DNA from: Catenaria anguillulae PL171
Taxonomy: Eukaryota; Blastocladiomycota; Blastocladiomycetes; Blastocladiales; Catenariaceae
DNA length: 64,000 bases
Direction: 5' to 3'
Assembly: GCA_002102555.1 (NCBI GenBank)
Contig: MCFL01000005.1
Location: 496,001-560,000 of the forward strand
Part shown: one piece after another, positions 1-64,000 of the stretch
Layout: each line of letters opens with the position of its first letter
Position numbering within the stretch: the stretch's first letter is position 1
Notes under the pieces: generated by a model
The model's input: only the letters and a program-made list of their open reading frames with translations
Database searches by the model: none
Told to the model about the DNA's origin: nothing
Position numbers and translations under genes: made by a program

Positions 1-1741
1 GCAACATTTTGGCGCTGCGAGGCGATCCGCCGCGTGGCCAGGACAGGTGGGAGGCGACCGAAGGCGGGTTGAACTATTCGATTGACTTGGTCAAGTACAT
101 TCGCGAGAAGCACGGCGACTGGTTTTGTATTGCCGTTGCGGGATATCCGGAGGGCCATTTGGACAATCCCGACAAGGAGGATGATTTACGCAGGTTGAAA
201 GATAAGGTCGATGCTGGCGCTGGTTCGTCACACGTCTCTCTTTTTTTGTGAACTTGTTCCTTTGTCAGTCGCTGCACCCTGACCATGTGCGTGTGCTCAT
301 CTTGCTGTTGCCAGACTTTATCGTTTCTCAAATGTTTTACGACTGTGACCTGTTCATTGACTGGGTCAAGCGTTGTCGCGCCATTGGCATCAACTGCCCG
401 ATTCTGCCCGGAATCATGCCGATTCACACATACAACGGGTTTATTCGAATGACTTCGCTGTCTCAGACCAAGGTCCCCGACTTTATTTACAAAGATCTCG
501 ACCCCATCAAGGACGACGACGAGCTCGTCAAGGCGTACGGCGTGAATTTGGCCGCGCAAATGTGTACCAGGTTGAAGGAGGAGGGCGACATCTTGTTTTT
601 CCATTTCTGTACGTCTTGGCAACATTTCATACCTTTCAAGCAGGACTTGCTGACATCTGCTCTGCCCCGCCTGGTTGTGTGTTCCATGTAGATACCATGA
701 ATCTCGAAAAGAGTGTGCGGCTGATTCTCGAAAAGCTTGAATGGGTTGCCCCATTGGAAGAATCCCGCCCGTTGCCTTGGATCCCAGTACGTTTGCACAT
801 TGCCAAAGTCCAATCTTCAACAGTCGCGATATAATGACCCACACGAGAACCCACAGTCGCTGGCCTCCAAACGCCAAAACGAAGCGATCCGCCCCGTGTA
901 CTGGAAAAACCGCACCCGCTCCTACATTGCCCGAACGGCCGAAAACGACGAATTTGTCAACGGTCGCTGGTCCTCCTCGGCCTCGCCCGCGTTTGGCGAT
1001 GTAGACGGCTATGGCGGCGTGTTCTTCAAACATTCCAAAGAACAGGCACGAGCCGTGTGGGGCCTGCCACGAACCGTTGCCGACCTAGCCAACGTGTTTG
1101 TGGGCTACTGCCAGGGCACGGTCAAGTTCCTTCCCTGGTCCGAACAGCCACTCGCAGGCGAGTCGATGCTGATTCGTGACGACCTGGCGCTCCTCAACAA
1201 ATTGGGTTACTTGACCATCAACTCGCAGCCGCCCGTGAATGGCGTGCCGTCGTCGCATCCGGTCCACGGGTGGGGCCCAAAGAACGGGTACTGCTTCCAA
1301 AAGATGTACATTGAGTTTTTCTTGTCACCGGAACTGTTTGACGCGCTGGTGGCGCACCTGGCCGAGGTGGACCCGGACGGCGTCATCACGTACCACGCCG
1401 TGCAGCGCAAGGGCGAAAATGTCCGTTTCAACGACCCGGACCCGGAGTCGGCCAATGCATTGACATGGGGCGTATTCCCTGGAAAGGAAATTGTGCAGCC
1501 GACCGTGACGGATTTGGCCGCGTTCATGGCGTGGTATCCCGAGGCATTTGAGTTGTTTGATTCGTGGGCCAACGTGTATGACAAGGGGTCCGAGGAGCGC
1601 AAGTTGGTCGAGGGGGTCGCGGGCGAGTGGTGGCTCGTGAATGTGGTGAATAACGATTTCACGGCGCCCAAGGACAAGCTGATTGAGGTGCTCAAGGGAG
1701 CTGCGAGACGATTGGAGGAGCAAAAGGTGGCAGCAGCCTAG
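1..1741 (+). CDS. MTHFR: Methylenetetrahydrofolate reductase, 5'-truncated by the window edge
   Basis: Reduces 5,10-methylene-THF to 5-methyl-THF, the methyl donor for methionine synthesis, in the cytosol. The frame is already open at base 3 and reads NILALRGDPPRG, the conserved flavin/folate-domain motif, so roughly the first 100-150 residues lie outside the window. Exons are 3-222, 315-608, 692-786 and 857-1741; the three GT-AG introns (223-314, 609-691, 787-856) each rejoin continuous homology (DAGA|DFIVSQMFYD, HF|YTMNLEKS, PWIP|SLASKR), and the exons sum to a whole number of codons (497 residues). The TIM-barrel catalytic part is followed by the eukaryotic C-terminal SAM-binding regulatory domain (ANVFVGYCQGTVKFLPW, then VRFNDPDPESANALTWGVFP). 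No frameshift is seen here. Identity is very secure. Confidence 0.95.
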
Positions 1742-2139
1742 CAGCCTAGGGAAGGAAGGATTTCCTCGGAGGGTACTTTCCCGGCTTCCTTGTCGTTTGT
1801 CGTTGTACAACCCATTGAATACACATGCATTCTGTGCTTATTTGCGAAGGGAAGGGAAGAGCAACCAGTGACGGTGAGTCACTGTTGTTTTGGTGAGACG
1901 GCCCGACAACTCATCAAACACTTATTAAGATTGAATCCATCCTCCATTTCCAATGAATCAACGCAAATGCACCCGAGCAACTTGATGCAATTTGAACAAA
2001 CACCTCCACCCGCCAGCTAGTTTGATGTCCATGGCCAATTGTTGAATCAGTGTCCGGCGCCGGTCCCAAACTTCTTCTCCGGCGTTGATCTCGTCCTGAC
2101 CATCACCCTTCCTCTTTCCTCTGGCCATCGACAGTCGAC
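1742..2139. other. Intergenic, nothing recognised
   Basis: About 400 bases between the MTHFR stop and the next predicted start. Only short open frames without homology are present. It must hold the MTHFR 3' end and the promoter of the downstream gene, but I see no defined motif. Confidence 0.6.
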
Positions 2140-5100
2140 ATGAACGGAAGCGTACCAGATGACCTAGCCAGAAAGATCCAGCGCTACTCGGCACCGTTTG
2201 CCCCGATCGGAACGTGCACCATTGTGTATCCGTCCACAAGTCGCTCGTCCGCAACACCACTCCCCCAACCGCATGAGCAAGGTGGTGACCATGCCCAACC
2301 GACGAGTACAATAAACGACAGCGCTGGCGGCTCAACCATTGAAAACTGGGACGATGTTATCCCAGGCTCAAGCCAAGAGGGCGATCCCAGGGACCGCCAT
2401 CCGCCAACCCCTCGACCCAAGCGGAAAAAGGGGAAACGGTCGCACACTCGTCCATCAACAGCCTCCAGGAAACCCGGCGTCCCTCAATGACACAACCCGC
2501 TCTTGCGATCGCACCTACCTCTTTGTCCACTGAGCCCCAATTGCTCAACCACCACACAAATCCCGAGTCACTATCGGCCTTCGATTTCCCAGTTGTACCT
2601 GGATTGACGGACGGCGGCGATTCAGACGAACCGAGCGATTTGTATGGCGTGAGCGGCACAGCTTTCGAACCCGAACTTGCTCCTATCAAGCCTACCAAGT
2701 ACTATGCTCGCAAGCGCAAATCTGCCGAAGCACAATCGCCCGCTCCGCAGATGCGGCAATCTCCATCATTCGCCACCAGTTCCACGCATGGTTTCAATGT
2801 GGATCGCACACCAAACGCAAGCGATACAGAAGCAGTCGAGCCACTGCTCGCGAAGCGGCCGCGATTGCAGGCAATGCATCCCGCAAGGCGAAGTGTCATC
2901 CGCAGTCCCGAGCAGGACTCATTTCTCGCTGCTCCCATGTCTTCAACGTTCATGCCGCCATTACCTCCGCTTCAGGACTTCCCTTCCGACTCGGGCACGG
3001 ATACAGATCCCGATATCCCCAAGGTGTTTGGACTCGCCGCATTTAACGTGCCACCGCCTCCTCTCGTTCGCCCACAGCTCACGCCCCCGCCAGCCATGTT
3101 GTCATCGCCCATAAGACGTCCACACCCTCCTTTTCCGAAAGAATGGCCCAAACCCCACCTCGCCATAGGTCACCCACGTCATCAGCCATCACAGTCATGC
3201 ATGCCACTGACGATGACGACGATGACCAAGTGATCCCAAGCCCCGTTTCTCCAACTCCTCGTCGACAACCATCCTCTTCCCCACATCGCTCACCTCTCAT
3301 GGATCATTTGCGCCGCATTGGTGGCACTGTCGATGGCCTTTCTCAGCAGCCACTATCCCCACCACCGCCCCAGTCGCCTCCACACTCGCCACTTGCCACA
3401 ATCGACTTGACCACCACCCCTGATTCACCCGTCGGCGACGCTTCAACACGCCGGCGGCCCCGGCGCGCAACAAAACAGGCCGCTCGTGATCGGATCAAGG
3501 GACTGCACCAGCGGTATGGTGACTTTGTGACGCTGCGGGCGCACGAGCGCGGGGTTGCGCCGCGTCCAGATGAAGAGGTCGTTTATTCGCAAGTGTCGGT
3601 GCTGTCACCCGCTGCGGCCGGCGATGGTGGTGACATCCGGTCGGATGATGACCAGAGTGACGGTTTCAAGCAACAAAACGACCCGTCACGTTTTCGCTCG
3701 CCATCGCCCGTGCCTGCACCGCGACCCGTCATGTCGCTCATGTCCACACGCCGCCAACGACAACAAAAGCTCTCCAAACGCCAAGCGCCCGTGGTTCGTG
3801 ACAACCCACGCGACCTCTTTGATCGCATGGTTGTCCACCCGCCGCGTGCATCGACCCGTCGGTCGCCAAAGCGCACGCGCATCGACCGCTTCTTGCACCC
3901 GGAGCCGCTAGACCCAGACTTTGTGCGCGTTGGCAGTCGGTCGGTCAGGACAAACCTTGCAACAACGATGGTTTTGGCTGCAACGCCGACATCCCCGAGG
4001 TCGGCACAGCGCAAAGTGTATGGAGATGTTGGCCGTAAACGGTTTCGTGTGGATCGCGAAACGCAGGACGAGTTGAGGGAGGTGGCGGCCGAAATGCGGC
4101 GCGTCAGAGATCAGCCGGGGGAAGCCGATAAAGTGGTGCGGGCAGTGGTGGAGAGATCCAAGCCAGCATCGAGGAGAAGAGGTGGAGCATCTGGTTTATT
4201 GGTGCAAGAGGACCGTCGCGTGGGTCCAATAATGGCGGCGGGATACGGTTGCCACCGCGGCCAGCAGTTCTCGCAGTGGGCCCAGTCAGCCGCGGTCGCA
4301 GCTCAAAGCCGTCCATCCACCCCGCCGCCGAGTCGAACAGCAGCCCGCAACGGCGGAAGACGACTTGGGCATGCAAGACGATCTCGACGACCGGCCGGAT
4401 CAAATGGCGGCTACCCGCAATCAGCATGGCACCAGCACCACCACCGCTGCTTTTCAGACCGAGGATTTGGCATTCAACACGTTTCAACCGGGTGGACCCA
4501 TGCTCATTCGCCGGGCACGCACATCGGCGAGGGAACGCCGCGATCAATACCAGGCAACGGTCTCCTCTCGCAATGTGCTTGTTAATGCCCTGATTCCACC
4601 GGACTCGTGCATCTTTTCGTTGGTTGCGTTTCTCTCGGGTGACTCTGTCGAGTATGCAGGTGTTCCGCCGGCAGAGTTTGGCGGGCAAGTGCTGAGCGTG
4701 GATTCGGTGGTGGATTACTTGGTGTCATTGAACCCACCAATAGCCCCGAGGGGGCCGGCGCCGCCAACGTTGACGCTGGTCGTTTTTCCAAGCCTTCCGT
4801 TGCTGTGCTACTGGCGCTCACTTCGTTTCTTGATTCCGTCGATTTCGGTGGTTGGAGCGATGCGCGGGAGCGGTTGCTGGATACACTCCGCCGATTGCTT
4901 TTTGATACTGGTGCCCGCATATCACAGTTATCGGCTCTCAACTTCGACCCGGCCTTTGTCGACCTGGTCTCCTTCTACGCTGGGTGGCACTGTGGCTCGC
5001 CTTGCTCAAAGACATGCCCTTGCCCACCACCTTGCGGACAGTCTTGACCAGCATCACCAAATCGTGCCCGGACCCTCTTCGCTCGCCCTTGTTTGATCCA

Positions 5101-8100
5101 TTTCAATCACTCTTACTTCTTTCGCTCGTCGGCGCCTCGTTCCCGACCTTGGACCATGACCCCGGGCACATTGACGCGGCCATCAACGCGGTCTTCATCT
5201 CGATTCTCAGCACCTCGCCGGCCATGACGGACCACGACCAATGGCGCATCATTTGCTTGGCCAAGCCCTTGGCCACGCTATCTCGCCTGCTCGCTCATTT
5301 ATCGCTGGCAAGCCGTGCTCAAGTTTCCGCTCGGCCGGTCCAACATGCAACCACGCCAGGAGTCGCTTGCATTTGCGCACGTGTTTCATTTGTGCCGGCA
5401 GTACATGTGGCCTGTGAACCAAATGTCAAGGACGCCCTTGTCAAGTTTCGTGAGTTGTACATTGAGACGGCGCCGCCGCCGTCAGCTGGGCTAAAGTTGA
5501 TGGACCTGTGCCCACCCGTGGGCGAGTCGCTGCATCCGGCGGACGACGCGCCCGTGCCGGTTTGCTTCCTTTGGCTGTTGGATCAGGTCGTGGACGCGGT
5601 GGAACGAGATCGACTGGTTCGAAGGCTGCTACCAGTCAAGTTTACGGGTGTGCCAGTGACAGCGCAACGGTTGTTGCTTGCATTGTTTTTGCGATCGCAA
5701 CTGGATGTCACGAATCTCGTGTCAAAGTTGGACTTGTCGATTGATTTGGTCTCGGTCGTGCTCCCCGAGCTGCTCGATACTCTCACGGACTCGACCAAGG
5801 ACCAAGCCTTGTATCTCAAGATGCTCGACTTTGCCCTGCTCCGACTCGAGTCGGATTCATTGGTTGAATCGCGGTTGCAAGCACCCCTTATTCGTTTCCT
5901 CGTCCAGGCCCAGGCGCAACGGCCGGCACTTGCCGAAGACTGCTTGCTCGCGCGCCATGCCGTGTTTCGCAAGCTGTTGTCGGCACACATGCCACTGGCC
6001 GTGCGTGCTTCGGCGCTTGAGCTCATGTATGCCATCTTGCGCCGCACGTATCATTGCCGACGCATGCGTTGGTTCTCAAGCAGGCGACGGTTCAGGCTGA
6101 TTCGCAGGATTCATTGGACGAGATGATGGGTTTGAGCGATGATGTGTTTGCAGAGATGTTTGATTCACTCGAGTCAAACTTGTGGAAGGCAGTATGTCAT
6201 TGCTTCTTGCACCCAACCTTTGTTCCCCGGCTGACCAATCTCCGCCCACAGATTGCCGACCGTACCCGTTATCTCCTCGCCATTGTCGAGGGCACCATCT
6301 TGTCCCACAACATCCACCTCAAGGTCCGGGATCTTGACTGGCAGCCCGAATCACTCCCAGCGAGATCAAGACATTTACCGACTTGTACAATGCGGCCATG
6401 ACCGTCGCAGCCATGGCGCTTAAGATTGATTACTTGGCCGACGCTGCTCGCTTCCATGATGCGTTCGACAAGCGGCTTGGCAACCTCCGATGGCCGTCAG
6501 CCGACATTCCGTTGGTGTTTCGGTGTGCTCGCACAATGATTATGGCGATTAAGTGCTTCCGGTTTGGATGCAGGGTACGAGAGTGCATGTTCCTCGATTT
6601 GCACTCGGCATGCATTGCTAAGTTTGGATATCAACTCGTGTGTGACATGTAGCTCCCGCCTGCCAAGCTCGAATCGTTGTTTGGTGTCGTGGCGTTTTCG
6701 GAAGGCGTGGATCATCTTGCAGTTCCATTGTCCATTTCGTTGCTGTTGGATTGTCAGAGCAGTATGCTGTTGCGTGCTTGTGCGAGAAACTTGTCGAACA
6801 TATCAACCATTTCGCGTGCCCTGTTGCTCCAAGGTATGCCACTTCTCGGCTCGGCAATACCCCCGGCCCTTTTACTTACGTTTGCTGCTCCGTTCCTCGG
6901 TGCAGATGTGTTTTGTTGCATCACGCACGACATTCGAACCCGCCGACGAGAGCTACGTTCACTTGTATACACGCTGACCCCTCCACTTCAAGTGCTGGTA
7001 TCCACCGCGGAGCAGTTGACCGTACGTTGCCTTTTAAGGCCGCTTCCTCGACGCACACCCGTTCACATTGAGGTCGCTTCGTATGTAGACCCTATCAAAT
7101 CGTCGAATCAGTCACCTTCATGATCTCATCGCCTTCATTGATCTCGAGGTATCCATTGCCGGCCATCCACTTCCCTCCGACCTCCGGTCGCTTGTCAGCA
7201 AACTTCAAGTCATACAACCGTCAACGGTCCCAATCACTGGCCTTTTGACAGCCATTCAAATCGCCGCAACCCCGGATGTTCTTGCGTCCGTCATTGCCGG
7301 AGGTGTGGGCAACCACCCAGAACTCAAGCAGCTGCTCGATCGGTTCGACTTGTTTTTCGACGAGGGAAAGCGCAATGATCTTGTGGCACAGCTTGTACAA
7401 TTGTTTTGCTCGCGAGCAACCGGTGACATTGAGCGGGTCCACGGCCCGCTAGATCATCGTGCGTGTCTCGGCCACGCCAACCCGCGTGAAAAATGCCCCT
7501 TGTGGAGCCCGCTCAGAACTTTGCTCGTTTGGTACCTTGTGGACCGGCGAATCAAGGGGAGCGTTCATGATGGTCGAGGAACGATGTGCGCCCTGGATTT
7601 CATCTCTGCGAGCTTTCAGCAGCTCGGTGACCGGTGGTGCTTGTCCGAGTTGGACTCGTTGTGGGGTCAATTGAGCCTCTTCTTGATACTCCTACATGTG
7701 CGTCGACCTGGATTATCTTTTGTTCAATCCACTTTATTCACTGGTTTTGAGAGTTTTGCAGGGTCATTCGCAACAGTCCCGTATGGTTGCTAGGTCGGTC
7801 TTTGACGTTGCTTCACTTTGCGCGCATCACAGCTCCTGGCTCGACAACGACTTGTTCTTTCCGGACCAAGGCGCCGTGCTTCCCTTGTCTGTCCCGCGGC
7901 TCGTTTTCCCGTCTGCTGTCGTGCAGCTTGAGCAGTTACTCGGATTCAAGTTTGGTCGCAATCAGTTGTCATTGCAAACGTGGTCCGAGCACGCCCTAGC
8001 TTTTCTGGCACTCAACAACCGCGGCAGCTCATCTGTCCATCGAGAACTGGGAATGCAGGATATGTTGAATGATGGCGCACATAATCAGGTACGTTCACAT

Positions 8101-8363
8101 GCTCTTTGGCCATTGCTGCTGCATCTCTGACCAGCGTCCTCATTTTGTTTCTCCAGAACCTCACCGACAGCACCTCGCTCTGCCGCTCCATCTTTGCCTT
8201 CTTGGCAGCTTGCTACCATGTTGACGCGGCTCTGCGTTTGTTCCTTGAGCATCATTTTCGCGATCTGGAATGGCACTTGGAAAAGAACCATCTAACGCTG
8301 GTGCAGGATTGGCGGGAGCAATTTGTAAATCAGGTTGGGCACTGTATGTCAATTCCGTTTTGA
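2140..8363 (+). CDS. Large Mus7/MMS22-like replication-repair protein (fragmented frame)
   Basis: A run of overlapping frames with consistent coding character spans this interval: a long disordered N-terminal part rich in Pro, Ser and Arg/Lys (to about 4500), then a helical region to the end. Around 4590-4670 the protein reads LIPPDSCIFSLVAFLSGDSV, resembling the 'LP.G..F...F(I/L)G.G' signature of fungal Mus7/MMS22, and near 6110 SQDSLDEMMGLSDDVFAEMF resembles its acidic linker. Mms22-family proteins act with a cullin E3 ligase at stalled forks. Introns that fit are 6834-6905, 7698-7761 and 8089-8156. Other frame changes (near 2480, 3200, 4390, 4790, 4990, 6060) are not obvious introns and may be assembly indels. 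The C-terminus runs ...DWREQFVNQVGHCMSIPF. That this is one large gene is fairly likely; the family assignment is tentative, from motif resemblance only. Confidence 0.5.
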
Positions 8364-8463
8364 TCAGGTGTGTGCCTTCTGGGTCGATCTGGAGAACAAT
8401 CGTAAATATATTGCATGTAAACAGAGGCATTCGCTTGCGTGCGCCGTTCTTTTTCTGACTTTC

Positions 8464-8476
8464 GGGGGGGGGGGGG
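8464..8476. repeat. Poly-G tract (13 G)
   Basis: An uninterrupted run of 13 G between the convergent Mus7-like and CEP120 genes. Similar tracts lie at 40313-40322 (10 G, inside the receptor gene, apparently an intron) and 54174-54183 (10 C, POLD2 intron). All lie in apparently non-coding sequence. Confidence 0.9.
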
Positions 8477-8562
8477 ATCCATCAGGCCGAGTTGGCCCGA
8501 CAATGTGAAAAATCGAACATCGAAGTGAATAAATAAATGTATTGCGGATTCGCACAAGACAA

Positions 8563-11500
8563 TCACGACATTTCCAGCTGCTGAATTCGAGCATTCATTT
8601 CTCGAATCAAGTGATCGTTGACCGTGTAAACCCCTGACCGGAGTAACAAATCGCGTTCCTGAATGATGCGTTCCAACTGCACCAGCTGGTCCCGTGGCAA
8701 AGATGAATGCGGTGGAGGAAACTGGGATCCGTGGACCGAATGCAACCCACTCGTGCGACCGTCAGCCGTCTCGGCCACATACGCTCGACCAATCGGTGCA
8801 CCTGGGCGTGGCTGTTGATGCGGATGGGCAAGGCCACCGGAGGCTGAATTGATTGTGGCACCCAGTATCGACTGCTTGAACTGCTCGTGGGTCTCCCGCA
8901 ACTCGTTCAATTCGGCCCGGATGCGCTGGAGTTCCTCGGCATCGACATGTGTCGCTGCTCCTCCTGTTTCCGCCTTGCCCGGCACAACAACGTTGGGCAG
9001 CACCTGCGAAGCGGCTTGCTTGGATGCACTGCCGCTGTGCGGTGCTTGCGCCTCGACCAGTCGCTTTTGAAAATCGGCTTCGGCAGCGAGCTTGGCTTGT
9101 TCGGCATCCCGTTTAAACTGCGCATACTCGGCCAACGTCTTGAGCCACTGCTGTTTGAAGTGTGCACGCTGCTTCTTGTACACGGCTGCCCTTTTCTCTG
9201 AGGCGTCCACTTTTTCCGTCGCCTCCTTGAGTTGCACCTGCAATTCCCTTGCCTCGGGCGCTCCGCGCACATCCTCGCCGCCTTGGATTGAACTCAAAGA
9301 ACGCTTGATCCAACGCGCGAAACTTGCGCTCCCACTCGGCCTTTTCCGCGACGGCCTCGTTTCGCTGCCGCTCCATGTCTGCCAGTCGGGCCGGTCTCGT
9401 TCACGCTGATCCACCACATCGGCATCCAGGCGCCGAGCGGTATCTTCCACCTTGGCACACCTGGCCTCAAACTCGCGTTCCATCTCGACCTTGCGATCAA
9501 TCAAATCTTGCTCTTCTCGCTGCAAAGCTTGCTCGCGCCGTTCCATGTCCGCGAGCAGCCGCTCCAAGTGCAACTCGACTTCTCTGTACTCGGCAGCCTT
9601 TTTATCGAGCTCGGATTCGCGCGACTTGAGCCGCGATTCGAGCTCCTTCATGGCAGCGGCGTCGCGCTCGCGGATGGCCAGCTCAATGCGTTGTTCTTGA
9701 CGCTGGCGCCATTCATCGACTTGCTGTTGGGCGCGCTCCCAGAGCAGGCGCTCTTGTTGCTGCTGCTGCGAGCTTGCGGTGGTCGTGGGATCCGATGATG
9801 CCGCCGGGGGTGGTACAGTGGTCGGGTCCAATAGGTATGGCGTTGCGGGCGTTGCGGCCGCCGTCGATGGCGGATATCTCGGCACTCGATTACCTGCCAT
9901 GAATGCATCTTCCCCCACGGTTACACTTGGCGGAATCGTGATCGAATTTGCAAACGCATCTACAGACTCGCCTGCACCGACACTCGCCGGCCCCAGTCCA
10001 ATGGCACCGGACGCGGCCGCCGCAGGCACATGCTGCTCCTCAATGGGCCCGAAATCTTCCAAGCACAAAATGACGCGAATGGCCAATACCTTGACCACGC
10101 TACCCGACGGGGCACTGGCACACACATTGACCCAATGATCCACGACCTGGACTTGCAACGGCTGCCCGGCTTTGTTGACGTGCTGCGCCTGGAGGCATCC
10201 ATGACGCGGCCCAAATCCACCAGCGCCGCGCCAAGCACCGTATCTTTGGCCATCACGTCCTTGTGTACGGCAAAGATTTCGAGCGGAAGGGCGTCGAGAA
10301 ATAGGCGCAGGCGCGAGGGGGCCATGACAAACTCGTAGGCGCAAAAGCCCGACGTCAGCAGCACTTCGGTCGGCGCAGAGTTGCGTGAGAGCAAGATGGG
10401 CGGGTGCGAGAGGAACGGCGAGCGGGTACCGAAAGGCCCGTATGCGTACTTGAAAAAGACATTGGCCGAGTGCCAGGGAGGCTGCAAGTCGCGGGCGGCT
10501 TTGATATCAATTGAGAAGCGGTACTGATGCCAGCGGTTGTTGGCGCTGGCATTGCCCTGAGGAGCCGATGATGCACCATTGCTGAGATTGTGCCCAGTGG
10601 TTGGTGGTGCTTGCATTGTAGGTAGATCCGCTGAAATTGTTGCTTGTTGCACGTGCACGTTATGCTCCTGCTCGTACTCCTTCCTGAGGGCTGAGATGGT
10701 CGACGGGACGTGAATTGGGACGCCGGGCAGCTCGGGGAGTGAAGGAAGCGCGTTTACTGGTTGGTTGGGCTTGGTGGCGAGATTTGGCGATGAAGGAGTC
10801 GAGACTGCATTTTCAATCACGGAGAGCAGATGCGCTGGCGAACCTAGTCGCTGGGCCGCCTCGTCTTGCGCATTTGGGCCCTGTTTGGTTGCTGCCGGAT
10901 TCGAGGCCGTGGGATTCATGAGTAAATCCAGGTGCTGCGGGGTAGGCAGCTCGGTTAACGCCACTCGCAGCGCGAGTTTGGGCCGTTGCGGAATCTTGAG
11001 ATCCACGGTCGAGTCCTCAATCACATCCAACAAGCACTCGTGACTGGAGGGTTCAACATGGCCATCATTGGTGACAAACAGTTGCACGAAATCAATTGTG
11101 CAACGCCGAGGATTTGCTCATCATAGCACAAATGCACGGGAAGCTTGTCAAGCGAGCGAATCAACGTTTCAATATCGGACGAGCCCACGACGAGGTCCAA
11201 AGTCAGGGTTTCCTCTGGAAACGCGGGTGCCTTTGGATCGGTAAATGACTGCGTCCGGAGCTCGTTGCCAAGCAAATGCATGAGCGCAAAGTAACCCTTG
11301 GAAGGCCCGGTGGGTTGCCGGATTGTGCAAGTTGGCTCGGGAGTACAGCAAGCAGTGTCAAATCACAAACGGAAACGAGCGTGATTGCGAGGCGGAACAT
11401 GCGGTCGGTCGACGAATCGGTGCCAACACGATATGCGCCGTCAGGCTGCTGAGCAATTTGAAGGCTGGCAAGTGATGACGCGCTGGCGGCGATCGTGGAG

Positions 11501-12170
11501 ATGTGGCGAGGCGCTGGTGGTGGAGCGTGGATCACGGAATTGTTGGTGCCAGTTCCCGGCTTCTGAGGGCTCGCGTGATGAGAGGAAAGCATTCCCGACG
11601 GAGACGCTGGCCGTGGGAATGCCGACGGTACACTTGCCAAGTCTGAGCCTTGCGGACCAGAGCCAAATGAGATTTTGAGTTCGGGCCGAGGTCCATTTGT
11701 TGTTGAGGAAAGCCAATTTGACGATGATACTTCAGCAGCTGGTGGCGGAATGAGCGGAGCCCATATTTCTTTGCGGGGAACGGCTGAGCAGCACGCAAGT
11801 CGAGGACGAGGTTTCCCAAAAGTGCGCGGCGCGAACCTTGCGGAGACAGCGCATAGACGGATACTTTGATGGGAACCGATTGGTGCGAAGATAATGGAGG
11901 GCACGAGCGTCCAGGTCCCAAGCAAGCTCTGTATCCCACATGGGAGCGCCAAGGTTGCCAATGAGAACGGGATCTGTCGAGAGTTGCTCTCCATTGAACT
12001 TGCATTGGACGTAGACTGAGGCACCCGAGCGGCGGGGAAAGTGACGGCCTAGAAGCAGCACAGGCATGCACAGTGATCAGCTATGGCGGCAATGCTTGAT
12101 GTGCTGCTGAGGGGGTCGCACCTTCGAGAACGGCCACCACGATTGTGTACTTTGATACCTTGGATGTCAT
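8563..12170 (-). CDS. CEP120: Centriole protein CEP120 homologue
   Basis: CEP120 is a C2-domain and coiled-coil protein needed for centriole elongation and basal-body formation. Exon 1 (12122-12170) encodes MTSKVSKYTIVVAVLEG and joins over a GT-AG intron (12049-12121) to RHFPRRSGASVYVQCKFNGE, matching the CEP120 N-terminal C2 domain almost word for word. Two more C2 modules follow (FALMHLLGNELRTQSFTDP near 11270; HQYRFSIDIKAARDLQPPW near 10520), then a long coiled coil from about 9800 and the diagnostic C-terminus ERDLLLRSGVYTVNDHLIRE. The ATG at 12170 was chosen by homology, although the frame stays open upstream to 12458. Frame changes near 11872, 11300, 11090, 10195, 9392 and 9290 interrupt it; most close by adding one base to a homopolymer. 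It is head-to-head with CFAP58, 262 bases apart. Confidence 0.92.
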
Positions 12171-12432
12171 GGCGGGAAATGCATTGAGTGAAATAGCTTT
12201 CATTGAACGAGAAGCGGTCAGCTCGCTCGCATTTTTTTTTGTTGTTGTTGAAGACCTAGTCGTTGTCGATTCGTCCATGTCCATGAACCGTGATCGTTCC
12301 ATCCCTGTTCGCATCCTGGCGTCAATGCGCGTCATCCCTGCGACCTGTTTGCCGACATTTGGAAAGAAACGGTCGAATTTTGCACAGTACCCCATGCAAT
12401 GAGCTACGTAATAAGCTTTGCGTGTGAGCACA

Positions 12433-15400
12433 ATGCCTGACAACCCACCTCCCGCCACAGCGGGATCAACAGCTCGACTCCGAACCCGCCACCATCAGCG
12501 GGAGGAGGCGATATGGCCGCAGCCCGCCGGTCCCAGCGACAGCCGACGCGGCGGCGCTCAATAGACCGCTTTCCAGTGCCACTCCTCCAAGTGCTACTCA
12601 GGCGACCGAAGCCTCAAGTTCTGCGGCAGCGGCAACAACAACGGCTGGGGGCCTGACTATCCCCCCAGTTCCTGGTCTCGAAGAAAAGCAACACATCGAG
12701 TCCCTCCTGGCGGCAGCAGAATCCGAGTTTCGATTCACTATCGAGGTCCTACGTGACGACGATATTCTTGCCAAGTTCCGCGTCGAGCACGAAAAACTCT
12801 TCCGATCCCTCACTCGCTCGGTTCTCACGGGTGTCCGCATGTTTGAGCAATACTCGGCGCTCCATCGTACCTTTCACGAAAACGTTAACAATGCGAAAAC
12901 TTTGGGCGAATCCACTTCACACGACGAGCAAACAATTCGCTCGCTTCGCGGGCAAATCAAGCGAGCCAACGAGTTTTTGGAATCGTCACGCGTCAAGGAA
13001 GAAAAGTCAAAGGATGAGCTGCGGCAGTTGCGCATCGAGGTCAACGATTTGAAGGCCACGGTTGCACAAGGTGTGGGACTGTCGGCGGCACAAGAGCGTA
13101 ACATCAATGACTTGGTCAAAATGAAGGAGGAGGCGCTGCGGGACTTGGATACCGAGACGGAAAAGATTGCCCATTTGCGGTCACGCATTGTGGATATCAC
13201 GGATCGAACCAGGACCATGGATGCCGAAAGGCGATCACTTGAGGCTGAGGTGCATACGCTCAAGGAGCGGTGCGCCGCCCGCAAAATGACATTGACGCCG
13301 AAGTGCGCAACAGAGACAACTTGGAAACGGATCTGCGAGAAATGAGGCAAGTCGTGTCTGTCAAGATTGCCGAGGTCAAGCAGAAGCAAGACGCCGTTGC
13401 CCGGGCGCTCGAGGACATTGCCCTATTGCAAAACCAAGTCAAGTCACAAAAGCAAATGCTCGAAAAGATTGGTCGCGACCACGAGTCATTATCCATCAAG
13501 GCAGCCAAATACCGCGCTGAATGCGACCAGCAGGTGGCCATCACCAACGCCTTGACCGAAGAAAACAATGCCTCGTTGCGAGATTTGCAAAAGAAGGAGG
13601 CGGAACTGGCCAAAGTGTCGGACGTGTTGAGCAAGGCTTCCAAGGTCCGGGATGGGTTGCAAAAGAAGATTCGCCTGCTCGAAGCCAAAAAGGGCGACGC
13701 GGAAACGACCATGAAGCTGCTCAAGGACGACACGAATCAGGTTCTCGCGACCATCGACCAGCTGCGGCAAGACGTCGATAAATCCAAAAAGACGCTCGAA
13801 GACCTTTCTCGCGAGCGCAACATTCTGTCGGGCAACTTTTCAAAGCTTGCATCCGACATGGAGCGTGACCAGCATGCACTCCTCCTCCTGCAGCAAACCC
13901 GTACGAATCTGGAGCAGGACCGTATGCAATGTGAGCGATTGCTCGAGCGCAAGACCAGGCAGCTCGAAGAGCTTGAACGGGACAAAGCTGCATACTTGGC
14001 CAAATCTACCGAACTCGCTGAGCAAGCCACTGCCCTCCAGGCAATCATCAAGCAGCGCGAAGCCGAAGTGTATGCACACAAAAAGGCGGTGGTGGAGTCG
14101 GACACGCGTCTCAAGTACCAGCAAAACCTATACGAAACGGTGCAATCCGACCGCAACTTGCACGCCAAGAACCTCGTGGATTCGCAAAATGAGATAGCTG
14201 AAATGAAGCGCCAGCTCAAGATCATGACCTTCACCATCAACGGGCTCAAGGAAGAGTTTACGGCCAAGCAAGAAGCGTTTGCGAGGGAGGTGGCGGATCG
14301 TGAACGGCTCGACAAGGAGATGGAAACCATCAATAACGAAATCAAGACGCTCAAGCACCAAAGCGAGCTGGCTCAAGCATACATTCGCACCCAAGTCACC
14401 GAAGAAAACAAGCTTGCGCAGGATCTCAAGGAGGCCGAGACGGAAAAGCAAAAGCAGGAGCATGCCCTAGCGCTTGTCCTGTCCGAACGCGATCGGCTTT
14501 CTGCGCAACTCATCAAGCAGGATGACGAGCTGCTCAAAGTGTACGATGCCATTAAGGCCAGTCAATTTGCGCTTCTGCGGTCTCAAAAGCACTATCTTGC
14601 CAAACGCAAGCAAAAGCAAGCCCTCGAGCGAAGAGTCCGCGAGCAAGCAAAGGAACGCCGATTGTTGGACTTGGCGACCCAAGATTACGATTTTCTCAAG
14701 AAAGCCGTGTGCCAGCTCAAAGCCGAATTGCTCGAAGAACAGTCGCACATCAAGGTGCTCGCGGATGAAATCAAGAATCCCGTAAACATCCACCGCTGGC
14801 GCAAGCTTGAGGGATCAGACCCGGGACAGCTCGAAACGATTCAGCTCGTCCACTCGCTCCAGCGGACCTTGATTGCCCGTGCGGCCGAAGATGCGGCAAA
14901 AGAGGCCGAGATCCACGAGCGAGAGCAAACGTACTTGCAGCTCAAGGAGATTCATTCGAGGCAGGTTGGGCCCGAGGCGCACGAGCAAGTCGCTGAGCTG
15001 GACACTGTCTTGGCCGACAAGATGGCCAAGCACAAGCACATGCAAACCGAGGTTGAAATGTACCGGGCGCAAATCAACGAGTACAAGTACAAGATGTCGG
15101 GATTAGAGCGGCAGCTGGCCGAGCTAAAGGCGCTCTACTTTGAACGCAAGCGCTTGGACGAGGCCGAGGCAAAGAAAAAGAAGCAAGCTTCCACTTCACC
15201 TCAACACAAGCACAAGCACAAGCACAAAGTTGTTGCCGGCGCAAAGCGAGTGATGGGCGATTCCGAGTTCAACGCGGTGTTAGATGCGTGGGCAGGGGGT
15301 ACTAGTCGAGATGCAGCTGACGCTCGAGCTGACGCAGATGTGGCTCAAAAGACAACTACACCACCAGGTCTACCGCCCCCAGCTTCCCACTCTGCCAGTC

Positions 15401-15801
15401 AAAGGTCCTCTTCCTCACCAGTTACTGGAACCGATCGCGGCCCATCGCCACCATCCATCTCGTCGCGAACGGTCTCGCCCGCGCTCTCCACCTTCTCCGC
15501 AGATGGCGCAAGTGCAGTTGATGTGCGCTCCAATGGTGTGGGTCGAGCCACAAGTGGAGGATCTAGCAGGCAAGTCGTTGAGCTTCCACCGCTTCCCGAG
15601 CATTCGTCGATTGTGTCTCTTCACAGCGAGTCCGACAAAGCAAACTCCAAGAGCAGAGAGGATTTAGTAGGCTTTTCCAGGCCCGAGATGGTCGAATCCA
15701 GTGGCGGTGATGTTCCGGATCAGAAGCGAGATGGAGATCGACCTTTGGTATTTGATCCTCATGTTGCCCAGGCTGTTTTGATAGACAAGTTTTCACTGTA
15801 A
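12433..15801 (+). CDS. CFAP58: Cilia- and flagella-associated protein 58 (CFAP58/CCDC147)
   Basis: Almost entirely coiled coil, an axonemal/intraflagellar-transport-linked protein needed for flagellum assembly. The strongest matches are LKYQQNLYETVQSDRNLHAK, EIAEMKRQLKIM, and NPVNIHRWRKLEGSDP followed by QVGPEAHEQ and AQINEYKYKM, which are family signatures in the right order. The C-terminal ~230 residues add a His/Lys-rich stretch and a low-complexity Ser/Pro tail not typical of animal CFAP58. The ATG at 12433 begins a short frame that must shift into the main frame (open from about 12440) to reach GLEEKQHIESLLAAAESEF; a second shift at 13269-13270 (GG) is restored by one extra G, giving LKERVRRPQNDIDAEV. 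From 13270 to the stop the frame is intact. Identity is secure, the exact start less so. Confidence 0.92.
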
Positions 15802-16043
15802 TGTAGTCAGCCGCTTGCATACAAATGTTTCCAACGTCGGTGAGCCACTCACAATTCTACATGGCATTTCTTGATCTATTACGCAATTTTTGCTGAGGAC
15901 ATGCGCCAAGGGTCCACAGCTGAGCCAAGAACACATTTCCAAATGGCCGAGTAAGTTGACAACAAATACAAAGGCAGAAAACAAAAACGTCAAAAGAAAC
16001 TGTCACCCTCCCTTCTCTCAAAACATGTGACCACATTGCATGC

Positions 16044-18363
16044 CTAGGCGTGAGCTCCAGATGCTGGCCTGCTCCCCTTCCTTGTTGCCGACCCTGCGGA
16101 CCCCTTCCTCGATCCCGGGTTTTGACCCAAGTCAGACACTCGTGGGTTGCTTCCAATCTTCTTGTGTGACCCGGTTGACGAGGGCCTCGATCCTCCGTCC
16201 TTCTTGCTCGCCGTCGGCGAACCCGCCATTCCACCCGAGGGCGGACGCCGTGCTGCCCCACTGACATCTGCTCTGGAGCCCCTGTTGGAACCATTGGTTG
16301 CAAGGTCATAGGTTGACGCAGGCAAGGGCTTACGTGCGGCCATTTCCAGCGCATCGGCCTTTGATTCAGCCTTCTTCACAACATGGGAATGCGAATCGGC
16401 CAACTCGTACGTGGATGGCGGCAACGGTTTGCGTGTCGCCACATCCAGCACATCCCCCCTCGATTCAGCCTTCTTGACACTTCCATTGGCACGGCCACCG
16501 GCAGACGACGCCAACTCGGTCACCGACACGGCCTTTTTTGGCTTGGTAGCAGCCGAAGGTTGCTGCTCTTGCGCCTGTGGCGAATCGTGGTGCTCGTCAA
16601 TCTTGGACAGTTCGTTTGTCGACGCAGGCAACGGGCGTGTCCGCGCAATTTCCCATGCAACAGCGTCACTCATCACGGGCTCAATCACCTTTTCCTGCGG
16701 TGTTTCTTCGACAGAAAGTACAAAGCCTCCGGCAACGTTGGGTTCGCTCAATGCCTTGGTAACGCCAGGCTGGTCCGAAGAAGGCGACGTGGGAGATGCG
16801 ACCTCGGTCACCGTGTCCAAAGCAGGGGCCAGCGACGCACGTGAGCCGCTGCGCGAGTACGACTTTTGCGCCATTTGGACGGGACCTTCAGAATTGGCCA
16901 CGTCCACGGGTGCGCGATGGGTGTCGCCATCCTTGAGTGAATGAATGGACCCAGACTTGACCTTGGCAAGAACCGTGTTGGAACCTCCGGGGAGCGCAGT
17001 GTGGCCCTTGGCATCTGCCACTTCGTGTTCGGGAACCGTCGTTTCGTGACTGATCAGACCGTCCGTCAGCGAATGCTGGGAGCCGGACGTGATTTTCGAA
17101 ATGTTTGTGTTGGATCCACCCGGAAGTGCGGTGTGGCCCTTCATGTCGGCCACTTCGTGCTGCGGACTCACCGACTCGTGGCTAAGCAGGTTGGCGTTGG
17201 AGTGAGGCAGCGCCGTGTTCATTGCAAGCGCGGTCGTGGACAAGACAGCGTTCTTGCTGTCGCCTGTGCCCCCAGAAAGCTGCGTCCGGGAAGACAATTG
17301 TTGAACAGACTGCGATTTCTTCGGGATGTCGGAAGGAGCTGCGTGACCAGCAACCGATGCTTGACTTTTGAGCAAATCATTGCGAGAGGATGGCAGGGCC
17401 GTATTCATTGCGAGCACCGTGTGGCTTTGGGCAACTCCAGCAGCAGGGGACGTCAGGTTATTGATGGATTGAGACTTTGCCTTCTTGGCATTGTTGCCGG
17501 ACAGCTGTTGGTGGACAGAGGCAGTGCTCATGGCAAGATCGTTTCGAGATGCAGGGAGCGCTGTGTTCATGGCCAAGGCCGTGTTGGACTGGGTCTTGAT
17601 TGCGGCCGTTGAGCCGCCGTGACCACCAGCATCTTTTGATTTGGGCGAAAGTTGTGGATTCGAGCGACCGCTGGGGCTGGTGTCTTCGACCATGTTGCTT
17701 TGCATTGCAAGATAGGCGCTGCGCGACACTTCCTTGTGAGGTGACTCACCTTGAGCGGCAGGTGGCACCAAAGGGTCGTCTTGGTGATCGTGCTTGGCGC
17801 TTGTCGCGTGAGCAGAAGGACGGTCCATTTCGGTGGTGGGCGAATGAGACAGTCCTGGCGAAATGCCGGCGTGGGAAGACTTGATGGCGGCATTTGAGTC
17901 GCGAACCTTGATGTCGCTTTGAGAACCACCGCGGATGGCCGTCGTGGAAGCCGCAGTGCGCGTGAGGAGGATTCTTGATACGAGCCCTGGTGACTCAACC
18001 TTGGAGGGCCTATTGGTAATGAACAGATTCGAACTTGTTTGAGTATGAATCTTTGATCATTACGGCACGTGAAGTCAAGACATACATCAACTTGCAATTG
18101 TGATCCATTGGCTGTCTGTTCCGTCGTGGGTGAGCGCGCCTTTTGCGCGGTGGTTTTGTGTGCCGGGTTGGAAGCAGAGGATTGCTGTTGAACATGCCCT
18201 TTGCCCGAGGCACCTTTGTCGTCAGCCGGAGCAACTGCGGCAACAGAGCGAGTCGTTGTCTGGCCTTGGGCCATTTGCTTGGATGCACCACACCCCTGAA
18301 GATGACCAATCAATTAGCCATGATCGATCCCACAGGAAAGCAGACGGCACGCGAACATACCAT
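16044..18363 (-). CDS. Predicted N-myristoylated, disordered LPxS-repeat protein
   Basis: Family not recognised. The ATG at 18361-18363 is followed at once by a GT-AG intron (18296-18360), so coding exon 1 is only the start codon; exon 2 continues GCGASKQMAQG, giving an N-terminus MGCGASK, a good N-myristoylation site with a Cys for palmitoylation. The rest (about 700 residues) is Ser/Ala/Lys-rich and probably unstructured. It carries about eight degenerate copies of a short motif with core LPxSxxxL: MNTALPASRNDL, MNTALPSSRNDL, MNTALPHSNANLL, two KGHTALPGGSNT, RPLPASTNEL, RKPLPPSTYEL and RKPLPASTYDL. A second intron begins at about 18090; its acceptor near 18010 needs one extra base for a clean phase. 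The gene is convergent with CFAP58 (242 bases). A membrane-anchored scaffold is a fair inference; no enzyme domain is visible. Confidence 0.75.
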
Positions 18364-19643
18364 TGCGATATGTTGACGACAAAAGCAAATCGGATGCAAT
18401 AATGCAGATAGTTGTGATTTAATAGGCAACGCGAGCGTCCGCACTTTTTTTGCAGGCAGATTGGCGCTGTGGTGGTGGCAACTTGAAGAACCCCGAGGCT
18501 GTGTGAGGGGCAGGTTGTGGGGAGCGAAGAAGTGAGAACGTTCTTGAGGCGACCACCGGTGCGTCGAAAAATCTATGTAAAATCTACGGCAAGAACCAGT
18601 GCAATAAACTGGCTTGTAATTGCACTTGGTATTTTGAAATTTTCATCATACACTAGGTGTTTTCATTATCAGCGTTGCCGGCGTTACAACGACTTATAGA
18701 TTTGGGTTGACGCGTCGTCGGGAGTCGGTCGCGCTCAAGATTTCGTTTCCTGGCTGTTTTGGAGGCAGCTTGCCCTAGACAAATGCGATTAAGAGACGGT
18801 GACTCGCGGAAAGGGGGTATCTACTCGTTCGATACACGATTGACTACCTTCCGGGCGAAGCCAAATGATTGCTGTCTACCACAGGCACATGTCGTGAATT
18901 GAACAAGTCCTGCGTCGTCCCAGTCACGGGACGATGTGAGACAGGACCACGCCATTCAAACCATATTGGTCAGCCTCGTCTTTCAGAATCACGGTAACGG
19001 CCCATCATTCAAGCAAACTGGGGACCTGACTCCAGTTGAACAAGCTGTCTCAATGGCCAATACGACGCCCATGTCGACTGCCGTTCGCCTGCCTGAACCT
19101 TGCGGATGATTTTTTCTTGCCGTGAATCATGAATGTGCCACCGATTCGATCAATCGTCAAGCACACCCAACCGGACACATGTGGCAAGAACGAGGTGGCG
19201 CCGCTCTGAGGATTCCAAAGCACACGACCCTTGGGTACGTGGGTGCTCGTTCGCTGCATGCTATGCAACTACCTGAATATGGATGCTGCCGTGATCCCAT
19301 GAGCGTTGAGCCCAGTGGCCCATTTTTGAGCTCCTTGTATTTCATTTTCAAGCAAGTCAAGTGATGCGCAGCTCGCATTCGCCAAGTAATCCCGAAGCTT
19401 GTCGACCTCACCATCCTGTGCCGGCTGCCGCGGTGCTGCTTTGGAAGCTCATCCTCCCCCTCCCCCCAGTGTTCACGCACCTCGACCTCGTGCCGACGGG
19501 TCAGTCCAATCGTGTGACTCAAATAGTGCGACGAGCCCCGCTCAATCATCTCAAAGGACATTCAAGCAGATTCCCACTCATTCAGGACAGACAAACACTT
19601 TCCACGCGCTCAAGTCACGTCACCTCCTCATCCTTCTCTCAAC
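18364..19643. other. Long intergenic region
   Basis: About 1.3 kb, head-to-head between the myristoylated protein gene and a small secreted protein gene. No open frame here has a recognisable product. It is AT-richer around 18560-18700. A short nested inverted repeat at 18907-18947 is listed separately. Confidence 0.55.
18907..18947. other. Nested inverted repeat (possible RNA hairpin)
   Basis: GTCCTG at 18907-18912 pairs with CAGGAC at 18942-18947. Inside it, TCGTCCC (18915-18921) pairs with GGGACGA (18928-18934) around a six-base loop. It sits in non-coding sequence. It could be a structured RNA element or a dyad protein-binding site, or chance. Confidence 0.3.
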
Positions 19644-20056
19644 ATGTTTGCTTTCAAGCTCCCGCTTCTTGCCTTGGCCGTCCTCGCATCAGCCTCTCCA
19701 AGCCTGCCTTTGCCGCTCCCATCACCCACGCTGTCGACGATGTGGCCAACCTCAACCTCGGCGGCCTGGGAAACACGGTCGGCAACACGGTCCGTGGCGC
19801 GGCTAACGGCGTCGTGCGTGACGTGGATGGTCTCATTGGCGGAGTCGCGACACGTACCGCCGCGAACGTTGTGGGTGAAGCAAACAACTTGGTCGGCGGA
19901 TTGCCGATTGTTGGCGACGCCGTGAATAAAGTGGCTCGTGATGCTAATGGTCTTGTGCGCGGTTTGCCGGTTGTTGGGGATGTTGTGAATGGAGCTATCG
20001 GCGGTGGGAACGGCCGTCGCAACGATGTCGCTGCCGAGCGTTCGGCCGTTGCTTGA
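19644..20056 (+). CDS. Small secreted Gly/Val/Asn-rich repeat protein
   Basis: The N-terminus MFAFKLPLLALAVLASASP is a clear signal peptide. The frame then slips at CC (19698-19699); one extra C gives SASPKPAFAAPITHAVDDV and an open frame to the stop, about 137 residues in all. The mature part is a series of imperfect repeats built on G-N-x-V, as in GLGNTVGNTVRGAANGVVRD, with paired units GGLPIVGDAVNKVARDANG and RGLPVVGDVVNGAIGG. There are no cysteines. Such amphipathic repeats could form a surface-active or cell-wall protein, but this is inference. No family was recognised. Confidence 0.7.
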
Positions 20057-20320
20057 TCATCCCCAAGAGTCATGTGCCGCTGATGGTTTCACTGTTTCTG
20101 AAAATGTTTCCTGTCCTCGTTTATTGTGTCTATTGTCTTTTCCCCCACCATTTGCGTCCACGCCCGTGTAGGGCAGCCGTCCGGATGTCTTCAATGCATT
20201 GGAATATCAAGAACACATGTAGCTCTGCCATACATTCAGGGCTATGAAACATGTACACATCATGTGGATAATGATTACAATTTTCAGGCAATCAAAATTT
20301 CCTCAAAACACAATGACCAC
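20057..20320. other. Convergent intergenic spacer
   Basis: 264 bases between the stops of the secreted-protein gene and the CLASP-type gene. It holds both 3' ends; nothing else was recognised. Confidence 0.6.
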
Positions 20321-23300
20321 TCAATTTGAAGGAGCGACACCATTGCCCGCGGCTTCCTTGTTGATCTCCGAGTCAAGGTTCTCGGCAGCCACCTCAACCT
20401 TCTCGTCCTCCCGACGCACAACCTCCTCAGGACCAGCAACCACCACATCCACGTCCATTTCATCACCAGCAGCCGAGCATTCGTCGCTCGCATGCACATC
20501 TTGTCCTTCACTCTGTTCCACGACCCCGGCCACCCCAACCAGACCAGAAAACACCAAGTCCGCGTCGACATGCACTCCTTTGGCCCCTAGCCGCTCCACC
20601 AACCTCGCCCCCCACTCCGCATCCCGCTTATCTTGCGCCACCCTGATAGCCTCACGCACCACCTCCTTGCCCTTGTCTACCAATCCACGGAAAACCCACG
20701 CAACAAACCCGCAGCGGCATCTGCTTGAAACCCGCGCCCACAACCACCGCATCCAACACATAGGTATGAATCCACTCGGCAAGTCTGGGAACCACGGCGT
20801 CTGGCGCACGCTGCAACAGATCCACCAGCACGGCGTACACAATGGCGTTCGCATCCTGCGTGTGAGCCGCCAGGACAGCCAGCACACGATGAGCTGGGAG
20901 CAGCGTGCACAGAAACACTTGCGACTCGATGCTCAATAGGTGCTCGTAGTAGGCCGTGTTCCACGACGGGCGCGAGCCCAGGCGGGCGGACGGAGGAGGC
21001 GCAAACAGCGCGCTCAAAAGAAATTCGCCAATGTGCGTGGGCAGTTGCGCGGCGCTCATTTGCTTGAGGAGCTGCTGAAGCAAGAGCAGGGTTCGGACAC
21101 GGCGCTGGCCGTCGGAAGCGTCTTGTGCGTCCAGATCCGGGTGCGAGTCGGCGTCGTTTGGCGACGAAGACAGCTCGGCGTGGATCAAGTGCAAGAGTGC
21201 GGCAATCAGATCTGCGGGCAGATCGGAGCACTTGTCCAAATACACGAGCAGGTCCGTGAGCGGTGTGCGGTCTACGAGTGCAAGGTCGTAGTTTGGGTCG
21301 TCTAGGGCGGACTGAATGATAAGTTCGAGCCCGGATTCGCCCGCGGCTTCGAGGTCGGCGGCAGTGGCGAGCAGGGCCGTCACGTCAATGACGGCGGGGC
21401 AGAGCATCGAGGGGTCCGAATCTCCTTGCTCTTGCTGCTCGTCCACGGCCGCAGCGACCTTGCCTGAGTCGGGAAGAGGAGCAGTTTCAGGCACAGTTCC
21501 GAGTACGGGCTCGGCAGGTGATGCAGTCACCGGATCCACATCCATGCCATCCACAACGGCATCTGCGTGGTCGCCACCCTGGACCTTCGCGCGCTTGTGC
21601 ACCTTGTTTGCCGTCGGGGACTGCTGTCCAACTTCCTCCTCGTCCACCTCCTCACCCTCGACGGCCGCCCTTGCACGCTTGACCGATCTCAACGGTGTCA
21701 CTTCACCCAACATGTTTCCAGGCGTCAATGTCCGCTTTCGCGCAGACGCCACGTCGGGCATGGCCGGCGCAAAGATACCCAGCGGGGTCGCAACCAGAGC
21801 GGGCGACTTTGCCGATGCGGCCGCTACCGCAAACGGCGTTGAGGGTGATAGGGTTCGACGGCCGATGCGGCCGCCGGCGTGGCGAGCATGCGCGAGGCCG
21901 GCAGACCAGGCTCGCGAAACACGGTCCCAGGAGTCGTGGGCGGGAACTTGCGCGCTGGGGTGCGGAGTGGCGTCGAGGCAATTGCGGGTCGTGCGTCAGT
22001 GGGTGCCGGGGCGTACACGTTGTCAATCAAGGCGGCCAATTCGTCAGCATTTTCTGAAACCAGGTTCTTGACCCTGTCGTCATTCACGTCCCCTTTTCCA
22101 ACACCCAAACCCATTGCGCCAGAACTTTTTGCACGTTCTCGTCATCCCCAGCGTCACCAATCAGCTTGAGCGTGTTTTCAATCACTGATTTCCTCACATT
22201 CTCATCCTTGACGACAACCCTTGCCGCATCCACCACCCCGACCCGTTCCATAATCTGTGCGACGAGTGCCGCAACAAGCGCCTTGACCGCCAAGGACGCC
22301 CCCGCGCTCACCTCGCTCCTCGCCGCCACAACATGCGCCACGTCGTCCACGGCGATGCTGGCCGCAATGCCCTCCAAAATGCGGTGCACAGGATCCATGA
22401 TGGTTGGCCGGCACGCATACTCGCCCGTGTACTTGAGCGCGGCGGCCGTGGCCACGACCTTGGCCAAGCACGTGCCCGAAATGACGCCGCGCTCTACCAT
22501 GATGGCCATGTTGAGCAACGCGGCGCCCAGAGGCTTCGGGTGCGTGGACGTGAGTCCGTGCTTGACGTGGGCGTCAATCAGTTTGATGTCGCCAGCGGAA
22601 AGCGGAAGCGCACTTGGGAGCAGGTTGAGGGCTGCTGAGTCAAAGGCGTGAAACCGTTGCGAAAAGTTGGAGGACGACACGGTGATGAGGAATTGCGTCA
22701 GCGAGATATCGGCATGTGGTGCCGGTGTTGCCGCCGGGGTAGCTGAGGGCGCAGTGCCAGATTTGATCGTTGCCAAGGGGGTGTGTGGGGCTGCGGAGCC
22801 GCCCGAGACGGCGGCGGGCCGAGATTGCGATTGGATAGTGCGCATGGCTGGGTTCATGGCAATGGCCGAGCCACGACGGGCAGCAGACGCTTGGGTTGGG
22901 GCCATGAATGACGAGGGAGCACGTGTGGTGCTGGAGGAGGATGCGCCAGGTGCTGACGCCGTGGGAGGCGGGCGGGGTGGGGCATGGATGATCACATCGG
23001 CAGTACCCGAAGCACCAGGGGGCGGACCGGACGTGGGATCGGCGGGCGTTTTGCCATGGGTTTGCGGTCGACGGGCGACGGTGCGGTCGCGGCCGAGGGA
23101 CCAGCAAGGGCTTTACGGACCGCGGGGGTCAGAGTGTTGAGGAATCTGTTGGAATCAGTCAGCCAGCGCTGATCAGTTCATGTTGACAGCAGTTGCGCAG
23201 ACAAAAACAAGGGAGGGACAGGGACGGAGCCACGCACAAATTAGCACGCAGAGAAAACATCTTCATGTACAACGATACGGTGGTCCTCGCCAACTCGCGG

Positions 23301-24011
23301 ATCTGCTGGACTGCGTCCTGCGTCAACAACTTGAGAGCCGCTTCGATTGATGGCGTGTGAGACTCGAGCTTATCGGGCCGCTCCTGATCCACTTCGAGCA
23401 GCTTTTTGAAACACTGTGTCGTGGACAAGCGCGTGGGACTAGACTTGTGCTTTGCGGCCTCGGCCAGCTTGGGGACAATGAGATCGGGCGATGCCGAGGC
23501 CATGATGGCAAGCAACGCGGCCGTGGACCGCTGCTGAAACAGCTTGTTTGTGCGAGACGTGAGCGAAATGAGCGGTTCAATGAAGAGCTCGTCTGGCGAA
23601 TGCTGAGTCGCGGCAAAGGTGGTGGCAATGGTCTCGAGGAGCTTGCACACGGTGCCCGAGAAGGACGTGCGCTCCGTCTTGAGGTAGGCGACCAGGTTTG
23701 TGCGCTTTGCCTTGACAAACTTGAAGAGCGAGTCTCTGTGGGACGGCTCTCCGTCGTTGTTGTGTTGGGCAATGATGGCAGTGAGCTTGCCCACGGCCTT
23801 GTCGATGGACTGCCAGTTTTGCTCCGTTTCCTTTGCGCCAATGAGTTGGCCCAGCGAGTTGAGCTCGCGGCGGAGCACCGGGTCGGGGATCTGTTTGGTT
23901 CAAGTTGATCAAGTGAGAGTGTGAGAGTGCGAGACGAGACATGGCACCGTGCCGGGGCGAGGAGAGTGCAGTGGAGGAAATGGCCAGTCAGCGTACGTCA
24001 AAGTCAAGCAT
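20321..24011 (-). CDS. CLASP/Stu1-type microtubule-associated TOG-domain protein
   Basis: CLASPs bind microtubule plus ends and kinetochores and promote rescue. The N-terminal domain (about 23890 down to 23200) reads LRRELNSLGQLIGAKETEQN and continues with WQSIDKAVGKL and SLTSRTNKLFQQRSTAALL, the helical-repeat pattern of a TOG/CLASP_N domain beginning 'KE.E.NW..R..AL..L'. A Pro/Ser/Arg-rich basic linker follows (23130-22750), then a second helical array (22740-22090), an acidic nuclear-type linker with RKRTLTPGNM (about 21740) and a final helical region to 20650, ending in an acidic tail. I propose exon 1 as MLDFD (23997-24011), joined over a GTACGC...CAG intron to IPDPVLRREL. Some frame changes remain in the middle (near 22100, 21790, 20690). 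The family call rests on domain pattern, not a close full-length match. Confidence 0.65.
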
Positions 24012-24154
24012 TCCAGTAGCAGATGAGGATCGGGTCAAAATGCTGGCAGTGAATCAAATCGGAATAAATACATGGATCCATTCAAATCGTCGCTGATGTC
24101 TGATGTGAGCTCTGCTCGTAACTGAGCCTCGTGAGATGAGATGCGAATGGCTCG

Positions 24155-24194
24155 GTTAGGGTAAGGGTAAGGGCTTAGGTTTAGGTTTAGGTTT
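24155..24194 (+). repeat. Interstitial telomere-like repeat
   Basis: The sequence reads GTTAGGG, then TAAGGG twice, then a C and three TTAGGT units. It lies in the 472-base head-to-head spacer between the CLASP-type gene and the J-protein gene. It may be a short remnant of telomeric DNA or a telobox-like promoter element bound by a Myb/TRF-type factor; sequence alone cannot decide. Confidence 0.6.
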
Positions 24195-24483
24195 TCCAAT
24201 GAGCTGCCAGCAAAACGCGATCATTGCTTCTGCCACGTCAAGCTGCACGTGACCATATGCGCTGGCTGGCTCCAAAACGGTCGATTTGGCTGGCGTCAAA
24301 TTTGCTCTGTTTCCTTTTCAGGCCATTACGTACATAGTCCAGCTCACAGCGCATGGATGGATTGTGTATTTATGAAGACAGCGCACACCCGATTCCCCAA
24401 CCTCAGGCTGACAAGCACTCCCACATCGCATCTGCACCTCGACCCTCAACCCATCCACCATTTCGTAGCACACATTCGACGCC

Positions 24484-25406
24484 ATGTTAGTCCGCATCTT
24501 GCACATTCTCCTGCCCATCCTGGCCGCCGCAGCTCTCTCGTCGCGCCTGCTCGCACACCTCACGGGCGCCAAATCGCCGCTCGCCTCGTCCCCAGCACGC
24601 CCACTCTGCTGGACATCCACAGGACTCGCCGCGTCCATTCTTGCGCTCACGACGGGATGCACTCGCCTGGCGCACGCGGCCGATCCCGCTGGTGGATACT
24701 CAAATGTGGATCCAGAGGCATTGCGGCGCCGAGCAGAACGTCGGCGCCAAAAGTTGCGCGAGGAGCAAGAGGCCAGGCGGAGGGCTGAGCACGAGCAGCA
24801 GCATCAACGGACGCAGTATCATGCTGGCGGTGAGCATCATCATCATCATCAGGGGCATCACCAGTATGCTTACGATTGTTTCCCAGTTTTTTTTTTCCTC
24901 TCGAGTCAACTGACGCTGATGATTCCACAGCCACGCTGGTTTTGGTGGTGGCGATGGATTCCAACACATTTTCGAGCAGCTCTTTGGAGGTGGTGGCGGC
25001 GGTGGCGGCTTCCAATTCACCTTCAACGGCAACGGCATGCCTTTTGGTGCCGGCGGCGGTGGGATTCCGTTTGGATTTGGTGGTGGTCACCGGCCACCAC
25101 AATCGTCGGACGAGGAGGCCAATTCACCCAGATTCATTCGCAAGGCGCTCAAGGCGTTTGGCTTGGACGAGTCGGTCACGGCCAACGAGCTGAAAAAGGT
25201 GTACCGGAAATTGGCCGTCAAGTAGTACGTTGCTCTTTCCCCATTACGGTTCATGCTCGTCAATCCGGAGGGCATACTAAGACATTTGCACAACAATCAA
25301 CAGCCACCCCGACAAGTGCGGCAAAGAGCCAGTGTGTGAAAAGAAAATGGTCAAGGTCAACCGGTACAAAGAGGCGCTGGAAAACTGGATCAAGTCGCGA
25401 GGTTGA
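24484..25406 (+). CDS. Membrane-anchored J protein with C-terminal J domain
   Basis: A J-domain co-chaperone that should stimulate an Hsp70. Exons 24484-24863, 24931-25224 and 25304-25406 sum to 258 codons plus stop; the introns are GT-AG and restore KY|HPDKC. Order: hydrophobic N-terminus MLVRILHILLPILAAAALSS (signal peptide or anchor) with a further hydrophobic stretch near residues 35-60; a charged Arg/Glu coiled segment; a His-rich run (five consecutive His); a Gly/Phe-rich part containing GFGGGDGFQHIFEQLFGGGG; and last the J domain, FIRKALKAFGLDESV...LKKVYRKLAVKYHPDKCGK, with an intact HPD. The Gly/Phe region therefore precedes the J domain, the reverse of DNAJB order. A J domain facing the cytosol or the ER lumen is possible; topology is undecided. 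Confidence 0.85.
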
Positions 25407-25598
25407 CGTGTGGTTGCGACCGAGCTTGGCCTTGCTCATGACTCTGTGTGTACATTTCTCATTCATTCATTTCATAAACTATTCCCCATATCCTTCAACG
25501 CCTGCCGACTTGACACCGTTTCTCGCATGCTAATGGGACCTCCGCATGTCAAGTACGGGTTACATGAACAGGTGGATTCATTTCGACACTATCATAAA

Positions 25599-26858
25599 TT
25601 ACAAGATCATTTGAAGAGACAAAACAGCTTTTCGTCCTGGTACCTCACTGCCCATCAGCACCAATCTGCTTCCACATCCAACCTCGTCACCAACCGCCCA
25701 CTCCCTGCCTCGCTGCCACACCAAATCCTTCTTCAACATTTGCAAATGCCTGTGGCCCGACTTGCTCGTGCGCTCCCAATTGGCTCCCAACACATACCCA
25801 TGCGCGACCATCTTCTGCACCACGCGCGCAATGTTGCGCGAATCGTCCAGACCGGAGTGCGGCCGGCCCTGAAACGTGAGGCCCCAGTAGGCAAGCAACC
25901 CGTCGAGCCCGCCGCGGCGCTCGTTGTATGACCTGTACTGGCGGTCCGATCGCGCTTGCGTTCCGTTGGAACAACCGTGTCCTGGGTGTACTTGCGCAAG
26001 TCGACAAAGCGCTTAAAGTAGAACGGGGTTGGGATGTGATCCAGGTCGCACGAGCGGCGCAGAAAGTCGCGCACGTCCCTTGAATCGTATTGACGTAAGT
26101 TTAGGAACGTGAGCCGCGTGGGTGGGAAAGCAAGACGGGAGAGCATACCAAGGCCCATCACACGCAATCAGCACCTTGTTTCTCCTGCATTCGATCTCGG
26201 CGCTCGTCACCTTGGGATCCAGCATGTCCTTGTCGGCAACGCCTTGCGCAATCAGCCACGCTTCAAACTGCTCGAGTGCCTTGGGCCACGTCGGCGCACC
26301 ATCGACTTGTGCTTGCGTGACGCCTGTCAGGCGCGTGCAGTAGGCCGTGAGCCTCGGATTGAGCGTTGGGCGTACGTGCGTGAAGAACTCGGCGACCTGT
26401 GTGCGACGCCACGGGAAGTGTGTGAGGCGCACAGGAATGTATCAACGTAAAGAGCGCGCACCTTGTCGCCGTTGCGGTTGAGCAAAATGCAGGGCAGCTC
26501 GATGATTTCGTTGAAGAAATTGAAGGCTTTCCCATCCTCGCACGTTGCTTTGCGTGGACCAAGCCGATGGGACAGGCTCAGTGTGAGCGTGATTGAGGGT
26601 GAGAGACACAGCAGAGTGGGAACGCACCTTCCACATCAATGACCAGAATCCAGTCTGGGCCTGGACCAGATTCGACAGCTTCCGAAGACTCTTCCTTAGA
26701 TTCGGGCACTGGTTTGGTATAGGGGAAGATTCGGTCGATATGGCCTTATCTGAAGTGGCAATGGCCAACGAAGCGAGCTTGGTAGCCAAGTCGTCGGCCG
26801 CTTCCGTGTCGACACCCTTTGCGACGGCCGGATCCAACGAGGCAGGGGAGGAGAGCAT
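25599..26858 (-). CDS. ERI1: ERI1-type 3'-5' exoribonuclease
   Basis: DEDDh-family RNase (ERI1/3'hExo) that trims structured RNAs such as histone mRNA, 5.8S rRNA and siRNAs. Catalytic motifs are visible in order: ILVIDVE|ATCEDGKAFNFFNE (Exo I, D and E; split by an intron at GAAG|CA), NEIIELPCILLN, LTGVTQAQVDGAP, CDGPWD|VRDFL (Exo II Asp; intron in TG|G), and GLTFQGRPHSGLDDSRNIAR (Exo III, His and Asp). A third intron lies between NRNGDK and VAEFFTHVRP. The ~60-residue N-terminus is low in complexity and lacks a SAP domain. A one-base homopolymer gap at 26722-26725 separates the start from SSPYTKPVPESKEE, and a second frame change lies near 25950. Identity is very secure. Confidence 0.92.
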
Positions 26859-27353
26859 GGTTAGTCGTGAAGCGGAGATGGAAGGTGAGGGAGTGAGAGG
26901 GCAGTGAGGTGCAATATGTTTAACACAGCGTGGGTGAAAACCAGGGTTCGAGGTGGTCGCTGCTATTTGTAACGAGTTTCACAATCTCAAGATTCGGGGG
27001 AACGCGGACACGTCGAGAAAGTCAAGGTGGACTTGGGCCGGACAATGTGATCTGGCTAAAGAAACATGATTGGACTTGTCGCGGACATATTCAGGTTGCG
27101 GACAACAGTCGGACGTTTTGGTCGCACCAGTCTGCCGTTGCAACTCGATCTCGCAAACCATTCGTGAGGTGGTTCAGCAAAGGTTTGTAGAGTGGGGAGT
27201 GGTGCTGCGCCGTAGCCCCAAAGATGAGGACTTGGACCGGATCAAGTCGGTCCGGGCATTCGGGCGTGGGGCGGGCAGCGTAGACAGGAAAAATGACGGT
27301 GGATGGATATATCATGTGAGAGGAAAACATGTTGGAAACATGGCAAGGACGGT
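26859..27353. other. Intergenic between ERI1 and RPA12
   Basis: Both neighbours are on the minus strand, so this 495-base stretch holds the ERI1 promoter and the RPA12 3' end. Only non-homologous short frames are present. Confidence 0.55.
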
Positions 27354-27843
27354 TTATGAGTTGAGCGAGAACTTGTGGCCACACTTTTTACACGAATAAA
27401 AGACGGTTTGGCCTTCATCGGCCGACCGCAACTGCATGGTGTGGAACGTCATTTCAGGATTGCCGCACTTGGGACACTTTTCGTTGATCTAGGTGCGCAA
27501 AGAAAAACGAGAAGCGTTAGCGTCTACGCAGCGACCACAATATCGGCGGCCAAAGACAAGAAAGTGAAGGGTGTGGGACAAAACGAGAGAAACGCACAGT
27601 TGCTCCTTGCTCGGCACCAACGCCCATCTGACTCTTCCAGAGCGAAATCTCGCGGTTGGCAGTGGCAAACGCATTGGGGCGCGACCGAGTGACGACCTCG
27701 ACGCCCTCAAATGCCGAGGCGGGCATGAGACGTGTGCACAGCGAGCACTTGACGTCCGAGAGGGCCGAGGTGCCCATGTCGAGCAGGTTGCCGCACGTTG
27801 GGCAGAAGACGAGGCCGGAGACGTTGTCAGGTTGGTGGCTCAT
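27354..27843 (-). CDS. RPA12: RNA polymerase I subunit RPA12
   Basis: The TFIIS-like subunit of Pol I, needed for transcript cleavage and termination on rDNA. Exons 27598-27843 and 27354-27488 (intron 27489-27597, donor GTGCGT, acceptor CTAG) give 126 residues, the usual length. The N-terminal zinc ribbon is FCPTCGNLLDMGTS...VKCSLC. The C-terminal ribbon is CPKCGNPEMTFHTMQLRSAD, with the acidic RSADEGQT loop, then FYSCKKCGHKF. The N-terminal 'G..FCP.CGNLLD' and small size distinguish it from RPB9 and RPC11. It is head-to-head with MVP1. Confidence 0.93.
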
Positions 27844-28290
27844 GGTCAGGTTACAAATGGATATGTGCTATTGCATTGAGTTGAGCAGTGTTGCTTCCAT
27901 GGAGTACTTGGATGCTGGATTGCGTCAATCCACCACAAAAGCATCTCGACAGATGGTGCAGATGGTCCGCGTGCCATGAGACACCGTGAGCACGTGAGCA
28001 GTTGCTACAAGCGTCGGTTGGCTGCGGTCCTGCGGTCCTTCCAGTCGTCTGTGATTTTGCTGTTTCACGTTCAATAACGATGTTTGAGTCGCTCGACACT
28101 TTCACTGAACTTGATTCACGATTGAGTACTCACGGCAATCAGGCAATTTGGGCACTTCCAGGTTTCCCCCCTCCACGCAGCAATTTCCACATCCAAACCG
28201 CCTCCCGCCTCCGCCTCCGCCTCTGCTGCCCTCTCTTTTGCAGCCGATCTTCCCACGTTGTACCACGCCTCGGGTCCACCAATCATAATC
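27844..28290. other. Divergent promoter region, RPA12 / MVP1
   Basis: A 447-base head-to-head spacer. It must carry both promoters; no specific element was recognised. Confidence 0.55.
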
Positions 28291-30749
28291 ATGGCCGACA
28301 CGGACACACCGCGCTCTTCTGCATCCGACCTGCCCTCGGCCACCGCCTCTTCTGCCTTTGCAGACAGCCCCATGGACCCGCACAACCCCTGGTCGTCGGG
28401 CAATACGCCCATGCTCGCCAACGCGCCGCTCTCGACCCACGCCACTTCCACGGGCACAGGCATGGGAGCTGGCCACTCGCCTTCCTCGCGGGCCACGCAC
28501 CACCGCTGTACCTCCCCTCGCGTGGCGACTTCTCTGTGCCGTTCATTGCCACTGCCGACGTGCCGCTGCCGTCGCCCACTTTCCGCACCATGGGCGGGCC
28601 CGTTCTCGCCGCTCCCCTCAGCGTCACAACGCCACCGAGCGACGATCCCTGGAAAACATATCCTACCCGTCGTCGGGCGGCACAGTTGCGAGTCGGGCTT
28701 CTGCACGTGAGCCCGCCCCACCAAACACCATGGTATCGGTTGTGTGGGAGTCGCACGGTCCGCACGCATTGCCTCATGACATGATGGATCCATTTGCCGA
28801 CCCGCAGCATCAGCAGCATCAAAAGCAGCAAAGTCTTGCGCAGAGGCACGAGTCGCGGTCGCCGGATCGGCGCAAGCACTTGCTGGCGGCGCAAAGGACA
28901 ATGCATCTGCCCAGTCGATTGCGTCGGGCGTGTCTGGGGGCGTGACGCCGCACGATTCAGCAAGGGGTGGGTCCTCATCGGCAGAGTCGCACTCGCCACC
29001 GCCACCAGCTCCTCTGCCAAGTCATGAACGCCAGCATCGGCAACAACAAGCAAGTGCAAGCAATTTGGCGGTTTTGAGTGCACCAATAGGCTTGGAGGAA
29101 GATTACTCATGGTTGGCCGATATGCCGTCTGTACGCTCTCTAATTTTTTTCATTGGCTGTGTCACAAACTATCACTGACTTCGGATCTGGGGCGTCGTGC
29201 GTGTGTAGACCATCATCAAAATTGCACCCGAGAAGGGCGGCACTATTTTCAAGCATGTCAATTACCACGTCTCTGTGATCCCACTGCCCCAGGATCTCCA
29301 ACTGTAACAACATGTTTGGTCACTCGCCGCTACAGCGACTTTTGTGGCTCCACGACCACCTGACACGGCGTTTCCCGTTCCGGTTGGTCGTCAACATGCC
29401 ACCAAAGAAAGTGAATGGTACTTATGGTAAATACCTTCTTTCCCATCCTGCAGTTGTGGATGTGTGGCATTCCTGTTTCGTGCTCGTGCGGGGTGTACCG
29501 AATGCCGATTGACTCACTCGCTCCGCTTTGCTCGCATCCGTTTCCAGCCGATTCAGTGTTCTTGGAACGCCGCCGCCGCGCCCTCCAACGGTACACAACG
29601 CATATTGTCCGCCACCCGATCCTCTCGGCCGACCCAGTCGTGAAAATGTTCTTCTCGTTACAGGACGACATTGCCACGTACCGCAAGCTGCACTCTATCG
29701 ACTCGTCCCCAGAAGCACCCACCGACACGTCGGGTGCAGACGGCAGCGACCTGCCTTCATCGCCTGCGACATCTACGTCGGCCACCACGAAGCAAATTGA
29801 CGAGTACTTGACGCACTTGAGCACACAGCTCGAGCCGCTGTTTCATCGGTATCAGCGCATGGTCGACGGGCTCGAGCGCGTGGCAAGCAAGCAAAAGGAG
29901 ATGGGCAAGGACTTGATGGACGTGGCGACCGTGATGCATGAGATGGGCACCCATCGGCCGCATTGCTTTAGCAGCGCGTGCACGTCGTGTGCGCGTATCA
30001 TGGATCATGCGGGACATGTTGCGATGCGCATGGAGGGACTGGCGGACGCTCACGATTCTCATGTACGCCCTTGATTCTTTTTTCCTGTTTGTGAGCCGGG
30101 TTCTCATGACGCACGTCACGATGTCTTTAGTCGGAAACAACACAGCAAGGATCAATTGAATCGCTCAAACTGCTCCGCGACCAATGCGCAGCCCTCGAGC
30201 TTCTCCTGCAACGCACCGTGAAAGCCATGGCTACCCATCAAGGCAACATTTCGGCTCTAGCCCGCAAAATCACGGCCACCGGAAACGCGTCTGGCGTCAC
30301 TTGGCGATCCGCCCGGCCCAACGGCCGATGGGTCGCCGTTCCCGACCCAAACGCGGGCACGCGCGCAAAGTACGAGGCTAGCAAGCATGGATCTGGCGGC
30401 ACTTGCCGTACAGCGCAACGCCGTGCGGTACGTGACGCGGTGCCTGGATGAGGAGCTGCGGACGTGGCATCGGCAGGGAACAATGTATGCGTTGGGCGTG
30501 CAGCAGTGGGTCAAGGAGTTGGGCGTGGGTGTGGCGGGCGTTGAGGAGGTGGTGCGTGGGATGATGGGGCTTGTGGTTGTACCCGAGGAAGCACAGGGTA
30601 TTTGGGTGTGGGCAGAGGGAAGAGAGGTGGATCATGAGTGTGCCATCGGAGGAAGAATGCTGGAAAACCTTTCTTTTTTGCTCTATGCGCGAGAGTCGGG
30701 GTTGCCCGGTTGGCTCTCGCCCCCCGCCTGCGCCTTGCTTCCTCATTGA
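28291..30749 (+). CDS. MVP1: Sorting nexin MVP1 (SNX8-like, PX-BAR)
   Basis: An endosomal PX-BAR protein in retrograde sorting and vacuolar protein traffic. A long Ser/Pro/His-rich N-terminus (28291-29090) precedes DYSWLADMPS, and after an intron (29131-29208) the PX domain TIIKIAPEKGGTIFKHVNYH, RRYSDFLWLHDHLTRRFPFR and NMPPKKVN|ADSVFLERRRRALQ; the spliced join uses donor GTACTT and acceptor CCAG near 29540. The C-terminal helical BAR part has QLEPLFHRYQRMVDGLERVA and GSIESLKLLRDQCAALELLL, and ends with RNAVRYVTRCLDEELRTWHR. The 'F' before LWLHD needs one extra T in the run at 29340-29343. Further frame changes are in the disordered N-terminus and near 30380. The last ~40 residues of the open frame may be read through or mis-spliced. 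Confidence 0.88.
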
Positions 30750-31387
30750 TGATTCCGTTTCCGTTTCATTGTGCCATTACACATTTCAGTTACCCGCACA
30801 CCAATTAAATCATCCTTTTTCAATACAAGGCACTTGTTGGACCAGTTGGTTGTTCTGTCCTCGTCCCGCTTCCTCTTCCCGCCCATGATGATCAAAATGT
30901 TGCAACGATCTGTCGTCATTTGGGGCGCGCAACAATCGATCGATGCCCCACGACGGCACCGAGTTGACCGGGCCCACGTGCGGGCGTCGAAAAGCAACGA
31001 AATGCCGTCCAATCGCCGCAATAGAGCACCACATTACATGGTAAGTAAGTATTGACTGCAACTGTGAGCAACTTCATCATTTTCAGTTGCCTCTTCCTCT
31101 TCTGTTCCACTTGTAAACCAAACCCAACGCCCACGTCGACCATCGACCTTGGCTGTCTCGCGCTCATCCACACCCACATCATCCGTTGTGTGCAGCCGCG
31201 AATATTTACAAGAACAGCAAGCTCCCTCACCTAGTTCTTGTCCGAGTCCCTGCCGTCTCCTGCCGTCCGCTCATTCGCTTCACGGCCCGTCTTCGCAGCC
31301 TCAACGAACTCGTCGGCGCCAGTTCATTCGAACCGACCCGAACCGCCCAGTTGCTTCGCTTCGACCCACCGCCCAATCATCAACATC
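30750..31387. other. Intergenic, nothing recognised
   Basis: About 640 bases between MVP1 and the MBOAT gene, both on the plus strand. The last 150 bases are C-rich and pyrimidine-rich, as in a promoter or 5' UTR. No gene is supported. Confidence 0.5.
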
Positions 31388-33031
31388 ATGGAAGCCCTTG
31401 CCTCGGCCACGGGCATCCCCGAGCCCACCCTCCGCCTGCTGACGTCTGTCCTGGCGGCGTACCCGATCGCCCTTGTCCAGCGCAAGCTGCTCACGCCAAC
31501 CGTGTCGCCCGCGACCCGCAACCTCTTCAACGTTGTCTCTGGTGTGGGCGTCGCCTTCTTCTTCTGCGGCCGCGACATTGTCCACTCCTGGATCACCATT
31601 TCGGCCACGTGGCTCATTTGCCGGTTTGCCCAGCAGTTTCTGCACCCAAAACAGTGGTGGTTTGCGCAGGCGTTCTCGTTTGTCTTCAACTGCGCCTACC
31701 TGCTCATCTCGTACTACTTCACGGCCAGCGAGGAGTACGACATCAATTGGACCACGCCCCAGTCGGTGCTCACGCTGCGCTTGATTGGGTTTGCTTTTGA
31801 TTTCGCGGACGGCGCAAAGTTCAAGTTGGCGGCCGAAAAGAAGAAGAAGGAGGATGGGGATTCGGGTACCGAGCAACCGGCCGATCAACCCGCCGCCATT
31901 CCCGCACCCGCCCTGCTGCCGCGCCTGCCCGCCGCATCGAAACCGAAGCGAACCGTGCGCCGACGGCCTGGGCCGGTGACTTGGCCATGCCCACGCTCCC
32001 CTCGTACCTCGAAACCCTGGGCTTTGCCTACTACTCTGGCTCGTTCCTGGTCGGCCCGCAGTTCTCATTCCACTTGTACCGCCGGTACCTCACGCTTGAC
32101 CTGTTCCAGGCGCACGTGCCCGTCGGAACCACGGCGCGCGTCCCAATCAACCTGCCGCTCCCCGCCGTGCTCGCGTCAGGTGCCGGTTACGCGCTTTCGA
32201 CCTTTGGCCTTGCCGTTGTGTACCTTGCCGTGACCCAAGTGCTGTCCATGTTCTTCTGGTCGGGTGCAACGCAACTGCCCGAATTCCTCAACGCGTCGTT
32301 TGCGTACCGCGTGGCGTTTGGGTGGATGGCGGCAAGACGGCCTGACAAAGTACTTGGGCATGTGGCTGCTGACCGAGGGCGCATGTGTTTGTCGGGCATG
32401 GCGTTTGATGGCATGGATGCCTCGGGCAAGGCCCGTGGGGCGGATTGGCAAACATCAATGTCAAGGGATACGAGCTCGCTACGTCGCTTGCACAGATCAT
32501 TGCCTCGTTCAACATCAACACAAACCATTGGGCTAGGCTCTATTTGTTCAAGCGGTTGAGGTTTTTGGGTAACAAGCATTTGTCAAGTGTTGGCACGCTG
32601 ACATTTTTGGCCATTTGGCACGGGTTCCACCCTGGTGTACGTTCGCTCATCGGTCTTTTCTCTTTTTTTTTGCGTTGCTCACTCGACCCTCACTGTGACC
32701 ATCATCAGTACGCTTTCGCCTTTGCCCTCGAATTCATCGACATGATTGTTGAACGCCGACTCAAGCAATCTGTGCCGGCATCGTCAACGCGCTCTCGGTG
32801 ACGGCTGTTGGCCGCGCACTTGTCAACGTGACGTGCTGGCTGCTCACCACCACGGCCTTGTACTATGCGGCGCTCGGGTTTGATTTGCTCACGGGCAAGG
32901 CCATCATTACGGCATTCAATGCGCTCTACTGGTACAACCACATTGCCTTGCCTGTGCTCTTTGTCATCACGTTGGTTTTCCCTGGGCGTAGGGCGGCCAG
33001 TGGGCCCGCGGCTGTCAAGAAGGTGCAGTAA
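31388..33031 (+). CDS. MBOAT lysophospholipid acyltransferase (LPCAT3/ALE1-like)
   Basis: Re-acylates lysophospholipids in the Lands cycle in the ER membrane. It opens MEALASATGIPEPTLRLLTS, matching the LPCAT3 luminal N-terminus. Conserved segments follow in order: ALVQRKLLTPTVSPATRNLF, YYFTASEEYDINWTTPQSVL, LRLIGFAFDFADG, SYLETLGFAYYSGSFLVGPQ, LTKYLGMWLLTEGACVC, GMAFDGMDASGKAR, then the catalytic stretch FNINTNHWARLYLFKRLRFL and LTFLAIWHGFHPG with the active-site Asn and His. The intron at 32637-32708 falls exactly between HPG and YAFAFALEF. Hydrophobic segments occur throughout. Frame changes occur near 31930, 32335, 32430 and 32770. LPCAT3 resemblance is closer than to other MBOATs. Confidence 0.9.
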
Positions 33032-33329
33032 GTGTTGAATTTGTCGTATTGTAGCAAGAAAACGTTGGTGTGGACCCGGGGCTTGCAATTGTGGGGACTT
33101 TGTCCATGGTTTATCTGTTTGCAAATATATCATGCATGTGTGCCCATCAGTTGCAATTGGATTGGATCCAGATATGCAGCCTGGCATCACGGCTCCTGGG
33201 TTCGGACGTGGCTAATGGTTGACTGTGGCCAGTGCTTGCCGCCACTCATCGCACTTCAGGGCAAGCAGACAAGTGGAAGCGACAAATTGACAACATTCAT
33301 GACTTGCAATCAACGTTAGGCACAACGGC

Positions 33330-35769
33330 TTACTTGAATGCCTCGACGACCTTCCATGCCGTCAATACATCCGTTGTCAAAATCGTCATGGGCCGCTTGG
33401 CCACCTTGCTCACCAACCTCAACGCACTCACCTCGGCCATGGTGACCCCGCCCAAAAACGCAACAAACACGTGCCCCGCCGGATCCATGCGTCCATGCTC
33501 AATTGCGGGCACGGGCAACACACGCTGTAAAGCGTCTGTTGCCACAGCGGGCGGGCCGCCGGCGCCGGCACCCGTTTCGGTCAACGACGGCAGAATCGAT
33601 CCAACGCCCATGAGCTCTTGCACGATGCGAACGCTCAGCGGCGCATATCCCGTGAACGTGTAGGCAATGTGCGTTGGATTGTTGAGCTCGACGTGTTCGT
33701 GGACGAGATCAAAGGCGCGACGGATGGCTGACCAGGGGGCGCCTGTGCGAGGGCGGGAAGACGCACGTAGTACGAGGCCGGCGGATTCGAGGTGGGTCCA
33801 GAGAGAGTGGTATTGGTAGCCGTATGACTGAAAGAAGCGTACACGTGAGATATGGGATTGGAAATCAGATCGGACAAATGAGTCGATAACCATACCTGCA
33901 GGAATTCGGACCGCCACGATTCCAGCTGCTTGTCGCGAATCGAGCACGTCATGGTGGCCAAGCATATGAGGGCCATGGCCTTGTACATGTCGCGATGGCT
34001 CCAAATCAGCTCGTTGATGTACTCGACATCAACTTCGCTTCCGGACACGGCGCCTGTAGTTAAATGGGGTAAGGTTGATTGATCTCCTTCATCAGCAACC
34101 AACGGGGAACGCCGACGATGACATACCCTGCTCGGCCTCGAGGTACTGGAAAAAGTCTTCATCCATGCTGGCGCGAATAGCCTCGGCGAATCGCAAGTCT
34201 GGAGCAAGCAAGCCGAAGGATCAGTCCGGAAGCTTCAAACTTCACGGCAGTGTCGCAGGCAACGTACGAATCGACAACATTTCCTTGGACTTTACGATTT
34301 CGGGCAGCTTGTCAACAAACTGATTGATGGCGGAAATGGACTCTGTTTTTTGCAACGCCTGAATCACGGGATCCATTTCAGCATTCTTTCCCCCCAAATC
34401 GCAAACAGTAGCGGAAGGGAACGCACATCGTTCTGGGTACGGATGCTGATGGCCAAGTCCTTGAGGGTATGTGCGGCCACATCAAAATGCAGATCCGCCA
34501 GCTCCTTGAGCACGGGATCATCACGCTTGGACAGCTTGAACTTGCGTGTGCGGCCAGGTGCTTCGGGGACGTCCACCTCGACAAATCCTACAGAAACCGA
34601 ATCAGCAATGCCCTGAACGACAGAAGGCAACGCGACAACCTACCGCATTGAATGTCACGGACAGAATCCAGTAGGGACGTGTAAGTTTGAGGGGTCATGA
34701 GTGGCGTGACAAGGTCCAGGGTGCGATCAAACAAGATGAGTGTGTTGTTTGATGCCGTGGCCATTGTTGAAGGCGGAAACGATTTGGCAACCGTGGCATA
34801 CATGTCAACAAAGCGCTGAGCCAGTTGACCCCGGCCGCGGACGCACGAGAAGGTGCCAAGGTTGGTTTCCAGGGCGAGAATGGTGCGTGCGAGTTGGTAG
34901 AGTGTGGCATGGTCCTGCGCCTGTAATGGAAAGCGAAAGAATATTGCTCAACGAGTGCGTCGAGGCAGGAGAAACAGGAGAGAGTGCACAGAAAACGTAC
35001 AACGGTAACATCGCGCAGACACGGCGACTCTAAGCTCATTAGATCTTCCTCGAGAGGAACCAAATCAATGTCCAAATCGTGGACCTCAACGTTAGCCAGA
35101 ACACCGCGATCTTCGAGACCTGTCGACAGAGCAGGCTGACACGTGGGAGGCAAAACAGATAGAATCGTTTTTCGTTCGAGTAGTGCATTCCTGATCCACT
35201 GGGGGATTGCGGGTCGCCAGCAACTGCCGCATCGAGAATCGATTTGACTTGCCCTGCCAGGTGTCAAGACGGCGGTCAGGTGAGAATGTGCGAGCGGGAG
35301 AGTTGCTCAAATGCAAAGACACTTAGTATACCTGCAATGAGATCAATTTCGGCAGTGGTCGCCCTTGAGAGGTAAATGACGGTCGGGCAATCGGCCGTGT
35401 CAATCGGCTGAGTGGAAAGGTAGGCAAGCTTCTCGCAGCCGTGCTCCTGGCAGGATTGAAAGGTACAGTTAGGCCTTTCACTCCGCCCGCGAGAACAAGT
35501 CTCGCACACCACCAGTCACAGCCAATTGACGGACACACGAACCTTGAGGAACGCCGAGTCGGCAAAGTGTGAAATGATGCCTGAGACGGACTTGGCAATG
35601 ACAAGTGTCTTCTTTCCAATTCCCTACAAAATGCAGTGGTACGACCGCCGGTCCATTATACATGAGGCGCGCACATGGCAGAAGCTCGATTCATTTGATG
35701 TCGGACCATATCCAAGGCGCGATGCAGGTTGTGGCGAGCGTCACGGGTGATGCGGTCTGCTAAATCCAT
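33330..35769 (-). CDS. VPS33: Vacuolar sorting protein VPS33 (Sec1/Munc18 family)
   Basis: The SM-family SNARE chaperone of the HOPS and CORVET tethering complexes. The start MDLADRITRDARHNLHRALD is at 35769. Several short exons then give GIGKKTLVIAKSVSGIISHF, EHGCEKLAYLSTQPID, TVIYLSRATTAEIDLIA, and later TLILFDRTLDLVTPLMTPQT, the canonical SM signature. The C-terminal exon (33330 to about 33830) has FFQSYGYQYHSLWTHLESAG, FTGYAPLSVRIVQELM and HVFVAFLGGVTMAEVSALRL, which is diagnostic for VPS33 over SLY1, SEC1 and VPS45. About eight introns of 60-90 bases make this the most intron-rich gene here. I cannot tell VPS33A from VPS33B. Confidence 0.9.
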
Positions 35770-36083
35770 GGTTGACGGCCGCTGGTTCGTAGGATAAATG
35801 CGATTCGTCTGTGTTGCTCAAGGTCATTTATTCATTGAGAGATATCATGAATGAAGAAATCAACCAAAGTCAACAGAGCTGTGCGAGACGCTACGGCGAC
35901 CGAGACAAAAGTACGCGGCTGGCTATGTCGATCTGCTGAGCCTGTGGACCTTGGAATCTGGACTGCGTCAACTTGCCAGACCAGAAATCGAGGTGTGACA
36001 ACGAAATACATTCGGTGCGAGAGTGTTTTGTGCAGCATGCTAAAAAAGAGGAAAATAGGAAATGGAAGCATGACGTCAGGGAG
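35770..36083. other. Spacer between VPS33 start and receptor stop
   Basis: 314 bases holding the VPS33 promoter and the 3' end of the receptor gene, both on the minus strand. No further gene is seen. Confidence 0.55.
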
Positions 36084-39000
36084 TTACGGCAGCTGCTGTT
36101 CTCGCTTCTTCCCATCCGACAGCGCCGGGAAAGACCCGGCAATGGTGGAATCATTCGACTCGAAAATGTTTTCATCTGTGCATTTGTGCAAGGTGTGAGA
36201 TGAGTGTGCCCTCTTGCAGCGAGGAATGTGTATGAGAAGCATACCAGAACCAAGATCCCCGATCGCAGTTGACTGTCTCAAGCACAGATGGGCCAGCCAT
36301 CCGAACCATTGACGGAAAACAGCATCCTGTTTCGTGCGGAACCAATACGACTCGCCGTTGACTTCAATCTCGAAGCAGTTGCGAACCGCTGCCGACAGAT
36401 TCCGAACTCTGCACTGGTTGAGGTAGAGAACAGTCGCTTCGGCGGGCTGTACAATGGACAATGGACAAGAAAGAGTCAGAACCTCCGGTTCCGACAATCT
36501 TCCAACGAAATCGTGAGCGTACCACAGGCGCTTTGGAAATCACCAAATGATCCGTGAGCGGGTAAAGATGAATCCAGCGTTGTTGAAACGACGCGCGGCG
36601 GACGGATGGGAATCGAACTTGGAAGAGCTCCTTTTGTGGATCAACGATTGATGCGATTGGATTGGCATCTGCAATTGCAACAGCGTCATGTTCTTGGACT
36701 GCCTCCAGTATGGCCGCAGGGGGTGAACTGGGGGCCGAATCTGGAGCACTGGCCTTTGCGTTGATTGCATCAATGCTACTGCTGACGACAGTTCCAACGC
36801 TGCCCGAAACATCCTCTTGTGATGCCTTCTTGGACCCCGGCTCTGTCTGGGCGGAACCGCCCTCGATTGACGATGGATCGTTGCTCCCGTGACGAGCGCG
36901 GGATGCGGCAGATGAAATCATGTCGCGAATGTCTTGGCCAGGGAACGACATGAGCTGATTCGACGACGGAAGCTTGAGATCGAGTCGCGCTGTCTTTTCC
37001 ACACCTGCAATTGCAACGGATGTTGGGCGTCCTGTGGTTCCTCCGCCAAGCGCCGAACTCAAATTGGCTGCAGCGCCTGCTCCAGTCCCCGTCCGACCGC
37101 GCTGGGTGGTGCCGGCCGCAGCACGCCTTGCCGCCGCCTCGACAAACGAGGTCCTTGACGCGTGACACGTCGAGCTTGGAATGCTTGCTTGGCCATAGGG
37201 GTCTCATTGTTCGCACGACGTGATGCGACTTGGCTGTCCTTGTTCGACTGAGATTGGCGTGAAAAGACAGACCCGCGGTTGTTGAGCGCTTCCATGTTGT
37301 TGAGATCCGGTCGGTACACGGCAATGTACACTTTGGAAAAATACAAGAGGTACGTGACCGTGGCATTGACAGTGCAAATGGCACCTGTTTTGAGGACGAA
37401 TCCGACAACGGGGCCAGTGCTTGGGAGCAAAAGGATGGGAATGCAAATGCCCGAAATGAGTGTGATGGCATAGACACCGATACCAATTGACTTGGACTCG
37501 CGGTAGGCGGATTGAGCTCCCCGAGTTCGAATGGCGAGGTAAACCGAGAAGATGAGCAGGGCAGCGTTGTACGACAGAATGAGTGCAAGAAAAGCGTTGC
37601 CATGGCTGCTGGCCAATGAACCCGTGGCGCTGCCGCACGCCCAGTATCGTTCCGTTTGGCCATCCACGATGGTAGGCACAGGAGGATCAAGCGACGTCCA
37701 GAGGGCCATAAGGATGATTTGAATCAACAAAACAGCGGCCGAGTACCGGAGCATGTCGCGATCCGCAAGGCCAACGAGGCGCCCTTTGCGACCACCAGCA
37801 AAGATGAACATGATTCGAAGGGTCTTGGTCATGAGATTGCCCAGCACCATGGACACGGAAATGGCGGCGACCCACGCTTGAGCCGAGCAGGTTTGCTGGG
37901 TTGGGACTCCAAGCGACAGCGGGATAATGAGATATCCCATGATGACACCGGTACAGATAAGCATCCCGAAAAAGTACGACGATGAACGAACGACAGGGGT
38001 GGCTCGGTAGCGAGTCAAAACTGACATGACAATCAACGTGATGAGGACCAAACTCGCAAATGCCGTCAGCGAAATGACACCAAGCGGTGAATCAACTGCA
38101 AGGTAGAACTTTGGTGAGGGTGCGAATGTGGCATCAGTCCACCGAAGTGCGAGCGACGATATGATAATTTCGGAGATATTGACCGGATTGGGAACCGTGA
38201 CTAATGCTGTGAGAGTGGGTCGTTCGGCCAATGCGGCTGAAATCTTTGAAGAGGCCAGCTCGAGTTCCGCAAGCTCCAAGAAGGATCCGCCGACCGTCTG
38301 CAGGGAAATGTTGACTTTGACGGCGCCAGAGGATCGCGAGATGTCGACATTCCGCAGGACGGGAATGCCGCTACCACCTTGTGCGACAAGCAAAGACTCA
38401 AGCTGACTCCCAATCGTTGTGCGTAAGGCCCCATCAATGACCGATGCTGCTGTTCGTGAGACACTGGCTGAGCGGCGTGAGAGCATGGGAACAATGACAG
38501 GCTCGGGAACGTCGGCAAATGACATGAGTCCATCTGAGCGTGGGTTGGGGTCGGTATTGGCGGAATGGGATGGTTGAGGTGCAAGTGGACGGTCGGAAAC
38601 GAAATCAGCGGCAATTGGATCTGAAAAGCGCACATCGGCAGCAGATGCCAACTCAGCCAATCTTGACATTGTACCTGCCAACATTGAAGTAGCCTCCACC
38701 AAGTGCTCGTCAACACTCGTAATCATGAAAGACAGTGTGACAGCGTCGTTGAATCCCTTGCGCAGCCCGCAATCGGTCCCCTCAAACCCAGCTGTGCATT
38801 GACACACGTCGTCGGCAATGCATGATCCTTGACCTTGGATGCAGCCCTTGCTGCAGACTGGGCTTTTGCACACACTGAGCGGCTTCCCATCGGAAGTAAG
38901 CGAGGACTCGGATTGAGCTGGCGAACCCACAGTACCAGTGAGCGAAGCTCCGCGCTGAGATTTCGAGTATGGTACCTCAATCCTCGGCGGCGAACACTGC

Positions 39001-41983
39001 GGGACGACGATAACGCTTGTCACATTGAAAATGGACGAGGGGTGCCGCTCAGTGACTGAGCTGACAGCAATCATGTAGACGCCAGGCGCGGCGATTAGCC
39101 GCACGTTTTGGAAAGTAATCCATTCTTCGAGAATCGCCTTGTACACATCGCCATCTAGCAGTGCATTGGTCGTGGACGTGACGGCGCCATCCCCCTCGTT
39201 ATCAACCTTGCCGATGACTTGGTAGTGCAGCAAGAATGTTTCGTCAGGCATTGAGTGCACGTCTTGGCCGTAGTGATCGGTGGGAACAACACGAAAACTG
39301 GGGACAGAGTCGCCCGAGTTGAGCATGAGAACTTCGATGTCGACCAGTTGCTTGGATTGCTCGTCCGGGACGCGTGCCTCGAGTCGCACAGGCTCTGATG
39401 CAAAGTTGGGTCCTTGGTGTTTGAGAGCGACATTGTCAATGTACTTGTTGCCGTCGTCAAGCTTGACTGGCATGGTGGACGAGAAGACGTAGACAGCGCC
39501 GCCTCGGCCTGCCTCGTTGCGCTCAAATGTGTTACCGGTAAGCTGCGCTTGGGTTGGAACGACCTCCTTGACGTAAATTGCTCCACCGTCGCGGGTGGCG
39601 ACGTTGTTACGGAAAACGGAGTTGGTAATGGCAAGACTGCTGGAAGCAGGCGCCGCTGGCGCAAAGAGCAGAGCACCACCCGTCACAGCCCCAACATTGC
39701 GTGTGAATGCGGATCCTACAATCTCCACAGACCCGCGTGCAATCACTGCCGACCCTTCTGTAGCCAGGTTGTTGGTGAAATTGGAACCCGCAATGGCGAT
39801 TGGAACATTGTCGGTGCCCGAGATGGAAATGGCCGAGTTCTTGATGATATTGCAGTTTTGGACAGAGTTGGACGCTTGAGAATTACCAAAGCCGATGACT
39901 TGCGTTGCAGAGTTGGACATGAATGTAGACTTGTTGATGGTAAATGAGGCACCGGCAAATGTTCCCATCAAGTTGAGCAAACGATCGTTGGGAGATCGAG
40001 CAGAAACGGTGTTACTGATGAATGTCGAGTTGGACACGAGCACAGATTCCCCGTAGGACTGAACTAATCCACCTGACTCGATGATGTTGCCTGGTAGAAT
40101 GAGACGCTGTGAGGAAAATTTCCTTGGGGAGATGACCGATGTACATGAGATTCACACCTGAGAAGCGCGAGCTCGTCAAGTTGAATGCGCTTGCCCTATC
40201 CGCGACGACAAGGTAGGTTGCGGCGCGATTGTTGGTGAAAGACACTCCATCAAATTCGGCGCGAATGCCTTGAGCGACGTAAAATGCACTCGGTCCTGGG
40301 AAGACATTGTCTGGGGGGGGGGATGCAGCATGTGAGTTGGCAAGCATGTACGCGATTGTAGAAAGGGCGCTTGGTGAAACCTTTGATTACAGTGTTCCTG
40401 ACTCGAAGCGAGGAGGCCATGTACACGCCAGCCACCCAACCTTGGGAATTACCTGAAAAACAGACGCGTTAAACAATCGTTAGGGTCAGGGCGCAAGAAG
40501 AGCGGCACGCTCAAATGAGGAACCAATACCTGATACTTCCGAATCTGCAATCGACACGCGAGCAGTTTCACTGATCTGCACGATTCGAGGTGTTCCAACA
40601 TGATTGGAAATGGTGCAGCGGGTCAAATCGACAACGGATGAGCCAGCACAGCGCAGAGCCATGATAGCAGCGCCAGAATTGCCACTGATCTCGGTATCCC
40701 TGAATAACCCCGACCATGGATAAAGGAAATGGCGCCAGTTTGACCACCCGAGTTACCTGGAACCAGGGTAACGGCATCCACACATGTCAGCCGAGTAGTT
40801 GAACAATTGCACCAAACAAACGCACCTGTAAATGTACAGCGGTCATAGAGCGCGGTCGCGCCGTTGACGAGCATGACTGTAGCCTGATTGGAAATCATTG
40901 GCGAAGTATTGCCTAGAGAATTGAATGGTCCCACGTCAGTTTGATAACGTACAAAGTCTTTTTGTCCGGGAATGTGCTACACGCACGAGAGAAAGAAGAG
41001 CGTGTGAATTGGGCCAGTGAGGCATCGCGGATCGCGAATGCCATGTTTCGATTCTCTGTAAATCGTGTGCGTCGAAACGTTAGAAACGGCTCAGGCGCCT
41101 ACGCCGTCGAGAGAAAGTAAGTCGTTATCGTACGGATGAACGTTGAATCAACTACGGTAAGCGTCGCAGCACCATGCGTCCCAATGATGGTGTCTCGCCA
41201 TGCAGCTAGGTTTGAAAACAGGGAGTTGGAAATCATGACCGAGGCATCCTCAAATGCTCGAATCTCTGTCCACAACACTACACAAGGCCAGACAACAACC
41301 GTCAGTTCCGCTCCCCGGCCGCGACTAGAGGAAAAACATATGCAGGCGCCACACCATCATTGGAAACGACCGCAACGTTTGAAAAAGATATGCGTCCAGA
41401 GCCCTTGCCAACTGCAACAAAGGACGCCGCCGTGGCACCATTGTCACGAATGACAGCTCAGAGAAGGATAGAGATGATAAGGAGTTCACTTCAAACAAGG
41501 ACCAAGTGGACGTGGTCGACCGAGTTGCTGCTGGGAACCCAAAGACAGTGATCCCGCGAAAAGTGAGACTGATAGGGCCCTGGAGTTGGAACACAGGGCC
41601 TGTTGTTGCATTTTGGCTTGATCGAGCAATGTTGGGTGCGATGACTACACTTGAAAACAGCGACTGCGGAGACGGGAAGCCAGCTTCAGGCCATGTGTAT
41701 GGTGCGACTGGCTGATGTGTGATCGTGATTGGAAGGCCGTCTGTTGGGACGGCGAGGACATGGGCGCTGTCGAACGGAAGCAAATGGGTCCCTGCTTGAA
41801 TCTGGATCGTCACATTCCTACGCGAAGTGATTGCATATGCCCATGCGCTTGGAAGGTCTGCAAAGTCGGCGCTTGGCCCTGGCCCGACAACGATCGTTGC
41901 ACGAGCAACGCTGGCTGCCGCAATCACGAGGATGAGGATTAGTCCCACCGCCTTTCGGGCAACCGTCGAAAAATGAGAGCCAT
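36084..41983 (-). CDS. Class C 7TM receptor with beta-helix/EGF ectodomain and C-terminal PH domain
   Basis: A predicted plasma-membrane receptor, family member not recognised. The start at 41983 (MALIFRRLP) joins, with one extra C at 41957-41959, a signal peptide KAVGLILILVIAAASVARA. The ectodomain (to about 39450) is a right-handed beta-helix with PMP-like repeats (SNFTNNLATEGSAVIARG, FRNNVATRDGGAIYV, FERNEAGRGGAVYVFSS), interrupted by introns upstream of 40043. An EGF-like module follows (CSKGCIQGQGSCIADDVCQC...GFEGTDC). The 7TM part (about 38080-37300) has class C hallmarks: VVRSSSYFFGMLICTG, LMTKTLRIMFIFAGG, and TYLLYFSKVYIAVYRPDLNN. After an Ala/Ser-rich tail comes a PH domain: ELFQVRFPSVRRASFQQRWI, HLVISKAPV|PAEATVLYLN, NCFEIEVNGESYWFRT, and the final helix FRQWFGWLAHLCL. 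Introns in the PH part (donors GTACGC, GTATGC) fit exactly. A frame change near 37150 lies between 7TM and PH. Confidence 0.8.
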
Positions 41984-42227
41984 GTGGATTTCTGAAATGC
42001 TTGGTATCGATTGCAATTTGCGAGGGCTTTGGCTTTGGTACACTTTTATTGCATTGGTGTGTAGATATTATCGTTATGAGCTCGAGAATTGATTCAGTGC
42101 AGTGCCGGTGATCACACTGTTCACTTTTCTGATTCCCACACCACCCGTGCAGCCCAGTGCCAAACGGAAATGTCACCATTATTTACACAAATTCCATGTA
42201 CTTGACTTGAAACTACTCTTCGCAATA

Positions 42228-44928
42228 ATGCCTGCTGCCGCAAAGAAGCCAAAGAAGAAATCCAAGAAGGAGCTCGAGGCTGGTTTGTCACTTTTCAAGC
42301 GCTTCCAACCGTCGTGCCATTCGAGCTGTGGCTGGCTAACCATGCGGACGATAGAGCGAATGGCGATGGAGGAGCAGCGGCGCAAAGATGAGGAGGTCGC
42401 TCGACTTGCCGAAATGGCCCGGGAAAAGGAGCGCGAAATTGCAGAGCAAAAGGACAGAGAGGAACGCGATGCGCTCTTGGATGCTGTCCGTCATCCATCA
42501 ATGACTCTGCTACACCGTCCTCTCCGCTCACAAGATGCAAGGAATTATGTAGGAGGGACCCACCCATGCCTTAGAGTCGGCCCAAGTGCTCGAGTTGCGA
42601 AACGAAATGCTTCAAGCCGTCCAAGGCATCATTGCCGAGCGCGACAAGAAAGATGAAGTAGGTTTTCCTTGTTCACTCCTCTCACGCCCAACTAGGCCCT
42701 ACGGTGAAATCACGGTGGAAACCTCTCATTGACTGCCAATGTGCTATAGTGGGAGGCATATCTCAAATGCTCCAGAATCCCAAACCCGCTCGTTGAGGCC
42801 GACGTGGCCTCGTACTTGACGGCATTCAAAGAAATACCAGAGCGGCCCACATTTCAAGAAATTGCGACGGATCTTGCAGCTGCGGAAGAGGTATGTTGAG
42901 CCTCTTTTTTTTTCTCATGTGCCATGCGAGATTCGAGGCTCACTCTTACAAAACCCGCAATCGCACAGCTCCATGGTTTGCTGGAAAAGTATTATGCACG
43001 ATGCATTGATCATCAACAGCCAGCCGCCGCCCGCTTCGCCACAAACATCCGTGACCTCCGGAGCGCAATCGACCGTAAATGGGATGCGCTGACTGCTCAC
43101 ATTTTGCAGGTGCATCATGTCAATCTTTCCACATGAAAGCGCTGACACTAACCTTGAAATTACGCGGTGCGGCAGAACTCGGAGTTGTTCCCTCGAGAGT
43201 CAACCGAGAACCTCCTCGTCTGCCAAAGCTTCCCACCATCCATCACCTACTGCCTCTGGGCCAACTTCACCAAAAACCCGCGCCACAAGGCTTTCGATGT
43301 CCTCGACTCGATTCATGTTACCTTACCCAAAGCACTCACACTTGCCAACGTGGCGATTCGCGTCATTCACGACCGCTCCATGTCCAGGCTCCGTGACCTA
43401 AGCCTGCAACACGAGTCATCATCGGCCAAGCGTCACATTGTCCTCGACGGTGTACTCTCGTTTAGCCTGCTCGAGCTCCCTGAGCTCCCGAAAACAGCCG
43501 ACTTTTGGACTGTTCGACCCTTGATTTCCAATGATCTGTCGGTCCGCCACGTCCCGTTTCCGTCAACTCGCAACGTGGATGAGGACGCGCAACAGGAAGA
43601 TGCCGCCGAGGTCGAAGGAGGCGACAGTCTCGACAGTTCTGGTAACAGAGATGACGATGGAATGGTGGTGTCATTCTCTGTGGGAAGCGGGTTGTTTTTG
43701 CATCCGTTGGCTACAGTCAAGTGGTTGACGATGAGACGCGGTCATGGAGGTCTGAAGGAATCACTGACGTTGAAATAGATCGTGCAAACGGACTGGTTCA
43801 ATTCAAGTTGTCGGTGCTGCGCCCATGTGCGCTGGTTCAGGTGGGGTTTTGCATCCTTCATTCCTCATGCGAGTGAATGCTGACACTAATGCTGAATGCC
43901 GCGACACTGTCTACCAACCATAGGAAGCCTTTTGGGACTTTCCACCGGAGCATTGGAAGATTCGCCCTGTCCTCAACGCTCCCATCGACCCGACCGTTGG
44001 GCCCGTTGTTCGACTCACCTTGACCGGAAAGTGGACGGACCTTGAGCTCGATATGTCGAAACACGGTGTCAAGCTTGTCCGCCCAACCTCTGACCGCGTC
44101 AAGGAGCACATGCATGCAAAGCGGCTGCAGCCGTGCCAGTTCTTCATGGTATGAGCAGGTCTCCAAGGTGTTCCGATCAACTTACTGACCTTTTTATCCT
44201 TTTCAGACATTGACTCGGTTTGGGCTTTCCTTTGCCTCTCCGCACAGCCTTGCAACAATCAAACAACAATCGGAATCCGAGAGCCTAGACGACGAGTGCT
44301 ACTGGGCCATGGCTGCTAAATGCACCTCGTTGGCATTTGCATGTAATCGCAACACGGGACTCAACTCGGCAACCCTTCGAGTTGTGACGGCATCGCATCC
44401 CGTTCCTGATCTGGTCGAAAAGACATCTGTGCTGGCTGGATCAGAGTCCGAGCCGCCGGTGCGCAAGTGGATAGCGACGTCGATGGTGCTCCCATAGACG
44501 GGGTTCAAGGTGGTGGAGTTTCAGAGCAGCAACCAGAAAGGTCGGTGGAAATTGGGGTTCAGTTGCAGAGCAATTCGGCGCCCGAGGCGAACACTCCAAC
44601 ATTTACCGTGGTTGCCAATTACAACCATGTCATCACGACCAAGGCAAGAAAGCTGTTTTACATTGCTCACCCAGACTGGATTGCCAACAAGTGGGCAACC
44701 GATTCCAAAGTGCGCTGGTTTCTTCATATCTTGAATTTCTGTTGGAATGAGTCCTTACGCAAATCTACCGCGCCATTTCATTTCATTTTGCAGCCACACG
44801 GGTCTCTTTATGCTCTACTCAATGACCTCGTACCCGATGCACCGCTGCCCGACTGGTCGCTCGTCAGCACAGTTGCCCAAGTCTTGAGGATCACGGCTCT
44901 GCTTGACGAGTCGGCACCCTCACGCTGA
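42228..44928 (+). CDS. DNAI7: Axonemal dynein-associated protein DNAI7 (CASC1/CFAP94)
   Basis: DNAI7 (CASC1, IC97) associates with inner-arm dynein in the axoneme. The N-terminus is a Lys-rich start MPAAAKKPKKKSKKELEA joined over an intron to ERMAMEEQRRKDEEVARLAE, a charged helix as in the family. Next is WEAYLKCSRIPNPLVEADVA (the 'W..Y..C...P.P' motif), then the core match LWANFTKNPRHKAFDVLDSI, LPKALTLANVAIRVIHDR and DGVLSFSLLELPELPKTADF. Later exons contain EHWKIRPVLNAPIDPTVGP, RLQPCQFFM|TLTRFGLSFA, and a C-terminus ending DESAPSR. Introns of 60-100 bases occur at about 42280, 42660, 42890, 43060, 43780 and 44150. There is a probable frame change near 44490. It is head-to-head with the receptor-PH gene and convergent with the next gene (63 bases). 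Confidence 0.88.
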
Positions 44929-44991
44929 CGTAGCCGTTTATGTCATTGTATTTAATCAAAACTGTCCAAATCATTTTTTGTTTCGTTGACA

Positions 44992-47900
44992 CTATTGCCC
45001 ATGCCGTGCATCTCCTTTGGACGATGCTGGCCGTGATACGGAGCGGGCAAGTTCAAGTAAATCAAAGCCGCCGGCATCTGCGTTCCCGGAGCTGGACGTT
45101 CGCGGTGCTACAGGCGACCTTCGCATCTTGTCCAACACTGTGCGGGCCAGGAGTGGAACTCGTCAGTTCCGAAACAACAAAGCACAATGAAGAAGCGCGA
45201 CGAACATACCACGCGAAGCTGGCCGAGATGGGAAACTGTTGCTCGTGTCGGCCTCCTTTTCTGGAAGCGGCATAAACACAGCAGGCAAAACTGCATGCCG
45301 GTAAACAAGCAAAACTTGAGTTCCAAGTGATCAATGGTTGTACGAGTATATGAGTATTTGTGTCCGCACCTCGCTCCATCAGCTCCACAACTTGATCTTT
45401 GGAAAACACTTGGCGCTTGTCGCGAACCGCGCGCGTCAAATTGTCCTCCATTTCTTTGCGAACCGTCTCTTCGGCCATATCGGCTTTTCTCTTTTCGGAT
45501 TTGGATGCCAGTCTCGACATGCGTTCCATGAACTGCGAGGAAACATCCAGTCAAGAGTCAGCCAGACTCGGACGCAAGGTCAAACCAGTCAGATCCGGTC
45601 GTTACACACATTCAAGTTCAGCAACGACGAGTTGAGCTGCATTGGGCGATGTTTCGGTCCATTTGCCGTCCGCCGACGTGGTGTGGTTGTTTGTGCCTTG
45701 GGCGGAGTCGACGGCGTAGACTTGCGCCGGATAGGAGCCATAGAGATAACCGACTTGCGTTTTTCGGCGCTTTTGGGCTCGTTGACGCCCTCGGGTACAT
45801 GCTGCCAGTTCTTTGGGATCACGTTATTCTGTGCGTTGAGTTGGGTGAGGTCATGGACAGTTTGCCTGACAACAAGATCATGATGGTCAACTCGAGATAT
45901 TTACTGCCCTCACAATGTAACAAGGGAACGCACTCGTATTGCCCGCGTAGACACTGAATCTGCTGCATGTGAAGCAGGGAAAGTTCGAGCACGTCTTGCA
46001 AAGTGAACCAAGTCTTGCTCAAGTCAATGTTGAGTGCGGCCGCCGCGGCCTCCATGGTATTCGGCGCCGAGTTTGGCTTGTCTGGGGAGGACAAGCGGAA
46101 TGCTTGATCAAAGTGGTATGAATGTGGCGGCAAGCGAGCCTTGGCCGCCCGTAGCAAGGCATCTGATGCCTTTTGCATCAACTCCTGCTCCTTGAGGGGC
46201 GCAAACGCTTCGCGGGCCTTCTTGCCGAGCATGAAGATGGCATTTGTTGAATTGGACCGAACCAAACCACGAAGTGCGATCGGCTTGGAGAGCTCAACAG
46301 CATCCTCTGCTGTCCAGTTGGGTGTCCGATGCTTTTGGACAACCAGCGAAAGCCTCGACTTGCCCGCCGTACTCTGATTCAACGCGGACGTCTCTGTCAG
46401 AGACGCAGGGCCATAATCGAGCATAAACACCTCGGATGCGTAGTACATGGGCAGATGCACTTCGTGGTTGGTGAGGACGTAAATGGCTCGTGCAAGGAAC
46501 GGGTGTTGTCTGTTGATGAGCTCGTTGAAGCGCTGTTCGCGGATGACGCTTTCTGGAACTTGAATCTCGTCCTGCTTGCTCTTGCTGAGCTCAGCTCGTT
46601 CGCGTTTCTTTGCGTCCAACATGGCACGAATGCCCTCAAGTCTCTGGTCATTGCCGGCTGCTCGACGGCCGCGGCCGCCAGGGATCCCGCTCACGTCATC
46701 CAACTGCTGCTCGCTGGCCGACACCACCTTGCCAGTCTTGTTTGCGCCGCTAATCCCACCGCCACCGCGATTCTTGCCACCCGCCTTGCCTCCCTTTCTC
46801 GGTGATGTACCATTCTCGCCGTCCAATATGGCCTGCGATCCCGAAACAAACTGAGACTGAGAAACACCAACCGCCCCATCATTCTCCTCATCGTCGTCCG
46901 ATTCAGCCAACAACTCCCTCTCCTGCGCGCGCCGCAGAAGCTTCTTGGTAATGTACTCCCACATGAATATCTGCCGATTGATCTTTCCCCTGGCCACTTG
47001 CCCATGCATGCTCTCAATTTTGCGAATCGCAATGTCAAACGCCCTGGCCTGCCTTGCATGCTCCTGCTCCAACTCCATAATCGCATTGATTTTGTCGCCC
47101 CAATGTGCCGAATATGTGCGCACCGTCCGCACCATTTCCAGGACAAGCTGCGACAGGTCCGATTGCGACCGGATGATTTTGGCCACCATGAGCGCCAGCG
47201 TCAGCTTGACGCTTGACGTGACATTTTGCTTGAGAAAATCGTTCTTCCACAGTGCAAACGATTGCATTGCCGACTCGAATTCCGCAAGCGAGTTGGTCAC
47301 GTCGTCGCACAGGATAAAGAATGGGTTGACTGTCGTCTCTGCATTTGCGCTCTGTGCCATTTGCTGAGCGGCAGCATCCCCACCATCCACAGGCACAAAC
47401 TCGTGAAACTCGTCCTTGACAATGCCCAGCATGGCCGCGGGCGGAATGATGGACTTGCGGAACGCCTTGACGTCATCCATGGACGACTTGACGTTGAGCT
47501 CGCGGCCGCGGCCGCTCTTTTTCCGGCGCTGCATGGCGGCAATGCTCCCGATCGTTGGCTTGCTCACGACTTGCTTGGCGTACTTGCGGTCGCGCGAATA
47601 GGGTTTGGGCAGCTTGGCTGCTGATGCGGCTGGGTTGCCGGATCGATCAGCCCAGATGCGGCGAGCCCGCGGCTAGCTTGCAGGGCTTCGCGCGAGTTGA
47701 GCTTTTGGAGGACGGCGACGGCATTGTCGCGTGACAGCTTCTTGTATGCTATCGTGGGCGTTTGCTTTGCCAAGTTTTTCGGTCGTTTGGCGAGCGACTC
47801 CTGGAATGGTGTTGGAGGACCGACTTCGGGGTTGATGTGGTCCTTGTCGAGGTTATGGGCGTCACCTAACGAGGCAAGCGGGTTGACAGAGTAGTTGGAG

Positions 47901-48043
47901 GCATCTGAACCGCCCGGCAGTGAACCAAGTTGGCCGTTGGTGACAGACCCCGGCAGCGGTGTGGTCGGCTTGGGCTTGTCGGAAGGAATGTGGATTTCGA
48001 CAGGCGAAAGGACTTGACCGGATTGCTTGATTTTGGGTAACAT
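44992..48043 (-). CDS. Unrecognised helical protein, divergent from DRC11
   Basis: Family not recognised. The start MLPKIKQSGQVLSPVEIHIP (48043) leads into a disordered ~150-residue N-terminus with KKLSRDNAVAVLQKLNSREA; one extra base at 47638-47639 joins it to AAKLPKPYSRDRKYAKQVV and a long intact frame (47567-45950). That frame has a helical bundle (SLAEFESAMQSFALWKNDFL, KINAIMELEQEHARQARAFD), an Asp/Glu then Gly/Lys-rich break (about 46900-46700), and a second conserved-looking part with IYVLTNHEVHLPMYYASEVF. Introns follow (for example RGQYE|QTVHDL; MERE|KEADTSNSF), then a basic coiled segment FMERMSRLASKSEKRKADMA and a Ser-rich tail ending at 44992. No signal peptide, TM segment or enzyme motif is seen. 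Its head-to-head pairing with DRC11 (214 bases) suggests a flagellar role; this is inference. Confidence 0.75.
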
Positions 48044-48257
48044 GATTGCACGGGGCTGTGACTACTATCATGGAATGGAATACGCTTTGCTTGAATGGGT
48101 CCTCAATGTCTTTACGAACCGCAGACAACCGTTCGACGAACCAGGAATATAATGGGAACATGGCAGCGGTGGTGGTGACGCGCTTCACACCCGGATCCGA
48201 GGGTCGTATGCTCCATGTTGATATTTCCAAACACAAAGATACATGTAACCCACCGAA

Positions 48258-51200
48258 ATGTCCAACCGGTAAGCCCGCTTTACCCCTGAGCCACTCACCG
48301 TCCAGGTGAACGACTGACTGAATACACGCTGATCGCTCCCTCGCAGCACTTACAACGACATTTGGCGAGACCTGTCATCGGAAATCGCCGAACAGCAAGA
48401 GTATGAGAGCCCGAAAGACCCGGCTCTCGTCCCCAAGGACCGCGAAAGTGCCCTGATTCACTTGTCCGTGTTGTACGCCAAGTATGTGCGCATGTTCCAA
48501 AAGCTCGAGACCACACATGATCAGGTCGTACACCCGCAGAAGCGGCGGTTGTTGAGGGACATGCTGATGGCATTGACGGGAAGGCTGCTAGAGTTGAAGA
48601 TGGTATGTACTGAATTCCTGGCCGTAACGTTTGTGGCGGCCGTTGGGAAAGAAACTGGCTGACGTGCAAGGTCCTCAGCAAATGTACGAACTGGACGCGA
48701 CAGACTTTCCAAATATGGAAGCAGTGTACCACGATTTGAAGCTTGTACCCGAAGATTTGGTGGTTTCGATCCCCAAGTGCTTTGTGGAAGAGCGAGCCAA
48801 AGTGCTCAAGGAGCGAGAGCAAATGCTGGTACGTCCGTTCATCGCACCGCAGTTGTCTTCCGAACCCGGTCAAGACTTGACCGTCACACCCAAAACCTGT
48901 GCAGGACACCAAAGGAGCCAGGCCGCTTGACATGGAAAACAAAATCGCATTTCCGGAACTCACCCTTGAAGAAGCCATTCTGATCTTGCAACGCAACGAA
49001 CGTGGCCGACAAGGTCGCATTCGTGCCAAATACATGCGCGATATCCGGTCCGAGTTCCTTTCTCACCTACCACCCCACCATCCTCTGGTCCACCTGGCTT
49101 ACTTCCCGTCTTGCTTGCCAACAGATTGCAAGAAGACCAAGACGCCGACATGGACGGCATGCACGACGAATCGCAAATCGCATCTGCTGTACAAAAAATC
49201 CAGCGCATGTGGCGCGGGTTTGTTGGCCGCAAGCGCGCCAGCCTCGAGCGCCGCAAGGAGTCCGAGTTTCTTGGCCTGTCGCTGCTCCCGTCGCACAAGG
49301 AGCGGTCCATTGCACAGTTCAACATAAAGCGCAGGAAGGACATTCAGGTGCAGCACGAGGAGGAGTATCAGCAAGCCCTCATCAGCATCAAGGAAAAGTA
49401 CGCATGTTGACCGGAAAACTGGCTGCCTTACTGTCTCTGACGGACTTTTCAACAGGATTCGCAAAGTTGAAGGTCCGGACATGAAGGAATCGTACCAAGA
49501 TGCGTTTCGGCAATGGTACATGGACTCGAAACGCGAGCAAGGAAAGTTTCCCGACTTCCCACCCGACGAGGAATGGAAACTTCCTGACTTCAAGTTTGGC
49601 CAAAAGCCACCCGAGCTTGCCGGCGCGGCCGCCGATGCCAACGCCGCCACCGCCGGCTCGGACGCCAAAGGGTCTAAATCTGGGTCGGCAGGGAAAAAGA
49701 AGCCCGACGCGGCCGCAGCCAAAGGCGGCGCGAAAAAGGGCGGCAAAGATGCTGGGAAAGGCGGGGGCGCTGGTGAAGCTGAGGAGCCCGTGCTCATCAA
49801 TGCCACAAGCAAGTACCTGCAACGGCTGCAGGGCAAGCAGGGCGAGTATATCAAGGAGTGGAAGGAGAAGAATGAGCAGGAAAACTTTGCGCAGCGGCAC
49901 GATGTGGAGATCATCAAGTCGGCCAAGCGGGCAGAGGTGGACGCAGAGATCAAGGACGAGTTGTTTGCAGCGCTGCGGGATGAGTTGGAGAATCTCAAGC
50001 TGGCCATGGAGAAGGATGGCAAAAAGAAGAAGAAGGATGGAGGTGCGAACATTCGTGCCTTTCCACAGAGCGTTTGTTGCCGGCACAGACTGACTTTATT
50101 GGATTGAATCATCGACAGGCAAAAAGAAAAAGAAGGACAAAAAGGCAGGTGGCAAAAAGGGCAAGAAGGAAAAGGATCTGACGGGCGGCCGCCCGCTCGA
50201 AGAGCTCATTGACGAGCTCATTGCGGCTGGTCTCATGCAAAAGCCCACACCTGCCCGCATGCGCGACCTGAAATGCGCTCCGACATTGCTATACAAGGAA
50301 AAACTCAATGCCGAACCCGCCTCGCTCGATGTCCTTCGTGCCATTACCGAGTATGCCGTCCTCCCGCTGGGCATGGACAATGTTGACGACGAAGTGACTC
50401 CAGTTCCGCCGCGCTCCATCTTGCTCTACGGCCCAACCGGATGCGGCAAGTCCATGCTTTGCAACATTGTCGCCAACGAAGTTGGCGCGGCCGTCTTCAA
50501 TTTGTCGCCCAAAACTACCGCGGGCCAATACGTTGGCAAATCCAACGTCGCGCGCATGGTGTACACCGTGTTCAAAGTCGCCAAATTGCTCGCACCGGCC
50601 ATTGTCATTGTCGATGACGCCGAGGCCGTGTTTTGCAAAAAAGTACCAAAGGAAGACACGTCCGACCCAAAACGCGTCCGCAAAGACCTCGTCAAGGCCA
50701 TCAATGGCCTCAAACCAAGCGACCGGGTGCTTGTCATTGGCATGTCGCGCAACCCATTCTACTCAGACGCAAAGGCCATGAGCGATGCGTTCCATCGGCA
50801 AATCTACATTTCCCGGCCAAACTATGCGCTCAGGGAGGTCATGTGGCGCGAGTGGATGTTGGAGCGAGTGTTTTCCGAGTCGCCCGCGGTCCAGGCAGCC
50901 ATTGCGGCCGCGGCCGCGTCGGGCCAGGCGGCGGTTCCACCAGCATCGGGAGCCACAGGTGCAACAGCAAGCAACCCATCTACCACGAATGCCGCCTCGG
51001 GTTCTGCTGGTGGCGAAAAAGACCCGCGCCTCAAGCTGTTCCATGCCCTGCAAACCGCCAACACGAGTGTGCTTGCTCGGTTGTCTGCAGGCATGTCTGG
51101 CGCCATGATCCAGGCGCTCATCAAGCGCACACTGACGCCGCGCCGGATTCGGCAGCTGGATCAGCGGTCGTTGCAGACCATGGAGGTGGTCCATCACATG

Positions 51201-51365
51201 CTGCAACTTGCCGAGCCCGATCGCAAGGTGGAGCAGGATTTCAAGGACTGGACACTCAAGTTGCCCGTGTTCAAGAAGCGCGAGATTGTGCTTGGACTGG
51301 TGCAGGTGGAGGAGGAAGGGGACGGCAAGGGAAAGGGTAAGGATGCGGGGAAGAAGAAGAAGTAA
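48258..51365 (+). CDS. IQCA1: Nexin-dynein regulatory complex subunit 11 (IQCA1/DRC11), IQ and AAA domains
   Basis: A component of the axonemal nexin-dynein regulatory complex. Exon 1 codes for 11 bases only (ATG TCC AAC CG, 48258-48268); the intron 48269-48346 joins it to C ACT TAC, giving MSNRTYNDIWRDLSSEIAEQ. Order: helical N-terminus (LIHLSVLYAKYVRMFQKLE, FPELTLEEAILILQRNERGR), an IQ motif AVQKIQRMWRGFVGRKRA, a coiled region with EEYQQALISIKEK and FRQWYMDSKREQGKFPDFP, an Ala/Gly/Lys-rich linker (about 49620-49780), then the AAA module. Walker A is GPTGCGKS. The Walker B position is IVIVDDAEAVF, with DD rather than DE. The C-terminus DRKVEQDFKDWTLKLPVFKK matches IQCA1 well. An Ala/Gly-rich insert sits at about 50900-51010 and the tail is Lys-rich. 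Confidence 0.93.
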
Positions 51366-51676
51366 TCAAGACTCTGATGTTCCGCGTTGATATTTATCAT
51401 TTGCATGTACTCTTGACTCGCTAGATGACGCAAGGAGCAAGGATCGAGTACTCGGCCAAGGGGAAAACAATGTACTAATGAAGAGAATGTGTAGGTAGGT
51501 GGGCAAGTTTATGACAGCCAGACCGAACGGCAAAGAGCGCTTAGGCCAGAGTCGGAAAGGAAAAAGGAGGGAAGAAAAAAAAAGGAAAGCTACAAACTTG
51601 ATGATGAAAGAAACAAAGTTGGGTGATAAACGAAGAAGAAGAAAAAGAACGACACAATGACAAACGGTTGGTGGAA
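51366..51676. other. Convergent spacer, DRC11 / Rieske protein
   Basis: 311 bases between two stops, purine-rich around 51560-51660. It holds two 3' ends; no gene is seen. Confidence 0.6.
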
Positions 51677-52678
51677 TTAACCAATAATGACCTTGTCATC
51701 CTCAGTGAAGGAGTGCTCGGGAATCTCCAAGTTCAACGGGGCAGGACCCTTGCGAATACGGCCCGAGATGTCGTAGTGGGATCCGTGGCAAGGGCAGTAC
51801 CATCCACCGAAATCGCCCGACTCGCCCACGGGGACACAACCCAAGTGGGTGCACACGCCCAACATGACGAGCCACTCTGGCTTGGTGGCGCGCTCGGCGT
51901 CCGACTCTGGGTGCCTCAAGGAGGCAACATCGACACTTGCGGCCTCCTGGATCTCGTCCTGGGTGCGGTGGCGGATGAAGATGGGCTTACCGCGCCACTT
52001 GACAACCACGTTCTTGCCCTCGGGAATGGTGGTGAGGTCGACCTCGACCTTGGCAAGGGCGAGCACGTCGGCCGAGGCAGACAAGTTGGTCAGGAAATCG
52101 TGGACCGTGTTTTTCGCAGCAACGGCAGTGAGGAAGCCAGTCGAGCCGACCATGAAGTAGGCAAAGTTGCGGTCGTTGGCGGCCGACGACGTCTTCTTGT
52201 AGGCCGAGAAGTCGGGCATTTCAGCGGCCGAGGCCTTGGCGACGGTGGTGTGGAGGGAGCGGACTGAAAAGGTGCAGTGTGGGTCATGGGATTAGGTCTC
52301 GTTTGGAGTGAAGAATTCGCATTGGGTCAGCCAGCAGTGCTGAAGCGAGCAAGGGACATACCGGCAGAGCCGTTGCGCTAAGATTGCGTTGAAGTCAGCG
52401 GATTCATAAAGCAGTTGAGTGGAGGTGGTCGGGGCAATGGTGGGTTTCGGTTGTTGTCATGGTCGCGACGGGGGACAAAGGTTGGCCGAGGAGAGTTGCA
52501 GTGTGGCAAGGCGGAGTGCAGAGCGCAGATGAGATGTAGAACAAGAACAAGGACAGAAAACGGGGCCTGTCAGTATCATTCATATTCATGGTATGCCAAG
52601 CAAGCAGAGGCAGAGGCATTTGCATACCGCGGCAGCGGCAGAGCGGGCCAGGGAGCGGGCGGCAAAGGCGAGCGACAT
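51677..52678 (-). CDS. RIP1: Rieske iron-sulfur subunit of cytochrome bc1 complex
   Basis: The [2Fe-2S] subunit of mitochondrial complex III. Three exons (52628-52678, 52362-52377, 51677-52263) give 217 residues: MSLAFAARSLARSAAAA, then RNGSA from a 16-base microexon, then VRSLHTTVAKASAAEMPDFS. The first part is a typical mitochondrial presequence. A hinge and TM segment follow (FAYFMVGSTGFLTAVAAKNT), then the head domain with both cluster-binding loops, GVCTHLGCVP and YCPCHGSHYD, followed by GRIRKGPAPLNLEIP. All splice sites are GT-AG, and the exon sum is a whole number of codons, which supports the microexon. The frame is intact. Confidence 0.95.
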
Positions 52679-53078
52679 GGTTGCGGTGGAGAAGGCGGAT
52701 GCGATGCGATGCGTTGCGAGACTTTTATCAGAGATCCATGCAGTGCCAATATTCACTGAGCCGTGACATGACATCTGTCGTCCTGGAGTCGGCTGTCGGC
52801 GTTGATTTTAACATTGCCGTCCCGATCCAAAGAAGTCAACTTTTTCGATCGGCGGACCAGCCTTACGGCCTTTCCCGATTCGTCCCGATCCACCGATCCA
52901 GTCACGTGAGCCCAGAGGTGGTGCGCCGATCCAAGCTCAGAGTCACGTCCATTTCTCTCTCTTGTTCGCATGGATCATCCACTCTGTGCCAGTGTGCGTG
53001 CCGCGAGACGAGACGAGACGAGACTTTGTCCTGTTCTGATCAATCACCAATGCAAGCAGAAAATCCCAAATCATTATC
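52679..53078. other. Divergent promoter region, RIP1 / POLD2
   Basis: A 400-base head-to-head spacer. It contains direct GAGAC repeats (near 53005-53022), but no element I can name. Confidence 0.5.
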
Positions 53079-54659
53079 ATGACCGTGTCCACTGCACCCA
53101 ATCACGGATCAAGCACGCCCACCGGCGCTGGCCCAACCCGCTCGCCCGCCGGCCACCTCGACCTGTCGCCGTCGGCACCCCTGCTTCTCAACCCCAAGAC
53201 ACGCACCTACACCCAGCAATTTGCCAATCTCTACTTCAACCGCCTCACGTCCCTGCGCCCACACGTCCACGCCCGCGCCGCCCGCAAATGGCATGCACAC
53301 GCCTCGGCACACGTCCAACGCACCCTCGACATCAAGCCCAACTCGCTCGTCTGGTTCATTGGCACGCTGTACCGTGACATGCCCCTGAAACCCAGCATCC
53401 TCGACGATGTGGCTGCAGAGTACGGATCAGCCCTGCCGCCGCCCAAGCGCGAAAGATTTGGAGCGATCAGGATAAAGTGGCCATAGAGGACGAGTATGGC
53501 CGCGTGGTGCTCGAGGTGGACGAGTACTTGAGCCGAAACTCGGGTGACAAGGCTGTGCCACTAATTACGGGCGTTGTGGCAGCTGTCATTGGGACAGAGA
53601 CCAAATCGGGTGGGTTCCAAGTTGCCGACATGTGCTTTGCCGGGTTGCCTGACCCAGAGCCTGAGCGACCGCTGGCAATGGCGGCGGCCCCAAACAACCA
53701 TCAAGAAGGAGGTGAATGGATTGCGCTTGTTTCCGGCCTGCACTTTGGCTCGCCATCATCCAAACCTCTGCCCCTCATCATGCTCGCACACTACCTCGTG
53801 GGCAACATTGGCACGCCAGACGATCAGCACCTCATGTCCCTAGTCTCGCGCTTGTTTATCCTGGGCAACTCCATCTCGGTCGCCGAAGACCCGGCATCGT
53901 CGGCCGCCAACACAACAGCGACCACTACTGCCGATGATGCATATGCAACACTCGATGCGTGCCTTGGATTGATTGCCAAATCCATGCCCATCACGCTTCT
54001 GCCAGGCGCGGACGATCCGGCAACACACTTGATGCCGCAACAGCCAATGCACAAGTCGCTCTTCATGTCTGCTGTCAATGCCGGCGAGGGCAGGTTCAAG
54101 TCGGTGACCAATCCCATGATTGCGGATTGGAATGGGAACAAGTTGCGTGCTGCCATTTCTCCCTTCCTGGCAACCCCCCCCCCTTCCCATTTCTAATTTC
54201 TAACCCAACGCAAACATGTTCACAACCAGCCTGGTGTTTACTTCTGGGCAACCGCTCGACGACGTTTTCAAGTACCTCGACCCGCCCTCGCGCCTGTCGC
54301 TCGCGTGCCACTTTCTCACGTGGCGCCACATTGCGCCCACCGCGCCCGACACACTCTGGTGCTACCCGTACGTGGACAAGGATCCGTTTGTACTCGTGCG
54401 GCGGCCCAAGGTGTTTGCCGTTGGCAACCAGCCGCACTTTGAAACGTGCTTGTATGACGACAATGAGGGAGCCCACGACCATCCGGAGTCGCGCGACCAT
54501 GCCAAGGTCAGGGTGGTGCTAGTGCCCGAGTTTCGCACGTCGGGCCAGTTGGTCTTGGTCAATACCAAGACGTTGGAGTATCATGTGGTCACATTGGATG
54601 TCGACCAAGGAAATGGAGAGCAGGTGGATGATGAGGATGCTATGGATACGTCGGAATAG
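53079..54659 (+). CDS. POLD2: DNA polymerase delta small (B) subunit
   Basis: The regulatory subunit of the lagging-strand polymerase, with an OB fold and an inactive calcineurin-like phosphoesterase domain. Seen in order: RTYTQQFANLYFNRLTSLRP, FIGTLYRDMPLKPSILDDVA, DEYGRVVLEVDEYL, LITGVVAAVIGTETKSGGFQ with VADMCFAGLPDPEPE, WIALVSGLHFGSP, ITLLPGADDPATHLMPQQPM, WNGN, then an intron (54133 to about 54229) with a 10-C tract, and LVFTSGQPLDDVFKYLD, LTWRHIAPTAPDTLWCYPYV, VGNQPHFET. One extra T in TTT at 53457-53459 turns the stop-terminated frame into RERFWSDQDKVAIEDEYGRV, an exact family match. The C-terminus is acidic. Confidence 0.94.
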
Positions 54660-54828
54660 CTGTTTTGGGGAACGGAATACACATGCATTGAAATCATGCT
54701 TACAAACAGAATGTCCAATTGTATGCGTTCTTCAACGCCAACCAGAACGGATTGCGGTCTAGTCGAGAAAAACAAGAAGTATTATGTACACAAAGTCAAG
54801 CAAGCAAACACGCAGCGCTCATCCGATG

Positions 54829-56551
54829 CTACCCGACCGCTGGCCGAAACACGCCTGCCGCACTGGCGTACCCGCCAATTCCACCCGCCGGTCCCTTTCC
54901 AGCTGCCGAGCTCCGCCTCGCATGTACCCCGAAACCTGTCTCAGGCGTGCCCGCGCCGCCGCCGCCCAAATAAATGGCCGTGACCTGCCCGGCGCCCGCA
55001 CTCACTGACCCACTCCCTGCACTCGCACTCGACACGCGCCGCGAATGCACGCCTGCGGCCGCGGCCAAAGGCGCGCTCAAGTGATGGCTCACCTTGGCTG
55101 TGGCGAGCACCTGTGAAAACAAGTCGTCCACAATGGCTGCCGACGGCCGAGGGTCCGCGTTTGGAAGCTGCGGCAACGCGCCTGTCAAGTTGAGTGACCC
55201 TGGGCTGATGGTCCCGTCCGTGGTCGGGGTCGTGACGAGGAGTTGGGTGCCACCGAGGCCAATGCCGCCCGCGACGCCGCCGGAATGGCCAGAAAGGCCC
55301 GAGGAGGAGGAGGGCAGCAGGATTGGGTTGAGCAGGTGGTGGTGGTCGGCATGGTGCGAGGTATTCGGGTCGTGCAGGTAGGATGCGGGCGGGTTAGTGG
55401 ATGCGGATGAGGATGAGTGGGAGGATGGAGGAATCGGGGCCGTGACTGCGCGGTGGGCGGCGGATGTGATGCGAGAAGAGTAGAGGGACGAGTTGTCCGA
55501 CATGGACCCTGATCGGATGACCGAAGCGAAATCTGACGAGTCAAGAACAGACATGTTGAGATAAGCGAATGCAATTAGCTGAGTGCACAAAACATGAAAA
55601 AGTCGAACCCGTCTCGGATGTGGGTGTGTCAAAGTGAGGATTGTTGCTTGTGCCATTGTGTCCTCCAGGGATCATGCTCTTTGTGAACCGCGAAAGATCG
55701 ATTTGCATGTCTGACGGCAGCTCGGGTCTATGCAGACAACAGAACGGGAATCAGTCAAAGACATTCCGTACCGAGAAGCAAATGAATCTGGCGTACACTT
55801 TAAAGAGTGGATCTCCCGCCTTGAGCGTCATGGCAATCGTCACCTTGACGGTCGAATTCATCCGCGTTTCCTGCAACAAAAACTTTCGTGTGGTGACGCT
55901 CTTTGGGCCAGCAAAATGAGCCAAGTCCAAATGCAGCACGCCAATGCGTTCTGTGGCCTGATTGCCCGCACCGGGCCCAAGCGTCTTGAGCTCCTCTGAC
56001 CTATCGAGCTTGATGACGAGTGAAAACGGCCACGATTCGAGCACACCAGCTTCGTCCTTGGTTAGGTCAGCATCAAAGCAAAACCGCCAATGCCACGTGA
56101 CAGAGTGGTCGCGGAGCGGGGTGCGCGGGGACGAGGAGGAAGGGGTAGCGGAAGATGAGCTCGAGGATGCATTTGAGTTGGACGAGGTTGTAGATGTGTT
56201 TGAGTTTGCGGTGGCGTGGCGCTGGTGGTGGAGCTGGGTCGCGAGTGACGAGTGCGATCCATGCGGGTGCCCGTTGGTGCTGTTGTGGTGTGGGCTGCCT
56301 GACGGCGAAGCCGTAACCATGGCTGGCGTGGTGGTGGCCACTCTCATGGGCGAGTCGGGAACAGCAGGGATTGACGGAAAATCGGACATGGTCGGCTGCG
56401 GCACGGGCGTGGGCGTGGCGTGGGAGGGAAGCTTGAGCTTTGCATAGTAGAGGCCCGAGAGCATGGGCACATTGTCGAGCGAATGGACCGTGATGTCGGC
56501 GGCAAACGTCAGCTGGCGCGCGCGTGGCACAAACAGGTTGTGGAACTTCAT
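54829..56551 (-). CDS. NT-C2 domain protein (EEIG1/EHBP1-like)
   Basis: The N-terminal C2-type domain of the EEIG1/EHBP1 family, thought to bind membranes or scaffold vesicle and cytoskeletal proteins. It starts MKFHNLFVPRARQLTFAADI and continues TVHSLDNVPMLSGLYYAKL. The domain is split by a low-complexity insert of about 90 residues (Pro, Ser, Asn, His) before VTWHWRFCFDADLTKDEAGV, WPFSLVIKLDRSEE and ERIGVLHLDLAHFAGPKSVT. After LKAGDPLFKV, an intron (donor GTACGC, acceptor CATAG) leads to PELPSDMQIDLSRFTKSMIP, and a second (donor GTTCGA, acceptor GTCAG) to DFASVIRSGSMSDNSSLYSS. The C-terminal half is Ser/Gly/His-rich and probably disordered. It is unrelated to the CEP120 C2 domains. Confidence 0.8.
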
Positions 56552-57195
56552 GTTTGTGATGGGCTTACGAGAGCTTGGCAGCAGACAGGTAGCTGGCAAA
56601 GAGGCGATGGCCGGTGGTGGCGACTGAGCAGACGATGATCCCAGAGAGTGAATGATATGTACAAGAGCTGGTGGCGGGTATTTACATGGGAATTGAAGTC
56701 ATTGCACAGAGTTCAGGAAGCTTGCTTGACTGGAAAATGAATAACCGAGGCCAAATTCAGAATTGTATATGCGGTCCGCGTCAGTCAATACTTACTAATT
56801 ACATTGCCCATCTCCCCGTCGATCCGATCGGCTTCCGATGACTCTCCCAACTTGTCTCACATGGTGCTTTCGTAACTACCGAGCAAAGCGATCCAATCAG
56901 GCTCGAATCATGCCCTCGTACAACAGAACTGAAAATGAATGTGCCTGATTGTAGATGCATAAAATGGCCAGACCGATTCTTAACCTTTTTGACTCAACAC
57001 GCTCGCCTTAGGTTGGCGGGGACGGAAAGAAGGGGAGCCGAGAGATGCTAGACGGAAAGGATGGAAGGGAATGACAAAAACATCAACCACTTTGTAACAG
57101 CGACGACGGATCTGTAACAGCGAGAATGCCGGCATCACCTGAGCGCCTTCGTAATCTTGCTTGGCGAGCAACAGGAGCAGACGACTTGCACAACC
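56552..57195. other. Intergenic, nothing recognised
   Basis: About 640 bases holding the promoter of the NT-C2 gene and the 3' end of the small cysteine-rich gene, both on the minus strand. Several short open frames were examined; none is convincing. Confidence 0.5.
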
Positions 57196-57534
57196 TTAGG
57201 CCCACTTTAACCTTTTAGGGCAGTTGCGGCACGGGCGGCCTGGGTTTGTTGGCATGCGAAAGCATCTCGGGTCCAGGAATCCCGTACAAATACAGCCTTC
57301 GCCCGGATACAGCGAATCGTAGCACGCTGGCCAATACGGGGGCTTGTTGTTCAACGGTGCTAGGAATGTAGAATCCCATGGTACCGCTGGTAAGCTACCG
57401 AATCGAGGGCATCCGGTCTAACCTTGGTGTTACGTACATTCGGAGTTGGTGGCGGGAACAGCGACGGGGGCAGTCTGCGCCATCTGAGCAACCAGGACAA
57501 CCAAGATAGTGCCAAACAAAGTAGAGAGACGCAT
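57196..57534 (-). CDS. Small secreted cysteine-rich protein (two exons)
   Basis: Too split for a simple open-frame scan. Exon 1 (57438-57534) encodes MRLSTLFGTILVVLVAQMAQ then TAPVAVPATNSE, a clean signal peptide. The intron (57360-57437) has donor GTACGT and acceptor CCTAG. Exon 2 (57196-57359) continues SPLNNKPPYWPACYDSLYPG and ends CPKRLKWA. The total is 86 residues in a whole number of codons. The mature part has six cysteines spaced C-X9-C-X-C-X7-C-X10-C-X2-C, which could form three disulfides. No family is recognised. The coordinated evidence (signal peptide, canonical splice sites, cysteine pattern, basic end) supports a real gene, probably secreted by the zoospore or thallus; its function is unknown. 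Confidence 0.7.
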
Positions 57535-58637
57535 CGTGTGTGCTTGTGCGTCTGTGTGTGTATGAGTCGAAGGAGACGCGGGATGTATCGCACCACCAGT
57601 TCCAAGGGCGGCGGATGGCTTTTGTATGTCCTTCACGCCAGCGTTCGGTCCAACTGATGCTCAGTACTCGTCTTTTTCTCCCTTGATCTGCGGGCAGGTT
57701 GACCGACCCACACCCACGTAGTAACTGAATATCAGATCTACTTGAATCGCCATCATGGACCACACACCCTCACGATTTACGCCAGTGAAGCAGTGGCAGA
57801 CCTCGAACAAGGAAAACTCAAGCTATATTACATACGTTATATGGCGCACACATTTTCGATTGCAAAGTAACTTATTCGTTTTCCATGTGGGCATCTGCAT
57901 GTGGGTGCATTCGCGATCGTTAGTCATTGCTCGACACATTTCTTGGATGCAGTCTGGTATCCGTGCGTCTGGGCGCCCGTTACTTTGTACAGTACATACC
58001 TCTTGAGGACATCACAACGAGGCGCTGCCTTCTCTCTGTGAACTTGGTTTTCATGTACAGACTTGTCATGCATGTCTGCCTGGGTTCACGCGTTTGGGCA
58101 AAGTTTGGGCAGGCGGGCATGCAAAAAGAGTGTGCAACCCGCCAGCGAGATGCAAGAGTGGACGGAGTGTGGGCCAGGTGGCTAACGCGCCGTTTGTCTC
58201 ACTCTGCCACGGGTCACTGATCACATGCCATCGCAAATGCAATATAGTGAGGCGCACGCCATTCATGCGCATGCATGCATGGAGTATACCTAACTGTGTG
58301 GATACAATCGTAAACCAGACCTGGCCCGGCCCACGGTGTCCATGTGGCGCAAGCTTGTGGCGGGCGGGCGCCAAGATATCCACGCCGGCTGCCCACATAC
58401 GCTGCGCACGTGTGTCGCTTGATACTGTACTGCAACCCCATGCACATCCCTCACCTTGTTTCCCAGCTGCCAGCCTCGAGTACTTCTCACGGCCCACGGA
58501 TCCCGCCAGCAATCAACGAGTGGATCAAAAACCGATGAAAAGTACCAGAATGCCCGCTTCTTGTCATTTTTCGTTGAGTAAGCGACTCTCCAGCTACAGA
58601 ATATGTACGCGGATTGGACTTTTCACCTTCCAACACC
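57535..58637. other. Long divergent intergenic region
   Basis: About 1.1 kb between the cysteine-rich peptide gene and the ABCA gene. It has GT-rich microsatellite-like sequence near 57537-57565 and ATGCATGC-type runs near 58265-58280. Open frames here have no homology. Confidence 0.5.
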
Positions 58638-61590
58638 ATGGTTCCGTCTCCTGCGCACACCCACTCAACCCCCACCAGAGATATCCCTGCGTCCGAGACT
58701 TCAACATGGACGACCCAATTACGTGCGATGCTCCGACTTCGCATTAGTCTCTTCCAGGCCAACGTGCTCTCTCTCGGTCCCTTCTTTCTCCAGCCCATGA
58801 TTTACATCACCATTGTGTACTCCGCCGCACAATTCAACTCGTACAAGGGGAACTCACCTCGGCTCACATTCAACGGTCCGAGCCAAGTTGGGGCGCCATT
58901 TTACAACGAAACCTTTCCCGACCGAACCTTCATTACCGGCACCGCCGCGGACCCTGTCCTCTCGACGCAAGTGTTTACACGTATCAACAACACATACACC
59001 GCGAATCGCCAACTCGCCGAAGGCAAATGGACCACCGCCATGAACCCCAACTATTGGCATCGCGCCAACACTCTTACTGAAGTGAGCAGCCTCACATTTC
59101 AGTTCCTCGGCTCCGCCCCAATGCCCAAGCTAGCGAGCGGCCACTCGCTGCATCCCGAGCTCAGCCCGCCCCTAATGGGATACCTCGTTCACTCGCTCCC
59201 CACTGCCGAGTCACCGTCCAGTCCTCTTAACATGTCGATTGTCGTCAACATCAACCCCGGATTTAGCGCTACCAAGTTCTCTCCCACAATGCTCAATTCC
59301 TTGACAGATTCGGTTCAACACATCCTTCCTGCCTCATTTGCCAGCTCGATCCGCAATTCAACGAGGAACGCTGTGGATCAACTGGTCAAGTTGCACAAGG
59401 CACGATCGCAAAAAGGAGCCTCGGCTCCATTGGCTCCATGGACTGTCCAGCTGTATGGCGGAAGCGCCTCGTTTCCTGTACCGTTGTCAGAGACATTTGA
59501 CTTGATTGCGTTTGCTATGCCTCCCATTTTCGTGTTCTGCGTGTACGTCCCTTCCACTCCTGCGACTCAACCGTGCGGGCAAGCTTTGAGTCCAAATTGT
59601 ATGGGTATATCTGACCAGACCACACCCGGCACCAATTCTACCCTTCATCGCACACAGCTATCTCATGCTCATGGGTGCAACGCGCAACATCGTCTCCGAG
59701 CGCGTCGACGGCCAGTTTAGCTACTTCGTGACAAACTCGCTCAGGCCGGAAATGTTTTATATTTCCGCAATTGTGGCCTACAGTTATCTGGCTCTTTCTG
59801 TCGTGGTTGTCATGTTTTTCCCGATAGTGAATCTCAGATGGATGTCCACTCTCATTGCGCTCGCTCTCCTGGTTCTCTTTTGCGTCTTTATGGCGTCTCA
59901 GGCCGCGCTGCTCTCCTTCGCATTTTGGAACAAGAATTCTGTCCCGTCTATCCTATACTTGTTTGTGTTCTTCTTGTCGATTGGCCCCCAGATTCTCCAT
60001 CATTTCTTTGGCGGCTCGGTTCGTTGTTAGGTCGGGTTTCTCTCTCACGACTGACTCCGCTATACTCACACAACAGCCACCGCGGTCTTCAGGTCCCATA
60101 CTCCATCGATCTACTTCTCACCTTGGTCTTCCCGTCGTACGCCATTGTTCAATCATTCAACGACATGTCAACTGCAGCCTTCAACGAAGTGCCGTATCGC
60201 GCGTTTGCGTCGCACTTTCCCTTTGCTCTCCTCGCTCTCGTTTCCCACATTGCCATCAACACCTTCTCCGTGTGCCATCTGGCCAGGCGCGATTCCAGGG
60301 TGTCCGTCACGCCGGAGTCTGACTCGAAACGTCCATGTAACCAAGACGACCTTGACATTGAGGCTGCCCATGCCAGCGAAATCGACTTGCCGATGGACCC
60401 GCAAGTTCAAGCCGAAATGGACCGGTTGCGTGCAACGAGCGCCAGCGAAGGCGACGGCACCGGCGACCACGACAGTCAAGACGTGGTTTGTATCAAAGGC
60501 CTGAGCATGTCGTTCCGTAGCGATAACGGCCGCGGACCAACACGCCAAGTCCTCAACAACCTGTGGTTTTCCGTGCGCAAATTGGAACTTTTTGCGTTTC
60601 TGGGTCCCAACGGCTCAGGCAAGTCTACGACCATCAACATTCTCACTGGCCTGCTCAAAGCGACCGCGGGAACGGCAACCGTGCGCGGCAAGTCGCCCAA
60701 CGATCCCGAAATCAAGCGGCTGCTGGGCGTATGTCCGCAGTACGACCAGGCGTACCCGCAGCTCACCGTGTATCATCACTTGCGGGCGTTTGCGTACATC
60801 AAAGGTGTGCCCGAGGATCAGATTCAGGAGGCCATTAAGTCGGCGGTGGAGGCGGCAAGTTTGACAGAGTATTTGCATCGTGCCGTGGGAGCCTTGTCTG
60901 GTGGGACGAGACGGAGATTGTCGATTGCGATCGCATGTATTGGACGGCCGGCGGTGGTGATTCTGGACGGTGCGCCAATACTCCGCCTAGCATATGTTTG
61001 TGCCATGACCGAGACTTGACAAACACTTGCTCATGTACCCGCATATAATAGAGCCAACCACAGGCGTTGACGTTGCGACTCGGCGCGCGATTTGGGACAT
61101 GATCTCGAAGCTGAAGGCGCACACGTCAGTCTTGCTCGTGACGCACGACATGGACGAAGCTGAACGATTGGCCGAGCGCGCGGGCATTCTCATCAACGGG
61201 TCGCTCGTGTGCCTTGGGTCGCCGCACCGGCTCAAGTCGCTTCTCGGCTCGGCGTACCTGCTTAAGCTGCAGTTTGGCACCACGGACACGGACGGCAGCT
61301 TGGCTGATCGCGTGCTGGACGACGTCGAGCACAAGTCCAAGGAGTTGATTGCAGGGAGCCGAGCGCGTGTCATGTACCGCGGCCAGTCGCGGATCGAGGT
61401 GGCAGTGGAGAAGGGGCCGGCGTCATTTGTAGATGAAGAGGGCAAGTTTGTGGGAAACCTTCTCAAGTTTGTTGCGAGTCAACGGTATATGTGGCGAGTT
61501 TCGGACTGGTCGCTGGGCGAGGTGTCTCTTGGTGAGCTGTTTGTGCGATTCGCACGTCAGCATCGGGCGTACCAGGAGGAGGAGCTTTGA
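58638..61590 (+). CDS. ABCA-family half-size ABC transporter
   Basis: A predicted lipid or amphipath transporter of the ABCA type, with one TM domain and one ATPase. Exons 58638-59542, 59658-60018, 60093-60969 and 61052-61590 sum to 893 codons plus stop, with clean phases at FVFCV|YLMLMG, HHFFGGS|VPYSI and ILD|EPTTGVD. TM1 (FFLQPMIYITIVYS) is followed by a large extracellular loop with several N-glycosylation sequons, then five more TM segments (from FDLIAFAMPPIFVF to LLLTLVFPSYAIV). In the ATPase: Walker A FLGPNGSGKSTTINIL, Q-loop VCPQYDQAYPQLTV, signature LSGGTRRRLSIA, Walker B VVILDEPTTGVD, and switch VTHDMDEAE. The frame is intact. The ABCA-type C-terminal regulatory domain follows. Start alternatives lie upstream in frame only as non-ATG. 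Confidence 0.92.
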
Positions 61591-62080
61591 GTGTGAACCA
61601 GCGTGTGCGATTGTAGAGTAGAGCGGCAGGTCAGTTTAGAGTGGATTGAGCGTTGTGTGATTTATGTTTTGTGTCTTCATGTTTATGTCAGCGATGCAAT
61701 CTGGTTTGCAGACATGTCGGATATGACCGAAAACGTCACATCTGGCGGTTCCCGGTGATGGAGTCGCAAAAATGCTAGGATTCGCATGTGAGAACCATAC
61801 GAGAAGGCGCATGCGAGTCGTACCCAGTCGGCAACTCGCCCAAGTGTGCGAGTTCTGTCCAGTTTCGGTCGTGCCAGCCGTGCTCATTCCGTCGCCCACG
61901 ATCACGTCTATGTACAGTTTCCAGTAAATGCACGTGAGTCCCAGTTCGACTGGCTTCCACCATCTTCAGATCAACTATGGGCCAGCGGTTATAAGAACCA
62001 AGATTCAAACCCATCATGAATGGCATCCAACTGAGTGCATTACTCCTCCCTTGAGATCCGCCTCGAAAGCAGCATCACAA
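61591..62080. other. Intergenic, nothing recognised
   Basis: 490 bases between the ABCA gene and the Hikeshi gene, both on the plus strand. No supported gene or motif. Confidence 0.5.
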
Positions 62081-62997
62081 ATGTCCATGCAATTCGGTAT
62101 CATTTGCGCAGGTCGAGCCGTACGAATTCAGACTTTGCGAGACTTGTCAAGACCCTTCGCCTTCGCCGCTCACCAGCACCATTATGGACACAGATCGACA
62201 CCAACTTCACCCAAGTTGACCCATCTGGCACAAAGTTTGCCGCGTCCATTGCCCATTCGGAATCCGTCAACCACCTTGTCGTTCTGACACTGAATCCGTT
62301 CCCAACCGGCTTTGGTGCCACGGTTCACATCAACTTGCCAAACGATGCCACCTGGCACTTGCTGGGAGCACTCACAAATGACAAGCCCTCGGCCATCTTT
62401 CGCTTGTCCGGATTGCGTCCGCCAAGAGCGGCGGGTGAAGATGTAGCCATGGATGAAGGGTCCATTCCAGCGTTGAATGCGAGCGGGCCGCCTGCTGGAA
62501 TTGGGATTTCGGTCGAACCGCTTGGTACGTCGGTGAGGTTTCAGCCGTCAGTCCAGTTGCCAACTTGGCATTGCCATTGACGAAAGACTGTTGTTGGCCG
62601 TTACCCAGATGTCATTCAACAACAGCTTGCAACCCTCCCGCTGTCTCGCCAATCGGCGCTTGCTGCCTCAGGGTCCATGCTCGCCACGCCGTCCGCCCCG
62701 TCATCCAGCAACCCGGAATCCACCTCCATTCGAATGCTCCAGCACTTGTACAATTTCGTCACGTCGTTTGCGACCAATCAACTCCCGCCTGGTGCGCATG
62801 TGGCCGGCCAGCAGGCGGCGGGCGGGTTTGGCATGGGCCAGCCCAGTGTGGCCATTACAAACAACTCGTGGATTCCCGTCAAGACGTTTGAGCAGTGGTT
62901 TGCGAGTGTCAAGAGCAAGTTGCCAGGGATCCTGGGTACTTTGAGCGGCAGCAAGATTGACTGCTTGACACGGTTGGGTGTGAATGTACAAGTTTGA
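62081..62997 (+). CDS. OPI10: Hikeshi/OPI10 family HSP70 nuclear import carrier
   Basis: Hikeshi carries ATP-bound HSP70 into the nucleus in heat stress; the yeast relative is Opi10. The start MSMQFGIICAGRA lies at 62081 (or MQF at 62087); an intron (donor GTACGA, acceptor CACAG near 62205) leads to IDTNFTQVDPSGTKFAASI. The conserved core is SVNHLVVLTLNPFPTGFGAT, WHLLGALTNDKPSAIFRLSG and AGIGISVEPL. A second intron (donor GTACGT near 62525) leads to the C-terminal part RMLQHLYNFVTSFATNQLP and IPVKTFEQWFASVKSKLPGI, where the family has 'FEQW...'. The join between GISVEPL and YPDVIQQQLATLPLS is not resolved. Confidence 0.88.
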
Positions 62998-63090
62998 TCC
63001 TGGCGTTGCATGACAAACAGGAAAAATGCATGTGACCTCAGAGAATTTATTATTTACATGTTTGATCAAAGTCCAAGCCAACTGTTGAGC

Positions 63091-63510
63091 TTACGCAAGC
63101 AGCTTGGCCAGCTCGCCCTTGGCCTTGAGATCCAACAAGTCGGAGCAGCCACCGATATGTTTGCCCTTGATGAAAATGTTGGGCACGGTGCGCTGGCCCG
63201 TGAGCTCGGCGAGGTGGTTTTGAATGGCCGAACCATCGTCTATTGACAAGAACGAGGGACGAGTCAGCTGCAACTGTGCCTAGGTGGGTATCCAGGAACA
63301 GAGGGGTAAGGCAAACATACCGATTTGGTCAAGCTCGAGGGCGTAGAATGGCTGGTTGAGCGCCTTGAGCGTGTCCTTGGCCTTGATGCAGTAGGGGCAG
63401 TAGGACTTTGAGAAGACGGCAACGCCGTTTTCGGCAATGATTTGCGAGACACGTTGGGCAATTTTGGCAGACATTTCGGGATTAAGCGGTTGGGACGAGG
63501 TCAGGCCCAT
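63091..63510 (-). CDS. Dithiol glutaredoxin
   Basis: A glutathione-dependent disulfide reductase, class I, with active site CPYC. Exons 63321-63510 and 63091-63239 (intron 63240-63320, donor GTATGT, acceptor AATAG) give 112 residues, the usual size. Seen in order: VAVFSKSYCPYCIKAKDTLK, LNQPFYALELDQI|DDGSAI, and RTVPNIFIKGKHIGGCSDLL (cis-Pro TVP and GGC glutathione contacts). The long start MGLTSSQPLNPEMSAKIAQ could give a myristoylated form (Gly2, Ser6); starting at MSAK (63474) would give the bare domain. It is cytosolic, as no presequence is seen. Confidence 0.93.
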
Positions 63511-63875
63511 GAGTGTTGATTGCAGTTGAGTGGAAGATACACGGCGTGCATGAGCGGTAGCATTTGCTGGCAAGGAGAGGGACCAGAGAGAGGGAAGGCA
63601 GGCGGCCCGCTTATCTACTCTTTGCCATGCGCGGTCATCATGACAAAGACAAATCGGCATCTGGCTTGAACTTGAGGGTGAGTTGACGCGACCATCGATC
63701 GGATCGGCGGCCGCTGACAGACGGTTGTTCATGGTGCAGTGTCTCACACAGCGGCGTGAAGGAGAAGCAGTCTCTCGCGTCATCATCGCACACGTGGTTG
63801 GTCCTTGTGCGTTACTAAACCGCAACGCACGACTCAATGAAACATCCCATGACCCATGTACATACCCAAGATCTA
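63511..63875. other. Divergent promoter region, glutaredoxin / PSF3
   Basis: A 365-base head-to-head spacer holding both promoters; no element was recognised. Confidence 0.5.
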
Positions 63876-64000
63876 ATGTCGTACACTCAAGACCTCCCGC
63901 CACTCACGCCCGCGCTGACGGCGACCGATCACCAAGCCCCGCCCAACGAGTACTACGACCTGGACGCCATCCTGGCCGATCAGCAGTCCATTCCCTGCAC
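63876..64000 (+). CDS. PSF3: GINS complex subunit Psf3, N-terminus only
   Basis: GINS is part of the CMG replicative helicase. Only the first 41 codons are in the window: MSYTQDLPPLTPALTATDHQ, then NEYYDLDAILADQQSIPC. The YYDLDxILA(D/E)xQxxPC motif is the hallmark of fungal Psf3. The gene runs off the 3' edge. The ATG at 63876 is the only start near the motif; the ~20 residues before it are a short extension compared with yeast. Confidence 0.85.
   Translation, partial: MSYTQDLPPLTPALTATDHQAPPNEYYDLDAILADQQSIPC

What the first reader, a model, noticed from the sequence alone, without database searches (positions are those of the whole stretch)
36084..41983. Receptor fusion: signal peptide, beta-helix/EGF ectodomain, class C 7TM, C-terminal PH domain
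The sequence shows PMP-like beta-helix repeats, an EGF-like module, seven TM segments with GABA-B-type class C motifs (KTLRIMFIF; KVYIAVYRPDLNN) and, after a 200-residue tail, a complete PH domain whose two introns splice in phase. Class C receptors normally carry a Venus-flytrap ligand domain and no PH domain. I know of no described 7TM receptor of this order. If the PH domain binds phosphoinositides or G-beta/gamma, the receptor could recruit or feed back on its own lipid signal. One frame change (near 37150) lies between the 7TM and PH parts, so the fusion needs transcript proof.
Basis: partly seen in the sequence, partly recalled or inferred. Interest (0 to 1): 0.88.

Follow-up and report, generated by a model that had tools for sequence, protein, structure and literature searches.

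The report
PH-tailed class C receptors in fungi
A swimming-spore fungus carries many glutamate-receptor-like sensors with a PH domain (a module that often binds lipids or proteins) built into the cell-internal tail, and this gene is one whose outside part is a beta-helix instead of the usual flytrap.

Summary

The PH tail is not a one-off. In this genome (inferred: Catenaria anguillulae PL171) at least 49 of 121 class C loci have one; in a random sample of previously unfetched loci, 10 of 20. Some are single open frames. Allomyces proteins have it too. Most score below Pfam's cut-off, which may be why they were missed. Seven papers searched inside for PH terms describe no such receptor.

Corrections: the 7TM is mGlu-like, not GABA-B-like; the canonical phosphoinositide motif is absent here, though two paralogs have it. 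New variant of a known kind; function inferred.

The parts
36084..41983 (-). whole gene: beta-helix / EGF / class C 7TM / PH receptor; stop codon at 36084-36086, start unresolved
   Evidence: frame-aware alignment to B. emersonii P0001, ORFs
41898..41954 (-). hydrophobic stretch, probable signal-peptide core; aligned with the N-terminal hydrophobic stretch of P0001
   Evidence: P0001 residues 19-37; no signal-peptide predictor was run
39396..41897 (-). right-handed beta-helix ectodomain, 5' part split by phase-1 introns
41278..41354 (-). intron, 77 nt, phase 1
41056..41133 (-). intron, 78 nt, phase 1
40913..40986 (-). intron, 74 nt, phase 1
40757..40825 (-). intron, 69 nt, phase 1
40453..40529 (-). 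intron, 77 nt, phase 1 (split by hand out of a 219-nt gap)
40381..40452 (-). 72-nt exon read by hand as one extra beta-helix rung, not used in the alignment to B. emersonii
40311..40380 (-). intron, 70 nt, phase 1 (split by hand out of a 219-nt gap)
40091..40157 (-). intron, 67 nt, phase 1
37059..40151 (-). uninterrupted 1030-codon open frame: end of beta-helix, EGF, stalk, 7TM
38769..38870 (-). EGF-like module
   Evidence: Pfam EGF models below cut-off, PDB EGF matches, conserved in P0001
38226..38741 (-). juxtamembrane segment with beta-alpha-(insert)-alpha-beta-beta-alpha order, SEA-like lead only (SEA order recalled)
   Evidence: low-confidence model
37338..38099 (-). class C seven-transmembrane domain (PF00003), mGlu-like
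36631..37337 (-). poorly conserved cytoplasmic linker, about 235 residues, with the frame break near 37149
36523..36630 (-). PH domain, first exon part
36447..36522 (-). intron inside PH domain, 76 nt, phase 0
36282..36446 (-). PH domain, second exon part
   Evidence: 63.3 bits with own PH profile, which included this domain
36176..36244 (-). possible last intron, 69 nt; also open in frame

Best explanation
This is a gene of a blastoclad fungus (inferred: Catenaria anguillulae PL171) for a class C G-protein-coupled receptor. Its ectodomain is a long right-handed beta-helix plus an EGF module instead of a Venus flytrap, and its cytoplasmic tail ends in a PH domain. It is one branch of a large family of PH-tailed class C receptors found in three blastoclad genera. 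Most likely mechanism, inferred: the beta-helix/EGF stalk binds an extended ligand, plausibly a glycan or surface polymer met by the zoospore; the 7TM core signals through heterotrimeric G protein; the PH domain, on a long flexible linker, binds an acidic membrane lipid, G-beta/gamma or a small GTPase at the inner leaflet, so that receptor output or location depends on the local lipid or G-protein state. Shown by computation: domain order, PH fold, conservation in an ortholog, recurrence in paralogs. Inferred: ligand, coupling, PH partner, direction of feedback.
Against: Three single-base frame breaks and an out-of-frame ATG mean the copy in this assembly cannot be read as one intact protein; it has no second copy here to compare. 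No C. anguillulae annotated protein of 717-2280 aa was listed for the 7TM-PH region, though that search also missed the class C protein P0002, so it is a weak negative. The window PH misses Pfam's cut-off and P0001's PH piece gives no Pfam match. The PH search of the protein database found only P0001 itself. The phosphoinositide pattern is absent from this PH. No expression, binding or coupling data. The 1030-aa model is low confidence outside the beta-helix (pLDDT 43).
Confidence: 0.62

Rival explanations
1. The window copy is a decaying pseudogene of the PH-tailed receptor; the functional gene survives in relatives only.
For: Single-base frame breaks near 41454, 40704 and 37149 and a start ATG out of frame; no long C. 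anguillulae annotated protein was listed (weak).
Against: No in-frame stop in 1030 codons; similarity to the ortholog is kept on both sides of each break; five of the six complete internal ectodomain exons are multiples of three and the sixth is one short; the three breaks are of the same sign, as a draft consensus error could be.
Confidence: 0.2
2. Two adjacent genes, a receptor and a PH protein, wrongly joined.
For: The frame break and a poorly conserved linker lie between the two parts.
Against: One 1717-aa gene model in B. emersonii holds both; single open frames hold both in paralogs L029, L019, L020, L021; PH tails follow class C domains at 49 of 121 loci.
Confidence: 0.03
3. The PH domain is only a protein-interaction or structural module (dimer contact, G-beta/gamma or GTPase docking) and binds no lipid.
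For: The pattern (K/R)-Xn-(K/R)-X-R in strands 1-2 (recalled) is absent from the window PH, P0001 and 9 more of 13 tails compared; PH sequences diverge to 10-18% identity from the window's between subfamilies.
Against: Two paralogs, L020 and L021, do hold the pattern; basic residues stand in the first loop of window and B. emersonii PH; the closest PDB sequence is the PH of the PI(4,5)P2-dependent ASAP1, which is no proof.
Confidence: 0.35
4. The beta-helix part is an adhesin that anchors the zoospore or germling, and the 7TM core works as a contact or force sensor in the style of adhesion receptors rather than a chemosensor.
For: Beta-helix plus EGF plus a low-confidence SEA-like order before TM1; PMP-like repeats below or near cut-off.
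Against: The 7TM is class C, not adhesion class; no GAIN/GPS match in Pfam.
Confidence: 0.3

Closest known systems
Metabotropic glutamate receptors (class C, PF00003)
   Same: 7TM domain; mGlu7/mGlu4 best in PDB
   Different: beta-helix/EGF instead of a Venus flytrap; C-terminal PH domain
Fungal 'Glutamate family' receptors of Allomyces, Spizellomyces and others (PMC3251606 and PMC12842992, passages seen)
   Same: large class C sets in zoosporic fungi; 78 reported in A. macrogynus
   Different: the passages describe N-terminal domains only; 'PH domain' and 'pleckstrin' do not occur in either main text
GPCR-PIPKs and other oomycete GPCR-bigrams (PMC5784254, PMC6033456, passages seen)
   Same: a 7TM receptor with an intracellular C-terminal domain linked to phospholipid signalling
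   Different: their accessory domain is catalytic; that they are another 7TM family is recalled; GPCR-PIPKs are reported to seem absent from fungi; PH is non-catalytic
Rhodopsin-guanylyl cyclase of Blastocladiella, Allomyces and Catenaria (PMC4046227, passages seen)
   Same: blastoclad membrane sensor fused to an intracellular signalling domain
   Different: microbial rhodopsin with a cyclase
Right-handed beta-helix polysaccharide lyases (PL6 and relatives)
   Same: fold of the ectodomain
   Different: enzymes; no catalytic activity was tested or is implied here

Membership tests
Class C (glutamate family) GPCR | 7tm_3 domain over its whole length | tested here: met
   PF00003 positions 2-248 of 251, 147.7 bits, cut-off 33.5
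Class C (glutamate family) GPCR | Venus-flytrap ligand domain (usual, not universal; recalled) | tested here: not met
   no PF01094 match in the six window pieces scanned or in P0001; relatives P0002-P0005 have it
Class C (glutamate family) GPCR | G-protein coupling | not testable with these tools
   only presence of G-alpha matches shown
PH domain | seven-stranded barrel capped by a C-terminal helix | tested here: met
   model of the B. emersonii domain with the window exons as rows; 50 of 50 listed PDB rows PH
PH domain | Pfam gathering score | tested here: not met
   window PH 17.6 of 25.1 bits; three paralog domains cut out alone reach 25.2-28.8
Phosphoinositide-binding PH | (K/R)-Xn-(K/R)-X-R pattern in strands 1-2 (recalled) | tested here: not met
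   absent in window, P0001 and 9 others; present in L020 and L021; 2 of 13; other lipid sites are not excluded
GPCR-bigram (oomycete type) | catalytic C-terminal domain | tested here: not met
   no enzyme domain over Pfam cut-off in the tails scanned (F420H2_quin_red at 17.5 of 22 bits in P0001's linker taken as chance); PH is not catalytic
Right-handed beta-helix | parallel beta-helix fold | tested here: met
Adhesion GPCR | GAIN domain with GPS | tested here: inconclusive
   no Pfam match; juxtamembrane part poorly modelled

The most novel reading that the evidence does not exclude
A PH domain is an ancestral, built-in part of the class C receptor in Blastocladiomycota: the receptor expansion carries its own lipid or G-beta/gamma reader in the tail, so each receptor senses an outside ligand and the state of the inner membrane leaflet at once. 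The beta-helix branch extends this coincidence detector to surface polymers met by zoospores.
Probability: 0.35. Interest if true: 0.85.

Novelty: new variant of a known kind. Interest (0 to 1): 0.72.

Why it matters
[quoted passage not shown] I saw no account of how these fungal receptors signal. A PH domain in the tail of at least 40% of the class C loci of one genome gives a direct, testable handle: express the PH, find its partner, remove it in a saprobic relative (B. emersonii). It also shows that tail domains of a whole receptor family can stay hidden because most score under the Pfam cut-off, and it gives a fungal parallel to the oomycete and amoeba receptors that carry a phospholipid kinase in the tail.

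Tried and rejected
Rejected: the GABA-B label; chance neighbourhood of 7TM and PH; two separate genes. Considered and not settled: pseudogene or assembly error.

Led nowhere or went against the reading: Pfam on the whole spliced tail gave no PH; on P0001 whole or as a PH piece none; phmmer of the single PH against PDB none; the PH-region search of the protein database found only P0001 itself at E up to 10 among 110 candidates; neither the search (1 protein of 8000 scored) nor that (4 of 8000) listed any organism outside the blastoclads, but both score only the candidates that share most words. Pfam sees no PH in L013, L019, L021, L018, L012, P0002 or P0005 at the limits used. The paralog L065 (one 1394-aa open frame with beta-helix, EGF and a 7TM at 35.0 of 33.5 bits; copies on C414 and C236) ends in a PH-like sequence that is not proven: own profile 1.6 bits, E 0.016, hhalign probability 0.4, no Pfam match; it is not counted as a PH tail. 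No PH was found at 10 of 20 sampled loci or at the eight loci that one search lists as covered and negative (L002, L004, L006, L008, L028, L040, L052, L065). The 49 loci include duplicate contigs, and the profile was built partly from these loci. The tree is midpoint-rooted, with long branches and open forks. The 1030-aa model is poor outside the beta-helix. My notebook (entries 2 and 3) says the rung introns all cut at G|N; one search corrects this (N follows in 6 of 7, the split residue is G in 3 of 7).

Literature: ten searches, of which I saw the listings; seven papers searched inside, passages seen: PMC3251606, PMC12716839, PMC5784254, PMC6033456, PMC12842992, PMC4046227, PMC8834376. In these, 'pleckstrin' occurs only inside the DEP domain name where passages were shown, and 'PH domain' once, in a reference on GRK2. 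Other listed papers were not opened. Subscription papers are not held.
Full report
WHAT IS THERE. The window is 64 kb of a 41.07-Mb, 457-contig assembly. It is very probably Catenaria anguillulae PL171 (Blastocladiomycota): the database protein P0002 of that strain lies on a contig of 602,005 bases, the length of this assembly's C2, and covers 100% of the query region at 94% identity. This identification is an inference. On the minus strand, one open frame of 1030 codons (37059-40151) holds the end of a beta-helix, an EGF-like module and a class C 7TM domain (PF00003 positions 2-248 of 251, 147.7 bits, E 6.1e-43). In the PDB the closest sequences are mGlu7 and mGlu4 (E 4.8e-25 and 1.7e-24); GABA-B2 follows at E 2.7e-13. 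The label GABA-B type is therefore not supported.

NOT A ONE-OFF. In the same genome, 150 scored PF00003 matches (of 169 candidates) fall into 121 loci by my clustering; some are near-identical duplicates on other contigs. Four of 36 PF00169 matches lie within 3 kb downstream of such a locus on the same strand, none upstream, 0.16 expected; two of the four are near-duplicates of each other. Single open frames hold a near-complete 7TM and a PH in L029, L019, L020 and L021; in L041 one 430-codon frame holds the second half of the 7TM (43.3 bits) and a PH at the Pfam cut-off (25.1 bits), the first half lying in an overlapping frame. Used as a query, that frame finds PH-part matches at 39 places, 36 of them at or just downstream of a class C locus. 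An own profile of the tails adds more; the union is 49 of 121 loci, and all 43 profile matches (E up to 0.001) in the 54 fetched pieces scanned lie downstream of a class C domain on its strand. This profile was built partly from these loci. The fairer figure is a random sample of 20 of the 88 unfetched loci: 10 of 20 have a sense-strand match at E below 0.001, none antisense, none in control DNA from the window. Annotated proteins of C. anguillulae (P0002), Allomyces javanicus (P0003, P0005) and A. arbusculus (P0004) combine a Venus-flytrap domain, the class C 7TM and this tail; Pfam sees the PH weakly in P0003 and P0004 (E 0.017 and 0.012) and not in P0002 and P0005. In a midpoint-rooted 17-row 7TM tree, PH-tailed receptors lie on both sides of the first split (99/97), so the tail is either old or was gained more than once.

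HOW IT PROBABLY WORKS. Shown: domain order, folds, conservation, recurrence. Inferred: the beta-helix/EGF part meets an extended ligand, plausibly a glycan; the 7TM core couples to a G protein (PF00503 over its cut-off on 15 contigs, some duplicates); the PH, on a linker of about 235 residues, reads an inner-leaflet lipid, G-beta/gamma or a small GTPase. The phosphoinositide pattern (K/R)-Xn-(K/R)-X-R (recalled) is absent from the window PH and P0001 and present in 2 of 13 tails, L020 and L021, so lipid binding is open and may differ between branches. I put the architecture at about 0.93 and the lipid/G-protein reader mechanism at about 0.4; the stated 0.62 covers both.

WHAT IS KNOWN. Krishnan et al. 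2012 (PMC3251606, passages seen) report 78 glutamate-family receptors in Allomyces macrogynus and describe N-terminal domains; a December 2025 survey (PMC12842992, passages seen) finds them enriched in Blastocladiomycota and Chytridiomycota. 'Pleckstrin' and 'PH domain' do not occur in either main text. A 2025 survey of close relatives of animals (PMC12716839, passages seen) has 'pleckstrin' once, within the DEP domain name. Oomycete GPCR-PIPKs (PMC5784254, PMC6033456, passages seen) are the nearest idea: a receptor with a phospholipid-related tail, but catalytic, and reported to seem absent from fungi. The listings of ten literature searches named no PH-tailed class C receptor; most listed papers were not opened.

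VERDICT. Observation confirmed with corrections; interpretation partly supported. The single gene is a beta-helix member of a large family of PH-tailed class C receptors that I did not find described. New variant of a known kind.

Noticed in passing
L065 (G000:C414:406200-412900), 1895-6079; copy on C236: A second beta-helix + EGF + class C 7TM gene in one 1394-aa open frame, with an unproven PH-like end.
   Followed up: partly
window 38741-38226: Stalk before TM1 modelled at low confidence in a SEA-like order (beta-alpha-insert-alpha-beta-beta-alpha).
   Followed up: partly
window 41354-40091: Beta-helix rungs are coded by mostly symmetric phase-1 exons, with one extra rung exon against B. 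emersonii: a possible case of rung gain by exon.
   Followed up: partly
window 13249-15798 (+): CFAP58 central coiled coil (PF21771, E 3e-43), a cilium gene by recall, fits a zoosporic fungus.
   Followed up: no
window 50094-51362, 53378-54193, 59721-61016 (+): AAA ATPase, DNA polymerase alpha/epsilon subunit B with polymerase delta OB-fold, and ABC transporter open frames.
   Followed up: no
own genome, PF00503 search: G-alpha matches over the cut-off on 15 contigs, some duplicates; not resolved into genes.
   Followed up: no
G000:C1:451863-452306, C142:24856-25155, C2:333797-334096: Three matches to the PH part of L041 with no PF00003 match within 2.5 kb upstream: broken receptors, missed 7TM exons or free PH relatives.
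   Followed up: no
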